A stretch of DNA of 64,000 bases, taken from the NCBI GenBank assembly GCA_017889705.1, contig JAGGAB010000012.1, forward strand, positions 97,678-161,677, written 5' to 3'. A program made the position numbers and the translations under genes. The notes below the pieces were generated by a model, which was not told where the DNA came from, made no database searches, and saw only the letters and a list, made by a program, of their open reading frames with translations. The DNA comes from Bacillota bacterium (GTDB lineage: Bacteria > Bacillota > Negativicutes > Sporomusales > Sporomusaceae). This document shows, in pieces, positions 1 through 64,000 of the stretch (the first letter of the stretch is position 1; each line of letters begins with the position of its first letter).

Positions 1-1731
1 ACTACCACCTGGTCACTGGCAAAAACACTATTACAAGCCAAAAGCAAAGCTGTCGAAAGTATGGCTTCTGCTAAGGAAGCCATTGCTGCTTCTGCAGAAA
101 CAATTTTTTCCGAGCAAGAGAATGAAAAGCGGCAGCCAAAGTTCTATGACCAACAACGTGATAACAGGCCTGAATTCACAATACAGAAGCAGGAAAAAGA
201 AAACAGCATCTTGCTAGATAATATTGAGCCTCTTATCATGCCACAACAACAGCCGGTGAAGCAATCTATTACCGTCAATAAAGAGGTCACTGAGGTCACT
301 GCGGTTACTGGCGGTTATAAGTTACCACCTGTGTCATTATTAAAGAAGCCCAATCGTCCGCGTTTTGCCAAAGTACCCAAAGAAGTTACCGACAATGCGC
401 GGATACTTGAACAGACTCTTGATAGTTTTGGAGTTAGTGCTAAGGTTATTAATACTTGTCAGGGGCCAACCGTTACCCGTTATGAATTGGAGCCGGCTCC
501 AGGTGTAAAAGTAAGTAAAATAGTAAATTTAGCAGATGATTTAGCGTTAAAATTGGCATCGTCGGGGGTGCGAATTGAAGCGCCTATTCCGGGTAAAGCG
601 GCAATAGGTATTGAAGTGCCAAATAAAGAATTATCCGGGGTGGCTTTACGGGAAGTTTTGGAAACTGACGAATTTCAAAAAACAGCTTCTAGTTTGACGG
701 TAGCTCTGGGAAAAGACATTGCCGGACAGCCTATTATGGCAGACCTGGCTAAGATGCCGCATTTATTAGTGGCTGGTGCTACTGGTTCTGGAAAAAGTGT
801 TTGTATCAATACGTTAATTACAAGTATCTTATTTAAAACCCGTCCAGATGAAGTAAAATTGGTGCTTATTGATCCTAAGATGGTTGAATTGACGAATTAT
901 AACGGTATTCCACACTTACTGACTCCTGTTGTGACTGACTCCAAGAAGGCTGCATCTGCGTTAAACTGGTCAGTCCAGGAGATGGAACGTCGCTATGAAG
1001 TTTTTGCTACAGCAGGAGTACGGGATATTGCCCGTTACAATGAACTTAATCCTGATGGCCGCTTGCCATTAATCGTAATTATTATCGATGAGCTTGCGGA
1101 TTTAATGATGGTAGCGCCTGTTGATGTGGAAGATGCTATTTGCCGTTTGGCACAGAAGGCAAGAGCTGCCGGTTTGCACTTAGTGCTTGCTACGCAACGT
1201 CCTTCTGTTGATGTTATAACCGGCACAATTAAGGCTAATGTGCCTTCGCGTATTTCCTTTGCAGTTTCCTCACAAATTGACTCACGTACTATTTTAGATA
1301 TGGCTGGAGCTGAAAAACTGTTAGGTAAAGGGGACATGCTGTTTTATCCTGTAGGAGCTTCTAAACCTATCAGGGTGCAGGGGGCCTTTATTGCCGACAG
1401 TGAGGTTGAGGATTTAGTAGTCTATATTAAAGAACAGGCTGAACCTGAGTATCATGAAGGTGTTACTACTGTTGAGACGTGTTCTGACTCTAAACCCGAA
1501 TCAGCCACTTTTGAGGATGAACTTTTGGAAGAGGCAGTACGTATGGTGCTAGAAACCGGGCAAGCGTCTGTGTCTATGCTGCAGCGTAAATTCCGGGTTG
1601 GTTATACGCGGGCAGCAAGGTTAATTGATACTATGGAAGAAATGAAAATTGTTGGGCCGAATATTGGTAGTAAAGCCCGAGAGATCATTATGACGTCAGA
1701 ACAAGTATATTCAAGATATTTCAAAAAATAA
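1..1731 (+). CDS. ftsK: DNA translocase FtsK/SpoIIIE, 3' part
   Basis: The reading frame is open from base 1, so the gene begins before the window; about 576 codons are present. It encodes the ring-shaped ATPase that pumps chromosomal DNA through the division or sporulation septum. Visible are the motor domain with Walker A ([10 protein letters not shown]) and Walker B ([12 protein letters not shown]) and a C-terminal winged-helix gamma domain ([20 protein letters not shown] segment) that reads KOPS/SRS polarity sequences. The missing N-terminus would hold the membrane helices. FtsK and SpoIIIE cannot be told apart from this part; in a spore former one protein may do both jobs. The stretch before the motor is a variable linker rich in Gln and Glu. 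Confidence 0.95.
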
Positions 1732-1780
1732 ATTTGCTTATGCTTACGGCATTTTATACAGGGCAGAATAGTAGTGGTGA

Positions 1781-2830
1781 GTGAAAGTGCATAACATAAT
1801 CAAGGTGGAAGACTCTGTAATATTAGATAAAACGATTTTTATTGATGTTCGTTCACCTGCAGAATATGAAGGCGGACATATACCCGGTGCAGTGAATATT
1901 CCTTTATTTAATGATGAGGAACGGGCTAAAGTAGGAACTATATATCGACAAGCCAGTGTGGACGAGGCTAAACAGCTGGGATTATCTTTTGTTTCTGCAA
2001 AATTGCCGGATATCATTGAGCAGATTCGTTGCCTTAACAAAGAAGATTGCAAAGTTATCATATATTGCTGGCGGGGTGGAATGCGCTCTAAATCAATCGT
2101 GGGCGTACTTGAAATGATGGGGATTCCCGCGTGGCAGCTTGTGGGTGGCTACAAAGCGTATAGACAGTATGTTTTAGACAAATTAAAAGAGTTTACAGTT
2201 GTGCCACGAATCATAGTGCTATGCGGGTCAACAGGAACTGGAAAAACTTTAGTTTTAAAGCAATTGGAAAAACGTAATATTCCTGTAATTGATCTTGAAT
2301 ATTTGGCTAATCATCGGGGATCGGTTTTTGGGCAAATTGGTTTAGGAAAGTCGGCAACAGCCCAGAATTTTGATGCCAATTTGCTGGTTGAACTTAACCG
2401 GTTAAAGAATGAGCCGTATATTGTTGTAGAATGTGAAAGTAAGCGTATTGGTAATGTATATCTCCCAGAATGCCTTTTTAAGGCTATGCGTTCCGGAGAA
2501 AAAATACTAATGTCTGCAAGTGTGGAAATAAGAGTAGACAGACTGATCGAAGAGTATTTAGATGTATACAATAGTAATGGTGATGCAATAATTGGCAGCA
2601 TTGAATCATTGCGCAGACGTCTTGGTACCAAAAAGACCGATAGTTTGATATCTGATTTTAAGGAAGAAAAAATTCGAGCAGTTGTTAAGACTTTGCTCGT
2701 AGAGTATTATGATCCAATGTATGGTTATGAAAAAGCAGATAGTGCAGATTATGATTTAGCAGTAAACGCCGATGATGTGGAGAAAGCGACGGAAATGATA
2801 ATCCAATACTTACAACAGTTTGGGAGGTAG
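1781..2830 (+). CDS. selU: tRNA 2-selenouridine synthase
   Basis: 349 residues (E. coli SelU/MnmH is of similar size). The family replaces sulfur by selenium in 2-thiouridine at the wobble position of tRNAs for Lys, Glu and Gln, using selenophosphate. The N-terminal rhodanese domain carries the active-site loop CWRGGMRS (about residues 97-104), and the C-terminal half has a P-loop GSTGTGKT. The start is GTG at 1781, with no in-frame ATG near it and only a weak ribosome site. It lies 50 bp after ftsK and 5 bp before the rodZ-like gene. Its presence implies selenophosphate synthesis (SelD) elsewhere in the genome. Confidence 0.93.
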   Translation: MKVHNIIKVEDSVILDKTIFIDVRSPAEYEGGHIPGAVNIPLFNDEERAKVGTIYRQASVDEAKQLGLSFVSAKLPDIIEQIRCLNKEDCKVIIYCWRGGMRSKSIVGVLEMMGIPAWQLVGGYKAYRQYVLDKLKEFTVVPRIIVLCGSTGTGKTLVLKQLEKRNIPVIDLEYLANHRGSVFGQIGLGKSATAQNFDANLLVELNRLKNEPYIVVECESKRIGNVYLPECLFKAMRSGEKILMSASVEIRVDRLIEEYLDVYNSNGDAIIGSIESLRRRLGTKKTDSLISDFKEEKIRAVVKTLLVEYYDPMYGYEKADSADYDLAVNADDVEKATEMIIQYLQQFGR

Positions 2831-2835
2831 TTGTT

Positions 2836-3630
2836 TTGCAAACAGTAGGGGAAATTTTACGCGCTGAACGTTTGAAGAAATCGTTATCCATTAAAGATGT
2901 TGAAAGTGCTATAAGCATTAGAGCGCTTTATCTAAACGCGATCGAAGAGGGTAATTACAGTGTTGTTCCCGGGGAAGTATATTTAAAGGGATTTATCCGT
3001 AATTATGCAACTTTTCTTGGTCTTGATTCTCACGGACTAATGGAACTGTACCGCCAAAATAAGGAACAATCTGGTGAGAACGAACCTGTTGAGCCATTGC
3101 AGCAAGAGGTAAAACCAGTAAAATCGACTCAAAGTAAGGAGGGCGGCAGTGGGTGGCTGAAATGGCTAACTGCTGGTGTGTTTGTGGCTTTACTTGCTGG
3201 TGGTTTTATTTGGTGGTCGTCAGAGAGCCAGCAACCGGCTCCTGTTCCGCCTAAGGTAACGCAGAAGCAGCCACAGCAGCCGACTGCGACACCGCAGCAA
3301 GGTACACAAACCCCGCCGGCTAATCCGCCTGTTCAACCTGCAACTCCAACTCCAGCAACCCCGACAGCCCCAACGACAAACAAAGTGGTTGTAACTGCTA
3401 AATTTAGTGCACCCAGTTGGACACAAGTATCGGCAGATGGCAAAGTAATCTATGAAGGTACTCCTAAAAATGGGGAATCACTTACCTGGGAAGCAACAGA
3501 AAAAATATCAGTAAAATTTGGCAATGCCGGTGTTGTTGATTTGGTATACAACGGCAAACCTGTGGGGAAACTTGGTGGTAACGGTGACGTTGTTGTCAAG
3601 ACATTTACATTAACAGGGATTATACAATAG
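2836..3630 (+). CDS. RodZ-like HTH/membrane protein (DUF4115)
   Basis: 264 residues starting at TTG 2836 behind GGGAGG. Order of parts: an N-terminal Cro/CI-like helix-turn-helix (about 5-75, typical of RodZ), one transmembrane helix (about 112-131, WLTAGVFVALLAGGFIWW), a Pro/Thr/Gln-rich linker (135-185), and a C-terminal beta-rich DUF4115 domain. RodZ connects the MreB cytoskeleton to the cell-wall elongation machinery. The neighbour ftsK also works at the envelope. The assignment is to the family; a direct role in cell shape is inferred. Confidence 0.85.
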   Translation: MQTVGEILRAERLKKSLSIKDVESAISIRALYLNAIEEGNYSVVPGEVYLKGFIRNYATFLGLDSHGLMELYRQNKEQSGENEPVEPLQQEVKPVKSTQSKEGGSGWLKWLTAGVFVALLAGGFIWWSSESQQPAPVPPKVTQKQPQQPTATPQQGTQTPPANPPVQPATPTPATPTAPTTNKVVVTAKFSAPSWTQVSADGKVIYEGTPKNGESLTWEATEKISVKFGNAGVVDLVYNGKPVGKLGGNGDVVVKTFTLTGIIQ

Positions 3631-3651
3631 GAATGAGGTAAGTCTAGCAAC

Positions 3652-5544
3652 ATGACAGACTTTTTACCAATGACTAAGGATGATATGGCTAAACGTGGCT
3701 GGGAGCAGCTGGATTTTCTCTTTATAAGTGGGGACGCTTATGTCGACCATCCTAGCTTTGGACCGGCAATTATTTGCAGGTTGTTGGAAAAACATGGTTA
3801 TAAGGTTGGGATCATTGCGCAGCCAGACTGGCGTTCAACTACTGAATTTAAACGCTTAGGCAAGCCTCGGTTAGGAATATTAGTCTCTGCAGGCAACTTG
3901 GACTCAATGCTTAATAAGTTTACAGCAGCTAAAAAATATCGCAGTACAGACAATTATTCGCCCGGAGGCCAGGCTGGACTTAGGCCGGAACGGGCGACAA
4001 TTGTTTATTGCAATAGAATCAGGGAAATCTGGAAGCATACTCCGCTTATTATTGGTGGAATCGAAGCCAGTCTAAGACGATTTGCTCATTATGATTATTG
4101 GTCAGATAATGTACGGAGATCTATCTTAATAGATAGCCGGGCAGATATGCTGATTTATGGAATGGGTGAAAATCAAATAAAAGAGCTGGCTGACCAATTA
4201 GCTGCCGGTATCCCGGTTAATGCTATCCGGGATATACCAGGGACATGCTACCCGACAGAATCAATAGAACATTTGTGGGACTATGTTGAAACACCCAGTT
4301 ATCAGGATGTTAGCACAAATAAGCAAATGTTTGCAGAAGCTTTTAAAACCCAATACTTAGAGCAGGATCCCATCAGGGGAAAGACCATAGTGCAGGAGCA
4401 TGGCGGACAGTATGTTGTGCAAAATCCGCCGGCTATGCCGCTGACCACAACCGCGATGGATGAAATATATGATTTGCCATATGAGCGGACATATCATCCC
4501 TCTTACATAATGGCCAGAGGTATTCCGGCTATCCAAGAAGTAAAGTTTAGTATTATTAGCCATCGGGGATGTTATGGCAGTTGCTCTTTTTGCGCATTAT
4601 ATGCTCATCAAGGAAGAATAATCCAAAGCCGCAGTCAGGAGTCGATAATAAAGGAAGCTGGCCAGATTGTTAAGCTGCCGGATTTTAAGGGTTATATTCA
4701 TGATGTTGGTGGGCCAACCGCTAATTTTCGTCACCCTGCCTGTGAACAGCAGGCCGATAGAGGGACTTGCCGCGGCAAGCAGTGTTTGTTTCCTAATGCC
4801 TGTAAAAATTTAAATACAGATCACCATGAATATTTGGAATTGCTCAGAGCTATTCGAAAAGTTCCCGGAATAAAGAAAGTCTTTGTTCGTTCCGGATTGC
4901 GATATGATTATCTATTAGCTGCCAATGATAAGGAGTTTTTGCGAGAATTATGCGAGCATCATGTCAGTGGACAGTTAAAAATCGCCCCAGAGCATATATC
5001 GCCGAAAGTTACTAAATTGATGGGTAAAGCTGGTAAAGATATCTATGTAAAATTTAAAAAGCTTTACGGAGAAGTTAATGAGAAGCTAGGCAAAAAACAA
5101 TATTTGGTGCCTTATTTTATGTCTAGTCATCCAGGGTCTAGTCTCAAAGAAGCTGTGGAAGTGGCTGAGTTTCTCCGCGATTCCGGTGATCGTCCGGAGC
5201 AAGTGCAAGATTTTATTCCAACGCCGGGCAGTTTATCGACATGTATGTATTATACAGGGATGCATCCGCTTACCGGAGAAAAAGTTTATGTTGCGAAAAC
5301 CCCATATGATAAAAGCTTACAGAGAGCGTTGCTGCAGTATCGTGACCCTAAAAATTACAAACTGGTTTATGAAGCGCTTATTAAAGCAGACCGCAAAGAC
5401 TTAATCGGCTATGAACCAAAGTGTTTAATCAGACCACCGCGTGATAAGCAGCCTATGGAAACCAAAAGACAAGGAGAATCGAAAAATAAAAATCGAAGAT
5501 TAATTTCTTCCAGAAATAAAGAACAAAAAAAGAAAACTAGATAA
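3652..5544 (+). CDS. ygiQ: YgiQ-family radical SAM protein
   Basis: 630 residues, the usual length of the YgiQ/UPF0313 family. The protein has an N-terminal cobalamin-binding-like segment, then the radical SAM cluster motif in [13 protein letters not shown] (C-x3-C-x2-C), then a C-terminal basic tail (KKKTR). The substrate of the family is not established. It starts 21 bp after the rodZ-like gene, probably in the same transcript, and ends in a strong terminator whose loop holds the stop codon. Confidence 0.93.
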
Positions 5545-5562
5545 GCTAGTTTTCTTTTTTTC
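5530..5562. terminator. Bidirectional intrinsic terminator after ygiQ
   Basis: An 11-bp perfect stem (AAGAAAACTAG / CTAGTTTTCTT) with a 5-nt loop is followed by a T run; A residues precede it, so it could also serve the minus-strand gene at 5604. Confidence 0.85.
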
Positions 5563-5603
5563 GGGTTGAATGATTAAATTAAGCTGACAGCAAAGTGTCA
5601 GGA

Positions 5604-5990
5604 TTAGTCTTGTATAAAACCATAGGCCTTGCGGCAATCTTTAGATAAAAGGTAGACGGCAATTAATCCATGAGGAACAATGGTAATAACACCCATGGTC
5701 ATGTTGTAGCCAAACATAATTATGAAGCCAAGAATAACAAATAATATGGATAACCCTAACTCAAATAAACGGGCCCAGCGCTTAAGTTTCAATAACCCTA
5801 AAGCCGGAACAGCGTATAATAGTACGGCGATAAAGGAATTAAAAGCGGCATTGAGGTTGTTATGGATTAGTCCGTCATAAATACCGAATGCGTAGCCAAA
5901 TGCAATAAGCAGCAGAAAAAACGCAACAAGCATTAAGCGTGTAGTTAATGCAGGGGGGAAAAAAGACCGTAACAGGGGCTTATCTGTCAA
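5604..5990 (-). CDS. Small membrane protein of unknown function
   Basis: 128 residues, TTG start at 5990 with a good ribosome site (GGAAGGAG) 9 nt upstream. Four hydrophobic segments are visible (about 18-38, 50-66, 74-95, 97-115), separated by a basic stretch KLKRWARL. The layout resembles small four-helix integral membrane proteins, but I do not recognise a named family. It is transcribed alone, convergent with ygiQ and divergent from the solute-binding protein gene. Confidence 0.75.
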   Translation of the reverse strand: MTDKPLLRSFFPPALTTRLMLVAFFLLLIAFGYAFGIYDGLIHNNLNAAFNSFIAVLLYAVPALGLLKLKRWARLFELGLSILFVILGFIIMFGYNMTMGVITIVPHGLIAVYLLSKDCRKAYGFIQD

Positions 5991-6168
5991 AACTAAACAA
6001 CTCCTTCCTAACTATATATTGTAGCATAGTGCATGAATTTTTAAAATAAGTATATAAGTATATTCATAAAGAGCAGGGATTTACCCTTGCATAAAGAAGA
6101 AATAAAAGGTATAGTATATATGTTTGCCTTAGTTTTAATTTTAGTAACTAGAGCTTGCGGGGGTAATT

Positions 6169-7197
6169 ATGAAACGTTATCTGCCATTATTAGTAATACC
6201 GGTATTGGTTGTGCTGATCATTATTGGTACTACTTACCTAATAGGATATGCAGGTAAACAAAATAAAAGTAGTTTGCCGACAATTACTGTTTATACAACA
6301 CTGCCTGTCGAGCAGGTAGACGTGTTAGCTCAGGAGTATGAGAAAATTGCCAAGGTTAAAGTCAATATTGCGCCACTGGCAGAAAAAGATTTGTTTGCTA
6401 AGTTGATAGAGGAGCCGGGAGCTCCGCATGCAGATATTATTCTTGCTAACCGCAACACGTTAAAACAGGCACGGAATAATGCATTGTTAGTGCCTCACCA
6501 ATCAGAATACACGGATATTATTCCCAATAAATTTCAGGATACTGATGGCTATTGGGTGGGCGTTTGGTATGATCCGATAATCTTTGCGGTTAATAAAGAC
6601 TACTTAAAAACAGCCCCTAAAAAATCAGTAAAATGGTCTGAGTTACCGGTAGATCCTAACCAGAGATTTGGACTGACGGACTTTTTAGCAGCTGATGCTG
6701 CTGCCAATTTATTGTACACTCTGGTTGCGACCAATGGAGAAGACCAAACATTGGAGTTTCTCAAGAAAATCCATCCGCAAGTGGTACAGTATGCTAAATT
6801 TTTAGCGACACCAGCTCGCATGGCCAGTATGGGAGAGGTTGATCTGGCTATATCTGTTCGCAGTGAAGCTTTACGCTATGTTAATGATGGTTTTCCGCTG
6901 CAGATAATCTATCCTGAGGATGGAACAGCTTTTTTGTTGACAGGTGCAGGGCTTGTGAGAGGAGCCGCCCATGCGGATGAAGCCAAACGGTTTATCGATT
7001 GGCTTACTCAAGAAAGGCCGATTTCCATTATGGCACAACATAAATTTTATTTTGTGCCTACTAATCCAGAAACTCAGACATATCGCGAATATACCGCTAA
7101 AAATATAAATTTACTTGACCATCATGATATGTACTCAACTGAACAGCAACATAAAATATTGGATAAATGGGTACAAGCTCGTTTGGGTATCAAGTAA
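6169..7197 (+). CDS. Periplasmic solute-binding protein (iron/organic-anion ABC type)
   Basis: 342 residues. An uncleaved-looking N-terminal membrane anchor (about 4-27) has no lipobox cysteine. The rest has the fold pattern of type 2 extracellular binding proteins (ITVYTTLPVEQVDVLAQEYEK at the start; GVWYDPIIFAVNKDYL; late segment AHADEAKRFIDWLTQ). Best guess is the Fe3+/phosphonate/polyol cluster of ABC binding proteins; the ligand cannot be told from the sequence. No permease or ATPase gene is adjacent, so this is an orphan component. The ribosome site GGGGG lies just before the ATG. Confidence 0.8.
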   Translation: MKRYLPLLVIPVLVVLIIIGTTYLIGYAGKQNKSSLPTITVYTTLPVEQVDVLAQEYEKIAKVKVNIAPLAEKDLFAKLIEEPGAPHADIILANRNTLKQARNNALLVPHQSEYTDIIPNKFQDTDGYWVGVWYDPIIFAVNKDYLKTAPKKSVKWSELPVDPNQRFGLTDFLAADAAANLLYTLVATNGEDQTLEFLKKIHPQVVQYAKFLATPARMASMGEVDLAISVRSEALRYVNDGFPLQIIYPEDGTAFLLTGAGLVRGAAHADEAKRFIDWLTQERPISIMAQHKFYFVPTNPETQTYREYTAKNINLLDHHDMYSTEQQHKILDKWVQARLGIK

Positions 7198-7235
7198 GAG
7201 CGGGTTAGTTATTGGACAAAATAGGAGGAGACCTA

Positions 7236-8564
7236 ATGCTTACAGCAGGCTTTGTTAGTTTGGGATGTGCCAAAAACCTCGTCGATACCGAGATCATGTT
7301 AGGTATTTTGGCAGATAATAATATACACATTACAGATAATCCTCAGGACGCTGATATCTTAATAATAAATACATGTGGCTTTATCGATGCTGCCAAAGAG
7401 GAATCTATCTCAACGATTATGCAGATGGCTGAGTATAAAAAAGAAGGTAAGTGCCGTGGCGTAATTGTTGCCGGTTGTTTAGGCCAGCGTTATCAGCAGG
7501 AATTATTGGATGAATTACCTGAAGTTGCTGCAATTGTAGGAACCGGTGCCTGGCATCGAATCATGGAAGCCGTCAATGCCGTATTGTATAACGAGCGCGT
7601 TTTGCTTATTGGTGAAATGGATACTCTGTATGATGAAAATATGCGTCGTATTACTACTACTCCAACATACAGTGCCTATGTTAAGGTTGCAGAAGGATGC
7701 AGCAATTGCTGCTCTTATTGTGTAATTCCGATGGTGCGCGGCAAATACCGCAGTCGTTCGATTGAGTCTATTGTAGCAGAAGTAAAAAAACTTGCCGAGC
7801 GGGGAGTTAAAGAAATTAATCTCATTGCCCAGGATACTACAAGTTATGGTCGTGACCAATATGGTGAGCCTCAACTTACAGCGCTTCTTAAAGAACTTGT
7901 CAAAATTGAAGGTATTGTTTGGATTAGATTGTTATATTGCTACCCCAAGTACTTTAATGAAGAGTTGATTGAGTTCATTGCTAGTGAGCCTAAAATTTGT
8001 AACTATATTGATATGCCCCTACAACATGCTGATGATGAAATATTATTAGCTATGAACAGGCGTGACACACGCTCTGACATTGAAGGATTATTAAAGAAAA
8101 TCCGTACAGCTATTCCGGGAGTTGTAATTCGTACTTCGTTTATTGTTGGTTTTCCTGGAGAGACAGATAAACATTTTGAATCCTTGAAGAACTTTTTGCT
8201 TGAGCAAAAGTTTGAACGCGTAGGCATATTTACTTACTCCCAAGAAGAAGATACGCCTGCCGGAAGTATGGAAGACCAAGTGCCAGCCAGTGTTAAAGAG
8301 GAACGATATCATGAACTCATGTCGCTGCAATGTCGAGTTTCCGAAGAATTGAATCATGATATGGAAGGAAAAGCGTTGACCGTATTAATTGAAGGCCAGA
8401 GCAAGGAGCAGCCGGGTGTTGCATTTGGCAGATCCTACCGGGAAGCGCCTGATGTAGATGGCTGTATTTATGTTGAAAATGCCGAAGGGCTGCTCCCAGG
8501 TGATATTGTTCAAACTGAAGTCGTCCAGGGCTTCACATATGATTTACTGGCCGAAAGAAAATAG
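7236..8564 (+). CDS. rimO: Ribosomal protein S12 methylthiotransferase
   Basis: 442 residues. RimO inserts a methylthio group on an aspartate of ribosomal protein S12. Visible are the N-terminal UPF0004 cysteines (SLGCAKN, INTCGFI, AGCLGQ), the radical SAM motif CSNCCSYC and a C-terminal TRAM domain. ATG 7236 was chosen because AGGAGG sits 6-11 nt before it; a longer reading frame with TTG at 7212 exists but has no such site. The second methylthiotransferase of this window is MiaB. Confidence 0.95.
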   Translation: MLTAGFVSLGCAKNLVDTEIMLGILADNNIHITDNPQDADILIINTCGFIDAAKEESISTIMQMAEYKKEGKCRGVIVAGCLGQRYQQELLDELPEVAAIVGTGAWHRIMEAVNAVLYNERVLLIGEMDTLYDENMRRITTTPTYSAYVKVAEGCSNCCSYCVIPMVRGKYRSRSIESIVAEVKKLAERGVKEINLIAQDTTSYGRDQYGEPQLTALLKELVKIEGIVWIRLLYCYPKYFNEELIEFIASEPKICNYIDMPLQHADDEILLAMNRRDTRSDIEGLLKKIRTAIPGVVIRTSFIVGFPGETDKHFESLKNFLLEQKFERVGIFTYSQEEDTPAGSMEDQVPASVKEERYHELMSLQCRVSEELNHDMEGKALTVLIEGQSKEQPGVAFGRSYREAPDVDGCIYVENAEGLLPGDIVQTEVVQGFTYDLLAERK

Positions 8565-8599
8565 GAGAGCAGCTGTATAATAAATAATATATAAGCTTA

Positions 8600-8634
8600 A
8601 AAATAGTAGAGACTATCAGGCTCTGCTATTTTTT
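8600..8634 (+). terminator. Intrinsic terminator after rimO
   Basis: The stem AATAG-T-AGAG pairs with CTCT-G-CTATT and is followed by six T residues. Confidence 0.8.
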
Positions 8635-8767
8635 ACATTACTCGAAAGACAACCTTTGCTTTATTAAAACTATGTTAATATTTGAGTTTTTTCGGTTAAA
8701 TTCAGTAATAGAAAGGAATTGCCAATTTATGCCGCGAATGAATTACTGATAGGAGGGAATTAGCTAT

Positions 8768-10015
8768 ATGATTATTGAATTAGTAACTACTGGAACAGAA
8801 CTGCTTCTAGGGCAAATTGTAAACTTGAACGCGCCTTTCTTAGCAGCAAGATTAAATGAGTTAGGTTTCAGTGTATTATACCAAACCACTGTTGGTGATA
8901 ACCGAGGAAGAATGAAAAGTGTTTTAGAAACAGCTTTTAAGCGGGCTGATATCATTATTACAAGTGGTGGACTTGGACCTACGCAAGGCGATATCACTAA
9001 AGAAGTTACGGCTGCATTGTTCAATAAGCCAATGTATTTGCATGAAGCAAGTGCAGAGCAAATTAAAAAATTCTTTGCCAAACGCCGTTTGTGTATGACT
9101 GATAATAATTTGCGGCAGGCTATGATGCCTGAAGGGGCACAAATTGTTGAAAACACTTGTGGGACAGCTCCTGGAGTAATTATCGAAGACGAAATGGCTG
9201 GAAAAATAATTATCAATTTGCCTGGGCCACCCCGTGAATTGACAGCCATGTTTGAGAAATCAATTGTTCCCTATCTTTCTTCGCGCTTTGGGTTGCAAGG
9301 AGCCATTGTCTCCAGGGTTCTTCGTACATATGGTTTGGGAGAATCTGCATTAGAAGAGAGAATCAAAACATATATTTTAGGCCAGTCAAACCCAACCTTG
9401 GCCCTCCTTGCCAGAAATGGGGAAATCCATGTTCGTATCACGGCAAAAGCAGCAAGTGTTACTGAGGCAGTACGATTGATTGATGAACTGGAAAGTCAAA
9501 TTCACCCGTTATTAGATGAATATATTTTTGGTATTGATGAAGAGACCATGGAACGGTCTGTGGGTAATTTACTGCTGAATAAAAATTTGACAATAGCGCT
9601 GGCTGAATCTTGCACCGGCGGGCTTGTTTCCAGCCGCATTACTGATGTGCCCGGCAGTTCACAATATTTGATGGGATCAATCGTATGTTACAGCAACGCT
9701 GTTAAGGTGCAGCAGGTTGGTGTTCCCGAAACAACAATTGAAACGAAAGGTGCTGTAAGTCCGGAAACTGCCGAGTACATGGCCCAAGGTATCCGGGAAA
9801 AACTTAATACTGATATTGGCGTTGGTATTACTGGTATTGCGGGACCGGATGGCGCAACAGAAAATAAGCCGGTAGGGCTTGTCTACATAGCTATTGACGG
9901 TGCTGCAGGCAAAGTGTGTTATGAGCATTGTTTTAACGGAGAACGTGCTGATATAAAGCATCGGACGGCATTAACTGCTCTTAACCATATTAGACGATAT
10001 TTACTTACTATATAG
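8768..10015 (+). CDS. cinA: CinA: competence/damage-inducible protein, NMN deamidase
   Basis: 415 residues. The N-terminal half is a molybdopterin-binding-like (COG1058) domain (TTGTELLLGQIVN, TSGGLGPTQGDIT). The C-terminal half is the CinA/PncC deamidase domain (ALAESCTGGLVSSRITDVPG; TGIAGPDGATENKPVG) that hydrolyses nicotinamide mononucleotide in NAD recycling. Upstream of recA, as in many Gram-positive genomes where cinA and recA form an operon; here a helicase gene sits between them and recA has its own SOS promoter. Confidence 0.95.
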   Translation: MIIELVTTGTELLLGQIVNLNAPFLAARLNELGFSVLYQTTVGDNRGRMKSVLETAFKRADIIITSGGLGPTQGDITKEVTAALFNKPMYLHEASAEQIKKFFAKRRLCMTDNNLRQAMMPEGAQIVENTCGTAPGVIIEDEMAGKIIINLPGPPRELTAMFEKSIVPYLSSRFGLQGAIVSRVLRTYGLGESALEERIKTYILGQSNPTLALLARNGEIHVRITAKAASVTEAVRLIDELESQIHPLLDEYIFGIDEETMERSVGNLLLNKNLTIALAESCTGGLVSSRITDVPGSSQYLMGSIVCYSNAVKVQQVGVPETTIETKGAVSPETAEYMAQGIREKLNTDIGVGITGIAGPDGATENKPVGLVYIAIDGAAGKVCYEHCFNGERADIKHRTALTALNHIRRYLLTI

Positions 10016-10026
10016 GAGGTTTTTGT

Positions 10027-11601
10027 ATGAAAGACATAGTGAATTTATTTGGAAATATTTCATTGAGCAAAAAAATAGCAGCAGCCATAACCGAGATGGG
10101 ATTTGAAGAGCCTTCCCCGATTCAAAATCAAACTATTCCGTTGGTCTTGGCCGGAAATGATGTTTTAGGGCAAGCTCAGACCGGGACTGGCAAAACAGCC
10201 GCTTTTGGTATACCCATTATGGAGAAAATCTCTGAAACTAAGCAAATTCAGGCATTGGTACTAACGCCAACCAGAGAATTAGCCATTCAGGTAGCGGAAG
10301 AATTGTCTAAAATCGGTAAGTTCAAGCGAATAAAGACATTGCCTATTTATGGCGGACAAGCAATAGAACGTCAAATTAGAAGTCTTAAGTTGGGTGTTCA
10401 GGTAGTTGTAGGAACTCCAGGAAGATTGCTTGATCACATTCGTAGAAATACTATTAAGCTGGATCATGTCAAAATGCTGGTGTTGGATGAAGCTGATGAA
10501 ATGTTAGATATGGGCTTTATTGATGATCTTGAAAATATACTCCAGCATGTTCCGGCAGAGCGGCAAACATTGCTATTTTCGGCTACCATGCCGGCGGAAA
10601 TAATGAGTTTGGCCAATAAGTATATGAAAGACAGGGTAACGGTAACAATTAGCAAAGAGCAATTGACAGTGCCGCTTATTGATCAAATTTATTATGAAAC
10701 ACGAGATAAACTTGATGGGTTATGTCGCGTACTTGATTCGGAAACAGTTGGCCGGGTAATTATTTTTTGCCGCACCAAAAAAGGGGTGGATGATTTAGTT
10801 GTTTCGCTCTCGACGCGCGGTTATATCTCAGATGGCTTGCACGGTGATCTTAGTCAGACGCAGCGTGACCGAGTAATGAAGAAATTCCGCGATGGCAAAC
10901 TAGATATTCTTATTGCGACAGATGTAGCTGCGCGCGGCTTGGATATTGAACATATCACTCATGTTGTTAACTTCGATATTCCTCAAGATCCCGAATCCTA
11001 TGTTCATCGTATTGGTCGAACCGGCCGGGCTGGGAAAAAAGGGGTTGCCATTACCTTTATTCAACCACGTGAATACAGACAGTTAAAGCTTATTGAAAAA
11101 GAAGCAAAAACCAGGATTTTACGGCGGCAATTACCGTCACCTGCCGATATTTTAGAACGGCAGACCGAACTTATTAAGGTTCAGCTTACTAAAACTATTG
11201 CACGAGGCAGTTTTGACGCATATAGCGGCATTGTTGCTGAGTTAGCTGCAGACTATGATCCGATTGACCTGGCAGCAGCAGCTTTAAAACTCTTCCAGGA
11301 AGGCTATAAAGAACAAGCAGATAGTGAAAAAGCTCAATTTGGCAATACTGGCGCCGAGCCAGGGATGGTGCGGCTGTTTATTAATGCTGGGCGGGCACAA
11401 AAAATCCAACCACAAGATATTGTTCGTACTATTGCTGAAGAAGCAGATATTGAAGGCAGTATTATTGGCGTTATTAATATCTATGATAAATTCACCTTTG
11501 TGGAAGTACCAGAAAATGTTGCCGAACGTGTATTGTCAGTTATGAATAAGAACACCATAAAAGGTTATCGCATTAACATCGAACTGGCAAAAGGACGATA
11601 G
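10027..11601 (+). CDS. DEAD-box RNA helicase with DbpA-type RNA-binding domain
   Basis: 524 residues. Motif I AQTGTGKT, motif Ib TPGRL, motif II DEAD, motif III SAT, motif V ATDVAARGLD and motif VI HRIGRTGRAG are all present. The C-terminal 80 residues (MVRLFINAGRAQKIQPQDI...) form the DbpA/CsdA RRM-like domain that docks on structured RNA such as 23S rRNA. Members act in ribosome assembly and RNA turnover, often in the cold. The start is 11 nt after cinA behind AGGAGG, so the two are probably co-transcribed. I leave the symbol open between cshA, deaD and dbpA. Confidence 0.92.
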   Translation: MKDIVNLFGNISLSKKIAAAITEMGFEEPSPIQNQTIPLVLAGNDVLGQAQTGTGKTAAFGIPIMEKISETKQIQALVLTPTRELAIQVAEELSKIGKFKRIKTLPIYGGQAIERQIRSLKLGVQVVVGTPGRLLDHIRRNTIKLDHVKMLVLDEADEMLDMGFIDDLENILQHVPAERQTLLFSATMPAEIMSLANKYMKDRVTVTISKEQLTVPLIDQIYYETRDKLDGLCRVLDSETVGRVIIFCRTKKGVDDLVVSLSTRGYISDGLHGDLSQTQRDRVMKKFRDGKLDILIATDVAARGLDIEHITHVVNFDIPQDPESYVHRIGRTGRAGKKGVAITFIQPREYRQLKLIEKEAKTRILRRQLPSPADILERQTELIKVQLTKTIARGSFDAYSGIVAELAADYDPIDLAAAALKLFQEGYKEQADSEKAQFGNTGAEPGMVRLFINAGRAQKIQPQDIVRTIAEEADIEGSIIGVINIYDKFTFVEVPENVAERVLSVMNKNTIKGYRINIELAKGR

Positions 11602-11639
11602 GCATTCGGAAATGCCGGTTGTGAAATACGATATTCTCA

Positions 11640-11668
11640 TTGACAAGACGAACAAATGTTTGTATAAT
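11640..11668 (+). promoter_or_regulatory. recA promoter with LexA (SOS) operator
   Basis: A -35 box TTGACA (11640-11645) and a -10 box TATAAT (11663-11668) are separated by exactly 17 bp. A LexA box CGAACAAATGTTTG (11649-11662) fills the spacer, one change from the Gram-positive consensus CGAAC-N4-GTTCG. Repression by LexA and release under DNA damage follow directly. Confidence 0.92.
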
Positions 11669-11702
11669 GTGCTTAGAGTTAGCGGGGGAGGTTTATATCA
11701 CT

Positions 11703-12800
11703 ATGGATAAGCATAAAGATTTTGAAAAGAATCTAGAATCAGATAAAGTAAAAGCGCTTGAAAATGCCATGCGCCAGATTGAAAAAGATTTTGGTAAAGG
11801 CGCTATAATGAGATTGGGCGAAGCTGCTGCTAAAATGAATATTGAGGTTATTTCTACCGGTTCGCTGCCGATTGATGTTGCTCTCGGCATAGGTGGGGTG
11901 CCGCGCGGTAGGGTAATTGAAATATTCGGACCGGAATCATCAGGTAAAACAACAGTTGCGCTGCATGTTATTGCCCAAGCACAAAAAATGAATGGCATCG
12001 CAGCTTTTATCGATGCTGAACATGCCCTTGATCCAGGATATGCAAAAAAACTGGGTGTTGATATTGATAACCTTTTAATTTCACAGCCTGATAATGGCGA
12101 ACAGGCACTTGAAATTGCTGAAGCACTTGTACGGAGTGCGGCTATAGATGTTATTGTAATTGACTCGGTAGCTGCGTTAGTGCCCAAAAATGAGATTGAG
12201 GGCGATATGGGAGATTCTCATGTCGGGTTACATGCGCGGTTAATGTCCCAAGCTCTCCGAAAATTAACCGGTATTATTAGTAAATCACGAACCACGGTTA
12301 TCTTTATAAATCAAATTCGTGAAAAAGTCGGCGTTATGTTTGGCAATCCGGAAACCACTACTGGGGGCAGAGCGCTGAAATTCTACGCTTCCGTTCGTAT
12401 GGACATTCGTAAAGCCGAGACCTTGAAACAAGGAAATGATGTGGTAGGCAACCGAACCAAGGTTAAGATTGTCAAAAATAAAGTGGCACCTCCGTTTAAA
12501 CAGGCAGAATTCGACATCATGTATGGCGAAGGCATTTCACGTGAAGGCAGTCTGGTTGATATCGGCGTTAGTCTGGATATTATTAATAAAAGCGGAGCTT
12601 GGTTTTCTTATAATGGTCAGCGATTGGGACAGGGCAGAGAGAATGTAAAAGAATTCTTTAAGGAAAACCGCGACCTTGCTGATGAAATTGATAGAAAGAT
12701 TCGTGAAACATTACTGGCAGGTAACGCCAATATCGATGATATAAGCGGCAAACGTAGCGGTTCATTTAATGAAGATGATGGTGAGGTTTTTGAAGCCTAA
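11703..12800 (+). CDS. recA: Recombinase RecA
   Basis: 365 residues. RecA forms filaments on single-stranded DNA, drives strand exchange and stimulates LexA self-cleavage. Walker [10 protein letters not shown], Walker [11 protein letters not shown] and loop regions ([19 protein letters not shown]) are present. ATG 11703 lies 5-12 nt after GGGGGAGG; the frame is open upstream but that part overlaps the promoter. The TAA stop overlaps the recX start. Transcription is from the SOS promoter just upstream. Confidence 0.98.
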
Positions 12801-13249
12801 TGAATGAGCAGATAGTAGAGGGTGCTATAAAACTTTTAAAAATTAGAAACTACAGCAGGCATGAGCTTGTGCGGAAACTCTTAACCCAAGGTTATGAAGA
12901 AGCGGCAGTCAGAGAGGCTGTTGAATATGTTGCAAAGCGCGGTTATCTGAATGATGCCGCGCTTTGCGATATGTTGTTAGAACGGTATGCTGACAACGGC
13001 AAATACAGCGTGCAAGAAATTTATTTCCGATTAAAAAATAGAGGCTTATCAACTTCTTTAATTAATGAAAAGCTGGAGAATTGGGATGTTGATTTAGAAT
13101 ATCAGGCAGCTGTTAAAATAGTAAAGAAATGTCTAGACAGTAAAGATAAGCAAGATTTACATAAAATTGTGCGCCGGTTGTCTCGCAAAGGGTTTAAGGC
13201 AGTCACTGTCAGCAAAGTTTTAGCGCAGCTTCAGGATTTGTCGCCTTGA
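12800..13249 (+). CDS. recX: RecX, RecA modulator
   Basis: 149 residues. RecX proteins bind RecA filaments and dampen them. Three-helix repeats typical of the family are seen (RNYSRHELVRKLLTQGY; YSVQEIYFRLKNRGL; LHKIVRRLSRKGF). The ATG overlaps the recA stop by one base (TAATG), giving translational coupling and therefore the same SOS control. Confidence 0.9.
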   Translation: MNEQIVEGAIKLLKIRNYSRHELVRKLLTQGYEEAAVREAVEYVAKRGYLNDAALCDMLLERYADNGKYSVQEIYFRLKNRGLSTSLINEKLENWDVDLEYQAAVKIVKKCLDSKDKQDLHKIVRRLSRKGFKAVTVSKVLAQLQDLSP

Positions 13250-13416
13250 CACACATTTGAAAAACATTTACAATAAAAATATCCAATCGTGTAATCTAAT
13301 ACATCTATTTAGAAAACTTTTAGGAGAGCTTAAACGCTGGAAAGCACAAGGGGAAGCTACTTGTAAAAGCCGAGTTTATCTCGGCTTTACCCTTAATATC
13401 ACTATAAAATAAGGAG
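13250..13416 (+). other. recX-rny leader region with hairpin
   Basis: Non-coding. A 9-bp hairpin AAAGCCGAG-tttat-CTCGGCTTT (13366-13388) lies 29 nt before the rny start, but no T run follows, so it is not a clear terminator. It may be a transcript-end stabiliser or leader structure of rny, which in other bacteria is subject to RNA-level control. No further element recognised. Confidence 0.45.
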
Positions 13417-14961
13417 GTGGAATGTATACTAGAAATTATTATTACCGCAATTTTAGTTGGGCTGGTAGGTGCTGGCGCAGGTTACTGGATACGTAAAAAT
13501 ATCGCTGAGGCCAAAATCACTTCTGCTGAAACGGCTGCCAAAAGGATCTTAGAAGATGCTGAAAAAACAGGAGAATCTAAGAAAAAAGAAGCGTTAGTTG
13601 AAGCTAAGGAAGAGATTCATAAGCAAAGAAGCGAACTTGAACGGGAAATTAAAGAACGGCGTACAGAACTTCAGCGTCTAGAGCGGCGCTTGGTGCAAAA
13701 AGAGGAAAACCTTGACCGGAAAATTGATTCTCTTGAGAAAAAGGAAGAAATCCTTGGTCGTAAAGAGACTGAGTTGGATAAAAGTCAAGAAAAGATCAAT
13801 GAACTTTATGCCAAGCAACAAACTGAACTTGAAAGACTGTCGGGTTTGACATCGGCAGATGCTCGTACCTTATTGCTTGCTAATGTGGAAGAAGAGATTC
13901 GCCATGAGACTGCAATGCTTATTAAGGATTTAGAGCAACAAGCCAAAGAAGAAGCAGAAAAGAAAGCCAAAGAAATCATATCATTAGCTATTCAACGATG
14001 TGCGGCTGATCATGTTGCTGAAACTACAGTTTCGGTAGTTTCTTTACCGAATGATGAAATGAAGGGGCGGATTATTGGTCGAGAAGGCCGGAATATTCGA
14101 ACTCTTGAAACACTCACAGGTATTGATCTGATTATTGATGATACGCCGGAGGCTGTTATTTTATCCGGATTTGATCCTGTACGACGTGAGGTTGCTAGAA
14201 TTGCATTAGAAAAACTCATAGTTGACGGACGAATTCATCCCGCACGCATTGAAGAAATGGTTGAGAAAGCACAAAAAGAAGTGGAACAGAAAATTAAGGA
14301 AGCTGGCGAACAAGCTACCTTTGACACTGGAGTTCATGGTTTACATCCTGAACTTATAAAACTTCTCGGAAGGTTAAAGTTCCGTACTAGCTATGGGCAA
14401 AATGTACTTAAGCATTCGATTGAAGTAGCACACTTAGCGGGAGTTATGGCAAGTGAACTTGGAGTCGATGTAATGTTGGCCAAGCGAGCTGGCTTACTCC
14501 ATGATATTGGCAAGGCTGTAGATCACGAAGTTGAAGGGCCTCATGTAACTATCGGGGCTGATTTGGCAAAGAAGTATCGTGAAGCAGCTGAAGTTATTAA
14601 CGCTATCGGTGCGCATCATGGTGATGAAGAGCCGAAGACTATCCAAGCTGTGCTTGTAGCGGCAGCCGATGCTGTATCTGCTGCGCGGCCGGGAGCCCGT
14701 AGAGAAACTTTGGAAAGCTATCTTAAGCGGTTAACACGATTGGAAGAAATCGCTGAGTCCTTTGATGGTGTTGAAAAATCATTTGCTATTCAAGCAGGCC
14801 GTGAAATTCGAATTATGGTTAAACCAGATAAAATTGATGATTTAACGGCTGTTCGATTAGTAAGGGATATTGTAAAGAAAATCGAAAGTGAACTTGAATA
14901 TCCTGGCCAAATAAAGGTTACAGTTATTCGTGAAACACGTGCTGTTGATTATGCTAAATAA
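13417..14961 (+). CDS. rny: Ribonuclease Y
   Basis: 514 residues, the standard RNase Y length. An N-terminal membrane helix (5-25), a long charged coiled coil (about 28-190, Glu/Lys/Arg rich), a KH domain ([15 protein letters not shown]) and an HD metal-dependent hydrolase domain ([29 protein letters not shown]) are visible. The enzyme starts mRNA decay from the inner membrane. The start is odd: GTG 13417 overlaps the AAGGAGG ribosome site itself; the next in-frame candidate is the non-standard ATA 13426, and an ATG at 13422 is out of frame. The true first residue is therefore uncertain. Confidence 0.95.
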
Positions 14962-14978
14962 ATAGTAAACAGTTATTT

Positions 14979-15013
14979 AAAACGGCTTATACCGAGAGGT
15001 AAAGCCGTTTTTT
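14979..15013 (+). terminator. Intrinsic terminator after rny
   Basis: The stem AAAACGGCTT pairs with AAGCCGTTTT across a 13-nt loop, followed by T residues. Confidence 0.85.
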
Positions 15014-15126
15014 AGCTATATTACCAATAAATTATAAGCAGGATTTAACCGTCTTTTAGAGAATACTTAAGTCAGAACGTAACAAATAATTTTGTACTGT
15101 ATATTTGTATTGGACGGTGAAAATAG

Positions 15127-15648
15127 ATGGCTGAACTTTACCAAAATGATCAACAAGTTTCTGACGGTGCAAACTTAATAATATCTATGTTAGTACGTTA
15201 TCCTGAGATTGGTACTATAAATTTTAATCCGGATGCAAATTCCTTGAAACTTACTTTTATGATTTCAGGCATACCAACTGCAGGGGATTTCGAGAGCAGT
15301 AAAACTTTGATTGTAAATAGTATTGCTGCTTATCATATGCTTCAAGGTATTACCAATATTAATGTGGATATTGAATTAAGTTCCTATGAACAGGTAGCAA
15401 TGTTAAATTACATTCGAGATGTTCAGACTTTATCACGGGGAGAAATTAATCTTGTGATTAAGCTTTTGCGCGAGCGTTTTGGTGAACGCCTGGTTGCTGA
15501 TCATAATGATGCTATGATGGAAGAAGACCTTCTTTTCCAGGATGAGGTCATTGAAGATATGTTAGAAAGCATGCGCAAGCAGTATAATGATCATCATAGC
15601 CTGATCGGTATTCGTGAAGATGGGCGTGTCTTCGTATTTAATAAATGA
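15127..15648 (+). CDS. Conserved-looking protein of unknown function
   Basis: 173 residues, soluble, with an acidic C-terminal helix region (about 120-150, MMEEDLLFQDEVIEDMLE). I do not recognise the family. The position between rny and spoVS hints at a growth/sporulation-transition role, but nothing in the sequence proves it. The last codons (AAA TGA) coincide with the beginning of repeat copy A, so the repeat may have supplied the present stop codon and C-terminus. Confidence 0.75.
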   Translation: MAELYQNDQQVSDGANLIISMLVRYPEIGTINFNPDANSLKLTFMISGIPTAGDFESSKTLIVNSIAAYHMLQGITNINVDIELSSYEQVAMLNYIRDVQTLSRGEINLVIKLLRERFGERLVADHNDAMMEEDLLFQDEVIEDMLESMRKQYNDHHSLIGIREDGRVFVFNK

Positions 15649-15870
15649 GACTTAATTCAGGTGGGGTTTTAACCCCACCTGAATTTTAGTTGAATTATCC
15701 TAACGTCTAACTGTCCGCCTGTGTCCGCAGGGGTAATACTCCCGCTATATAAGGAAGCCTTGGGTCCGAAGACCCTTAGAGCGAACTTATTTCGAATATT
15801 ACAACCTGTTCCCTGGCGTCAAGGACAGGGATTACAGGTTGTTAATGAGATGAGGACGGGAGTATTAGAT
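15643..15870 (+). repeat. Dispersed palindromic repeat, copy A (about 226 bp)
   Basis: It begins at the stop codon of the preceding gene with AAATGAGACTT, followed by a 15-bp perfect hairpin (15654-15668 with 15671-15685). The 3' part is closed by an 11-bp perfect inverted repeat TAATACTCCCG (15736-15746) / CGGGAGTATTA, with an internal 9+6-bp hairpin (ACAACCTGT...ACAGGTTGT with TCCCTG/CAGGGA). The left end matches copy B (48865-48993) and the right end matches copies B and C (38950-38998). Two terminal hairpins around a non-coding core suggest a non-autonomous IS200/IS605-like element; an expressed structured RNA is an alternative. Confidence 0.6.
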
Positions 15871-15920
15871 AAATAATGTGATTGATTTTTTGAAATTATT
15901 AGATTTTTTTGTTTGTGAAA

Positions 15921-15949
15921 AAAGGAATTTTTTCCCGGATAACGAATAT
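15921..15949 (+). promoter_or_regulatory. Candidate sigma-H promoter of spoVS
   Basis: AAAGGAATT (15921-15929) fits the sigma-H -35 consensus RNAGGAWWW, and AACGAATAT (15941-15949) fits the -10 consensus RNNGAATWW, with an 11-bp spacer (expected 11-12). It lies 55 bp before spoVS, which is known as a sigma-H gene in Bacillus. Confidence 0.75.
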
Positions 15950-16003
15950 ATCTAATTTATAGGACTAATTACGTTTTTTTATCAGAAGGAGGCACATAGA
16001 AAA

Positions 16004-16264
16004 ATGGACGTATTGAAAGTATCAGCAAAATCTAATCCTAATTCTGTAGCAGGAGCTTTGGCTGGAGTGCTGAGAGAACGGGGTGGTGCCGAGATGCAGG
16101 CAATCGGTGCCGGAGCACTCAACCAAGCTGTTAAAGCAGTTGCAATTGCTCGAGGTTTTGTAGCTCCGCATGGTGTCGATTTAATATGCATTCCAGCCTT
16201 CACAGATATTCTTATTGATGGCGAAGAGAGAACGGCTATTAAGCTAATTGTTGAACCTCGTTAA
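16004..16264 (+). CDS. spoVS: Stage V sporulation protein S
   Basis: 86 residues, exactly the size of the SpoVS family, with the conserved core VSAKSNPNSVAGALAGVLRE and NQAVKAVAIARG. It is an Alba-like small protein needed for later sporulation and linked to septation in Bacillus. It is monocistronic, from a sigma-H-like promoter to the terminator at 16279. AGGAGG lies 10 nt before the ATG. Confidence 0.97.
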   Translation: MDVLKVSAKSNPNSVAGALAGVLRERGGAEMQAIGAGALNQAVKAVAIARGFVAPHGVDLICIPAFTDILIDGEERTAIKLIVEPR

Positions 16265-16278
16265 TAAGAGATAGGATT

Positions 16279-16313
16279 AAAACCTGTTCATATATTGAAC
16301 AGGTTTTATTGTT
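16279..16313 (+). terminator. Intrinsic terminator after spoVS
   Basis: Perfect 12-bp stem AAAACCTGTTCA / TGAACAGGTTTT with a 5-nt loop, then a T-rich stretch. Confidence 0.88.
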
Positions 16314-16375
16314 TTTATTAAGCAATTTATGGCATAATATAATAATGTTGTGATATTTAAATAGGAGCGTGAAAA

Positions 16376-17872
16376 ATGAATATAGAAGTTATTTCTGGTG
16401 CGGTAACTGACATAGTTTGTGATGCAATTATAATTGGTTTATTTGAGGGAGAACAGCCCTCTGGAACAACAAGGGTAATTGATAAGGCATTACAGCAGCA
16501 TGTGAGCGAAATAATTCGTGATATGCCTGGTTGTGGCAAATATGGAGAAACAACAATTATTCATACCTTTGGGGCGATTGGCGCTAAACGTATTATTCTT
16601 CTGGGACTGGGCAAGGAAAGTGAAATTTCCGTAGATAAAGTACGGGCGTTAATGGCGGTAGCTATGCGGGCGGCCAGGAAAATCAATTCCCAAACAGTAG
16701 CAACTGCTATCCATAATGAAAGTGACAAATTAGAAGCTAATCTTACTGCACAAGCCGTTATTGAAGGGACGATAATGGGCTCATATCAGTTTACCTATTA
16801 TAAAACCAGCAAAAAAGACAATCCGGGTATTGAAAAAGTAATAATTATTGAAAATGATACAGCAAACATGGATGTAATTAAAAGCAAAGTCCATGAGGGA
16901 AAAATAATTGCAGAAAGTGTAAACCTAGCGCGTGACTTGGTTAATCATCCTGCACAATACATGACTCCAACAAAAATGGCATCTCATGCTATGCAAATAG
17001 CAGAAGAATATGGGTTTGAACTGACTATACTTGAAAAAGAAGATATGCAGCAAAAAGGTATGGGGGCCCTATTGGCAGTAGCGCAAGGATCTATTGAACC
17101 GCCCAAATTGATTGTTTTAAAATACGAAGGAAATCCGGACAGTCAAGAAACAATAGCACTTGTTGGGAAAGCAATTACATTTGACAGTGGTGGAATATCG
17201 ATAAAACCTAGTCAAAAAATGGACGAAATGAAAGGTGATATGGCAGGGGGCGCTGCTGTATTAGGAGCCATGATGGCTTTGGGACAGCTAAGACCTAAGG
17301 TAAATATTATAGCTGTTGTGCCCTGCGCCGAAAATATGCCATCAGGCAGCGCTTTCCGTCCCGGGGATATATTGACTTCGCTTAGTGGCAAAACAATTGA
17401 AGTATTAAGTACTGATGCAGAAGGACGGCTGATTTTAGCTGATGCCGTTACCTATGCCAAGCAACTTAATGCCACTAAAATAGTTGATCTGGCAACTCTT
17501 ACCGGCGCATGCGTTATTGGACTTGGTACAATTTATTCGGGCGTTTTAACTAATAACCAAGAATGGTGTCAGACGGTAATTGATGCTGGGCAGATAATCG
17601 GGGAAAAAATGTGGGAATTGCCTAATGATACCGAGTATCTTGAACAGATAAAGAGTTCTATTGCAGATTTGAAAAATACTGGTGGTAGGTATGCCGGAAC
17701 AATTACAGCCGGATTATTTATCGGAGAATTTGCTGCTAAAACTCCTTGGGTCCATATTGATATTGCCGGAACATCTGATGCGGAAAAAGATAAGGGATAT
17801 AATCTTAAGGGCGGAACCGGGGTAGGAGTTCGGACTTTAGTTCAACTAATGAAAATGCTGGAGAAATCATGA
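16376..17872 (+). CDS. pepA: Leucyl aminopeptidase (M17)
   Basis: 498 residues. The C-terminal catalytic domain has the two-metal signature NTDAEGRL-like STDAEGRLILADAV and GKAITFDSGGISIKP; the N-terminal macro-like domain precedes it. It removes N-terminal residues from peptides in the cytoplasm. The stop overlaps the following PHP gene by 4 bp, so the two form an operon. Confidence 0.95.
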   Translation: MNIEVISGAVTDIVCDAIIIGLFEGEQPSGTTRVIDKALQQHVSEIIRDMPGCGKYGETTIIHTFGAIGAKRIILLGLGKESEISVDKVRALMAVAMRAARKINSQTVATAIHNESDKLEANLTAQAVIEGTIMGSYQFTYYKTSKKDNPGIEKVIIIENDTANMDVIKSKVHEGKIIAESVNLARDLVNHPAQYMTPTKMASHAMQIAEEYGFELTILEKEDMQQKGMGALLAVAQGSIEPPKLIVLKYEGNPDSQETIALVGKAITFDSGGISIKPSQKMDEMKGDMAGGAAVLGAMMALGQLRPKVNIIAVVPCAENMPSGSAFRPGDILTSLSGKTIEVLSTDAEGRLILADAVTYAKQLNATKIVDLATLTGACVIGLGTIYSGVLTNNQEWCQTVIDAGQIIGEKMWELPNDTEYLEQIKSSIADLKNTGGRYAGTITAGLFIGEFAAKTPWVHIDIAGTSDAEKDKGYNLKGGTGVGVRTLVQLMKMLEKS

Positions 17873-18687
17873 GCGTAGATCTTCACATTCATACAACGGC
17901 TTCTGACGGACGATTATCGCCTGTAGAAATAATTCGTCAAGCCGAATTAGCAGGCTTAACTCATATTTCTATTACCGACCACGATACGGTTGCTGCTTAT
18001 TCTGATTTAGCTGAAGCAGGATTTTTGAACAAAAGTGCGAATTTATCTATTATTCCCGGAATAGAATTTAGCACTGATTTACCTCAGCGTGAAGTACATA
18101 TTTTGGGATATTGTATTGATATTGGTAATGAAAAACTCAGAGATCAGCTAGAGATTATTCGTGCAGACAGGTTGAAACGGTCGCAATTAATAATAGCTAA
18201 ACTTAACAAGTTAGGCTATTTAATTGATTACAGTAGAGTACTCGATATAGCCGGTCAAGCTCAATCGGTGGGGAGACCGCATATTGCGAAAGTCCTTGTT
18301 GAAGACGGCTACTTTACGACAATAACAGAAGCGTTTGAACAAGTTCTGTCCAAGGACTCTCCCGCATATGTTCCACATTTTAAACTTACTCCGGAACAAG
18401 TTATCAGACTTATCGAGCAAGTTGGCGGTAGTGCAATACTGGCTCATCCTGGTCTCATCGGTGATGACAATTTGGTCATTGATTTGATTAAGGCCGGTAT
18501 ACATGGGATAGAGGTATATCATCCGGAACATGACCAAGCGGCAACTGATAAATATCTGGTAATTGCCAATAAATATAATTTAAAAATAACCGGTGGTTCT
18601 GACTTTCATGGTATTCCCGCCAGATTTCCTGAGAAATTGGGGATTTTTACTGTTAATGCCACCCTTGTTGATTTTTTGTCAATGTAA
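17869..18687 (+). CDS. PHP-domain phosphatase / RNase AM-like
   Basis: 272 residues. PHP metal motifs are seen: DLHIHTTASDG (residues 4-14), ITDHDT, GIEFSTD, ILAHPG and GGSDFHG. The closest recognised group is TrpH/YciV (5'-3' exonuclease of short RNAs, 3',5'-nucleoside bisphosphate phosphatase). Translation is coupled to pepA through the overlapping ATGA. Confidence 0.88.
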   Translation: MSVDLHIHTTASDGRLSPVEIIRQAELAGLTHISITDHDTVAAYSDLAEAGFLNKSANLSIIPGIEFSTDLPQREVHILGYCIDIGNEKLRDQLEIIRADRLKRSQLIIAKLNKLGYLIDYSRVLDIAGQAQSVGRPHIAKVLVEDGYFTTITEAFEQVLSKDSPAYVPHFKLTPEQVIRLIEQVGGSAILAHPGLIGDDNLVIDLIKAGIHGIEVYHPEHDQAATDKYLVIANKYNLKITGGSDFHGIPARFPEKLGIFTVNATLVDFLSM

Positions 18688-18701
18688 TATTTTTACTTGA
18701 C

Positions 18702-18725
18702 AACACCTGAAAAGGTGTTATTTTT
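18702..18725 (+). terminator. Small terminator after PHP gene
   Basis: Stem AACACCT-gaaa-AGGTGTT followed by ATTTTT. Confidence 0.7.
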
Positions 18726-18763
18726 ATGCTATACCCTATTTACATTTTATCAGGAGGCTGCCT

Positions 18764-19591
18764 ATGGACACCCTTGCGTTGGTAGGTCCAAGTGGAACAG
18801 GCAAAAGTCATCGGGCGTTAATTGTTGCACATGAATATAATGTTGACACAATCATAGATGATGGGTTGCTAATCAAGGACAGTAAAATCATTGCGGGTTA
18901 TTCAGCAAAGAAAGAGCCTAGTAAAATCAGAGCGGTTAAGCGTGCCATATTCATGGAACCTGACCATGCCAATGAAGTTAAAGAGGCTATTGCTAACGTA
19001 ATCCCTGAACGTATTTTAATATTAGGCACGTCAAAAAACATGGTGGAAAAAATCGTCGATGTGTTAGGACTGCCACCAATCAGTAAAGTAATTCGTATTG
19101 AAGATATTGCTACAAAGATCGAAATTGCCAAAGCGAGGGAAAGTAGGGTTAAAGAGGGAAAGCATATTATTCCTGTGCCAACCATCGAACTTAAACCGCA
19201 TTTTTCAGGTTATTTAATTGACTCGCTTGATATATTTTTGAAAAAACCGCGCTCAAAACAACGGCGTAAACTGGGAGAAAAGTCGATTGTTCGGCCAACC
19301 TTCAGCTATTATGGAAAACTGCTTATTTCTGATGCGGCGATAGCGGCTGTTGTTGATTATATTGCAATAAGCGATGGTGTGATTACTAAGACTGGACAAA
19401 TCACTATCAAAAACTCGCATGACAAAGAAAAGGGAATCTCAATTTCACTTGATGTCATTATAAAATATGGGCAGCCTATTTGGAAGGTAGTGCATGAAGC
19501 ACAGCTTCGTATAAAACAAATGGTTGAATATATGACTGGTATGATGGTTAGAGAAGTAAATATTGCAGTTAAGCGTCTAAGTATTGAATAA
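18764..19591 (+). CDS. P-loop NTPase fused to Asp23/Gls24-like domain
   Basis: 275 residues. The N-terminal half has a P-loop LVGPSGTGKSHRA (residues 6-18) and looks like a small kinase-type NTPase. The C-terminal part (about 195-275, ISDAAIAAVVDYIAISDGV ... MTGMMVREVNIAVKRL) has the look of an Asp23/Gls24 alkaline-shock domain. The combination suggests an envelope-stress or regulatory NTPase; substrate unknown. A basic linker (KKPRSKQRRK) joins the halves. GGAGG precedes the ATG. It sits 22 bp before the DUF3870-like gene. Confidence 0.75.
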   Translation: MDTLALVGPSGTGKSHRALIVAHEYNVDTIIDDGLLIKDSKIIAGYSAKKEPSKIRAVKRAIFMEPDHANEVKEAIANVIPERILILGTSKNMVEKIVDVLGLPPISKVIRIEDIATKIEIAKARESRVKEGKHIIPVPTIELKPHFSGYLIDSLDIFLKKPRSKQRRKLGEKSIVRPTFSYYGKLLISDAAIAAVVDYIAISDGVITKTGQITIKNSHDKEKGISISLDVIIKYGQPIWKVVHEAQLRIKQMVEYMTGMMVREVNIAVKRLSIE

Positions 19592-19613
19592 TATATAATA
19601 GAGGCGGGATTTT

Positions 19614-19955
19614 GTGGAAAATCAAAGTAAACGAATTTTATTTTCAGGTTATGCTAAGTTGCCGACCGGTATAACAGCAAGTGAGATTTACAAGGTTATT
19701 GGTGTTGTGATTAGTGTTGATGAAGATACGGCACTTATCATGGAAGCTGACTGCACATTAGCGACAGCCGTGGCTCGCAACCATGTATCCTCTATTTTAA
19801 TAGGTAAATCAATTAACAATCCAGACCAGTTGGTGAGAATTGTTGACAAAACATACCAAGGAAGTGCCAAAAAAGCAATTATTACGGCTATTCGGATTAT
19901 TTATGATAAATACCGTAGTTATAAAGAGGGCTTGGCTCCCAGCGCAATTGATTGA
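19614..19955 (+). CDS. DUF3870-like protein
   Basis: 113 residues, GTG start behind GAGGCGGG. The sequence (LFSGYAKLPTGITA, DCTLATAVARNHV, KKAIITAIRIIYDKY) matches what I recall of the small DUF3870 family found in anaerobic Firmicutes; no function is known. The neighbours are the P-loop/Asp23 fusion and the TSUP pair. Confidence 0.7.
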   Translation: MENQSKRILFSGYAKLPTGITASEIYKVIGVVISVDEDTALIMEADCTLATAVARNHVSSILIGKSINNPDQLVRIVDKTYQGSAKKAIITAIRIIYDKYRSYKEGLAPSAID

Positions 19956-19969
19956 TAGGGGTTTTTCAC

Positions 19970-20326
19970 ATGTCTGAACGGCTAAAGTATTTGGGTGCTG
20001 GCTTTATAGTAGGTATTTTTAGCGGTTTACTGGGAGTTGGCGGTGGCATTTTTTTAGTGCCTATTATGGTTACCTATTTCAATATTACCCAGCATGTTGC
20101 ACAAGCTACTTCAATGGCCATCGTTATTCCCACAGCACTCAGCAGTAGTATAATTTACGGATTTCATGGCAATATCGATATAAATTTGGCGGTCAATTTG
20201 ACCGTAGGCAGTATTTTGGGTGCTAGTGTAGGAGCCAGGATTATGAAAAAAATTCCTGCGGTTCGACTGAAGCAGCTATTTGCTGTTTTGCTGATTGTTG
20301 TGGGCGTAAGGATGGTGTTGGCATGA
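19970..20326 (+). CDS. TSUP (TauE/SafE) half-size transporter, first subunit
   Basis: 118 residues, about half of a normal TSUP protein, with four hydrophobic helices and the family glycine motif GLLGVGGGIFLVP near the N-terminus. The family exports or imports sulfonates and related organosulfur anions. ATG 19970 was chosen; an in-frame TTG lies at 19952. Its stop overlaps the start of the second half by 4 bp. Probably a heterodimer with the next protein. Confidence 0.85.
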   Translation: MSERLKYLGAGFIVGIFSGLLGVGGGIFLVPIMVTYFNITQHVAQATSMAIVIPTALSSSIIYGFHGNIDINLAVNLTVGSILGASVGARIMKKIPAVRLKQLFAVLLIVVGVRMVLA

Positions 20327-20691
20327 CTGTGATACTTACAATATTTGCCATAGGCTTGAGCGTAGGCTTATTAAGCGGTCTTTTAGGTATTGGCGGCGGA
20401 GTAGTATTGGTGCCGATGTTGGTGTTTCTGCTGGGAGTCGCCCAGCACACAGCGCAGGGAATATCTATGTTAGTTATAATACCGACATCAATTGTCAGTG
20501 TCTGGATCTTTTATAAAGAGAAGCTTATCAATTATCAAGCGGCGGCTTATATGGCCACCGGAGCTGTTTGTGGTGCTTTAATCAGTGCAAATCTTGTCCA
20601 AGCTGTGCCAGCAAGTGATCTTAAACGTATTTTTGGTATTTTTGTAATTTTTTCAGGGGCAAGGATGATTTGGGGAACACGCAAAAAATAG
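20323..20691 (+). CDS. TSUP (TauE/SafE) half-size transporter, second subunit
   Basis: 122 residues, again four helices with the same motif (GLLSGLLGIGGGVVLVP). The two tandem halves match the two inverted halves of a full TSUP transporter, so the pair most likely builds one carrier. Translation is coupled through ATGA. Confidence 0.85.
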   Translation: MTVILTIFAIGLSVGLLSGLLGIGGGVVLVPMLVFLLGVAQHTAQGISMLVIIPTSIVSVWIFYKEKLINYQAAAYMATGAVCGALISANLVQAVPASDLKRIFGIFVIFSGARMIWGTRKK

Positions 20692-20711
20692 AATATAATT
20701 GATACGGTAAT

Positions 20712-20755
20712 AAGAAATCCCGGGTTGTCCTTGTGAAGCCTGGGATTTCTTTTAA
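20712..20755 (+). terminator. Intrinsic terminator after TSUP pair
   Basis: Stem AAGAAATCCC-G-GGTT pairs with AGCC-T-GGGATTTCTT and runs into TTTT. Confidence 0.8.
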
Positions 20756-20839
20756 TTATCTATATGGAATTTGTGTAAGCTTTAAATTTACGCTATAATA
20801 ATGGGCATATATAACTTTACCATTGGAGCTGATACATAG

Positions 20840-22180
20840 ATGAATTTGGACCAGCAAGCAAACGGTCAGAAATTTTTTCATACAATTACTTTCGGATGCC
20901 AGATGAACCTTAATGACTCTGAACGGTTAGCAGGCCAGCTTCGAACCCTTGGTTATGAAGCTAGTGATGAGGTTGAACAGGCCACCGTAATTTTGATAAA
21001 CACCTGTTGCGTTCGGGAAAGTGCCGAAAAGAAAATTTATGGCAAGATTGGTGAAATGAAACGTCTGAAGCTGATCAACCCCAATATAATTATCGGGGTT
21101 GTGGGTTGTATGGCGCAAAAAGATAAAGAGAAGATTTTTAAAAAATATCCTCATATTGATTTGGTAATGGGGACACACAATACCCATCAGCTTGTAGAAC
21201 TTATCCAAAAGATTGAGACAAGCAGAGAGCGTGTTTTAGCCGTTTGGGATCAGGCAGAACGGTTGGCACCTGATGTACCTACTGTCCGCAAAAGCAAGAT
21301 ATCAGCTTGGGTTCCTATCATGTATGGCTGCAATAATTTTTGTACTTATTGTATTGTGCCTTATGTTAGAGGGCGTGAACGCAGCCGGACACTTGAAAGT
21401 ATTGTAGCGGAGATAAAGCAGTTGGGAGAAGATGGTTTTAAAGAAATCACGCTGCTTGGACAGAATGTTAATTCGTATGGCAAAGACTTGGAAGAAAACG
21501 TGGATTTTGCCGATTTACTGCAGGCCGTTGATCAAATTGAGTCCATTGCCCGTATACGGTATATGACTTCCCATCCGCGTGATATGAATAGAAAAGTAAT
21601 CGACACTATCAAAAACAGTAAAAGAATTTGCGAGCACTTTCATCTCCCGGTACAAGCAGGAAATAATGCAATACTGGAACGAATGAATCGCGGTTATACT
21701 ACCGAGTATTATCTCCAGCTTGTTGCCGACATTCGCGCAGCTGTTCCTGGTGCCAGTATAACAACCGATTTAATTATGGGATTCCCGGGAGAGACTGAGG
21801 AGCAATTTTTGGAGACTCTTGAATTTATTAAACATGTCCGGTATGATGCCGCTTATACTTTTTTATATTCGCAGCGCTCAGGAACACCGGCAGCACAATA
21901 TGAAGGGCAATTGCCTTTAACAACAAAGAAACTGCGCCTTAATCAACTGATGGACGTACAAAATGAGATCAGCCTTGAAATAAATAAACAACTCGAAGAT
22001 ACGGTTGTTGAAGTATTGGTTGAAGGTCCAAGCAAAAATGATGAGATGACATTTATGGGGAGAACCCGTACCAATAAGATTGTATTGTGGGAGAAAAAAG
22101 GAGTAGAAAAGAGCGGTGACTTAGTAAATATACAAATAGATAAGGCCCAAACTTGGGTTTTAAAGGGACGCTTGCTCTAA
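20840..22180 (+). CDS. miaB: tRNA-2-methylthio-N6-dimethylallyladenosine synthase
   Basis: 446 residues. UPF0004 cysteines (FGCQMN, INTCCVRE, VGCMAQ), radical SAM motif CNNFCTYC and a C-terminal TRAM domain are present. It adds the methylthio group to i6A37 of tRNA; miaA, which makes i6A, is 6.6 kb downstream in the same run of genes. The ATG lies 19 nt before mutS begins its own frame, and the miaB-mutS-mutL-miaA order is typical of Firmicutes. Confidence 0.96.
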   Translation: MNLDQQANGQKFFHTITFGCQMNLNDSERLAGQLRTLGYEASDEVEQATVILINTCCVRESAEKKIYGKIGEMKRLKLINPNIIIGVVGCMAQKDKEKIFKKYPHIDLVMGTHNTHQLVELIQKIETSRERVLAVWDQAERLAPDVPTVRKSKISAWVPIMYGCNNFCTYCIVPYVRGRERSRTLESIVAEIKQLGEDGFKEITLLGQNVNSYGKDLEENVDFADLLQAVDQIESIARIRYMTSHPRDMNRKVIDTIKNSKRICEHFHLPVQAGNNAILERMNRGYTTEYYLQLVADIRAAVPGASITTDLIMGFPGETEEQFLETLEFIKHVRYDAAYTFLYSQRSGTPAAQYEGQLPLTTKKLRLNQLMDVQNEISLEINKQLEDTVVEVLVEGPSKNDEMTFMGRTRTNKIVLWEKKGVEKSGDLVNIQIDKAQTWVLKGRLL

Positions 22181-22199
22181 CAAGAGGAGAATTTACAGC

Positions 22200-24809
22200 A
22201 TGTCGACAAATTATACTCCGATGCTCGAACAGTATCGGGAGGTAAAAAGTAAACTTAGCAACGAAATACTGTTTTTTCGGTTAGGCGATTTTTACGAGAT
22301 GTTTTTTGAAGATGCGGAACTTGCTGCACGGGAGTTAGAGATTACTTTAACTTCACGTGAAGGCGGCAATAATAAACGGGTTCCGATGTGCGGTGTGCCT
22401 TACCATGCTGCTGATAATTATATTGTAAAGCTCATTAATAAAGGCTATAAAGTTGCTATTTGTGAACAGGTGGAAGATCCTAAACAGGCAAAGGGGATTG
22501 TGCGCCGGGAAGTTGTTAAGATAATCACTCCGGGGACTATTCTAACTGAAGCTTGTCTGCCTGATAAGGCCAATAACTATTTGGCTTTGCTATATGAAGA
22601 AGATGACGAATTATGTTTGGCGGCAACAGATATATCAACAGGTGAATGCTTGTGGGCGATTTTTTTAGGCAGTTCACGGATAACCACTGTGTGCGATCAA
22701 TTATATCGCTTGCTGCCTGCCGAATTAGTGATAGTAGGGAAACTTGACGGCAGTACAGCCATAAATGGTTTTTTGTCACAGCGAATCTCAACCTGTGCGG
22801 TAACTACATTATCAAATATAGATGTTTCAGCAGCTGCGGTCTTGCCGCAAAAACATTTTGCAGAAACAGAATTGCCGACAAACCCAGCGGCACAAGCTGC
22901 TGTAAGTTACTTGCTATATTATTTGCATTATAATTTGAAAAGCGCACTTTCACATATTAATAAACTTACAAGAATTGATACCCAGGATTACTTAGTGATT
23001 GATGCTTCTACCTTGCGCAATCTTGAGATTACCCGCAATATGCGTGACGGCGGACGGAAAGACACTATGCTGTCAGTACTTGATTTTACCAAAACTGCCA
23101 TGGGGGCCAGGCTGCTAAAAAAATGGCTGGAGTTTCCGTTATTAAATCCTATTGCCATTGCGAAACGCCAGGATGCTATTGCCGATCTGCTGGACAAACG
23201 GGCTGTACGTGAACAGTTGAAAGAGCTGCTTGCTAATATTTATGATTTTGAACGCATTTTAACCCGAGTTGAAGTTGGCAGTGCCAATGCCCGTGATTTA
23301 ACAGCACTTAAAGGATCACTGGCTGTATTGCCGGAGATAAAAACAAAGCTGCAAGAGTGTCAGGCACAACTGCTGTCAGACATTGGTGCTGTTACTAAAA
23401 CACATGTTGATGTGACCAATATGATTACTGCGGCAATTGCTGAAAACCCGCCGTTTAGTATTCGTGAAGGCGGTATTATCAGAGCCGGTTATGATTTGGA
23501 GCTTGATGAGCTCCGCAGTATTGCCCGTGACAGCAAACAATGGATTCAGGATATGGAGCTGCGTGAACGGGAAATAACTGGCATTAAGTCTCTTAAGGTG
23601 GGGTATAATAAGGTTTTTGGTTATTATATCGAAATAACTCATGCCAATACTTCAGCGGTACCGCCTAATTATGTCCGGAAACAGACACTGGTTAATGCCG
23701 AACGCTACATTACCCCTGAACTTAAGGAATTTGAAACCAAAGTACTTGGTGCTCAAGAAAAGATTATTAATATTGAGTATCAATTATTTTCAGTGATTAG
23801 AGATTATATAAAAGAACGAATTGGTGAGATTCAACACACTGCGCAACAAGTTGCGCAATTAGATGTTATACTTTCTCTAAGTGAAGCTGCGGCTCGCTAT
23901 AATTATATCCGTCCCACGCTTAATCAAATGCGGGATATTGCCATTAAAGACGGGCGCCATCCTGTTGTAGAGCGACTTTTGTCAGGTGAAATGTTTGTAC
24001 CTAATGATACCGAACTCAATCATCGGGAAAGTGAAATATTAATTATTACCGGCCCTAATATGGCAGGAAAGTCCACGTATATGAGGCAAGTGGCATTGCT
24101 TACGATTATGACCCAGGTCGGCAGCTTTATTCCCGCGCGCGAAGCTTCGATTTGTCCGGTTGACAGGATTTTTACCAGAGTCGGTGCCAGTGATGATTTG
24201 GCTACCGGGCAAAGTACCTTTATGGTGGAAATGACGGAAACTGCGCAAATCGTTAAATATGCAACCGCTAACAGCCTGATCATTTTAGATGAAATTGGTC
24301 GCGGAACAAGTACCTTTGATGGAATGAGTATCGCCCGGGCAGTTGTTGAGTATATCAGGGACAAAGTGAAGGCAAAAACCTTATTTGCCACTCATTATCA
24401 TGAACTTACAGAATTAGCCGAAAGTAGCAAAGTTATAAAAAACTACTCAGTGGCCGTAAAAGAGCGGGGCAATGATGTTGTGTTTTTACGCCGGATAATA
24501 CCCGGCGGTGCTGATAAGAGCTATGGCATTCATGTTGCTCAGCTTGCCGGACTGCCTAAGCGAATAATTGAACGGGCGCAGCAGGCCTTGCATGAACTCG
24601 AACAATGCAAACCACTTGCGACAACAACACAACAGGTGCTGAATGAGAAAAATGTCGAACAAGCTGCGGTTACTACCGTTTCTTTGTTTGGTTCAAGTAT
24701 TGCCGATGAATTACTGGCAATCGACATTATGACACTTACGCCACTGGAAGCGCTTAATACCTTATATCGACTGCAAAATCAAGCCAGAGAGGAAAAAGGA
24801 AGTTTATGA
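22200..24809 (+). CDS. mutS: DNA mismatch repair protein MutS
   Basis: 869 residues, full length. Mismatch-binding Phe-x-Glu region near the N-terminus (RLGDFYEMFFEDA), clamp and lever domains, then the ATPase with GPNMAGKSTYMRQ (Walker A) and DEIGRGTSTFDG (signature). It recognises mispairs and recruits MutL. The stop overlaps mutL by 4 bp. Confidence 0.98.
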   Translation: MSTNYTPMLEQYREVKSKLSNEILFFRLGDFYEMFFEDAELAARELEITLTSREGGNNKRVPMCGVPYHAADNYIVKLINKGYKVAICEQVEDPKQAKGIVRREVVKIITPGTILTEACLPDKANNYLALLYEEDDELCLAATDISTGECLWAIFLGSSRITTVCDQLYRLLPAELVIVGKLDGSTAINGFLSQRISTCAVTTLSNIDVSAAAVLPQKHFAETELPTNPAAQAAVSYLLYYLHYNLKSALSHINKLTRIDTQDYLVIDASTLRNLEITRNMRDGGRKDTMLSVLDFTKTAMGARLLKKWLEFPLLNPIAIAKRQDAIADLLDKRAVREQLKELLANIYDFERILTRVEVGSANARDLTALKGSLAVLPEIKTKLQECQAQLLSDIGAVTKTHVDVTNMITAAIAENPPFSIREGGIIRAGYDLELDELRSIARDSKQWIQDMELREREITGIKSLKVGYNKVFGYYIEITHANTSAVPPNYVRKQTLVNAERYITPELKEFETKVLGAQEKIINIEYQLFSVIRDYIKERIGEIQHTAQQVAQLDVILSLSEAAARYNYIRPTLNQMRDIAIKDGRHPVVERLLSGEMFVPNDTELNHRESEILIITGPNMAGKSTYMRQVALLTIMTQVGSFIPAREASICPVDRIFTRVGASDDLATGQSTFMVEMTETAQIVKYATANSLIILDEIGRGTSTFDGMSIARAVVEYIRDKVKAKTLFATHYHELTELAESSKVIKNYSVAVKERGNDVVFLRRIIPGGADKSYGIHVAQLAGLPKRIIERAQQALHELEQCKPLATTTQQVLNEKNVEQAAVTTVSLFGSSIADELLAIDIMTLTPLEALNTLYRLQNQAREEKGSL

Positions 24810-26632
24810 GCCAGCAGGTTATTCATATCCTAGATGAAAATACGGCTAATAAAATCGCAGCAGGCGAAGTAGTTGAGCGGCCGGCGGCTGTTATCAAAGA
24901 GTTTATTGAAAACTCAATAGATGCCGGCAGTAAAAGTATTGAAATCGAAATTGCTGAAGGCGGAATACAATTTATTCGGGTTACTGATGACGGCAGGGGT
25001 ATGGGTTATGAAGACGCGCAACTTGCTGTAAAACGGCATGCTACCAGCAAAATTCGCACAGCGGAAGATTTGGCCGCAATTCAGTCGTTGGGATTTCGCG
25101 GCGAAGCGTTGCCGAGTATTGCTGCTGTATCTAAGTTTACCTTGACAACCCGCCTGCAAGACGAGCCGCTAGCGACATATATTGAGATCAACGGCGGGAT
25201 AGTCGCCGATACTCGCGAAGCTGGAGCTGGGTGCGGTACTACCGTAACAGTAGCTGATTTATTCTTTAATACGCCAGCTCGCCGCAAATTTTTGAAAACG
25301 CCGTCAGCCGAAAGTGGTCATATTAGCGATATTGTTACCAAGCTTTCGTTGTCACATCCGCAAATTGCATTTAAATTAGTCAGTAATCAGCGGTTGACTT
25401 TTTCTACCGGCGGTAATGGACGGCTGCTTGATACCATTGCCGATATTTATGGGCACAAGGTTGTTCCTGAATTATTACCAGTCGAATACAGTAATGACGG
25501 TATTACTGTGTCAGGTTATGTTGCCAAACCTGTTTTGTTAAAAAGTGGACGGCAGTGGCAGACATTTATGGTCAATCAGCGGGTGGTCAACAGCCGAATG
25601 CTAGCAAAAGCCTTAGATAATGCTTATTTCTCGTTGCTGCCGAAGAATGGACATCCGCTGGCTGTACTTGATATTGAGTTAGCTGCGGATACTGTTGATG
25701 TTAATGTTCATCCACAGAAAAAAGAAATCAAATTTAGCGATGACCAAAAAGTTTACCGGGCTGTATATAAAGCTGTTTCTGCCAGCCTAGCAGCACCTAT
25801 GTCACACACTGAGGCTGCGGCAACTGTGCAGCCTCAGTCGGCAGCAATAATTCCGCGATTTGTTAGTAATGCTGATAGCAGCAGGTATAATAACAAACAT
25901 ACCTATATTTCGGCGCAGGCAGCTGAAGAAGAACATCGAGTTTGGGCACCGACTTTATGGCGCGAGGAAACGCTTTCACTTTCTGATACCAGAGAGGCGA
26001 TAAAACAATCTGAGCAACTAAGTGAAGTACCAGAAGTAGCTACAGCTACAGCAGAGATTGCCGGTAGTCCCTTGTATCCTTTAGGGCAGATTGAGGCGTG
26101 CTACATTGTGGCACAAGGAGAAGATGGTCTCTATATTATTGATCAGCACGCTGCCCATGAGAGAATACTATATGATCGCATGAGCCGTGCAACAGGGCGG
26201 GTGCCGTCACAACAATTATTAGTGCCTCTATACCTGGACTTTATTAAAGGTGATTGTGAACTTATTACGGCAAATCAGGATACTTTATACCAACTGGGCT
26301 TTACCCTTGAACAAGTTGGTCCGGATACCATGCGGTTAATAGAAATGCCTGTTGACATTCCACTTGATGATGCCGAAGCAGTATTGCGGCAAGTTTTGCA
26401 ATTAGTAACTGATATGCATCAGCCTACAACTCAGGAGCTGCGTCATGCTTATCTGCAAATGGCGGCATGCCGCAGTGCCATAAAAGCAGGCGAGAACCTT
26501 AATATGAGGCAAATACAGGCATTATTAAGCGAACTATATGCTACTGACTTACCTTATACTTGCCCGCATGGACGTCCGACAATTGTAAGATTTGGTCCTG
26601 ATGAACTGGCGAAGATGTTTAAGCGCACATAG
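24806..26632 (+). CDS. mutL: DNA mismatch repair protein MutL
   Basis: 608 residues. The GHKL ATPase motifs are at the N-terminus (IAAGEVVERPAAVIKEFIEN, DDGRGM, GFRGEALPSI), and the C-terminal dimerisation/endonuclease domain includes DQHAAHERILYDR with the DQHAxxE(x)4E-type metal motif, which marks a nicking MutL as in Gram-positives. A poorly conserved linker spans about 330-410. It is coupled to mutS. Confidence 0.97.
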   Translation: MSQQVIHILDENTANKIAAGEVVERPAAVIKEFIENSIDAGSKSIEIEIAEGGIQFIRVTDDGRGMGYEDAQLAVKRHATSKIRTAEDLAAIQSLGFRGEALPSIAAVSKFTLTTRLQDEPLATYIEINGGIVADTREAGAGCGTTVTVADLFFNTPARRKFLKTPSAESGHISDIVTKLSLSHPQIAFKLVSNQRLTFSTGGNGRLLDTIADIYGHKVVPELLPVEYSNDGITVSGYVAKPVLLKSGRQWQTFMVNQRVVNSRMLAKALDNAYFSLLPKNGHPLAVLDIELAADTVDVNVHPQKKEIKFSDDQKVYRAVYKAVSASLAAPMSHTEAAATVQPQSAAIIPRFVSNADSSRYNNKHTYISAQAAEEEHRVWAPTLWREETLSLSDTREAIKQSEQLSEVPEVATATAEIAGSPLYPLGQIEACYIVAQGEDGLYIIDQHAAHERILYDRMSRATGRVPSQQLLVPLYLDFIKGDCELITANQDTLYQLGFTLEQVGPDTMRLIEMPVDIPLDDAEAVLRQVLQLVTDMHQPTTQELRHAYLQMAACRSAIKAGENLNMRQIQALLSELYATDLPYTCPHGRPTIVRFGPDELAKMFKRT

Positions 26633-26643
26633 GTGATAATTAC

Positions 26644-27456
26644 ATGGATCTAATTGTAACAACTGCACAACAAACGATACCCTGCATTAGCCGCCAGGCA
26701 GAAGAAATAGCAAAGCGATTAGCAGTGCCATTTATTCCGCGTAAGCATAGTTCGCTAGCTGCACTAAAAGAACAGTATGGGATAAATCAGCTTATTGTGG
26801 CTACAGCGAATGGTCCTGTTGTACATACACCGGCGGGAGAGTATTTTTTTCACCTAAGCATGGCAGAATTACGCATAAAAAACATCGTAAATGGTAATCA
26901 TGACCATATGGTGACAGCAATGAACCTTAGGACAGGTATGTCAGTTTTGGATTGTACCTTAGGATTAGCGACAGATGCCATTGTTGCTAGTTTTGTGACT
27001 GGTGAAACTGGTAGGGTTGTTGGCCTGGAAAGTTCACCAATTATAACTGTAGTAGCTGACTATGGATTACAACATTTTGTGGTTGACTCCGAAGTTGATA
27101 TTACTAGCGCGCTGCGGCGGGTAAAGGTGGAAAATGCCGATTATAGCGAGCGGTTACAGGCTGTAGCTGACAACACTTTTGATATTGTGTATTTTGACCC
27201 TATGTTTCGTGAACCAATATTTAAAAGTTCCAATGTAAATCCGATTAGAAGCTTGGCCAATATGCAGCCGCTTACTGCCGAGGCAATTCGGCAAGCCTGC
27301 AGGGTAGCTAAAGAGAAGGTTGTAGTCAAAGAAGCGGCAGGGAGCAGTGAGTTTGCCCGGTTGGGAATAACCACGGTAGTTGGTGGTAAGTACAGCAGTA
27401 TTAACTACGGTATTATTGACTGTCAACAAACCCTCTCCGGCGGAGGTCTGCCATGA
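26644..27456 (+). CDS. Class I SAM-dependent methyltransferase (RsmJ-like)
   Basis: 270 residues. The SAM-binding core is VLDCTLGLATDAIVAS (motif I), acidic residue in GLESSP, and YFDPMFREP as catalytic-type motif IV, similar to the YFDPMFP motif of the 16S rRNA G1516 methyltransferase RsmJ. The substrate is inferred only from this likeness. It lies between mutL and miaA and overlaps miaA by 4 bp. Confidence 0.78.
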   Translation: MDLIVTTAQQTIPCISRQAEEIAKRLAVPFIPRKHSSLAALKEQYGINQLIVATANGPVVHTPAGEYFFHLSMAELRIKNIVNGNHDHMVTAMNLRTGMSVLDCTLGLATDAIVASFVTGETGRVVGLESSPIITVVADYGLQHFVVDSEVDITSALRRVKVENADYSERLQAVADNTFDIVYFDPMFREPIFKSSNVNPIRSLANMQPLTAEAIRQACRVAKEKVVVKEAAGSSEFARLGITTVVGGKYSSINYGIIDCQQTLSGGGLP

Positions 27457-28388
27457 ACCGTTTAATTGTAATTATTGGCCCTACTGCTGTGGGAAAAACA
27501 AAATTGAGCATTGATCTGGCTAAGCGGCTGGATACACAAATCATTTCCGGCGATTCAATGCTGGTATACCGGGGAATGGATATTGGAACAGCTAAACCGG
27601 ATTTATTAGAACGAAACGGTATTGCGCATCATCTTATCGATATACTGGAGCCGCAGCAAGAATTTAATGTAGTTGATTTTCAGAAATATGCCCGAACCCT
27701 TATTGCTCAAATCAATGCTGAAGGACGTATCCCTATTTTGGCAGGAGGTACCGGGCTGTATGTTCGGGCTTTGCTTGAAGGTTATCAGTTTAATCAGGCC
27801 CCAAGTGATGGAAAGTTGCGTGAGAAACTTGCCGGACTCGCAAAAGAGCATGGCAACAAATACTTGCATGATTTATTAGAGCAAGTGCAGCCTGAAACTG
27901 CCGCCAGATTGCATCCTAATGACCAACGGCGGATAATCAGGGCGCTTGAAGTGCATTATCTGAGTGGTGAAGCTGTTTCCCAAGATAAAGTCGTGGTAAA
28001 TGAACTCTTATATGATGCTGTGGTGATTGGTCTTACTATGGAACGGGCTGCTTTGTATGAACGGATTAACCAGCGAGTTGATCAAATGTTGGAGCAGGGA
28101 TTGATTGATGAAGTGGCAAGACTTTTAGAGCAGGGGATAGCACCTGATTGCCAGGCCATGAAGGGGATTGGTTATAAAGAAATTGTTGAACACTTGCTTG
28201 ATGGCCAGGAACCCACAATAACTATTAACCAATTAAAGCAAGCTACCCGTAATTTTGCCAAACGGCAACTGACTTTTTTTCGGCGCATGCCTTATATAAC
28301 CTGGTATAATGTAGATGAATTCGATAATTACAATATTTTACTGGAAACAGTTTACAAGCAGGTTGCGAGAAAGTTTGGTGTAAGGTAA
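27453..28388 (+). CDS. miaA: tRNA dimethylallyltransferase
   Basis: 311 residues. P-loop GPTAVGKTKLS (residues 8-18), DSMLVYRGMDIGTAKP and the conserved QxRRIIRALEV segment (NDQRRIIRALEVHYLSG) identify MiaA, which attaches an isopentenyl group to A37. Upstream of hfq, as in many bacteria. Confidence 0.97.
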   Translation: MNRLIVIIGPTAVGKTKLSIDLAKRLDTQIISGDSMLVYRGMDIGTAKPDLLERNGIAHHLIDILEPQQEFNVVDFQKYARTLIAQINAEGRIPILAGGTGLYVRALLEGYQFNQAPSDGKLREKLAGLAKEHGNKYLHDLLEQVQPETAARLHPNDQRRIIRALEVHYLSGEAVSQDKVVVNELLYDAVVIGLTMERAALYERINQRVDQMLEQGLIDEVARLLEQGIAPDCQAMKGIGYKEIVEHLLDGQEPTITINQLKQATRNFAKRQLTFFRRMPYITWYNVDEFDNYNILLETVYKQVARKFGVR

Positions 28389-28427
28389 AATAGATAAAGA
28401 GTAGATGATATTACGGAGGGGTTTCAG

Positions 28428-28688
28428 TTGACTAACAAAGTCATTAATTTGCAAGACAGTTTTTTAAATCAAGTGCGTAAAGAGAATGTGCCGGTAATTA
28501 TATATTTGGTTAATGGATTCCAACTGCGCGGATCAGTAAGAGGCTTTGACAATTTTACCGTAATCATTGAAAATGATGGTAAGCAGCAATTAGTATACAA
28601 GCATGCTATTTCAACCGTAACTCCGTTTCGCCCTTTAACGGCTAATCTGCATGAAAAAAAGGATGAAATTGTAAAAACTGATAAGTAA
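28428..28688 (+). CDS. hfq: RNA chaperone Hfq
   Basis: 86 residues starting at TTG 28428 behind CGGAGGGG. The Sm1 motif ([20 protein letters not shown]), the Sm2 motif (YKHAIST) and the RNA-contact residues of the proximal face are visible. It forms a hexameric ring that binds small RNAs and A-rich mRNA. The gene ends in a strong terminator, so spoVK after it needs its own promoter. Confidence 0.97.
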
Positions 28689-28700
28689 TCCATGTCTTGC

Positions 28701-28738
28701 AGTACTCCGGGAGTTTAATCCCGGAGTACTTTTTATTT
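28701..28738 (+). terminator. Intrinsic terminator after hfq
   Basis: Perfect 12-bp stem AGTACTCCGGGA / TCCCGGAGTACT with a 6-nt loop and a T run. Confidence 0.9.
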
Positions 28739-28815
28739 TTGCGCTAAAATAATCACCATTGGCTAAAGTCAGCGTATACTATATAGCGTGAAGCCTGCCG
28801 GGGGGAGTGATGATA

Positions 28816-29406
28816 ATGACATGCCAATGGCCGGAAGACATTATTAGTGCTGTTGAAACCGGGCAAATATCTCCTCTTGAAGCCTTTAGAAAACTGCGGG
28901 AAATTGACAATGTTTATGGCAATGATATTCAGGGCAGTGTAGAACAGCGTATTGAAAATATTCTGCATGAGCTTGATAGTCTAATTGGTCTTACAGAAGT
29001 GAAAAAATTAGTGCGAGAGATATATGCGTTTATTGAAATTCAAAAACGTCGGGAAAAAGAACGGCTAAATACTGAGCCGCTGGTATTACATATGATTTTT
29101 AAAGGCAACCCCGGAACCGGCAAAACAACAGTAGCGAGAATTATGGGCAAGATATTCCGGGAGATGGGCGTGTTGTCACGGGGGCAGCTTATAGAAGTCG
29201 AGCGGGCAGATTTAGTAGGCGAGTATATAGGTCATACAGCCCAAAAGATGCGAGAGCAATTGAAAAAAGCCTATGGGGGAATCTTGTTTATTGATGAAGC
29301 CTATTCACTGGCGCGAGGCGGTGAGAAAGATTTTGGCAAAGAAGCAATTGATTGTATGGTGAAACCAAGGAAGCAAATCAGTATAAAACCGATAAAACGA
29401 TTTTAA
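28816..29406 (+). CDS. spoVK: SpoVK-like AAA+ ATPase, 5' part (interrupted gene)
   Basis: The true gene part runs to 29360; the rest is read-through into the inserted element up to a chance stop at 29404-29406. Residues 1-182 hold the N-terminal domain, Walker A GNPGTGKTT (about 97-105) and Walker B GGILFIDEAY (about 154-163). Sensor 1, arginine finger and lid are missing here and are found at 39027-39438. Joined at the shared GT, the protein has 318 residues, close to the about 320 of Bacillus SpoVK, a mother-cell protein needed for spore maturation. hfq upstream and hflX-ynbB downstream match the Bacillus order. ATG 28816 fits the GGGGGGAG ribosome site best; GTG 28807 and ATG 28810 are alternatives. 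Confidence 0.93.
   Translation: MTCQWPEDIISAVETGQISPLEAFRKLREIDNVYGNDIQGSVEQRIENILHELDSLIGLTEVKKLVREIYAFIEIQKRREKERLNTEPLVLHMIFKGNPGTGKTTVARIMGKIFREMGVLSRGQLIEVERADLVGEYIGHTAQKMREQLKKAYGGILFIDEAYSLARGGEKDFGKEAIDCMVKPRKQISIKPIKRF
29337..29388. other. attL of the spoVK intervening element
   Basis: This is the host left half joined to the element's left arm. The presumed crossover dinucleotide is GT at 29359-29360. The arm to its right (29361-29381, AAACCAAGGAAGCAAATCAG after the first G) is the inverted copy of the arm to the left of the GT at attR (39004-39024), 18 of 21 positions matching, with TTTTAT matching further out. Confidence 0.85.
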
Positions 29407-29569
29407 TAATATCCTGGTGTAACAGAAAAAAGCAGGAGTTTCCCTGGCTTTGCTATAAATTATGTTAGGAGTAAGGATATGTAGAGGTCAAGTATTAAAT
29501 TTGTTCGCTTTATTGCTAAATGAGGCCTTTGGTATTTCAAGAATTTGCATTAATGGAGTGAGTCTCGTT

Positions 29570-31000
29570 ATGGTTGTTGTATCTTCGCCGCATTCATCCA
29601 ATGTTAATCTTACTTTCGAAGAGATTTCTGCAGTTTTTGAGCAGTCTTATGATGGTATTCTGGTTATCGACAGTGATACCAATGTGGTGTTGGTCAATGA
29701 CTCTTATTTTCGGATAACCGGCCTTGATCGGAAAGACATTGAAGGTAAAAACTTACGGGAGTTTGTAAAGAATAGCCCCTATAAGAAAGCAGCCTGTATT
29801 GAAGCCTTAGTTAGCAAGAAATCGGTGACCAGGACATTTAATAACTTGGTTCCCGGTAAAATAGTTATGATTACTGCCAATCCCATTTTGGATGAAGACG
29901 GACGTGTACGTCTGGTAATCGGCAATTGCCGGGACATGTCCGAAATGGTACAGCTAAGAGAGCAACTTGAAAGAGCGCAGGAAATTGAAGAGCTATATTA
30001 TAAAAGCTTGCAAGATCCTAAAGCAACAGCGCCGATTACTGTTAGCAGTCGCATAAATGAAATCTATCACGCCGCCTTAAAAGTCAGTTCTGTCGATATT
30101 AATGTCTTGATAACAGGGGAATCCGGTGTAGGTAAGGAAGTGCTGGCAAGGTATATTCATGAAAACAGTTCCCGAAAGGAAGCTTCGTTTGTTGCCGTTA
30201 ACTGCGGAGCTATTCCCGATAATTTACTGGAATCAGAATTCTTTGGTTATGAGGGCGGTACTTTTACCGGGGCGTTGAAGCATGGCAAGAAAGGTCTATT
30301 TGAGACTGCTGACGGGGGAACCATCTTTTTAGACGAAATCGGTGATTTGCCGTTAAATTTGCAGGTGAAATTACTGCGGGCACTGGATGCCGGCGAAATT
30401 ACCAGGGTTGGCGCCAATTCGCCAACACCGGTCAATGTCCGAATTATAGCTGCAACCAACAAAGATTTAGGAAACATGGTACGGGAAAATAAATTTAGGG
30501 AAGATTTATATTATCGTTTAAATGTTATTCATTTTCATATCCCGCCACTACGGGAAAGACCGGAAGATATTCGGCCGCTGTGCATGTATTTCCTCAATGA
30601 AGGTAATCGGCGCTATGGACAAAACAAAAAGCTGAGTTTTGAAGTACAAAAAAAGTTGGAAAACTACAAGTGGCCGGGGAATATACGCCAGTTGAAGCAT
30701 GTGATTGAACGAATGGTTGTACTAAGCGATGGTGAAAACCTGGAGTTATCAGCATTTGCAGCAAATGATGAGCTGCGAAACGATAATATCATAGCGGCGG
30801 AAGCAACTGATCTGATTATGATTAATAAATACAGCCCGATTCCTCAGGTAGTAGCAGAGGTTGAAAAGCAGCTTTTAGCACATGCCATGAAACAGTATAC
30901 AAGCAGCCGCCAAATTGCTAAAGTTACTGGAATTGATCAAACAACCGTGTTGAGGAAAATCAAAAAATATGGTCTTGATCAATTGCAGACAGAAGAATAG
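29570..31000 (+). CDS. PAS-domain sigma-54-dependent transcriptional activator
   Basis: 476 residues from ATG 29570; an in-frame GTG at 29558 and ATG at 29462 also exist. Order: PAS domain (about 15-125, IDSDTNVVLVNDSYFRITG), AAA+ domain with Walker A GESGVGKE and Walker B GGTIFLDEIGDLP, and a C-terminal Fis-type helix-turn-helix (SSRQIAKVTGIDQTTVLRKIKKYG). The loop that contacts sigma-54 reads GTFTGA instead of the usual GAFTGA, a conservative change. No receiver domain, so the PAS domain probably senses a ligand or redox state. Its likely target is the adjacent nifJ operon, which has a -24/-12 promoter. Confidence 0.93.
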   Translation: MVVVSSPHSSNVNLTFEEISAVFEQSYDGILVIDSDTNVVLVNDSYFRITGLDRKDIEGKNLREFVKNSPYKKAACIEALVSKKSVTRTFNNLVPGKIVMITANPILDEDGRVRLVIGNCRDMSEMVQLREQLERAQEIEELYYKSLQDPKATAPITVSSRINEIYHAALKVSSVDINVLITGESGVGKEVLARYIHENSSRKEASFVAVNCGAIPDNLLESEFFGYEGGTFTGALKHGKKGLFETADGGTIFLDEIGDLPLNLQVKLLRALDAGEITRVGANSPTPVNVRIIAATNKDLGNMVRENKFREDLYYRLNVIHFHIPPLRERPEDIRPLCMYFLNEGNRRYGQNKKLSFEVQKKLENYKWPGNIRQLKHVIERMVVLSDGENLELSAFAANDELRNDNIIAAEATDLIMINKYSPIPQVVAEVEKQLLAHAMKQYTSSRQIAKVTGIDQTTVLRKIKKYGLDQLQTEE

Positions 31001-31028
31001 TTAATATATCAAACTGGTTTTGTCTGAC

Positions 31029-31063
31029 AAGAAGATTCTTGTAAAACAGGAGTCTTCTTTTGT
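31029..31063 (+). terminator. Terminator after sigma-54 activator gene
   Basis: Stem AAGAAGATTC pairs with GAGTCTTCTT (one G-T pair) and is followed by TTTTG. Confidence 0.65.
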
Positions 31064-31133
31064 ATTTAGGAGAATGATTATTCAGAAGAGAAAGAGGGAA
31101 ATGAAATATCCTGAGAAAAGAAAAACATGCTAA

Positions 31134-31150
31134 TGAGGCGAAATACCTCA
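31134..31150 (+). promoter_or_regulatory. Candidate upstream activator site
   Basis: A perfect dyad TGAGG-N7-CCTCA lies about 217 bp before the -24 element, the usual distance for enhancer sites of sigma-54 activators. A degenerate copy, TGAGGCGATATTTTGCA, lies at 31221-31237. Confidence 0.5.
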
Positions 31151-31366
31151 ACGAAAATTCAAGAAATCATTAAGAGCCAGGATAGTTAGTGTTTGATGCA
31201 CTGAGGTATCTTGCATCGAATGAGGCGATATTTTGCAGAACTTGAAGGGGATTTTATCGTCGCTAGGATGCTGGACAGTTCATTTACAAAGAAAAGAATT
31301 TTAAAACATCTGCAATTTCAAGGCTTTAATGGCCTATTTTTTTTTGCTGATGTTAAAAGTAGGTTA

Positions 31367-31384
31367 TTGGCATAAAATTTGCGA
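31367..31384 (+). promoter_or_regulatory. Sigma-54 (-24/-12) promoter of nifJ-ptb-buk
   Basis: TTGGCATAAAATTTGCGA: GG and GC are separated by exactly 10 bp, and the match to TGGCAC-N5-TTGC is close. With an RpoN activator encoded directly upstream, this is a strong promoter call. Confidence 0.85.
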
Positions 31385-31490
31385 TATAAATTATTTGGAT
31401 TGGAATTGCCTACTGCCCAGGCAGTAGGCTTGAATACAGATAGCAAGCTTTACATTGTACAGCGGCACAAGTGAAAGGAGTTTTAGCTAC

Positions 31491-34400
31491 ATGAATAAAG
31501 TAATGAAAACAATGGATGGCAATGAAGCTGCAGCTTATATATCATATGCTTTTACAGAAGTTGCGACAATTTATCCGATTACTCCATCTTCGCCAATGGC
31601 GGAACTTGTTGATGTCTGGTCAGCCCAAGGTAAGAAGAATTTATTCGGGCAAACAGTACGTCTGGTGGAAATGCAGTCAGAGGCAGGGGCGATTGGAGCC
31701 ATGCATGGTTCTTTGGAAGCGGGAACATTAACCACTTCTTATACTGCTTCTCAGGGGCTGCTGCTTATGATACCAACGATGTATCGTTTATCCGGACAAT
31801 TAAAACCAGGGGTTTTGCATGTTAGTGCACGGACTGTTGGTACACATGCATTTTCAATCTTTGGTGATCATTCTGATGTTATGGCTTGCAGGCAGACCGG
31901 TTTTGCGATGCTGTCAACTGGAAGCGTTCAGGAAGTCATGGATTTAACGGCAGTTGCTCATTTGGCTGCCATTAAGGGTAGAATTCCGTTTTTGCATTTC
32001 TTTGACGGATTTAGAACCTCTCATGAAATTCAAAAAGTGGAATGCCTGGATTATGATGAGGTTGGTCGCTTGTTAGATCAGCAAGCATTGGAGGAATTTC
32101 GCAAGAATTCTTTAAATCCAGAGCGTCCGGTAATGCGAAGTGCTGTAGAAAATCCGGATGTATTTTTTCAGGCAAGAGAAGCGGCAAATCCTTTTTACAA
32201 TAATTTGCCTTCTGTCATAGAAGAGTACATGAATGAAATTAACAAGCTAACCGGCAGGAATTATAAACTGTTTAATTATTATGGGGCGAAAGATGCGGAA
32301 TATGTGATTGTTGCCATGGGTTCTGTCAGCGGGGTTATTCAGGAAACGGTAGATGCCTTGAATAGACAGGGGAAAAAGACCGGATACCTTCAGGTACATT
32401 TATATCGACCATTTTCACTGGAACACTTCATTAAAGAAATGCCGGTAACAGTGAAAAAAGTTACTGTTTTGGATCGGACCAAGGAGCCGGGCGCAGCAGG
32501 TGAACCTTTATATCTTGATGTTTGTGCCGCGTTTTTTGACCAGGAAACAAGACCACAGATTTTTTCGGGACGCTATGGTTTGTCCTCAAAAGACGTTACG
32601 CCAGCGCAGATGATAGCTGTCTATAACAATATGATGAGCGATGCGCCGAAGAAATACTTTACTGTTGGTATTACTGACGATGTAACCCATTTATCGCTGC
32701 CGGTAGGAAAAGAAATTGACCTTGCCGATGAGGGAACAATCAGTTGCAAATTCTGGGGGCTTGGTTCTGATGGAACAGTGGGGGCTAACAAAAACTCCAT
32801 AAAAATTATCGGTGATCATACCGAGCAGTACGTGCAGGCATATTTTGAATACGATACAAAAAAATCCGGCGGGATTACCAAGTCGCATTTGCGGTTCGGG
32901 AGAAAGCCTATCCGCTCAAGTTATTATGTAAAAATGGCTGACTTTGTTGCGTGTCACAATCCTTCCTATATCAGTAAATATGATATTGTATCAGATATAA
33001 AAGATAATGGTATTTTTTTATTAAACTGCAGTTGGATCGGGAAAGAATTGGATGAAAATCTGCCGGAAAATATAAAAAGAGCGTTGGCAGAAAAAAAGGT
33101 TCAGTTTTATACCATTGATGCAACTAACATCGCAAAAGAAATTGGCTTAGGTAATCGCTTTAATAGTATTCTGCAGGCCGCTTTCTTTAAAGTGGCAAAT
33201 GTGATTCCGGTGGCGCAGGCTGTCGCCTATATGAAAGAAGCAATCTTAAAAACCTATGGCAAAAAAGGCGATAAAATTATCCAAATGAATTATGCGGCTG
33301 TAGACCAAGGTATAGCAAGTGTGCAGCAAGTGGAGATTCCGGCAGCATGGCTGAACGCAGTAGATAAAGAGATCGAAGAAAATAGCCTGTTGCCTGACTT
33401 TGTTAAGAATATGATGATACCGATGAATGACCAAAAGGGTGATGACATTCCGGTCAGTGCATTTGCTGGCAGGGAAGACGGCACTTTCCCGCTGGGAACA
33501 TCAGCGTTTGATAAGCGCAGTATTGCTGTTGATGTGCCGGAATGGTTAGCAGATAACTGTCTGCAGTGCAATCAGTGCGCTTATATCTGTCCGCATGCAG
33601 CTATAAGACCGTTTTTGCTTACCGAGGAAGAAACGGCAGCGACTCCTGAAGGATATAACACCAGCAAGGCTAAGGGGAGTGGCTTAGAAGGCTATGAATA
33701 CCGTATGCAGGTCGATGTAATGGATTGTTATGGTTGCGGCAGCTGTGCACAAGTTTGCCCGGCTAAAGAAAAAGCATTAATTATGAAGCCGCTTGAAACG
33801 CAAAAAGAGCAGGCGACAAACTGGGAATATTCCCTGAAGCTCTCACACAAGGATAATCCTTTAGATAAGTTTACTGTGAAGGGAAGTCAGTTTGAACAGC
33901 CGCTGCTTGAGTTTTCCGGTGCCTGCGCAGGCTGTGGTGAGACTCCTTACATGAAACTGATGACGCAGCTATTTGGCGATAGGATGTATGTAGCTAATGC
34001 AACCGGTTGCACCCAAGCTTGGGGTGCAGCGGCACCTTGCTTTCCGTATACGGTGAATAAGGATGGCTGTGGCCCAGCCTGGTCAAATTCCTTGTTCGAA
34101 AACAATGCAGAGTTCAGCCTTGGCATGTGTCTGGCTGTAAAACAACAACGTGAGCGGCTTGCCATGAAGCTGGAACAACTGCTGCAAATCACCCAGGACA
34201 GTGCCTTAAAAATGGCTATTTCATCATGGTTGGAACATATTGATGATGAAACAGCTACCAAAGTAGTAAGCGCCAAGCTACTTGCCGAACTTTATGCGGT
34301 GGAATGTACCGGCGAAGAAGCTGTGATAAAAGAATTTGTATTGAATAATAAAGAACATTTAGTCAAAAAATCTATGTGGATGTATGGTGGTGACGGCTGG

Positions 34401-35015
34401 GCCTACGATATTGGCTATGGTGGCCTGGATCATGTATTGGCCTCCGGTGAAGATGTAAACATTTTAGTGGTTGATACTGAAGTGTATTCTAATACTGGCG
34501 GGCAATCTTCAAAAGCCACACCGATCGGTGCGGTTGCGCAGTTTGCTGCTTCCGGCAAAAAGATCCAAAAGAAAGATCTGGGGATGCTTGCGATGACATA
34601 CGGTTATGTCTATGTAGCCCAAGTGGCTATGGGAGCAAATCCGGCCCAATTAATTAAAGCGTTAAAAGAAGCGGAAAGTTATAAAGGACCATCATTGGTT
34701 ATTGCTTATGCGCCTTGTATTAGCCATGGTTTGATAAAAGGTATGGGCTCGGCTCAGATGGAAGCCAAACGGGCGGTAGAGGCAGGCTATTGGCATCTTT
34801 ACCGATATAATCCTTTGCTCAAAGAGCTAGGCAAAAATCCATTTGTGCTCGATTCTAAAGAACCACAAGCCAATTTTAAAGATTTCTTGATGGGCGAAGT
34901 AAGATATTCTGCCTTGGTGAGAAGTTTCCCAGAGCAAGCACAAGAGTTATTTGACGTAGCAGAGAAAGCGGCAATTGAAAAATATCGGACATATAAAAAG
35001 CTGGCTGAAGATTGA
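31491..35015 (+). CDS. nifJ: Pyruvate:ferredoxin (flavodoxin) oxidoreductase
   Basis: 1174 residues, the single-chain homodimeric form. It converts pyruvate and CoA to acetyl-CoA and CO2 and reduces ferredoxin. Visible are the domain I start (IYPITPSSPMAELVD), two 4Fe-4S motifs (CLQCNQCAYICP, CYGCGSCAQVCP), the proximal cluster motif CAGCGETPY and the TPP site GDGWAYDIGYGG with SNTGGQSSKATP. ATG 31491 follows AAAGGAG; an in-frame start at 31455 lacks a ribosome site. It is the first gene of a sigma-54 operon inside the spoVK element. Being expendable in the mother cell, it is probably a second PFOR copy. Confidence 0.96.
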   Translation: MNKVMKTMDGNEAAAYISYAFTEVATIYPITPSSPMAELVDVWSAQGKKNLFGQTVRLVEMQSEAGAIGAMHGSLEAGTLTTSYTASQGLLLMIPTMYRLSGQLKPGVLHVSARTVGTHAFSIFGDHSDVMACRQTGFAMLSTGSVQEVMDLTAVAHLAAIKGRIPFLHFFDGFRTSHEIQKVECLDYDEVGRLLDQQALEEFRKNSLNPERPVMRSAVENPDVFFQAREAANPFYNNLPSVIEEYMNEINKLTGRNYKLFNYYGAKDAEYVIVAMGSVSGVIQETVDALNRQGKKTGYLQVHLYRPFSLEHFIKEMPVTVKKVTVLDRTKEPGAAGEPLYLDVCAAFFDQETRPQIFSGRYGLSSKDVTPAQMIAVYNNMMSDAPKKYFTVGITDDVTHLSLPVGKEIDLADEGTISCKFWGLGSDGTVGANKNSIKIIGDHTEQYVQAYFEYDTKKSGGITKSHLRFGRKPIRSSYYVKMADFVACHNPSYISKYDIVSDIKDNGIFLLNCSWIGKELDENLPENIKRALAEKKVQFYTIDATNIAKEIGLGNRFNSILQAAFFKVANVIPVAQAVAYMKEAILKTYGKKGDKIIQMNYAAVDQGIASVQQVEIPAAWLNAVDKEIEENSLLPDFVKNMMIPMNDQKGDDIPVSAFAGREDGTFPLGTSAFDKRSIAVDVPEWLADNCLQCNQCAYICPHAAIRPFLLTEEETAATPEGYNTSKAKGSGLEGYEYRMQVDVMDCYGCGSCAQVCPAKEKALIMKPLETQKEQATNWEYSLKLSHKDNPLDKFTVKGSQFEQPLLEFSGACAGCGETPYMKLMTQLFGDRMYVANATGCTQAWGAAAPCFPYTVNKDGCGPAWSNSLFENNAEFSLGMCLAVKQQRERLAMKLEQLLQITQDSALKMAISSWLEHIDDETATKVVSAKLLAELYAVECTGEEAVIKEFVLNNKEHLVKKSMWMYGGDGWAYDIGYGGLDHVLASGEDVNILVVDTEVYSNTGGQSSKATPIGAVAQFAASGKKIQKKDLGMLAMTYGYVYVAQVAMGANPAQLIKALKEAESYKGPSLVIAYAPCISHGLIKGMGSAQMEAKRAVEAGYWHLYRYNPLLKELGKNPFVLDSKEPQANFKDFLMGEVRYSALVRSFPEQAQELFDVAEKAAIEKYRTYKKLAED

Positions 35016-35056
35016 ACCCGATATTGGCTATTACAAAATTAAAGAGGTGTCAACAA

Positions 35057-35971
35057 ATGATTAAAAAATTTGAGGAAATTGTAAAGCATGCTCAGGCAAT
35101 AGGCCCGAAAACTATTGCTGTAGCAGCAGCTCAAGATATAGATGTATTGTTAGCGGTCAATAATGCCAAGAAATTAGGCATAGCTGATGCGATTTTAGTT
35201 GGTGCTGAGTCGGAAATCCGCCGGATTGCGCTGGAAAATCAGATTGATATTAATAAGTTTAAGATTATTGATCAACAAGATATTGTTGAAGCCTGTCGCA
35301 CCGCAGTTAAACTTGTTGCCACAGGTCAAGCGCACATTGTTATGAAAGGTCTGGTAGAAAGCGCGACAATCCTTAAAGCTGTGCTTGATAAAGAATTCGG
35401 ACTTAGAACCAATAGCGTATTATCCCATGTTGCCGTAGCGGATATTGCCGGCTATGATCGTTTGTTCTACCTGACAGATGCTGCTATGAATATCGAGCCG
35501 GACCTGCAGACTAAGAAACAGATTATTGAAAATGCGCTGCGAGTTGCGCGGGCTTTAGGCAACGAATGTCCCAAAGTGGCTTGTGTCTGTGCTGTAGAGA
35601 AAGTAAATCCCAAAATGAAAGCGACCTTAGATGCCGCAGAACTGGTAAAAATGAATAAAGACGGCGATTTAACAGGCTGTATGGTGGCCGGACCGCTTGC
35701 CCTTGATAACGCAGTATCACCGGAGGCGGCAAAACATAAAGGGATTACCGATCCAGTCGCCGGGAATGCTGATATATTGCTGGTGCCATATATTGAAGCA
35801 GGCAATATGGTATATAAATCTATTGTCTTTTTTGCCAGAGGGCAAATAGCCGGCATAATTGTTGGCGCAAAAGTACCGGTTATTGTGACATCCAGAGCAG
35901 ATTCTGATATAGCTAAGCTCAATTCAATTGCTATTGGGGTTTTAATGGCAAGTAAAAGTGAGGGAAACTAA
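35057..35971 (+). CDS. ptb: Phosphate butyryltransferase
   Basis: 304 residues of the phosphate acetyl/butyryltransferase family. It swaps CoA for phosphate on butyryl-CoA (or branched acyl-CoA). Typical segments are [18 protein letters not shown] and [22 protein letters not shown] 35057 follows AGAGGTG; a TTG at 35012 overlaps nifJ and lacks a site. With buk it forms the two-step path from acyl-CoA to acid with ATP gain. Confidence 0.93.
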
Positions 35972-35975
35972 TACT

Positions 35976-37058
35976 ATGAAAATCAATTTTCGAGTGCTGG
36001 CAATTAACCCGGGTTCAACATCTACCAAGATTGCTGTTTTTGATAATGAACAATTGCTTTTAGAGCAAGTCATAAGATATTCGAATGAAGAGCTTGCTCC
36101 TTTTAACACAGTTATAGAACAATATGAATTCAGGAAAAGCGGAATACTTACAACATTAGAGGAAAATAACATTGACATTGCCAGTTTAAATGCTGTAGTA
36201 GGCAGAGGCGGGTTGCTTAAGCCTATTGAAGGCGGCACTTATGAGGTTAATGAAGCAATGCTGGCCGATTTGCGGCAGGCAAAAAACGGCCAGGAGCATG
36301 CTTCGAATTTGGGCGGGGTACTAGCCAAAGAGATTGCGGATAATTTAAATATTCCTGCGTATATTGTTGATCCGGTTGTTGTTGATGAACTTGCTGACGT
36401 TGCCCGGGTATCTGGCTTGCCAGGCTGTGACAGAGTAAGTATTTTTCATGCCTTGAACCAAAAAGCCGTAGCTCGGAAAATTTCGCAAGAACTAGGCAAG
36501 TCTTATGAACAAGCCAATTTAATCATTGCCCATATGGGGGGCGGGATAACCGTTGGCGCACATCAAGGCGGCAAAGTAATTGATGTTAATGACGGCCTGT
36601 ATGGTGAAGGGCCTTTTTCCCCGGAACGGACTGGCGGGCTGCCTACAGGACGCTTAATTGACTTGTGCTTTTCCGGAAAATATACCAGCCCGGCAGAGGT
36701 CAGAAAGATAATTGCCGGCAAGGGTGGCCTGGTAGCTTATTTAAATACCAATGATGGCCGAGAAGTATGTAACCGAATTGAAAATGGCGACGAGAAGGCA
36801 AAATTAATCTATTCGGCGATGGCTTATCAGATAGCTAAAGAAATTGCTGCAAGCTCAGCTGTCCTCTTTGGTAAGGTAGACGCTATTGTATTAACTGGTG
36901 GACTGGCCTATGATAAGCTGCTAGTAAAAATGATTACTGAGCGGGTCACTTTCATTGCTGAAGTAAAAGTTTTTCCTGGTGAAAATGAAATGAGTGCCTT
37001 GGCAGAAGGGGCACTACGGGTATTGCGTGGACAGGAGCGGGCTAAAGAATATAAATAG
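35976..37058 (+). CDS. buk: Butyrate kinase
   Basis: 360 residues, ASKHA fold. Motifs [15 protein letters not shown] (phosphate 1), [20 protein letters not shown] and VLTGGLAYD (adenosine) are typical of butyrate/branched-chain acid kinases. ATG 35976 follows GAGGG and begins 4 bp after the ptb stop. It makes ATP from butyryl phosphate. Last gene before the convergent recombinase. Confidence 0.94.
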
Positions 37059-37117
37059 TGTAGCTGTATAGTAAAAGCGTTTGAATGTGCGATGAGACAT
37101 ATATGGTTGTTGAAAAA

Positions 37118-37160
37118 AATGAACCCTCTTCACTTTAATGCTGAAGTGAAAGGGTTCATT
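37118..37160. terminator. Bidirectional terminator between buk and recombinase
   Basis: The 18-nt arm AATGAACCCTCTTCACTT pairs with its near-complement at 37144-37160; A and T runs flank it on both sides. It overlaps the stop codon of the recombinase gene. Confidence 0.85.
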
Positions 37161-38682
37161 TCAATTTAAGCTGTACATTGATTTCGGGTCGGCTGCCACG
37201 ACCACGTGTATCATCAATTCGTTCAACGACAACTTGAGCTACCACTGCCCGCAAAGCATTTTTCTTGTCGTCTGTGGAAAAAGTCTCTTTATCAAAATTC
37301 TGTCTAATTATTGCGGTAATTTCAGAGATGGAAGGGGGCAATGTGGCAATAGTCAATTCGGCTGTATATGCTGTTCTTAGGTGAGCAATTTCAGCTAACT
37401 GAGTATGGATGGATTTTAACTCAATTTCTGTTTCGTCTTCAGTCAGTATTTGTTGTTGAAACCAGCGTAACAGGATTTGCTTTTGATGCAACAATTCTTT
37501 TTCTGTTCTTACCATCTGATCAAGCGCGATTTTTTGTTTCAACATATATTCCTTTGGGGGCGCAGTACGGAAGTAATCTTCGATTTGCACAGGGTTATAA
37601 CAAAGTTCAAAGAGGTAATTAAAAACATAATCGTCCAGTATTTTAGTGGGTATTTGTCTGGCATTACATGGTTTTTGTCCCGAATAAAGGTAAGCTGAAC
37701 TTTTGTGGCTTAGGCAGGTGTAATAGCTAATGAAATTTTTGCACCCCGAATGAGATATTATCATAGCTCTGCCGCATTTAGCGCAAATAACAATTCCATT
37801 CAAAAGATAATCATACTTTAAATTGCGTTTTGCAGAATTTTTGTTTGCCTGTAATTGTTTTTGGGCAGCCTGCCAGGTAGCTTCATCAATAATTGCGGGA
37901 ACAGAAATTGGAATCCATTCTGACTCAGGTCTCAGGCTGCGTTTTCTTTTGGTTAGGCCGACTTTTTCATAGCGATATTTCATTGAATAGATGACGCCTT
38001 TATAAAGGCTATTGGTTATTATTCGGTGTACACTTGAGATGATCCAGGCTTTTTTCGCTCGGGGAGAAGGGATGCCTCTGGCATTTAACTCTTTACAGAT
38101 TAGGGCAGTACCTATTTTTTCTTTCACAATAAAGTCAAAAATCATCTTTATAATTTTGGCGTCTGATTCATTTATTACATAAGTGCTTTTGGCTGAATCA
38201 AAGCTATAGCCGAAGGGTTTGGCATTGCTTATGACCAGACCTTTAGAAGCTTTGCCGCGTTTGCCGCGCATAGTGCGTTCCTTGATCTTTTCTTTTTCAT
38301 ACTCAGCCACTATGCCCTGAAATTTGTACATCAGTTCGCCTTCAGATGTTGATTCGAAGTTGACAGACGCAAATTTGCGCAGTGCTCCGGCTTTGCTTAT
38401 TTCTTCCGAAATAATGAGAAGATGAATTGTTTTGCGGGCTAGGCGATCAGGTGCATAAGCTATTACCACCTGGAAAAGTTTATTTTTAAGTTTTTCACGA
38501 AGACTGGTCAATGCCGGACGATCAATAAATTCTCCGGAATAACCATCGTCAACAAACTCTACAATGTCAGTTGCTCCTAATTCGAGGGCATATTTGCGAC
38601 AAGCGTCTAATTGAGTATCAAGCGAATAACCTTTTTCGGCCTGCTGCTCTGTAGATACTCGGACATAAATAGCAGCGTTCAT
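37156..38682 (-). CDS. Large serine recombinase, SpoIVCA-like
   Basis: 508 residues. The resolvase domain has the catalytic serine in YVRVSTEQQ (Ser10) and the arginine motif DRLARK; then the recombinase domain (PFGYSF, GIPSPRAKKAWIISSVHRII) and a zinc ribbon with CAKCGRAM and paired downstream cysteines, then a coiled-coil region (about 385-445). This is the layout of SpoIVCA, which excises skin from sigK, and of phage integrases such as the SP-beta enzyme. It is the only recombinase in the element and lies near the right end, reading inward. It follows a 50-residue ORF by 24 bp. Confidence 0.95.
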   Translation of the reverse strand: MNAAIYVRVSTEQQAEKGYSLDTQLDACRKYALELGATDIVEFVDDGYSGEFIDRPALTSLREKLKNKLFQVVIAYAPDRLARKTIHLLIISEEISKAGALRKFASVNFESTSEGELMYKFQGIVAEYEKEKIKERTMRGKRGKASKGLVISNAKPFGYSFDSAKSTYVINESDAKIIKMIFDFIVKEKIGTALICKELNARGIPSPRAKKAWIISSVHRIITNSLYKGVIYSMKYRYEKVGLTKRKRSLRPESEWIPISVPAIIDEATWQAAQKQLQANKNSAKRNLKYDYLLNGIVICAKCGRAMIISHSGCKNFISYYTCLSHKSSAYLYSGQKPCNARQIPTKILDDYVFNYLFELCYNPVQIEDYFRTAPPKEYMLKQKIALDQMVRTEKELLHQKQILLRWFQQQILTEDETEIELKSIHTQLAEIAHLRTAYTAELTIATLPPSISEITAIIRQNFDKETFSTDDKKNALRAVVAQVVVERIDDTRGRGSRPEINVQLKLK

Positions 38683-38706
38683 AGCGAATACATCCTAACC
38701 AATAAT

Positions 38707-38859
38707 TTACTCGCAGGGAGGCAATTGTAGTTTTTTTAGCAACCCTTTGATGAGCGGAAACATAAATTTTTTACAGTATGAATCATGCATACCGGGATTG
38801 TGGTTTATTAGGGAAATGTTAACGCTTGCCTTCACGTCTTTATTGCAGTTAGCTTTCAT
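38707..38859 (-). CDS. 50-residue ORF, candidate recombination directionality factor
   Basis: Starts at ATG 38859 behind GAGGTG and ends 24 bp before the recombinase start on the same strand, so the two genes look like an operon. The product is small and basic (many Lys; three Cys, one near the start and two further on), with a C-terminal run IKGLLKKLQLPP. The size and place fit the small proteins that switch serine integrases to excision (SP-beta SprB is of similar size), but there is no recognised homology. Too short for standard ORF calls. Confidence 0.5.
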   Translation of the reverse strand: MKANCNKDVKASVNISLINHNPGMHDSYCKKFMFPLIKGLLKKLQLPPCE

Positions 38860-38877
38860 AGTTTTTCACCTCGATTA

Positions 38878-38885
38878 ATCGTATG
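38878..38885 (-). promoter_or_regulatory. Candidate mother-cell sigma (sigma-E-type) -10 box
   Basis: On the minus strand the sequence CATACGAT lies 19 bp before the start codon of the 50-residue ORF. It differs by one base from the sigma-E -10 consensus CATACAnT. The -35 region is weak, and the start point would fall almost in the ribosome site, so this is only a suggestion. Confidence 0.35.
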
Positions 38886-38940
38886 CCGGTACAGGTTGTC
38901 TAATTGATAGTTTTTTTGAGGACGTAAAACCTTTATCCGA

Positions 38941-38998
38941 TAATAACCAACCCGTTCTAATACTCCCGACCTCATCTCATATGCCAGGAACTAATTTT
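38941..38998 (-). repeat. Dispersed palindromic repeat, copy C (3' fragment)
   Basis: On the minus strand it reads GTTCCTGGCAT-ATGAGATGAGG-TCGGGAGTATTAGAACGGG. It matches copy A's 3' end with an internal deletion and matches copy B over its last 22 bases. It ends directly at the right attP arm of the spoVK element. Confidence 0.6.
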
Positions 38999-39002
38999 TT
39001 AT

Positions 39003-39050
39003 GCTGATTTGCATCCTGGGTTTTGTCAAATCAATGGAAGATCATAAAGA
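39003..39050. other. attR of the spoVK intervening element
   Basis: Element right arm (39004-39024, CTGATTTGCATCCTGGGTTT plus one T), crossover GT at 39025-39026, then the host sequence that continues spoVK (CAAATCAATGGAAGATCA). The arm is the inverted partner of the one at attL. Confidence 0.85.
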
Positions 39051-39438
39051 TGAATTTATTTTAATCTTAGCGGGATATAAACGGGAAATGGATAATTTTT
39101 TACAGACAAATCCTGGGTTGCATTCACGATTTCCCATACATATTAATTTCCCTGATTATAGCAGGCAGGAATTATTGCAGATTGCTGATCAACTGTGTGT
39201 AAAGCGTCAATATCAACTTAATGCGCAAGCCCAAAACACACTATTACAACTACTAAATTTGCCTGAACATTGTAATGAGGACAATTTTGGCAATGCCCGT
39301 ACTGTGCGAAATATTATTGAAAAGGCTATCAGGAGGCAGGCTGTTCGATTAATAAACAAACATTTTACCACCCGGGAAGAATTAATGGTTATTGAACCGT
39401 GCGATTTAGAGGAGGTGGGAAAATGCGCGAGTGTATGA
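39027..39438 (+). CDS. spoVK: SpoVK-like AAA+ ATPase, 3' part (interrupted gene)
   Basis: The frame from the GT junction codes for the missing half of the ATPase: sensor 1 ILILAGYKREMDNFL, arginine finger LHSRFP, and the lid with sensor 2 (NARTVRNIIEKAIRRQAV). An open frame with ATG exists from 39001 but its first nine codons are element sequence. Without excision no ribosome would make an active ATPase from either half. The stop lies 16 bp inside the next gene, so the joined transcript would continue into the GTPase and UbiA-like genes. Confidence 0.93.
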
Positions 39439-40025
39439 TAGTCGGTCGTCCTAATTCAGGCAAAACGTTGTTTGCACTTAATTTTGCCGGATATCTTGGT
39501 ATCAAACATATTGATGTGACTTTTCGCGACTTTGACGGTGTGATGAATTGCCGCCACTTTTCATTAGAAGAGGCTAAACGTGAATTATGTGGAAATGCTA
39601 TTCATAAAACTTGTTCGCTGCAGTCAATGATCTTAAATATGAAGGCTGGCAAAACAGCAGTGAATTTTAAACTTACCGATACTTGCGGAATTAGTGAACA
39701 AATACATAATGACGAACGAGTTCGTAAAGGCATGGCACAGACTATCAGTTTGCTGCGTTCTGTGGATTTTATCCTGCATGTGGTGGACTTATCGATCATT
39801 AACAAAGAGTTTCGCAATAAGACGTCCATTGATGGTGAATTATACAACTATGGTAAAGTATCTAAGTCATATCTATTACTTGGCAATAAATATGACTTAA
39901 GTTCTGCTAAAAACAATTTACTCCACTTAATTGCTGCTTTTCCCAAAGCAAATGTTATACCGATTTCTGCATTATACAGCCAGGGGTTTAAGGAGGTAAA
40001 GGCTTGTGTGGGCAGAAATATTTGA
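39423..40025 (+). CDS. Small GTPase-like protein
   Basis: 200 residues. G1 VGRPNSGKTLFA (4-15), a putative G3 DTCG, G4 NKYD and G5 ISAL are present, so a TRAFAC-type GTPase is likely. ATG 39423 follows GAGGAGGTGGG and overlaps the spoVK end; the overlap suggests coupled translation with spoVK. I do not recognise the family. It should be studied with its neighbours because it may belong to the same sporulation operon. Confidence 0.75.
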   Translation: MRECMIVGRPNSGKTLFALNFAGYLGIKHIDVTFRDFDGVMNCRHFSLEEAKRELCGNAIHKTCSLQSMILNMKAGKTAVNFKLTDTCGISEQIHNDERVRKGMAQTISLLRSVDFILHVVDLSIINKEFRNKTSIDGELYNYGKVSKSYLLLGNKYDLSSAKNNLLHLIAAFPKANVIPISALYSQGFKEVKACVGRNI

Positions 40026-40596
40026 TTTTTTGACAACAACTGCCGCAGTTGCTTGTTGCTCAGCTGCGGTAAAGTTAGCGGATGATTATTTGGATAAAGA
40101 ATATGATGTGATAGTGGGGAAAACAAACTGGGCCATAATTTTTGACAAAGGCACTATGTTATATGCTATGTTTTTATTGGCCTTGGCTGCTGGTATCAAT
40201 ACAGCCCTGTCGCTGTCTTTATTTTTTAGCAGTTATATTGTAGGAATGTTTAATAATATGCGCTTGCGCTTTCCCAGCCGATTAAACGGATTTCAGGAGT
40301 CGTTGGTAGTATTTGCTGTTGGCATCATGTTATTTAGTTGGAACTACATGATATTTTCACTGAGTTTTGTATTTGCCGTGCAACTGTTTGATGATTATCT
40401 TGATGCCGACAGTGATTCTATAAGCGGACAAAGAAATCTGGCTAACCGATATGGTAAAATAGAATGTCTGCTTGCCTGCGTAATTTGCCTGCTGATTGCA
40501 TGGACGGGTGGGGAGCGGCTATTTCTGCCCGCATTGGCCGGTGCGGCTATAATATATCTGCTATCATTTAGAACTGGGAAGGTAGGAGTATGGTAA
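40006..40596 (+). CDS. UbiA-like prenyltransferase, half-size
   Basis: 196 residues with about six membrane helices. Two aspartate-rich motifs like those of the UbiA superfamily are visible: KLADDYLDKEYD (about 23-34) and QLFDDYLDADSDSISGQRNLANRYG (second motif, here only part quoted: DDYLDADSDSISGQRN). Normal UbiA enzymes have about 290 residues and nine helices; this one is shorter. GTG start behind AAGGAGG, overlapping the GTPase end by 20 bp. The prenyl acceptor is unknown; the motifs may be used for another lipid reaction. Confidence 0.65.
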   Translation: MWAEIFDFLTTTAAVACCSAAVKLADDYLDKEYDVIVGKTNWAIIFDKGTMLYAMFLLALAAGINTALSLSLFFSSYIVGMFNNMRLRFPSRLNGFQESLVVFAVGIMLFSWNYMIFSLSFVFAVQLFDDYLDADSDSISGQRNLANRYGKIECLLACVICLLIAWTGGERLFLPALAGAAIIYLLSFRTGKVGVW

Positions 40597-40811
40597 CCTA
40601 TCTAACAATCGTAATCTTAGTGGCATTCTTGGCTGGGTATGTCTTGGGTAAACACTGTGGCTGGCACAAAGGATATAACAAAGCACAGGCAGTTGTGCCA
40701 TTAGAAATGCGTCAGCAATCATTAGAACAGGGAAGGTGCGTTATTTGCGAAGGATTATGGACAGAAACAAGAAAATGTGAAAATTATAGAAGAGAATTGG
40801 ATACTTTATAA
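40590..40811 (+). CDS. Small single-helix membrane protein with cysteine motif
   Basis: 73 residues. One N-terminal helix (about 4-20, LTIVILVAFLAGYVLG), then a soluble tail with CVICEGLW and a further cysteine (KCENY) that could bind a metal. It overlaps the UbiA-like gene by 7 bp. No family recognised. Confidence 0.6.
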   Translation: MVTYLTIVILVAFLAGYVLGKHCGWHKGYNKAQAVVPLEMRQQSLEQGRCVICEGLWTETRKCENYRRELDTL

Positions 40812-40871
40812 CAAAAATATTGTACAATATTAACTGATTACATTAAGGCTAAAGTTAGGGGGATTAGACAA

Positions 40872-42665
40872 TTGCCTGAAGTATATGGTGAAACAAGTGG
40901 CATAAAAAAAACCATTATAGATAATTTAGAACAGTTGTATGAGTATACAGTTCCTTTCGGGCAGACAATCACCAATGAATTAGCAGTAGCGATGGCTGCT
41001 GTGACTCAGTCGCTTAATCGGGAAATTGCAGTATATATTAACCGGCGAGGAAACGTCGTTCAAGTTGCTGTTGGCGATATTAAAACAGTATCACTGCCGG
41101 AGACAGACGGCCGGCGTGCCTTACACCGGCTGAGCGGTATTCGCTGTATACATACTCATCCTGGTGGTGACAGTCAATTAAGTAATGTCGATATGGCCTC
41201 ACTTAAAGACATGCGCTTTGATATTATGGCTGCCATTGGTATTAAAGAAGGGCTTCAAGAAATTAGTTTTGGATTTATTTCCGGGCAGATTGCCGATAAT
41301 TATGAAGTGCAGTCGGTGGGGCCATTATCATTAGCTGATTTTGTGCAGATTGATTTAATTTATCTTACTAGTCAAATCGAGCGGTTATTAGAAAGCACCA
41401 ATGTTGTCTCTAACGATAATCAGCCTGAAAAGGCACTATTGGTGGGGATAGAAAGGCAAGGAGAATGGGATGTTGCTGATTCTCTGAACGAGTTAGCTCA
41501 ATTAGCCCAGACCGCTGGGGCTGAAGTTGCAGGTTCTGTATGGCAAAAGCGTAGCCGACCAGATGCCGCTTTTTATGTTGGACGAGGCAAGGTACAGGAG
41601 ATTGGTCTTATTCGGCAAGAGTTAGGTGTCGATGTTATTATTTTCGATGATGAGCTATCACCGGCCCAACAGCGGAATTTAGAACAAGCATTAGGCATCA
41701 AAGTAATTGATAGATCAGCCTTGATCTTGGATATTTTTGCGCAGCGTGCACGTTCCCATGAAGGCAAGCTGCAAGTGGAATTGGCTCAACTAAAATATAA
41801 TCTTCCGCGGTTAGGCGGCCAAGGGCTGGTGTTATCACGTCTAGGGGGCGGGATTGGCACCCGTGGGCCTGGCGAAACAAAGCTGGAAGTTGACCGTCGT
41901 AGAATTAGAGCTAAGATTAATGATATTGAGAAAGAAATTGAAAACCTAAAAACCCACCGGTCTTTACATCGGGAGCGGCGGCAGGCATCTAAAATTCCTA
42001 CAATAGCATTAGTGGGTTACACTAATGCGGGAAAATCGAGTTTACTGAATAAGCTTACTGCTGCTGAAGTTTTGGCGGAAGACAAGCTTTTTGCCACGTT
42101 GGATCCGACTACAAGGCGAACTAAGCTGCCGAGCGGCAAAGAAGTCTTAATAACAGATACTGTCGGCTTTATTCAAAAACTTCCACATCAGTTGATTGCG
42201 GCATTTCGCGGCACACTGGAGGAGGTAGTGCAGGCTGACTTGCTGCTTCATGTTATTGATGCAAGTCACCCCCAGTTTGAAAAACAAAGTTTTGCAGTAT
42301 ACAATGTATTAAAAGAACTGGGGGCTGATGCTAAACCAGTAATAACAGTATTTAATAAGATCGATAAGCTTGATAGCGAATATGCACTTGAGCGTATGCT
42401 CAGACAAGAGGGTAGTGTTGCCATATCTGCAATTGAGGGAATTAATATTGATACACTGCTTGGTATGATAGAAAACAGTATTACAGCAACCAGTGTTGAT
42501 GTAAAATTAATGATACCTTATGATGATAGTGGGGTTATGGCAAGGCTATATAATGGCGCCACTGTGATTTCTGCGGATTATAGTGAAGAAGGAATTGCAG
42601 TTGTTGCTTCCATGCCGCCGGAATATTTTGAGCGGTATCGGAAATATGTAGTAGGAGATGAGTAA
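40872..42665 (+). CDS. hflX: HflX GTPase with N-terminal JAMM/RadC-like domain
   Basis: 597 residues, against about 420 for Bacillus/E. coli HflX. Residues 190-597 are HflX: glycine-rich [49 protein letters not shown], then the GTPase G1 [12 protein letters not shown] and G3 DTVGF. HflX splits stalled ribosomes. The first 180 residues contain H94-x-H96 and S104-x2-D107 ([14 protein letters not shown]), the exact JAMM metal pattern, with Glu51 as possible catalytic acid; RadC has a very similar HNHPSGD motif. TTG start behind GGGGG. ynbB follows, as in Bacillus. Confidence 0.88.
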
Positions 42666-42668
42666 CTA

Positions 42669-43910
42669 ATGACTATGTTTTCAAATCAAATTATGGCTTT
42701 AAAGACAAAAGCAATGGAACAGGCGCGGCCATTATTTGCGAAGATTGATGAGATATCAGAAACTAATACGGCACGAGTGCTGGCCTCTTTTCGTAACCAC
42801 CAGGTTTCTGAGTATCTTTTTCGAACTACAACCGGCTATGGATATGGTGATAGTGGACGAGAGCGCCTGGAAGCCGTTTGGGCGGAATTATGCGGGGCTG
42901 AAAAAGCTTTAGTACGTACTCAATTTGTGTCTGGGACGCATGCCTTATCTTGTGTTTTATTCGGGTTACTACGGCCGGGGGATGAGTTGCTGGCTCTTAC
43001 CGGGGCGCCGTATGACACAATGCAGACCGTTATTGGACAGGTTGTTCATACTCCGGGGTCGTTAAAGGAGTGTGGCATTACTTATCAGGAAATTCCTATG
43101 AATCAGGAAGGAATTGATTTGGCGGCAATTCCGCGTTATATAAAAAACAACACTAAAATGGTGCTGATTCAACGTTCGCGTGGTTATAGTCTGCGAAAAC
43201 CATTATCTGTTGAAGAAATTAGGGTTGCGTGTGCCGCGGTAAAGAAACATAATCCCAATTGTATCTGCTTTGTTGATAACTGTTATGGTGAGTTTGTAGA
43301 CACTGTGGAGCCAACAGATGTTGGTGCAGATATAATGGCAGGCTCGCTAATCAAAAATCCTGGTGGCGGATTAGCCCCCTCTGGTGGATATATTGCAGGT
43401 AAAGCAGAATTAGTAGAGATGGCCTCATATCGATTAACGGCACCGGGATTGGGCGGGAATCTTGGGGCTAGTCTTGCTGATTCACGCCTGCTGTATCAGG
43501 GGCTGTTTTTAGCGCCGCATGTTGTAGCGCAGGCATTAAAAGGAGCTGTATTTGCCGCAATAGTATTTGACTTGTTGGGATACAAGACGTTACCACATTT
43601 TGACGAGCAAAGAAGCGATATCATTCAAGCAATAGAACTTGGGTCACCGGAGAAAATGATTGCCTTTTGCCAAGGGTTGCAAGAGTTTTCGCCGGTGGAT
43701 GCTTATGTAAAACCAATACCTGGACCCATGCCAGGATATACCGATCAAGTAATTATGGCAGGGGGGACGTTTATTCAAGGCTCATCAATTGAGCTTAGTG
43801 CTGATGGTCCTTTACGGCCGCCTTATATTATATATTTACAAGGCGGACTAACCTTTGAGCATGCTTCCCTGGGGATACTAGGAGCAGCAAATGCAATTGT
43901 AAATATATAA
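42669..43910 (+). CDS. Methionine gamma-lyase-like PLP protein (aluminium-resistance family, YnbB)
   Basis: 413 residues, PLP-dependent. The pattern SGTHALSCVLFGLLRPGDELL, FVDNCYGEFV and SLIKNPGGGLAPSGGYIAG (with the PLP lysine in SLIKNP) marks the COG4100 family, found next to hflX as in Bacillus ynbA-ynbB. The reaction is not certain; a C-S lyase role has been suggested. It starts 3 bp after hflX. Confidence 0.85.
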   Translation: MTMFSNQIMALKTKAMEQARPLFAKIDEISETNTARVLASFRNHQVSEYLFRTTTGYGYGDSGRERLEAVWAELCGAEKALVRTQFVSGTHALSCVLFGLLRPGDELLALTGAPYDTMQTVIGQVVHTPGSLKECGITYQEIPMNQEGIDLAAIPRYIKNNTKMVLIQRSRGYSLRKPLSVEEIRVACAAVKKHNPNCICFVDNCYGEFVDTVEPTDVGADIMAGSLIKNPGGGLAPSGGYIAGKAELVEMASYRLTAPGLGGNLGASLADSRLLYQGLFLAPHVVAQALKGAVFAAIVFDLLGYKTLPHFDEQRSDIIQAIELGSPEKMIAFCQGLQEFSPVDAYVKPIPGPMPGYTDQVIMAGGTFIQGSSIELSADGPLRPPYIIYLQGGLTFEHASLGILGAANAIVNI

Positions 43911-44037
43911 TTCAGACATTTCTTTGCATATTTCTAAAATAGAACCATTTTAATGACAGGAAAAAAGCTAAAAGCGTCGAATAAAGCAAAAGTATGACTG
44001 CGTACGGCTTGAAAATATATGTTTTTGGTGATTAAAC

Positions 44038-45690
44038 GTGGGATATATTATTGCTAGTTTTATTGCTATATTTATTACGACGCTAATTGTATACAAAGTT
44101 GGAAATAGTCTATTTGGGCTTGGCTTGCGTTTAAAACCAATACTGCTTTGCGCAGTATGCGCCATGCTCATTAGCTTAGTTTTGCCCAAAATTATTGTGG
44201 GCTTTGCTGGTTTGCCGGCTACTTTGGCAGTGTTGGCTATTTTTGCGGTGGTGTTTGCATATTTTGTTGCCAGGTATGAGGATATGCCGCAGCCTGACGG
44301 CGGAATAGCAGATGCTCAAGCAGATAGTACTTATGATTCTGGCGATACACTTGCTGCGAGTAATGATGCAGCAGACGGTGAGACCTTGCAGAAACATGGT
44401 AGTTACCAGGCAACTGATGAAATTGGCGGCAATGCAAGCGGTAGTGAAGTTGTGTCTGGTGAAGCAGAAGTTTTGGCACAAGAGATTAGTAGTATCCGCG
44501 AAATAGAAGTCACTGGAAATAATTTAAATAAAGGACAATTGACGCCGGAAGAAGAATCTTTGAATGATGCTCAGGTTTCTTCGATTGCCAAAGAATCCGG
44601 TATAGTACAAGCTGATACTTTGAAAGATAATTCTTTGGACTTCCAACATAGTGATGAACAAGAAAATGTGGATATTAATTTAGATGAAGTTGGGAATGTA
44701 AATGAAAGTCTAGAATTGGCCAATCTTAGAGAACCAGAAGTAGTTGAAAATGATTTCTCTGAAGTGGAAACTCAGGAAGAAAACAACAGCTTAGATGAGT
44801 TGCAATCTGCGGTGGTGAATTCTGCAGAGCATGTTGCAGCGGAGGAGTCTAATAGTGTTCTTTCCGCCGAGAACACCAACTTGGAGGAAGAATATCAACA
44901 GGAAGTAGCTAATACCAATAAGAGTGACGAGGTTGATAGTCAGTTAGCTGCAGAAATCGTTGAGAATGAATTAACGGAACAAGTGGCTGAAGATGTTGTT
45001 TCCCAGAGTGACGATAAGAATGTTTCCACAGACATAGAGTTGGATAGTACAGAACCAGATAACCTTGAGTTGCGCGCTGAGAACACTGATGCAGTGGAAA
45101 ACAATTTTGCAGATAATGAGATGAATGATATTACTGAAGAGTTAGATCAGGTAGAGGCAGAAGTATTGGTGCAAATGCCTAAGGAAGAGATAGCGGGACA
45201 AGTTGAATCTCCTGTAGCTCAGGCATTTGTGCAGGAGGTTGATGATGACAGCATGAAACACGATGAATTAAACGTAAATCCTGTACAAATGGAAACTGAG
45301 GAATTGGACGATTTGATAGATCGCGCCTTTGTGTGTAAAGAAACGCAGGATTATAGTAATGCATATAGGTCTTTTAAAAAGGCTTTGGCTTTATATCCGA
45401 ATAGTGAAGCAGCTCCATTTCTCGTGGTGGAAATTGGTAATATACTAAAAAATAAAGGGGATTATGATGAGGCTATCAAAATATTCTCAGAAGGCCGAAA
45501 TTTATCCCACACAAAACATGACGAGATGATGGAGCAGGAATTTATTAGTACCATTGCTTATTTGCGAATTACTAAAAATATTTTACTTCAAAATCGGCTT
45601 GGTAATATTCCATTCTTAGAAATTCCAACACAAATTCTTAATCAGATTGATGAAGAATTTCGAGAGTGGCGTAGTGTAGGTAATATCTAA
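44038..45690 (+). CDS. Membrane protein with long acidic region and TPR-like tail
   Basis: 550 residues from GTG 44038. Three N-terminal helices (about 2-20, 30-50, 54-78), then some 320 residues very rich in Glu, Asp, Asn, Ser and Val (about 85-420), probably disordered, then a soluble end with a TPR-like unit (NAYRSFKKALALYPNSEAA ... YDEAIKIFSEGRNLS). No family recognised. It sits before the PRC-barrel gene and may act in envelope or stress assembly. The acidic low-complexity core makes homology searches difficult. Confidence 0.7.
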   Translation: MGYIIASFIAIFITTLIVYKVGNSLFGLGLRLKPILLCAVCAMLISLVLPKIIVGFAGLPATLAVLAIFAVVFAYFVARYEDMPQPDGGIADAQADSTYDSGDTLAASNDAADGETLQKHGSYQATDEIGGNASGSEVVSGEAEVLAQEISSIREIEVTGNNLNKGQLTPEEESLNDAQVSSIAKESGIVQADTLKDNSLDFQHSDEQENVDINLDEVGNVNESLELANLREPEVVENDFSEVETQEENNSLDELQSAVVNSAEHVAAEESNSVLSAENTNLEEEYQQEVANTNKSDEVDSQLAAEIVENELTEQVAEDVVSQSDDKNVSTDIELDSTEPDNLELRAENTDAVENNFADNEMNDITEELDQVEAEVLVQMPKEEIAGQVESPVAQAFVQEVDDDSMKHDELNVNPVQMETEELDDLIDRAFVCKETQDYSNAYRSFKKALALYPNSEAAPFLVVEIGNILKNKGDYDEAIKIFSEGRNLSHTKHDEMMEQEFISTIAYLRITKNILLQNRLGNIPFLEIPTQILNQIDEEFREWRSVGNI

Positions 45691-45715
45691 TTAAGAAATA
45701 TATGGAGGGCATAAG

Positions 45716-46543
45716 ATGAAAAAAAGTGTAGACATTATTGGACAACCCATCATTAGCATTACTGAAGGTAAGGAATTGGGTAGTGTTAAAGACCTGCTTA
45801 TTAACCATTCGAATGGCACAATAGCTGCATTGGTTATTGCAGATGAAAAATGGTATTTAGGTGCTAAACTTGTACCGTTCAATACAGTAACTGGTCTTGG
45901 TGAATCTGCAGTGACTATTAATAATAGCAACGATATTGTTACTATTACTGGTGGTTCAGAATTCGAAAAACTGTTTGAAGCCGGTATAAAAATTATTGGC
46001 ACTAAAGTTCTTACTAAAGGCGGTAAGATCCAAGGTAAGGTTAATGAAATTTTAATTGATAACTCAGGAAAAATTGAGTCATGCGAAATGGAAAAGCCGG
46101 ATGGTGAAGTTATACTACTGCCGGCGCAGAATGTGGTTACCTTTGGTAAAGAGGTTGTAATCGTTGCTGATAGTGATGAAGTAGTAAGTAATACTGCTGT
46201 GGCGCAGCCAGTGGAGACAGTAACTGCTCAACCAGAACCAATAGCTGAACCTACTCCTGCTCCTGTTGTAGAAGTGGTAGAGGAAATTCCGGTTCAGCAG
46301 AAAGAAGCTGAGGCACCAACTGCTAAAGAAGAAAATCAAGCGAAAGAGCAGCAGGCTGATGATTCAGCTAAGAAGTTTGATGATAAACATCGGAAGTTCT
46401 TACTGGGTAAGAAAGCCTCACGGCGCATTGAAACTGATAATGGCATGCTGATTGTTGAACAAGGCGGCGATATTACCGAAGAAGTTTTGCAAAAAGCTAA
46501 GCTTGCCGGCAAATTCGTTGAGTTGTCAATGAATATTCAATAG
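45716..46543 (+). CDS. PRC-barrel domain protein
   Basis: 275 residues. Two PRC-barrel units (about 1-80 and 88-160; ISITEGKELGSVKDLLIN and VLTKGGKIQGKVNEILIDN), a Pro/Glu/Ala linker (165-215) and a small C-terminal domain (KFLLGKKASRRIET...) that may bind a partner. PRC-barrels occur in RNA-processing and photosystem proteins; here the function is unknown. Starts 25 bp after the TPR protein. Confidence 0.8.
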   Translation: MKKSVDIIGQPIISITEGKELGSVKDLLINHSNGTIAALVIADEKWYLGAKLVPFNTVTGLGESAVTINNSNDIVTITGGSEFEKLFEAGIKIIGTKVLTKGGKIQGKVNEILIDNSGKIESCEMEKPDGEVILLPAQNVVTFGKEVVIVADSDEVVSNTAVAQPVETVTAQPEPIAEPTPAPVVEVVEEIPVQQKEAEAPTAKEENQAKEQQADDSAKKFDDKHRKFLLGKKASRRIETDNGMLIVEQGGDITEEVLQKAKLAGKFVELSMNIQ

Positions 46544-46556
46544 AACACAATATATA

Positions 46557-46586
46557 GCCCCCGCTATAATTAGCGGGGGCTTGCTT
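46557..46586 (+). terminator. Intrinsic terminator after PRC-barrel gene
   Basis: 10-bp GC-rich stem GCCCCCGCTA / TAGCGGGGGC with loop TAAT, then TTGCTT. Confidence 0.85.
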
Positions 46587-46630
46587 AAAAAAATTAACAC
46601 TTAACACCATGAAAGGATTGAGAGTGTTTT

Positions 46631-48019
46631 GTGCAGACTGTAACATCTAAAAATGCAAATATATTTTTATTTTTGATTATTATAATGCTGTTTAGCTCAG
46701 TAAGTATGGTTGCAGCTAATACGGCATTTTTAGTTACTGATGAAATCTATCATGGGGTCACTGTTGGTGATATTCATGTTGGTGGTTTATCTGTTGAGCA
46801 GGCACAGGAAAAAATTGCCGCTACATTTAAAGAACGGACTACCAAAACACCGGTAATTACCGCTGTATATAAGGATAAAAAATGGACAATTTCCGCAAAG
46901 GATATTGACCTGAGTATTCAGGCTGATAAGTTAGCTAGGCAAGCATATGAGATTGGGCGGACCGGCAATATTATTCAGCGTATAAAAGAACGATATTTGG
47001 CGGTAAACCAGGGGCATTATCTGCCGCTGACAGTTGAATTTGATCGTGAAAAAATCCAAAGTATTCTTACCGGTATCGCTAAAACGATTGATCAGAATCC
47101 GCAAAATGCCAGACTGAAATTGGTAGAAAATTATAAAGTTGCGATAGAGCCTGAAGTGATAGGTCATAGAGTTGATACTAATGAAACAATAACAGAGGTT
47201 ATCAGACAGCTTAATACGAAAGTGGCTTTTACTTTTACTATTGAGGTAGAAGATTTTATACCGGCGGTTGTGGCTAGCGATTTGGCGAATATTGACGGGG
47301 TAATTGCGTCATATATTACACATTTTGATCCGGGTGATCAAAATCGTGCGCAAAATGTGACCTTGGCTTCCCGGAGTATTAATGGAACGCTGGTAAGAAC
47401 AGGACAAGTATTTTCGTTTAATGACATTGTAGGCTTAAGATTGCCTAAATACGGTTATAAAGAAGCTCCTGGATATATTAATGGAGTGTTGGTCCCGGAT
47501 TGGGGTGGGGGCGTGTGTCAGGTCAGCAGTACTTTGTATAATGCTGCTTTGTTAGCAGATTTAGATATTGAGGAACGAACCGCTCATTTTTATCCACCTG
47601 GTTATGTACCATTAGGACAGGATGCGACCGTTGCAGATAATCAACTGGATTTTAAGTTCAAAAACACAATGTCTCAGAACATTTATATTACTAGTGAGAT
47701 AGTAGGAAATAGGCTTGTTGTTAATATTTTTGGCAAGCAACTAGAAAAACCGCCTGAAATTTATGTGGTTTCTGCAGATAAAAGGGTCTTGGAACCCAAT
47801 ACTATTATCCGGCAAGATCAATCTCTGGAGCTAGGAAAAGAGATTGTAGAAGCTGAGGGCCAAAAAGGTTTTCAGGTAGCTACGTATCGTATTAAAAAAA
47901 TCGATGGTGTAATTGTAAAACAGGAACTATTAGCAGCAGATGAGTTTAAACCAATTGACAGGATAGTTCGTGTTGGGACAAAAGTTGTGGCACAACAGAG
48001 CAAGCAACCTAAGAAATAG
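46631..48019 (+). CDS. VanW family protein with G5 domain
   Basis: 462 residues. N-terminal signal/anchor (about 12-30), a peptidoglycan-binding-4-type region (about 40-205), the VanW core (NRAQNVTLASRSINGTLVRTG ... GGGVCQVSSTLYNAAL, with the conserved Cys) and a C-terminal G5-like part. Members are secreted cell-wall proteins of unknown exact role, related to vancomycin clusters only by name. GTG start. Ends in the strong terminator at 48041. Confidence 0.88.
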   Translation: MQTVTSKNANIFLFLIIIMLFSSVSMVAANTAFLVTDEIYHGVTVGDIHVGGLSVEQAQEKIAATFKERTTKTPVITAVYKDKKWTISAKDIDLSIQADKLARQAYEIGRTGNIIQRIKERYLAVNQGHYLPLTVEFDREKIQSILTGIAKTIDQNPQNARLKLVENYKVAIEPEVIGHRVDTNETITEVIRQLNTKVAFTFTIEVEDFIPAVVASDLANIDGVIASYITHFDPGDQNRAQNVTLASRSINGTLVRTGQVFSFNDIVGLRLPKYGYKEAPGYINGVLVPDWGGGVCQVSSTLYNAALLADLDIEERTAHFYPPGYVPLGQDATVADNQLDFKFKNTMSQNIYITSEIVGNRLVVNIFGKQLEKPPEIYVVSADKRVLEPNTIIRQDQSLELGKEIVEAEGQKGFQVATYRIKKIDGVIVKQELLAADEFKPIDRIVRVGTKVVAQQSKQPKK

Positions 48020-48040
48020 CAATAATTATATTTTGTTCAT

Positions 48041-48083
48041 AAATAACAAGAACCAGTTCCTCTGGAACTGGTTCTTGTTATTT
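48041..48083. terminator. Bidirectional terminator between VanW gene and lexA
   Basis: Perfect 20-bp stem AAATAACAAGAACCAGTTCC with its complement, 3-nt loop, A/T-rich on both sides. Confidence 0.88.
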
Positions 48084-48137
48084 ATCTGATGATTAAAATC
48101 CAGGTGCCGCCAAAACACCATATGAATTAAGTCATGT

Positions 48138-48764
48138 TTATTGAAGCTGACGGAATACCCCGATAACTTTACCTAATATGCTAACATTGCGGGAACAGAT
48201 GGGTTCCATTGTTGAATTTTCTGGCTGCAATCGAATATAATCTTTTTCACGATAAAAACGTTTTACAGTAGCGTCTTCTTCGTCAATAAGTGCAACTACA
48301 ATATCACCATTGCGGGCAGTTGTCTGGCTGCGTACTAAAACATAATCGCCATCTAAAATTCCGGCCTCAATCATACTAGTACCTTTTACTGCAAGCATAA
48401 ATGCGTCATCATCACCAACCAATTCTGTTGGAAAAGGATAAGTCTCTTCAACATTTTCAACCGCTAAAATAGGTTCACCTGCCGTAACTCGTCCAACTAA
48501 CGGCACTGGTGTAATTTGTTTTTGACGCCAAGGAGCTTCCTCTAAAACATCAATCGCACGAGGTTTAGTCGGATCTCTTCTAATAAAACCCATTGATTCA
48601 AGCTTGGATAAATAACTATGTACCGTAGAGCTTGAACTTAACCCCACTGCTTCGCCTATTTCGCGGACAGAAGGCGGGTAACCTTTACTCCGAAGCGAAT
48701 CTTTAATATATTTTAATATTTGCTTTTGCCGGGTATTTAGCAGGGCTTCTTTATCAATACTCAT
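48138..48764 (-). CDS. lexA: SOS repressor LexA
   Basis: 208 residues. The winged helix-turn-helix ([22 protein letters not shown]) binds SOS boxes; cleavage occurs between Ala95 and Gly96 (VTAGEP), with the Ser130/Lys168 pair ([14 protein letters not shown]) as catalytic residues. Its own operator lies 59 bp upstream. Targets in this window are recA, lexA and the yneA-like gene. Confidence 0.97.
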
Positions 48765-48797
48765 AGATTCACCGCCGATTCATAAGATTATATTACC

Positions 48798-48836
48798 ATT
48801 ATAACATTATAATAGTAATATGCAAACATTCGTTCG
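48798..48836 (-). promoter_or_regulatory. lexA promoter and autoregulatory SOS box
   Basis: On the minus strand: LexA box CGAACGAATGTTTG (48823-48836), overlapping a -35-like TTGCAT, then TATAAT at 48798-48803 with a spacer of 16 bp. LexA therefore represses its own gene. Confidence 0.85.
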
Positions 48837-48864
48837 TGATTTTTTTACATTAGTTGTTATCCAA

Positions 48865-48993
48865 TGACCAACCCGTTCTAATACTCCCGTCCTTTAAAGA
48901 CGGGAATAAAGAACGGCTAAATTCATGGATAATCGACTAAGATTCAGGTGGGGGGTTAACCCCATCTGAATCAAGTCTCATTTATGCATGCTT
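48865..48993 (-). repeat. Dispersed palindromic repeat, copy B (about 130 bp)
   Basis: On the minus strand it begins AAATGAGACTTGATTCAG and has a left hairpin (48941-48972) and a right hairpin CCGTTCT-ttattCCCGTC-tttaaa-GGACGGGagtattAGAACGG, ending in GGTTGG. The left end is shared with copy A and the right end with copies A and C. It is in the lexA-49135 intergenic region, which otherwise holds the lexA promoter and no gene. Confidence 0.6.
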
Positions 48994-49134
48994 TTTATTA
49001 TACACATATAAAAAACTAAAAGATTTAACAATTATTTATGTAATAGTGTGATACAATAATATTGAATCAAGCAGTAGCAGTGCGTACATAATTTGCTTGA
49101 GGCAGCAGAATAAATATAGTGAGGAGTGGATATT

Positions 49135-49377
49135 ATGTGTGATGAGCATGATCGTGATCCTGAAATGACTGATGAAATTCCGGTACTGTTTACAGATGAT
49201 GTTGAACTGCTTGGTGATCGGTTGATGGATATTATTATTGCGATGGGCTTGCCAGAAGAACAGACAAATGCTGTGCTACGGCTAATTAATGATGCAGTAG
49301 AAGAGCATCATCAAAACATCCTGGATACTTTTGAAGATACCATCGACCTTCCGGATGAAGACGAGGAAGAGGAATAA
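49135..49377 (+). CDS. Small acidic protein of unknown function
   Basis: 80 residues from ATG 49135 (GAGGAG 8 nt before). Strongly acidic, with a central helical part (DRLMDIIIAMGLPEEQTNAVLRLINDAVEEHHQN) of which I quote only DRLMDIIIAMGLPEEQ, and a tail of Asp/Glu. A single gene between its own leader and the terminator at 49385. No family recognised. Confidence 0.75.
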   Translation: MCDEHDRDPEMTDEIPVLFTDDVELLGDRLMDIIIAMGLPEEQTNAVLRLINDAVEEHHQNILDTFEDTIDLPDEDEEEE

Positions 49378-49384
49378 GAATTGT

Positions 49385-49413
49385 GGCCGCAGTTAAAATT
49401 GCGGCCTTTTTTT
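49385..49413 (+). terminator. Intrinsic terminator after 49135 gene
   Basis: GGCCGCA / TGCGGCC stem followed by seven T residues. Confidence 0.85.
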
Positions 49414-49441
49414 GTTTTTGTTTGAAGTGATGGAAAAGGAA

Positions 49442-49636
49442 GGAGTAAGATTATCGGGAGTAAGATTATCCCTGAAGTCTGATAGTTCGAGGGAGTTAGT
49501 AAGAAATAGCTATTTCAATTGTGATTTTCTGGAACTAGTGATAAAATATAATCATAATAATTTTGTGAGTTTGAAGAAATTCCAGAATTTCATAATCATA
49601 AAATTATTGTGATTATATTTTGAGAGGTAAATAATC
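49442..49636 (+). repeat. Leader region with tandem repeat, palindrome and long inverted repeat
   Basis: AT-rich, no convincing gene. GGAGTAAGATTATC occurs twice in tandem (49442-49455, 49457-49470). GAAATAGCTATTTC is a perfect palindrome (49503-49516). Arms of about 24 bp (49543-49566 and 49598-49621, 22 matches) form a large hairpin that ends 16 nt before the next start codon and would hide or expose its ribosome site. Confidence 0.6.
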
Positions 49637-50152
49637 ATGTATATTGAAAAACGCAAAAACGGGACGTTTTATTTGAAAAAAAGCGTATACAATCCGGAAA
49701 CAAAAAAGCCTCAAAATACATCAATTTACCTTGGATCAAATCCTGTTCAAGCAAAAGACAAGTTAAAAACCCTAACTGAGGATATGACGCTCTTAGAACA
49801 AATACCCGATATTCTACCATATGAGGTTGAGATTGAAAAGGCAATTAAGAATCTCCAAATTTTAAATAATTTGCGTACCGAAGGTGTAACGAAAATTATT
49901 AAAGAGTGCTTAACTGAATTGTTAAATGCAAAACAATTTATTCAAATTGCACGTGAAGGGACACTTGTGCCTACTTCTGATTGTTTGGATTGTCGCTTTA
50001 AAAATGCAAACCAATGCGACCATTTTAACAATATGTTTTTAACTGGCAATGGAAGATATAAAGATGGTAGCCCAATACGGTGTCTTGCCTTTGAATTAGG
50101 GAAAATTAAACACGGTTCAATAAAACTTCCGCGTGATTTTAGAATTCGATAA
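49637..50152 (+). CDS. Unknown protein with Cys/His cluster
   Basis: 171 residues, start behind GAGAGG. The N-terminal 45 residues (MYIEKRKNGTFYLKKSVYN...SIYLGSN) resemble the small beta-sheet found at the start of some transposases and integrases. The C-terminal half has C-x2-C-x7-C-x2-H followed by RCLAFELG, a likely metal site. It is AT-rich relative to its neighbours, which may mean recent transfer. It lies between lexA and the SOS-controlled yneA-like gene; its function is unknown. Confidence 0.65.
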   Translation: MYIEKRKNGTFYLKKSVYNPETKKPQNTSIYLGSNPVQAKDKLKTLTEDMTLLEQIPDILPYEVEIEKAIKNLQILNNLRTEGVTKIIKECLTELLNAKQFIQIAREGTLVPTSDCLDCRFKNANQCDHFNNMFLTGNGRYKDGSPIRCLAFELGKIKHGSIKLPRDFRIR

Positions 50153-50155
50153 AAA

Positions 50156-50243
50156 CAAACATAAGTTCGAAAAAAATAACCGAACATACTTGCGTAGAAC
50201 ATATGTACTGTGATACACTATAAGTGGATCGAACATAAGTTCT
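50156..50243 (+). promoter_or_regulatory. Cluster of LexA-like boxes before yneA-like gene
   Basis: Four sites: CAAACATAAGTTCG (50156-50169), CGAACATACTTGCG (50181-50194, half-site), AGAACATATGTACT (50196-50209) and CGAACATAAGTTCT (50230-50243). A possible promoter, TTGCGT (50190-50195) and TACACT (50114+100, i.e. 50214-50219), lies among them. Sites 1 and 4 are near-consensus; 2 and 3 are weaker. Confidence 0.8.
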
Positions 50244-50259
50244 GCGAGGTGTGTTGATT

Positions 50260-50523
50260 ATGAGAATTGTATTGATAATGTTTTTAGTGTTTTCCTTTTT
50301 GTTAATAGGGCCTCTGGCCAGTTCGAATGCAACCTCAAATTCTGTCACTTATGAAACAATTTGCGTTAAATCAGGTGATACAGTCTGGAAAATAGCTGGT
50401 CAAATCAGTAATGATAGAGATGATATTCGAGAAAAGGTATATTTGATTAGGCAGTTAAATAATTTAAACAATAATGCTCAGGTATACCCTGGACAAGTCT
50501 TAAAGGTTCCGCGAAATAAATAA
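50260..50523 (+). CDS. YneA-like SOS cell-division suppressor (LysM)
   Basis: 87 residues from ATG 50260 (an in-frame GTG at 50251 is close to the ribosome site). One N-terminal membrane helix (about 2-18) and a single LysM domain (ICVKSGDTVWKIAGQIS ... VYPGQVLKVP). Bacillus YneA has the same layout (helix plus LysM), is LexA-controlled and delays septation during DNA damage. The LexA boxes directly upstream support the same role. The likeness is one of architecture, not of close sequence. Confidence 0.82.
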   Translation: MRIVLIMFLVFSFLLIGPLASSNATSNSVTYETICVKSGDTVWKIAGQISNDRDDIREKVYLIRQLNNLNNNAQVYPGQVLKVPRNK

Positions 50524-50541
50524 GTAAGACTTTTATAAAAA

Positions 50542-50578
50542 AATGGCCTGCCGGTTTTGATCCGGCAGGCCATTTTTT
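50542..50578. terminator. Bidirectional terminator between yneA-like gene and htpG
   Basis: 13-bp stem AATGGCCTGCCGG / CCGGCAGGCCATT, flanked by A run on the left and T run on the right. Confidence 0.88.
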
Positions 50579-52538
50579 AGCGCGAGCTGCGAGCCATTAG
50601 GCTTGCAAGCTTATTAGCAAAACTAATTGGGTCATCTGGTGTAATACCTTCCATAAGCAGTGCTTGACCATAAAGCAAATCGCAATAATCTTTAAAAGAC
50701 TCTGATTCAGGGTCTGTCTGATGCAAAGTTTTTAGTACGCCGAATATTTCATGGTCAGGGTTAATTTCGAGAATGCGACTGGCTTTATACATGGTCTTAT
50801 TCATTTCTGACAAAATCTGTTCCATGGAGAGGCTGATCCCGCTATCATCACTTACTAAGCAGACAGCACTGGATTTTAAACGATTACTAATTTTAACGTC
50901 AGTTACTTTGCCTGTTAAATATTCTTTGATGGCTTTAATCAGGGTTTCATTTTCCTTAGCCATGGCTTCTGTATCTTTTTTTGTCTCAGGGGAATCGATA
51001 TCCTCAAGATCTAGGTTGCCACGGCTAATTGACTGGAACTTTTTCCCTTCGTATTCGTGCAAAGCATCAATAGCAAACTCATCTACGCGGTCAAAAAGAT
51101 ATAAGACTTCAATATTTTTGTCGCGTAACAACTCCATTTGCGGTAATCGCTCAACTGATAAACGGTCTTTGCCGGCAGCATAGTAGATAACTTTTTGGCT
51201 TTCCGGCATACGATTGGTATAGTCTTGTAGTGTTGTGAGTTCTTCAGCGGCATGTGAGGAGGAAAACAGCAGTAAATTTTTTAACTTGTCACGGCTTTGG
51301 TAATCAGAGTAAATACCGGTTTTGACAGCTTTGCCATATTCTTGCCAAAATTTCTCGTATTTTGGACGATCTTTTGACAACATGGTTTCCAGGTTTTTTA
51401 GTAAACTCTTCTCGAGATTTTTGCCAATCAGTTTTAACTGTTGACTTTGCTGCAGAAGTTCGCGGGAAATATTAAGTGAAAAGTCGGGAGAATCAACTAA
51501 GCCACGGACAAAACGTAAGTAATCAGGCAGCAGGTCTTGACAGTTATCCATAATAAAAACATTTTTGGAATACAGTCGGATGCCGGTTGTAGATTCACGC
51601 TGATAGAAGTCAAAGGGGGCGTGAGAGGGAATATACAGGAGACTGATATATTCTACAGTGCCTTCAACCTTAGAATGAATAACTTCCAGGGGATTTTCCC
51701 AATCATGAAATAAATTTTTATATAATTGATAGTATTCATCCTGAGTAATATCATTCTTGTTTTTGGTCCAAAGTGGGGCCATAGAGTTGATGGTCCGAAC
51801 TTCTAAGGTTTCGGTAGGTGTTGCATCTTCAATGACTTTACCGTCAGCATCAAGCGGTTTTTCTTTTTTGATAAAATTCATCTTGATAGGATAACGGATA
51901 TAATCAGAATATTTTTTGATTAAATTTTGCAAATTGTAGTTGTTAAGGAAGTTTTCTTCAGGATGCTCAGCTGAGCGATACTCCTCTTTTAGCGTCAAAA
52001 TGATGGTAGTGCCTCGGGAGTCTTTGCTGCACTCTTCAATAGTATAAGTGCCGTCACCGTTTGACTCCCAGCGAATACCCATAGTTTGGCCGGGGGCACG
52101 GGTTAGTATAGTAACTTTTTCAGCTACCATAAAGGCCGAATAGAACCCTACACCAAATTGACCAATAAGTTCAGCATCGGCCACTGCACCGGCAGTCTGT
52201 ATTTTGTCAAGAAAAGCTTTAGTACCGGACTTGGCAATTGTTCCAATATTTTCAATAACTTCTGTATAGGTCATACCCATGCCATTATCAGAAATGGTGA
52301 GGGTGTTGGTTGTTTCATCAGGCAGAATAAATATTTCAAAATCACCGTTATTTTCAAGCAAGTCAGAGTTAGTTAAGGACTCAAAACGAATTTTGTCAAT
52401 TGCATCTGAAGCGTTGGAAATTAGCTCCCGGAGAAATATTTCACGGTTTGTATAAATCGAATGAATCATTAAATCTAAGAGCTGCTTAGTTTCAGCTTGG
52501 AATACTTTAGTTTGTTTATTGCTTGCTTCTTGAGACAT
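50577..52538 (-). CDS. htpG: Hsp90-family chaperone HtpG
   Basis: 653 residues. N-terminal ATPase with LRELISNASDAIDKIRF, DNGMGMTYTEV and GQFGVGFYSAFMVA, the middle domain with the catalytic arginine region (LNISRELLQQSQ), and the C-terminal dimerisation part. Dimeric ATP-driven chaperone in the cytoplasm. A perfect CIRCE element lies 35 bp upstream. Confidence 0.96.
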   Translation of the reverse strand: MSQEASNKQTKVFQAETKQLLDLMIHSIYTNREIFLRELISNASDAIDKIRFESLTNSDLLENNGDFEIFILPDETTNTLTISDNGMGMTYTEVIENIGTIAKSGTKAFLDKIQTAGAVADAELIGQFGVGFYSAFMVAEKVTILTRAPGQTMGIRWESNGDGTYTIEECSKDSRGTTIILTLKEEYRSAEHPEENFLNNYNLQNLIKKYSDYIRYPIKMNFIKKEKPLDADGKVIEDATPTETLEVRTINSMAPLWTKNKNDITQDEYYQLYKNLFHDWENPLEVIHSKVEGTVEYISLLYIPSHAPFDFYQRESTTGIRLYSKNVFIMDNCQDLLPDYLRFVRGLVDSPDFSLNISRELLQQSQQLKLIGKNLEKSLLKNLETMLSKDRPKYEKFWQEYGKAVKTGIYSDYQSRDKLKNLLLFSSSHAAEELTTLQDYTNRMPESQKVIYYAAGKDRLSVERLPQMELLRDKNIEVLYLFDRVDEFAIDALHEYEGKKFQSISRGNLDLEDIDSPETKKDTEAMAKENETLIKAIKEYLTGKVTDVKISNRLKSSAVCLVSDDSGISLSMEQILSEMNKTMYKASRILEINPDHEIFGVLKTLHQTDPESESFKDYCDLLYGQALLMEGITPDDPISFANKLASLMARSSR

Positions 52539-52572
52539 TGCAAACCTCCAATATCAATAAAAAATTCTGTTA

Positions 52573-52599
52573 TTAGCACTCTTGTTGATCGAGTGCTAA
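52573..52599 (-). promoter_or_regulatory. CIRCE operator (HrcA) upstream of htpG
   Basis: TTAGCACTC-N9-GAGTGCTAA is an exact match to the CIRCE inverted repeat bound by the heat-shock repressor HrcA. It lies between the htpG start and its likely promoter. Confidence 0.93.
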
Positions 52600-52649
52600 T
52601 ACTATTTAAATAATAACGAAAATAGTGTATAAAATCAAATAGGTAACAA

Positions 52650-52685
52650 TATAAAATTGGCAGATACTAGCTTTTTTCTGCCAAT
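52650..52685 (-). terminator. Terminator of ger operon
   Basis: Reading on the minus strand, ATTGGCAGA pairs with TCTGCCAAT and is followed by TTTTAT. Confidence 0.7.
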
Positions 52686-52741
52686 CATGAAAAATATCTC
52701 TTGTTTTTGTGGAATTGCAAATTTTTTCTGGCGATTATTGG

Positions 52742-52906
52742 TTAATTTCCTTTTAACATACGCAGTATGGGTAAGGCCAGTGCTGTTACAACTAAAACCA
52801 AAACGCCTACGGCTCCGCCAAGATTGCCGTTATTCTTTAGCCAATAGGCGTAAGATAGGGCATGAAAGCTGATGATTACGCCTAAGCCCAGATAGATATA
52901 ATCCAT
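52742..52906 (-). CDS. Small two-helix membrane protein of ger operon (GerD-subunit type)
   Basis: 54 residues from ATG 52906, starting 7 bp after the gerC stop and preceded by GGGGGTAAAG. Two hydrophobic helices: about 3-20 (IYLGLGVIISFHALSY) and 31-47 (AVGVLVLVVTALALPIL), with a short polar loop KNNGN. Small two-helix proteins at the end of gerA-type operons (the 'D' subunits of Bacillus) modulate germinant receptors. It is too short for ordinary gene calls and I infer its role only from position, size and topology. Confidence 0.75.
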   Translation of the reverse strand: MDYIYLGLGVIISFHALSYAYWLKNNGNLGGAVGVLVLVVTALALPILRMLKGN

Positions 52907-52912
52907 TGAACT

Positions 52913-54160
52913 TTACCCCCGTATTGGCATAGTCTTAAACATTAGTCCGGTACGACGGATTTTAGTGCTGATCTGGACATTAATTTCAGCCTCAGGATAA
53001 AGGTCATTCCAGTTAAAACTGGCAACTTCATCATAAGTGTTGAAAGCAGGTCTGTAGTAACGGCCGAAATTAACAACATCTGTTCCTAATTCCTGCGTAT
53101 GTTTAAGCATCGCTACCATTTGCATTTTTATGGCTTTTGATACCTGGGTCTCTAAGCTTTTCCTGCTGTCTAAGCCTTCATAGTTGATGCCGCTGGGAAT
53201 GCTGGTAATTTCGCCTTCGATCAGCACATCGATATTGATGACAGGTCGCTTATTTTCAAAACCAACGTTGATTTTGGGACTTTTCCCTAGACGCAAGAGA
53301 ACATGCACATTACGCTCAGACATTTTGGGGTCAGCAATAGTTAAAAAGCCTTTAGGGAATTTTCCCATAAGAATAGCAACCATACGAGTTTCTTCGTTAG
53401 TCAGCATTCCGGCCAGTTTGTCACGCTTAAAAACTGCAGTACCCAGAACCGAAGCCGGGTTACCGCCTGTGCGCGGGATGTTTTCGGGAAGATACTCACT
53501 GCTCCGTTCCGGTGAGGTTGGTTTGGCACTTGGTTTGTCTTGGCCTGATAAGGGATTGATTCCGGCCAGTACAACATAGGGAGCGCCACTGGTGCTCTTT
53601 AGGCGATTATAAAACTCGTGAATATTTGTAGGTAATAAGTAGCTAGTTTCATTTCCCGATAACAAGATCCCCTCAACCCAACGGGAAGGCAATACTTCAA
53701 GTGAAGGATGATTGGTTTTTAGAAATTCTTGTGCTGTACCACGAACCACCATCATATACATAGAGCCGCGAAATTCCCGGAAACGAAAGATGGGACTCAC
53801 TAAATCCCCCAAGCCTCGTTTTGCCAGCTCTTCACCAACCACCCAAACCTTAATATGAGATAAATCAGGAGACCTTGCAATTGACGAACTGAGCAGGGAG
53901 CGTCCTTCGGCTAATGAGGGAGCTTTGATAGTAATAGTGGCCACACTTTTGCGGCTGTCGACATCGCCGCTGCCGCCACTGGTGCTAAGCACCCTGGGAA
54001 TTGCAATCATGTATGTAATATTTAGCTGTTTGTTTGGCAGAGAATCGACACCGATAGCCACAATATAGGCCACTTCATCAGTCTCATTAGCACTGCTACA
54101 ACCAGATAACAACAGACATACTGCAAGGCCCAAACAACTAATTGTCATACGAAGAGACAT
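52913..54160 (-). CDS. gerC: Germination receptor C subunit (lipoprotein)
   Basis: 415 residues. A lipoprotein signal ends at LLSGCSS (Cys21). The Ger(x)C family domain follows (YIVAIGVDSLPNKQLNITY ... ARSPDLSHIKVWVVGEELAKRG). It is anchored on the outer face of the inner spore membrane with GerA and GerB. The ATG behind GGAGG overlaps gerB by 23 bp. The C-terminus would be followed at once by the small ger gene. Confidence 0.93.
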   Translation of the reverse strand: MSLRMTISCLGLAVCLLLSGCSSANETDEVAYIVAIGVDSLPNKQLNITYMIAIPRVLSTSGGSGDVDSRKSVATITIKAPSLAEGRSLLSSSIARSPDLSHIKVWVVGEELAKRGLGDLVSPIFRFREFRGSMYMMVVRGTAQEFLKTNHPSLEVLPSRWVEGILLSGNETSYLLPTNIHEFYNRLKSTSGAPYVVLAGINPLSGQDKPSAKPTSPERSSEYLPENIPRTGGNPASVLGTAVFKRDKLAGMLTNEETRMVAILMGKFPKGFLTIADPKMSERNVHVLLRLGKSPKINVGFENKRPVINIDVLIEGEITSIPSGINYEGLDSRKSLETQVSKAIKMQMVAMLKHTQELGTDVVNFGRYYRPAFNTYDEVASFNWNDLYPEAEINVQISTKIRRTGLMFKTMPIRG

Positions 54161-55253
54161 GCTGAAGCCTCCTTTTTTTAGACTTCACAAAAGCGGCTAT
54201 TAGTAATACCAATGTAATGATAAATAAAGTCGCAGTATAAAAATGAGATATTAAATAATTGTCCAGGCGAATAACGGTAGCAATGTCAGGCGGTACCATT
54301 GCCATTTGAGCGACAATGTAAGCCGATAAAGGAATAAGCGGCTGCAGGGCGGGCAGTTTTAATAAGCGTGTAATTAGAAAAGTTCCCATATACAAACCAA
54401 GGGAAATTCCCAGTAATCCGCCGATAACCCAAAGGATGATAAATAATGCTTCAATCCGTTGAAAATAGCGATTTATATAAACCAGACGCGACATTTCAAA
54501 AAAAGGTAAAGTTTTTTCGCTTGCTGTAGCAACCCCGAATACCATGGTGAATATAAAAAGGGTTAGTGATTTGATAAAGAGTCCGCTCGTTACTCCGAAG
54601 ATACTGGCCCATTTAAAAGTCTGGATATTTTGCATGGCTGGTGAAACAATCACAAGAATAAGTCCGCTGATATTTATGCCTGATTGCAAGATTCCGGTTT
54701 GTAGAGAAGCGAGAAGTCCATAACCACGCCAGGGAGTTAGGTTATAGACATCATAATACGGAGCCAGTAAAAGCAAAACTAGTATTAGCCCCATAACACT
54801 CATGGGAAATAACAAATAGGTTCCGCGTGCCAACGCTTCAAGGCCTAAGAGTGCACCTAGCGCAGCGATGAGGGTATACCAACCGACAATGAAGCTGAAT
54901 TCGACTTGCGGCAAAGCGGTGAGTAATGTATTTTCGGCAAATTGACGCAGCACGAGAGCGGCATCAATAAAGAAAACCATGATAGCGGCAACTGTTACTA
55001 ACCATGCACCTACACGACCTAGAAGTTTTTCAGAAACACTAAATAAGTCGCCAGGCGTTTGACGAAAAATATAAATCCAGGCAAAAATAGCTAAAATTAC
55101 AGGCAGTCCTGAAACAATAACAACCCACCAGGCAGCTGTAGTGACAGCAGCTATCGCGTTGGCTGGGGTTGTCAGAAAAATACGGGGGAAAAGCATAATA
55201 AAGACTAACGCCATTCCCTCAGCTATGCCCATGCGTCCAGGCTGATAACTCAT
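54138..55253 (-). CDS. gerB: Germination receptor B subunit (APC-type permease)
   Basis: 371 residues, about ten membrane helices, of the endospore germination permease family (part of the amino-acid/polyamine/organocation superfamily), where the germinant is thought to bind. ATG 55253 overlaps the gerA stop in ATGA; a longer frame starting at 55292 exists but is inside gerA. Which germinant is recognised cannot be predicted. Confidence 0.92.
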   Translation of the reverse strand: MSYQPGRMGIAEGMALVFIMLFPRIFLTTPANAIAAVTTAAWWVVIVSGLPVILAIFAWIYIFRQTPGDLFSVSEKLLGRVGAWLVTVAAIMVFFIDAALVLRQFAENTLLTALPQVEFSFIVGWYTLIAALGALLGLEALARGTYLLFPMSVMGLILVLLLLAPYYDVYNLTPWRGYGLLASLQTGILQSGINISGLILVIVSPAMQNIQTFKWASIFGVTSGLFIKSLTLFIFTMVFGVATASEKTLPFFEMSRLVYINRYFQRIEALFIILWVIGGLLGISLGLYMGTFLITRLLKLPALQPLIPLSAYIVAQMAMVPPDIATVIRLDNYLISHFYTATLFIITLVLLIAAFVKSKKRRLQHVSSYDN

Positions 55254-57130
55254 GGCTTTTTCTGTCCTTCCGATGGTTTTTCTAATTCCCATTCACGACT
55301 TATAGCAGGTTGTCTTATACTGTCTTGGGCATTCAAACCATCTGGTCGTTTTTCTTGGTGAAATACCGGACCACGTACTATCACATCAAGGTTACTTTCT
55401 ACTCGGGGCGCTATTGGCACCATATAAGGTACGCCAAAAGATTTCATACTGCATAAAAGAAGTACAAGTAATAGTAAGCCGGAGGCAACCCCAACCAAGC
55501 CTAATCCTGCCGCCAGCAAGAGGAAAAGAAAACGAATGGCGCGGAAAGCTAGTGCCATCTGAAAATCCGGAATGGCAAAGGAGGCAAGACCTGCTAGCGC
55601 AATAATGATAACTACGATAGGACTGACAATGTTGGCAGTAACGGCTGCCTGCCCCAGAATAAGAGCGCCGACAATCCCGATTGTAGAGCCTAAAACACCG
55701 GGAATCCGTAAACCGCCTTCACGAATAAGTTCAAATGAAAATTCCATTAAAATAATTTCAATGAACGCCGGAAATGGCACTCTTTCCCTAGCGCCGGCAA
55801 CAGCTAAGGTAATTTCGGTGGGGAGTGCCTCCTGGTGAAAATAATTTATTGCCAAATATAGAGACGGCAATAATAACGTAATAAAGGCAGCAACAATACG
55901 TAGTATACGCAGGCCTGTACTGGCAATGGCTTTAAACGAAAAATCTTCTGCTGAATGAAAAAATGTAAAAAAACTAACAGGCACAATATGCGCAAAGGGG
56001 ATGCCATCTAGGATAAATGCCACTCGTCCTTCGGCTAGATGCACAGCTACGCGATCTGGTCTTTCTGTCGACAATGCCTGGGGAAACAGATTGCCGGGAT
56101 GATCTTCAATAAATTGCTGGAGAGACCCGATATCCCCCATGAAATCAGTAGTAACTCCTTTAATTCGTCGTCTTATCTCAGCCACTAAAGTCGGATTAGC
56201 CAGAGACTCTACATACATAATGGCACAACTGGTATTGGTTCTTTTGCCGATAGATAAAATCTCGGTGACAAGATCACTGCTTTTTAGCGTAGCGCGAATC
56301 AAAGCAGTATTAATGCGCAAGCCTTCACTAAAAGCTGCCTGGGAGCCGCGCACAGTCTGCTCGGTCATTGGCCTATCGACACCGCGGCGTATCATCCCTT
56401 TGGTGTTGATTAAAACGGCTTCAGGAACACCGTCAATAAAAAGTGCGGTATCGCCGCTGTTGATGCCATGCTGAACAGATTTGTAGTCTACTGCTTTATT
56501 GACCTGATTAGCTGGTAAGCATTCTTCGATAAGAGTGGTTGTAAGAGTTTTGGAAATATTATCAACCTGGATATGATCGGCAGAAAAAAACATTAGTGGT
56601 TGTAAGACAGCCAAATTAAGTGTTTTACTGTCAACCATCCCATCTAAAAACACAATGATAGCTTTTAGTGGCGGAGAAAGTGGCAGTGTTAAGTTGCGAA
56701 TGACAATATCTTTGTTTTGGGGCAGCTTATAAAGCTTTTTCAAAATTGTATAGTTCTCGGCAAGCAGGGCACTTACTTCCCGGTCTTCCGGTTGACTGGC
56801 CGCGTCATAGGCTAGTCTGACAGGGGAAGTTTCTGCTTTGTTTTCTTCCAGCTTCTTCAGGAGTGTTTTTATTTGAGTCGGATTGATTAAATGCCCTTCT
56901 TTAAGATTGGTAGATATGGCTTCTAAAACGTCTTTTGCGTGTTTGGCTTGACGTAAAAGTATTTGGAGTTGTTCTGTCGGTCCGGCAAGGTCGGTCTTTT
57001 CGTGTATGTTATCGAGCGCTTGTTTTTGGTCTGATTGATCATCTAATACAAAAGGGGGAGGAGTACATGAAGGAGTATAAACAAGTAGTTTTTTCAAATA
57101 GTTAAAGCTTTTAGAAAAAATAGTCTCCAC
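55250..57130 (-). CDS. gerA: Germination receptor A subunit
   Basis: 626 residues from GTG 57130, preceded by GGAGAGAAGG at 7 nt; an ATG at 57199 gives a longer frame without a ribosome site. A soluble N-terminal part (about 90-380) contains the two-domain Ger receptor fold (FLDGMVDSKTLNLAVLQPLM, RRGVDRPMTEQTVRGSQ), and the C-terminal part has about five membrane helices and the usual tail SPIVVIIIALAGLASFAIP. First gene of gerA-B-C-small gene. Confidence 0.93.
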   Translation of the reverse strand: METIFSKSFNYLKKLLVYTPSCTPPPFVLDDQSDQKQALDNIHEKTDLAGPTEQLQILLRQAKHAKDVLEAISTNLKEGHLINPTQIKTLLKKLEENKAETSPVRLAYDAASQPEDREVSALLAENYTILKKLYKLPQNKDIVIRNLTLPLSPPLKAIIVFLDGMVDSKTLNLAVLQPLMFFSADHIQVDNISKTLTTTLIEECLPANQVNKAVDYKSVQHGINSGDTALFIDGVPEAVLINTKGMIRRGVDRPMTEQTVRGSQAAFSEGLRINTALIRATLKSSDLVTEILSIGKRTNTSCAIMYVESLANPTLVAEIRRRIKGVTTDFMGDIGSLQQFIEDHPGNLFPQALSTERPDRVAVHLAEGRVAFILDGIPFAHIVPVSFFTFFHSAEDFSFKAIASTGLRILRIVAAFITLLLPSLYLAINYFHQEALPTEITLAVAGARERVPFPAFIEIILMEFSFELIREGGLRIPGVLGSTIGIVGALILGQAAVTANIVSPIVVIIIALAGLASFAIPDFQMALAFRAIRFLFLLLAAGLGLVGVASGLLLLVLLLCSMKSFGVPYMVPIAPRVESNLDVIVRGPVFHQEKRPDGLNAQDSIRQPAISREWELEKPSEGQKKP

Positions 57131-57226
57131 ATGGTGGCCTTCTCTCCTATATTTGTGGTTATTATTACCAAAAAAAGATGTAATTATTATATAAGCCATT
57201 CGGCAACTATTTGATTTATCTTGATA

Positions 57227-57269
57227 AAAGCAAAGTAACCACAGCTAAATGCCGTGGTTACTTTGCTTT
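57227..57269. terminator. Terminator between rmuC and ger operon
   Basis: 16-bp stem AAAGCAAAGTAACCAC with its complement. The rmuC stop codon lies inside it. It ends rmuC before the ger operon begins. Confidence 0.85.
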
Positions 57270-58536
57270 ACTCTTGATCACTATCAAACTGTCCTAACAT
57301 ACGAACCGCATCTGCTGAAGGCAGTTGTTCGACATCCTTAAGTTTACGTTCAATTGCCCGAGTGCGTACTGCAGCAGCATCAATTTGTTTACTGGCCTGA
57401 TCTAATTTTTCCTTGGTTTTGATAAGAACATCGCCAAACTTCCCAAACTCTGTTTTGACAGCACCGAGAAGGCCCCAAACCTCACTGGAACGCCGTTCGA
57501 TAGCCAAGGTCCGGAAGCCCATTTGCAGACTGTTCAATAAAGCTGCCAGTGTGGTTGGGCCGGTAATGCTAATCCGGTATTCTCGCTGGAGGCTTTCACA
57601 TAGTCCCGGACGCCGTAACACTTCGGCATATAGTCCCTCAACAGGCAAAAACATAATAGCAAAATCAGTAGTATTAGGCGGATCGATATACTTTTCTTTA
57701 ATGGTTTTTGCTTCCAGGCGAATTCTGGCTTCTAAGTTGGCGGCAGCAGCGGCTGCCAGTTCGGCATTAGCCATGTCCTGGGCATCTAGTAGTCTTTGGT
57801 AATCTTCCTGAGGAAATTTGGCATCGATGGGGAGCCAGACGGGGGCATCATTACTGTTGTTGCCAGGTAGGCTTATGGCGAATTCCACCCGATCTTGACT
57901 GCCGCGTTTGGTTGCCACATTTGCGGCATATTGCTCAGGGGTAAGTACCTGCTCTAACAAAGCGGCTAGCTGCATTTCTCCCCAAATGCCACGGGTTTTG
58001 ACGTTAGATAAGACTTTCTTAAGATCGCCGACACCTGACGCCAATTGCTGCATTTCTCCCAGGCCTTTGTGTACTTGTTCCAGGCGTTCGCTGACAAGCT
58101 GAAAAGACTCACCTAACCGTTTTTCCAAAGTGGCATGCAGTTTTTCATCCACCGTTGCCCGCATACTTTCGAGCTTTTTACTGTTATCATTTTGAATATC
58201 GGTAAGTTTGGTTTCAAGTGTCTCACGGAGTTTATCAAGCTTTTGTTCGTTAAACTGGACTAAACGGCTAAATCGTTGGTCATTGCTATTAGCAAATTCG
58301 TGGAATTGTCCTGCCAGTTCTTCACGCAGTATTCTAATAGTAAAAGTCTGTTCCTGGCGATTTTTCCCCAGTTCATCACGAAGCATGCTTTCAAGACGTT
58401 CTTGGTTGTAGGCAAGCTGTTTAAATGGTGTTAAGTCAGGACTTGCGGACTTATTAACCTTTAGCAGCAGTAAGAGGAGTAAAGCAGCATTAGTTATGAG
58501 TATAAATAGAGTAATTGCGGAAACTATATCATTCAT
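57268..58536 (-). CDS. rmuC: DNA recombination protein RmuC
   Basis: 422 residues from ATG 58536 (GTG 58545 is an alternative). N-terminal membrane helix (about 7-27), a coiled coil (about 35-155), and a nuclease-like core (RGIWGEMQLAALLEQVLTP, VWLPIDAKFPQEDYQRLL, DFAIMFLPVEGLYAEV). RmuC limits inversions and was linked to phage defence in E. coli. Single gene, divergent from patA. Confidence 0.93.
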   Translation of the reverse strand: MNDIVSAITLFILITNAALLLLLLLKVNKSASPDLTPFKQLAYNQERLESMLRDELGKNRQEQTFTIRILREELAGQFHEFANSNDQRFSRLVQFNEQKLDKLRETLETKLTDIQNDNSKKLESMRATVDEKLHATLEKRLGESFQLVSERLEQVHKGLGEMQQLASGVGDLKKVLSNVKTRGIWGEMQLAALLEQVLTPEQYAANVATKRGSQDRVEFAISLPGNNSNDAPVWLPIDAKFPQEDYQRLLDAQDMANAELAAAAAANLEARIRLEAKTIKEKYIDPPNTTDFAIMFLPVEGLYAEVLRRPGLCESLQREYRISITGPTTLAALLNSLQMGFRTLAIERRSSEVWGLLGAVKTEFGKFGDVLIKTKEKLDQASKQIDAAAVRTRAIERKLKDVEQLPSADAVRMLGQFDSDQE

Positions 58537-58713
58537 TAGGTACACCGTCCCTTGCGTAGTTAGGTTTTCTATTCAAGGCCAATATAGGCAAATCCTTTTG
58601 ACAGATAGAATTTTTGCTCATAAATACGTTGGAATAAAGCAGGAGTTCGTTTGATATTACTAGAAAATACCATTAATAGTTTCAGAGGGTTGATTTTTGC
58701 GAGGGGGGTCTGT

Positions 58714-59970
58714 ATGTCGAATAAAGAGCAGATTATAAGCCAGACAATTGACAAATATGAGCAATATATTAATCCGGCTATGGCTAAACTTTTTCGCTTT
58801 ATGGGTTTATCCACTATCGAATGGGAAGCTGAAGGTGCTGTTATCAAAGATATTGATGGCAAAGAATATATTGATTGCCTGGGCGGATACGGGGTATTTA
58901 GTCTAGGACACCGTCATCCCCAAGTAATCGAGGCTGTAAAGCGTCAGTTAGACTTTATGCCTTTATCCAGTAAAGTTTTATTTGATAAGCCAATGGCTGA
59001 TTTAGCAGAACTTCTTGCTGGAATAACGCCGGGTGACCTGCAGTATAGTTTCTTCGTCAATAGCGGGACAGAAGCCGTTGAAGGAAGTCTCAAGCTGGCT
59101 CGGGTGCATACCGGGCGTAGTAAGTTTGTTGCTACCACGAATTCCTTTCATGGTAAAACACTGGGTGCTTTAAGTGCCACTGGCCGCGAGATGTTCAGAG
59201 AACCCTTTCAGCCGTTGCTGGCTGGCTTTCAGCATGTGGATTTTGGCGATATTGATGCATTAAGCCGAGCTGTGGATCATGATACTGCTGCTGTCATTGT
59301 TGAACCCATTCAAGGGGAAGGGGGCATTATTGTTCCGCCTGACAGTTACTTACCAGACGTGCGCGACCTTTGCGATAAAACAGGAGCCATGTTAATTTGT
59401 GATGAAGTTCAGACTGGCTTGGGACGGACTGGCAAAATGTTTGCGGTTGAACATGCTGGTGTCGTACCTGATATTCTTGCTACCGCCAAGGCCTTAGGCG
59501 GCGGTGTCATGCCCATTGGTGCTTTTACGGCTAGGCCAAAGGTTTGGGACAAATATATTATCAGCCCATTTTTGCATACCTCAACCTTCGGGGGTAATCC
59601 ACTGGCCTGCGCGGCAGCTATTGCCGCCATTACTGTTATCCGGGAAGAACAATTAATCAAGCGGGCTGAAGAAAGCGGCGGTTACTTTATTGCGAAGCTT
59701 TCTGCATTAGCGGTGGCATACCCGGAGGTAATAGCCGAAGTACGTGGCCGGGGCTTAATGATTGGAATAGAATTGACCAAAGAAGGTATTGGCGGATTAA
59801 TTCTGTCAGAAATGATTGATAAAGGTGTTTTACTGGCCTATACACTTAATAATCCTAAAGTTATGAGGATTGAACCACCGCTTATTATTGAACAGCAGCA
59901 GATTGATTATGTTATTACGGCGTTGACAAGCGCAGTAGAGAAAGCTCACAGTATGCTGGAGGATTTGTAA
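58714..59970 (+). CDS. patA: Putrescine aminotransferase
   Basis: 418 residues from ATG 58714 behind GAGGGGGG; 439 if an in-frame ATG at 58651 is used. Class III PLP enzyme very like E. coli Pat[57 protein letters not shown] (PLP lysine). It moves the amino group of putrescine (or cadaverine) to 2-oxoglutarate. No partner genes of polyamine breakdown are adjacent. Confidence 0.88.
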
Positions 59971-60006
59971 GTGTGGGCATGAACCACGAAGAGGAGGAAT
60001 TTTGTT

Positions 60007-60447
60007 ATGCCCTATGTAGAAGTTACATTGCCGGTTAATGCTGAGCCCGGCCAAATATATCCCATATTGAAAGATATGGAAAAATATCCTGATTTCATGG
60101 CTGATTTGGTTAGTGTGGAAGTAATTGAACGCAAAGACAATACAACTATGACAAAATGGGTATCTAATGTTGACGGGCGAATTATCAGATGGACTGAGAT
60201 TGACAATTTTGATGATACCAATATGCATATTAGCTATAAACAAATTGAAGGAGACTTAAAAAAGTTTGAAGGTGAATGGATATTAACGCCGTTTGCTGGC
60301 GGCACAGAGATTAAATTAACCGTTGATTTTGAATTTGGTATTCCTATGATTGCGGGATTGCTCAATCCGATTCTTAAGAAGAAGGTACGGGACAATAGTA
60401 TGAATATGTTGACTGCCATCAGGGAACGCATGGAAAAACGGGCTTAA
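60007..60447 (+). CDS. START/SRPBCC-family protein (RatA/Coq10-like)
   Basis: 146 residues. The fold pattern (VNAEPGQIYPILKDMEKYPDFM ... IDNFDDTNMHISYKQIEGDL ... RDNSMNMLTAIRERM) of which ILKDMEKYPDFM is the best-kept part, matches cyclase/dehydrase proteins that bind hydrophobic ligands. No catalytic residues can be named. It starts 37 bp after patA behind GAGGAGG and may be co-transcribed. Confidence 0.8.
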   Translation: MPYVEVTLPVNAEPGQIYPILKDMEKYPDFMADLVSVEVIERKDNTTMTKWVSNVDGRIIRWTEIDNFDDTNMHISYKQIEGDLKKFEGEWILTPFAGGTEIKLTVDFEFGIPMIAGLLNPILKKKVRDNSMNMLTAIRERMEKRA

Positions 60448-60457
60448 ACGCTTGTTG

Positions 60458-60486
60458 TTAATTATAAGTAAATGACTTATAATTAA
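60458..60486. other. AT-rich 12-bp inverted repeat
   Basis: TTAATTATAAGT-aaatg-ACTTATAATTAA, a perfect dyad between the START-like gene and htpX; operator or weak terminator. No T run. Confidence 0.45.
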
Positions 60487-60612
60487 TAATGAATTCAGTA
60501 ATAATGGTTTCCTCAAAAGAAATGGAGGGGCGATGTCATCTTTAGCTAGCGTGAAATAGTTAAGACGATAGTGTTTTTTATAGATAATACAATATGTTAT
60601 GGAGGTGTCTTA

Positions 60613-61479
60613 ATGAACACGCTTAAGACTACTGCTTTACTTGCTGCACTAACAGGTTTGTTAATTGCAGTTGGCGCCTTTTTTGGCGGAACAAAAGGTA
60701 TGACTTTCATGTTTGTTATTTCGATTTTGATGAATTTTGCCAGCTACTGGTTTAGTGATAAAATTGTGCTCAATATGTATGGGGCACAAGCGGTTACCGC
60801 TCAGGATGCACCGGATTTAATCCGGATGGTAAGCAGTCTGGCCCAAAAGGCAAAGCTGCCGATGCCTAAGGTTTATATTATCAATACAGATGTACCGAAT
60901 GCTTTTGCTACCGGCCGTGATCCGGAGCATGCAGCTGTCGCGGTAACAACAGGGATTATGCGGGCACTCAATTATGAAGAACTTGAAGGTGTTGTTGCTC
61001 ACGAATTATCTCATATTAAAAACCGCGATACGCTGATTAGTACTATTGTAGCTAGCATTGCCGGGGTTATTACCATGATTGCCAATATTGCACAATGGTC
61101 GGCTATTTTTGGATTTGGCCGTAGTGATGATGAAGAAGGCGGTATCAGTGGAATCATTGAGTTTGTCTTTCTGGTAGTACTGGCACCACTCGCGGCTACA
61201 CTTATTCAGCTTGGTGTTTCGCGTTCGCGCGAATATTTGGCTGACCAAACCGGAGGAAGCATGTCTGGCAACCCCTTAGCGTTGGCGAGTGCTCTCAAAA
61301 AGATTGAGTATTTTGCTCAACATCGGGTAATGGCTGAAGCTACACCTGCTACGTCACATCTTTTTATTGTCAATCCGTTTAGTGGTGCTGCCGGTATGAT
61401 GGTTAGCTTGTTTAGCACACATCCGTCCACCGCAGATAGAGTGGCCAAATTGGAAGAACAGGCAAGAAAAATACGATAA
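60613..61479 (+). CDS. htpX: Membrane zinc protease HtpX
   Basis: 288 residues from ATG 60613 behind GGAGG. N-terminal helices (about 5-22 and 30-50), the zinc motif HELSHIKN (HExxH), a further helix pair (about 150-200) and the third zinc ligand in SREYLADQTGG. It degrades faulty membrane proteins. The frame is open upstream from 60571 but has no ribosome site there. Confidence 0.94.
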   Translation: MNTLKTTALLAALTGLLIAVGAFFGGTKGMTFMFVISILMNFASYWFSDKIVLNMYGAQAVTAQDAPDLIRMVSSLAQKAKLPMPKVYIINTDVPNAFATGRDPEHAAVAVTTGIMRALNYEELEGVVAHELSHIKNRDTLISTIVASIAGVITMIANIAQWSAIFGFGRSDDEEGGISGIIEFVFLVVLAPLAATLIQLGVSRSREYLADQTGGSMSGNPLALASALKKIEYFAQHRVMAEATPATSHLFIVNPFSGAAGMMVSLFSTHPSTADRVAKLEEQARKIR

Positions 61480-61497
61480 CAAATAATGCAAAGCAGA

Positions 61498-61535
61498 AGT
61501 TGTTAGTTAGCTAAGCTAGCTAGCAACTTTTTTCA
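61498..61535 (+). terminator. Terminator after htpX
   Basis: AAGTTG ... CAACTT stem with inner pairing and six T residues. Confidence 0.75.
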
Positions 61536-61647
61536 TTATGGAGTAAAATGAATTTTAAAAAAATATGTATTGTTACTGTGCCCTTGCAGGATATGAGTTG
61601 AACAGTATGGAAAAAATATACTAGTTTTGAATTCAAGGAGGTTAACT

Positions 61648-62421
61648 ATGAAAATAGTACGATTTGAAGCTGATAATACGATTAACTATGGCATTTTAGC
61701 AGCAAATGAACAAATTCATGTGGTAAAAGGCGATATTTTTAATAATACCTTCACTGAAACTGGGGAAATACTGCCGCTAAACAACGTAAAATTATTATCG
61801 CCTTGTGTACCAAGTAAGGCGGTATGTATAGGGCTGAATTATCATGATCATGCGCGCGAAATGAAACTTACGCTGCCGGAAGAACCATTGATTTTTTTGA
61901 AGCCGTCTTCGGCATTAAATCATCCCAATGGCACAGTCGAGTATCCAGCCATCTCGAAGAACCTCCATTATGAAGGCGAACTGGCTATTGTAATTAAGAA
62001 AGAGGCACGTAAAGTGCCTATTGAAACAGCTGAAAACTACGTTTTGGGTTATACCTGTGCAAATGATGTTACTGCCCGCGATATTCAGATGAAAGATGGG
62101 CAATGGACAAGAGGGAAGTCGTTTGATACCTTTTTGCCATTAGGTCCATGCATTGAGACTGAACTAGATCCTCATAATGTTTCTATTCGACTTTTGCTTA
62201 ATGGCGAAGTCAAACAGTCTTCGAATACCTCTAACTTGATATTTAAAGTCGCGGAAATGGTGTCTTTCGTCAGCCAAGTTATGACACTATATCCGGGCGA
62301 TGTTATTTTAACAGGTACACCTTCCGGAGTAGGACCTATGCAGGTGGGAGACTTTGTTACTGTAGATATTGAAGGAATTGGAGCCTTGAATAATACTATC
62401 GTGGGTGAGAAGGAGAGATAA
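61648..62421 (+). CDS. FAH-family enzyme (fumarylacetoacetase/2-keto-4-pentenoate hydratase-like)
   Basis: 257 residues from ATG 61648, AAGGAGG 9 nt upstream. The metal-binding and catalytic pattern is typical: [45 protein letters not shown] and [12 protein letters not shown]. Members act as hydrolases, isomerases or oxaloacetate decarboxylases. Substrate unknown; no degradation cluster around. Confidence 0.88.
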
Positions 62422-62428
62422 GAATATA

Positions 62429-62881
62429 ATGAGTGATCATATTGAAAGTACTTTGGTATTATTAAAACCCGATGCTGTTCAAAGAAAGCTCTGTGGCGAA
62501 ATTATCCAGCGATTTGAACGAAAAGGGTTATTAATTTCGGCACTAAAATTACTGCAATTAACCCCAGAGATGGCTGGCAGGCATTATGTTGAACATGTAG
62601 GTAAACCATTTTATCCATCTCTTATCGAATTTATTACCTCCGGGCCGATTGTAGCAATGGTATTAACTGGCCCTAATGCTGTAAAAATAGTAAGAACCAT
62701 GATGGGAGCTACTAACCCGGTTGATGCACTGCCAGGAACCATTCGCGGAGATTATGCTATGCTTATGTCTTGTAACATTGTGCATGGTTCTGATAGCGTA
62801 GTTAGTGCTGCGAGAGAAACAGCTATTTATTTTTCTGAGCAAGAAGTTGTTCAGCGAAGTTTGGAGGAGTATTATGAGTAA
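62429..62881 (+). CDS. ndk: Nucleoside diphosphate kinase
   Basis: 150 residues from ATG 62429, [17 protein letters not shown] at the N-terminus and the phospho-histidine in IVHGSDS (about residue 116). It balances nucleoside triphosphates. The end overlaps the pduO start by 8 bp. Confidence 0.95.
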
Positions 62882-63392
62882 AGTATATACGAAGACTGGT
62901 GATAAGGGGACAACTGGTCTTTTAACTGGTGAGCGTGTCAGTAAAACCAGTGCGAGAGTGGAAGCTTACGGTACTGTTGATGAAATCAACTCGGCATTGG
63001 GGCTGGCGCGGGCTAACTGTACTAAACCTGAAGTTAAAGAGGCTGTGCTGAAACTACAGAAATTATTAATGCTGATTATGGCTGATTTAGCCAGCAATAG
63101 TGCTGACCAACACTATGTAACAGCTGAGCATGTTACAACACTGGAGCAACTTATTGATGAATTTGATGCCAAGCTGCCGCCACTTAAGAATTTTATCATT
63201 CCTGGTGATACGCTGGGAGCGGCTGCACTTGATTTGGCACGTACAGTTACCAGAAGGGCTGAGCGCCAGACCTTGCGATTTAAGGAACAGGAGACAGAAA
63301 TTAAGATAAATGAACATTTACTTATCAGCTTAAATCGTTTGTCAGACTTTTGTTTTGTGTTATCGCGTTTTGAGGCCGAAACTATAAAATAA
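62874..63392 (+). CDS. pduO: Cob(I)alamin adenosyltransferase, PduO type
   Basis: 172 residues from ATG 62874 behind GGAGGAG. Motifs [18 protein letters not shown] (N-terminus), [12 protein letters not shown] and RRAERQT mark the PduO family, which makes adenosylcobalamin from ATP and reduced B12. Points to use of coenzyme B12 enzymes. Confidence 0.94.
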
Positions 63393-63524
63393 GGCTTGTT
63401 GTAAATACGTGTAATTTTCTTTATTTAAAGTCGTGGCACAACTTTGCCTGCCCTGCATAAACTATATCGATAGCAAAGGATGCTTTAGCCATCGATAATA
63501 GCATAGATAGGGGAGGCGAGTGCT

Positions 63525-63599
63525 GTGAATTTTCGTTTTTATGTAATGTCGCTGCCAGGACCGCTGCGTAAATTAATGCGTATGTTCTTAAAAGTATAA
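63525..63599 (+). CDS. spoVM: Candidate SpoVM, 24-residue amphipathic peptide
   Basis: Start GTG 63525 behind GGGGAGGCGAG and stop 63599. The peptide has the pattern of Bacillus SpoVM (26 residues): RFY near the start, then LP at residues 10-11 and a basic, hydrophobic helix (LRKLMRMFLKV). SpoVM lies on the convex forespore membrane and anchors SpoIVA coat assembly. A strong 22-bp terminator follows at 63607. A possible sigma-E-like -10 box CATAAACT lies at 63456-63463. Too short for standard gene calls; homology is by pattern. Confidence 0.7.
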   Translation: MNFRFYVMSLPGPLRKLMRMFLKV

Positions 63600-63606
63600 A
63601 ATATTT

Positions 63607-63656
63607 AATACATATAAAAAGAGCTATTTTTATGAATAGCTCTTTTTATATGTATT
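63607..63656 (+). terminator. Long terminator hairpin after candidate spoVM
   Basis: 22-bp perfect stem (AATACATATAAAAAGAGCTA... pairs with its complement) with a 6-nt loop, followed by TT. It begins 8 nt after the SpoVM stop. Confidence 0.8.
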
Positions 63657-63855
63657 TGACGAAATAATGGTATTTGTAGTTTTGTCATATTTAATGGAAA
63701 TACTTTATAAATTTGGAATAAATGATTAACAAAATGGCTATTTTAAATTATAGCAAAATAGACAGAAAAGAAGGAATATTTAAAGTAAACAGAGAATTAC
63801 AAGAGACATGTGTCAGTAATGAATTTAAGCAGACCACAACAGGAGGGGACTAGCC

Positions 63856-64000
63856 ATGAAAGAGTACAAGAGCGACAGGTTGAGAAATGTTGGAATTGTA
63901 TCCCACGGTGGAGCCGGTAAGACATCCTTAACAGAAGCCATGCTATTTAATTCTGGCGCGGTTAACCGTTTGGGACGTGTTGATGATGGTTCGGCGACAA
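63856..64000 (+). CDS. Elongation factor G-like GTPase, 5' end
   Basis: The window ends inside the gene. 48 codons are present, behind AGGAGGGG. The start [24 protein letters not shown] contains the G1 motif SHGGAGKTS and continues [21 protein letters not shown], a pattern of EF-G2-type proteins (fusA2), where the motif is HGGAGKT instead of HIDAGKT. Such paralogues are not the main translocase and their role varies. Confidence 0.85.

What the first reader, a model, noticed from the sequence alone, without database searches (positions are those of the whole stretch)
28816..39438. spoVK-like sporulation gene interrupted by a precise, skin-like 9.67-kb element
The AAA+ ATPase gene breaks off right after Walker B and resumes 9.67 kb later at sensor 1. 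Joining at a common GT gives ...EAIDCMVKSMEDHKDEF..., continuous with the SpoVK family, 318 residues. Flanks (miaA-hfq upstream, hflX-ynbB downstream) match Bacillus spoVK synteny. The element encodes a SpoIVCA-like recombinase and lacks phage genes. Known sporulation intervening elements sit in sigK, spsM and spoVFB; I do not recall one in spoVK. Developmental excision is inference; the split, junction and recombinase are seen.
Basis: partly seen in the sequence, partly recalled or inferred. Interest (0 to 1): 0.94.

Follow-up and report, generated by a model that had tools for sequence, protein, structure and literature searches.

The report
Self-excising metabolic island splits spoVK
In a spore-forming bacterium that is likely a Sporomusa, the sporulation gene spoVK is split by a 9.7-kb island of metabolic genes that carries its own recombinase and is predicted to cut itself out cleanly when a spore forms; the same gene is split at the same codon in 25 of the 48 genomes with spoVK found in a 150-genome sample of its class.

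Summary
spoVK is cut after Walker B into 28807-29360 and 39025-39438 by a 9,666-bp element with a shared GT core. The host is not Bacillus but probably Sporomusa (Negativicutes). Of 150 genomes of the class, 48 carry spoVK: 25 split at this codon, 22 intact, 1 unsplit but out of frame. All 25 split genomes, and none of the 22 intact ones, have the orthologous large serine recombinase. The core is GT in 24 of 24 left and 24 of 24 right ends; the window's element arms form a 24/28 palindrome, as expected of attP. Both gene halves are under purifying selection. A small ORF beside the recombinase is kept in 10 of 10 elements of this type: the candidate directionality factor. Cargo differs between elements: keto-acid and butyrate enzymes here; thiamine, chemotaxis, galactose, formate or defence genes elsewhere; no phage structural gene was seen. 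Excision itself is not shown. Six literature searches gave no spoVK element; known ones sit in sigK, spsM, spoVFB, spoVR, gerE and yabG. So: the kind of skin and gin, with a new target gene, class-wide spread and metabolic cargo. The same genome's sigK is also split, by about 42.5 kb.

The parts
28754..28783 (+). sigma-K-like promoter site before spoVK, CACC-N17-TATACTATA
   Evidence: A like site in 10 of 24 split and 9 of 21 intact copies, shuffled mean 0.01; pattern written after seeing some of the sequences; consensus recalled
28807..29360 (+). 5' part of spoVK (AAA+ ATPase up to just past Walker B); the ORF runs on into the element to 29406
   Evidence: TIGR02881 positions 2-136; CbbX 3zuh residues 16-154
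29359..29388 (+). attL: GT core and left element arm
   Evidence: GT in 24 of 24 left ends; arm is inverted copy of the right arm over 24 of 28 bases
29462..31000 (+). cargo: PAS domain sigma-54-dependent activator, nearest to PrdR
   Evidence: NF041552 416 bits, below its cut-off; Pfam Sigma54_activat
31455..35015 (+). cargo: pyruvate:ferredoxin oxidoreductase (PFOR), full length
   Evidence: TIGR02176 1876 bits, positions 1-1167 of 1167
35012..35971 (+). cargo: phosphate butyryltransferase (Ptb)
   Evidence: NF004472 434.7 bits, above cut-off; TIGR02706 just below its cut-off
35958..37058 (+). cargo: butyrate kinase (Buk), full length
   Evidence: TIGR02707 549.6 bits, positions 1-351 of 351
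37156..38682 (-). large serine recombinase, 508 aa
   Evidence: Resolvase, Recombinase and zinc-ribbon domains; orthologues in 24 of 24 other split genomes
38707..38859 (-). 50-aa ORF, candidate recombination directionality factor
   Evidence: Kept directly upstream of the recombinase in 10 of 10 type I elements; 42 profile hits; no Pfam match; function untested
38872..38899 (-). conserved box before the small ORF, ACAACC-N7-GCATACGATTAATCG; possible mother-cell promoter -10
   Evidence: Pattern in 9 of 10 type I elements, CATA in 10 of 10; no clear -35
38997..39026 (+). attR: right element arm and GT core
   Evidence: GT in 24 of 24 right ends
39025..39438 (+). 3' part of spoVK (sensor 1 to the lid domain)
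   Evidence: TIGR02881 positions 133-261; CbbX 3zuh residues 156-261

Best explanation
The sporulation gene spoVK is split at one codon by a 9,666-bp site-specific island that is predicted to be cut out in the mother cell by its own large serine recombinase, likely switched to excision by the 50-residue protein encoded beside it, which would rejoin spoVK in frame. Shown: the split, the shared GT core, the palindromic element arms, the conserved recombinase and small ORF, purifying selection on both gene halves, and the same arrangement in 24 relatives. Inferred: that exchange at GT gives one intact spoVK and a circle; that the small ORF is the directionality factor and is made late, in the mother cell; that losing the island there costs nothing because the mother cell dies while the forespore keeps it. 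spoVK would thus be a harbour in which a recombinase-plus-directionality-factor module carries exchangeable metabolic or defence genes.
For: Split at the same codon with the orthologous recombinase in 25 of 48 spoVK-bearing genomes, and that recombinase in 0 of 22 intact ones. GT core in 24 of 24 left and 24 of 24 right ends; window arms inverted over 24 of 28 bases, 0 of 2000 shuffles as good. dN/dS of split halves 0.06 and 0.083. In 5 of 24 right halves there is no ATG, GTG or TTG between the preceding stop and the junction. Small ORF in 10 of 10 type I elements. The arrangement matches SPbeta, where SprA and the 58-aa SprB suffice for excision during sporulation (passages), and C. difficile skin with CD1234 (passages). 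B. subtilis spoVK is made in the mother cell from sigma-E and sigma-K promoters (passages).
Against: No excision product was seen: the predicted circle junction is absent from the assembly, 0 hits with up to 2 mismatches. No sporulation data exist for this organism. The palindrome is not above chance in 7 of 13 type II elements. The window's right half has an in-frame ATG nine codons before the junction. The conserved box has no clear -35. The role of the small ORF rests on position, size and conservation.
Confidence: 0.87

Rival explanations
1. A recently inserted integrative element has simply inactivated spoVK; the host no longer makes SpoVK and the gene is decaying.
For: The assembled form of the gene is interrupted and no second copy was found.
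Against: Split copies have no premature stops and dN/dS of 0.06 and 0.083, no higher than in intact copies (0.102 and 0.12); all 6 f3 and both f6 genomes with spoVK are split, so the state has lasted.
Confidence: 0.03
2. The two halves are made as separate polypeptides that assemble into a working ATPase; no excision is needed.
For: The window's right half has an ATG nine codons before the junction with AGGA-like bases in front, and several type I relatives keep that ATG.
Against: 5 of 24 right halves have no usual start codon; the break falls inside the ATPase domain, between Walker B and sensor 1; the ATG lies within the conserved right element arm, which explains its recurrence.
Confidence: 0.03
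3. Excision is real but not developmental: the element leaves and re-enters at low rate at any time, and spores form from the cells that happen to have an intact gene.
For: No timing data exist here; the yin element was found excised at all time points of culture (passages); the box before the small ORF lacks a clear -35.
Against: A CATA box resembling mother-cell -10 sites precedes the small ORF in 10 of 10 type I elements, and sprB of SPbeta, which is mother-cell specific, likewise has a good -10 and an imperfect -35; the presence of type II throughout f3 and f6 argues against frequent loss.
Confidence: 0.07

Closest known systems
gin element in gerE of Bacillus cereus ATCC10987 (PMC5595907, abstract and passages)
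   Same: Splits a mother-cell sporulation gene; no phage genes; serine recombinase plus a small factor (GirC, GirX) rejoin the gene in sporulation
   Different: 28.6 kb, three recombinases, one strain, mostly uncharacterised genes; here one recombinase, another gene, many genera, recognisable metabolic operons
skin elements in sigK (C. difficile: PMC5025042, abstract and passages)
   Same: Large serine recombinase, directionality factor, mother-cell excision rejoining a split gene
   Different: Prophage-like, target is sigK; a separate such interruption lies in the sigK of the window's own genome
SPbeta in spsM of B. subtilis (PMC4191935, abstract and passages)
   Same: Recombinase SprA is the best full-length relative of solved structure (YokA); a 58-aa partner SprB sets the timing
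   Different: A complete prophage in a polysaccharide gene; no sequence likeness of SprB to the small ORF was tested
vfbin (spoVFB), vrin (spoVR) and yin (yabG) (PMC4191935, PMC10747680, passages)
   Same: Other sporulation genes split by recombinase-bearing elements
   Different: Described as phage-like; none is in spoVK

Membership tests
Sporulation gene-intervening element (skin type) | Lies inside the coding sequence of a sporulation gene that is made in the mother cell | tested here: met
   Both halves match SpoVK; mother-cell expression is known for B. subtilis spoVK, not measured here
Sporulation gene-intervening element (skin type) | Encodes a site-specific recombinase | tested here: met
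   508-aa large serine recombinase, in 25 of 25 split genomes
Sporulation gene-intervening element (skin type) | Short shared core at both ends that rejoins the gene in frame | tested here: met
   GT in 24 of 24 and 24 of 24 ends; intact relatives continuous at that codon, 22 of 22
Sporulation gene-intervening element (skin type) | Encodes a recombination directionality factor | tested here: inconclusive
   Conserved 50-aa ORF beside the recombinase; activity unknown
Sporulation gene-intervening element (skin type) | Excised during sporulation | not testable with these tools
   No reads or cultures; no circle junction in the assembly
Prophage | Structural phage genes | tested here: not met
   None among the window's ORFs; none among the 25 of 51 PHROG families shown for 72 ORFs of 13 elements, most of them unnamed
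SpoVK (TIGR02881) | Curated cut-off 422.95 bits | tested here: inconclusive
   The halves apart score 245.2 and 161.9 bits; three intact relatives score 422.1, 422.3 and 429.5, so two lie just under the cut-off, with CbbX far lower

The most novel reading that the evidence does not exclude
spoVK is a class-wide developmental harbour: small non-phage islands of one recombinase plus one directionality factor sit in it, swap whole metabolic or defence operons between genera, and are deleted from the mother-cell genome at every sporulation; in a Sporomusa ovata-like genome, where the two halves lie 292 kb apart in opposite orientation, the same reaction would be a programmed 292-kb chromosome inversion.
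Probability: 0.4. Interest if true: 0.87.

Novelty: new variant of a known kind. Interest (0 to 1): 0.76.

Why it matters
It adds a gene to the six sporulation genes I found reported as split, in a class of spore-formers for which two searches found no such report, and in about half of the sampled genomes that have the gene, not in single strains. The islands carry ordinary operons, not phage structural genes, which suggests that developmental excision is a general way for mobile DNA to live harmlessly inside a needed gene. sigK and spoVK are both interrupted in one genome, so two DNA rearrangements in one developmental pathway become testable. The recombinase, its small partner and the conserved sites are also a compact excision module.

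Tried and rejected
Decay of spoVK: rejected by dN/dS and absence of early stops. A second spoVK: none found. A free circle in the assembly: none. The window's cargo in the other elements: PFOR, Ptb and Buk in none of the fetched stretches, only sigma-54 activators (44% and 39%) in two. Repeats around attL: none. sigma-54 sites in the window: 5 found, 3.9 expected, so the one before PFOR is only suggestive. Literature: searches gave no spoVK element; subscription papers are not held. One search listed two papers with both words; of one I read the spoVK passages, of the other only the listing.

Limits: both trees are quick ones with many unresolved forks. The promoter patterns were written after seeing some of the sequences. 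Shuffles keep base counts only. Left out of the split/intact counts: G012 (L061), unsplit but out of frame, and G136 and G094, taken as other AAA proteins from their low scores and long frames. Stretches with under 100 bases upstream were left out of the promoter count. flags a TAA in four left halves (G049, G060, G077, G089); from the tblastn start none has a stop, and in G049 the TAA stands directly before the ATG. Only few pairs had a usable dS: 31 and 34 of 276 among split copies, 9 and 12 of 231 among intact ones. 72 chosen ORFs of 13 elements were scanned.
Full report
WHAT IS THERE. The left ORF (28807-29406) covers SpoVK profile TIGR02881 positions 2-136 and the right ORF (39001-39438) positions 133-261. 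On the CbbX structure 3zuh they align to residues 16-154 and 156-261; by motif (recalled) the cut lies between Walker B and sensor 1. GT at 29359-29360 recurs at 39025-39026; exchange there would remove 9,666 bp. The left half occurs once in the genome.

WHOSE GENOME. It is a 5.0-Mb draft. In its genus group G006 has the contig length of Sporomusa termitida, and G007 is probably S. ovata DSM 2662, from the place of another recombinase; G011, of the same family, has the contig length of S. carbonis. I infer Sporomusa, class Negativicutes.

HOW COMMON. In 150 genomes drawn from the class, 48 hold spoVK: 47 by the left half (48 hits less G136) and G085 by its right half. 25 are split at this codon, 22 are continuous, and one (G012) is unsplit but out of frame. 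A recombinase of one clade (E <= 1e-159, 49-73% identical to the window's) lies between the halves, or on the contig of one half where contigs end inside the element or in the inverted case G007, in 25 of 25 split genomes; no intact genome has one. G064, intact, has a more distant one (46%) on another contig. The 20 elements with both ends in one stretch measure 2,972 to 23,106 bases between the halves; in G008, G038, G085 and G089 contigs end inside the element. In the protein collection, of the 120 best relatives of the left half listed (of 5,241), 84 are 260 aa or shorter and 36 are 300 or longer; some short ones may be cut by contig ends.

ATTACHMENT SITES. The core is GT in 24 of 24 left and 24 of 24 right ends (G085 lacks the left, G089 the right). 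In the window the two element arms are inverted copies over 24 of 28 bases. At most 9 of 2000 shuffles do as well in 10 of 10 type I elements; of 13 type II elements 6 reach 45 of 2000 or fewer and 7 do not stand out.

THE HALVES ARE KEPT. No half has an early stop; the stops seen in three split and three intact right parts lie at residue 130-131 of 135-136. Median dN/dS among split copies is 0.06 (left, 31 of 276 pairs usable) and 0.083 (right, 34 of 276); among intact copies 0.102 (9 of 231) and 0.12 (12 of 231). In 5 of 24 right halves (G031, G057, G060, G067, G077) no ATG, GTG or TTG lies between the preceding stop and the junction; the window's right half does have an ATG nine codons before it.

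THE MACHINERY. The recombinase has resolvase, recombinase and zinc-ribbon domains; among solved structures its best full-length relative is YokA, the SPbeta integrase, which PMC4191935 calls SprA (equation of the two names recalled). Directly upstream, on the same strand, lies a 50-aa ORF (38707-38859), present at that place in 10 of 10 type I elements, in two of them as the end of a longer frame, with 42 profile hits in the protein collection, those with an organism named being from Sporomusa, Pelosinus, Anaerospora and a Veillonellales bacterium. Seven of seven type II elements of the Pelosinus family (f12) carry a different conserved ORF of about 57 aa. By place, size and company the first is the candidate directionality factor; the second is a weaker candidate. 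Before the window's ORF lies a box, ACAACC-N7-GCATACGATTAAT, whose pattern is found in 9 of 10 type I elements, the tenth keeping GCATACGA. The CATA part resembles -10 sites of sigma-E and sigma-K (recalled). sprB of SPbeta also has a matching -10, an imperfect -35 and a start 20 nt before its gene. spoVK itself has a CACC-N17-TATACTATA site in the window, and a like site in 10 of 24 split and 9 of 21 intact copies; in B. subtilis spoVK has a sigma-E and a sigma-K promoter.

THE CARGO. Window: PAS/sigma-54 activator, PFOR, Ptb, Buk. The genome has three further PFOR and two further Buk genes over the cut-off, so loss of these copies need not harm. G004: 2-hydroxyacid racemase and an MFS transporter; G057: enolase, a glyoxylate-reductase-like enzyme, tartronate-semialdehyde reductase; G068: ThiH and a ThiE/TenI-like protein; G016: formate dehydrogenase, with ThiG seen once by Pfam among the 72 ORFs. 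G038: sugar ABC ATPase, GalK, GalT; G008: QueC, a QueE-like protein, PyrF, PyrC; G061: a CheA-like protein; G011: RadC. BrxL and PglZ models match once each among the 72 ORFs, which I assign to G011 from its gene order. Several of these score below their family's curated cut-off (racemase, enolase, reductase, ThiH, formate dehydrogenase, GalK, GalT, QueC, PyrF, PyrC and RadC score above one). The 25 of 51 PHROG families shown include integrases, transposases and nucleases but no structural phage gene; most have no name.

HISTORY. On quick trees type II follows its host families (all 6 of f3, both of f6 and 7 of 10 of f12 that have spoVK), while type I is scattered over f1, f16, f19 and f25, and the f19 element groups with Sporomusa ones. 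The split/intact label needs 12 changes on the SpoVK tree. One type looks like a settled resident, the other as if it still moves.

AN INVERTED CASE. In G007 the left half lies at C4:734648-735208 (minus) and the right half at C4:442898-443305 (plus), with the recombinase beside it. The right arm matches that of G008 at 90-97% in pieces, while the left arms share nothing beyond the attachment site. Exchange between these sites would invert 292 kb and rejoin spoVK. A misassembly is not excluded.

A SECOND INTERRUPTED GENE. In the window's genome sigK is also split: N part C36:65503-65928, C part C36:108433-108657, a 521-aa ORF at the place of the recombinase between them, about 42.5 kb in all, and AATGAG at both ends. 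No match reaches the TIGR02846 cut-off, as expected of a split gene. This is the classic skin arrangement.

COMPARISON AND VERDICT. Known intervening elements sit in sigK, spsM, spoVFB, spoVR, gerE and yabG (abstracts and passages); six searches gave no spoVK case. By anatomy this is the same kind, nearest to gin in lacking phage genes; the defining act, excision in the mother cell, is predicted and untested.

Noticed in passing
G000:C36:65503-108657 (L119, L120), outside the window: sigK of the same genome is split by about 42.5 kb with a 521-aa recombinase-like ORF just inside: a skin-type interruption, so two sporulation genes are interrupted in one genome.
   Followed up: partly
L032 and L033 (G007:C4), probably Sporomusa ovata DSM 2662: spoVK halves 292 kb apart in opposite orientation: recombination of the two sites would invert the stretch instead of excising it.
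   Followed up: partly
L046, L049, L064, L066, L068, L069, L070: Seven of seven type II elements of the Pelosinus family share a different small ORF of about 57 aa, perhaps their own directionality factor.
   Followed up: partly
window 31368-31383: TGGCATAAAATTTGCG, one mismatch from a sigma-54 site, about 70 bases before the PFOR ORF and downstream of the sigma-54 activator gene; 5 such sites in the window where 3.9 are expected.
   Followed up: no
L036 (G011, Sporomusa carbonis): The 20-kb element there seems to carry a BREX-type defence system (BrxL and PglZ models; assignment to this element by gene order).
   Followed up: partly
L103 (IMGVR_UViG_3300021518_000003): A contig of the viral collection with a 45% identical recombinase, a possible lead to a phage or other ancestor.
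   Followed up: no
G064:C92:870-2387: A 46% identical recombinase in a genome whose spoVK is intact; its insertion site was not looked up.
   Followed up: no
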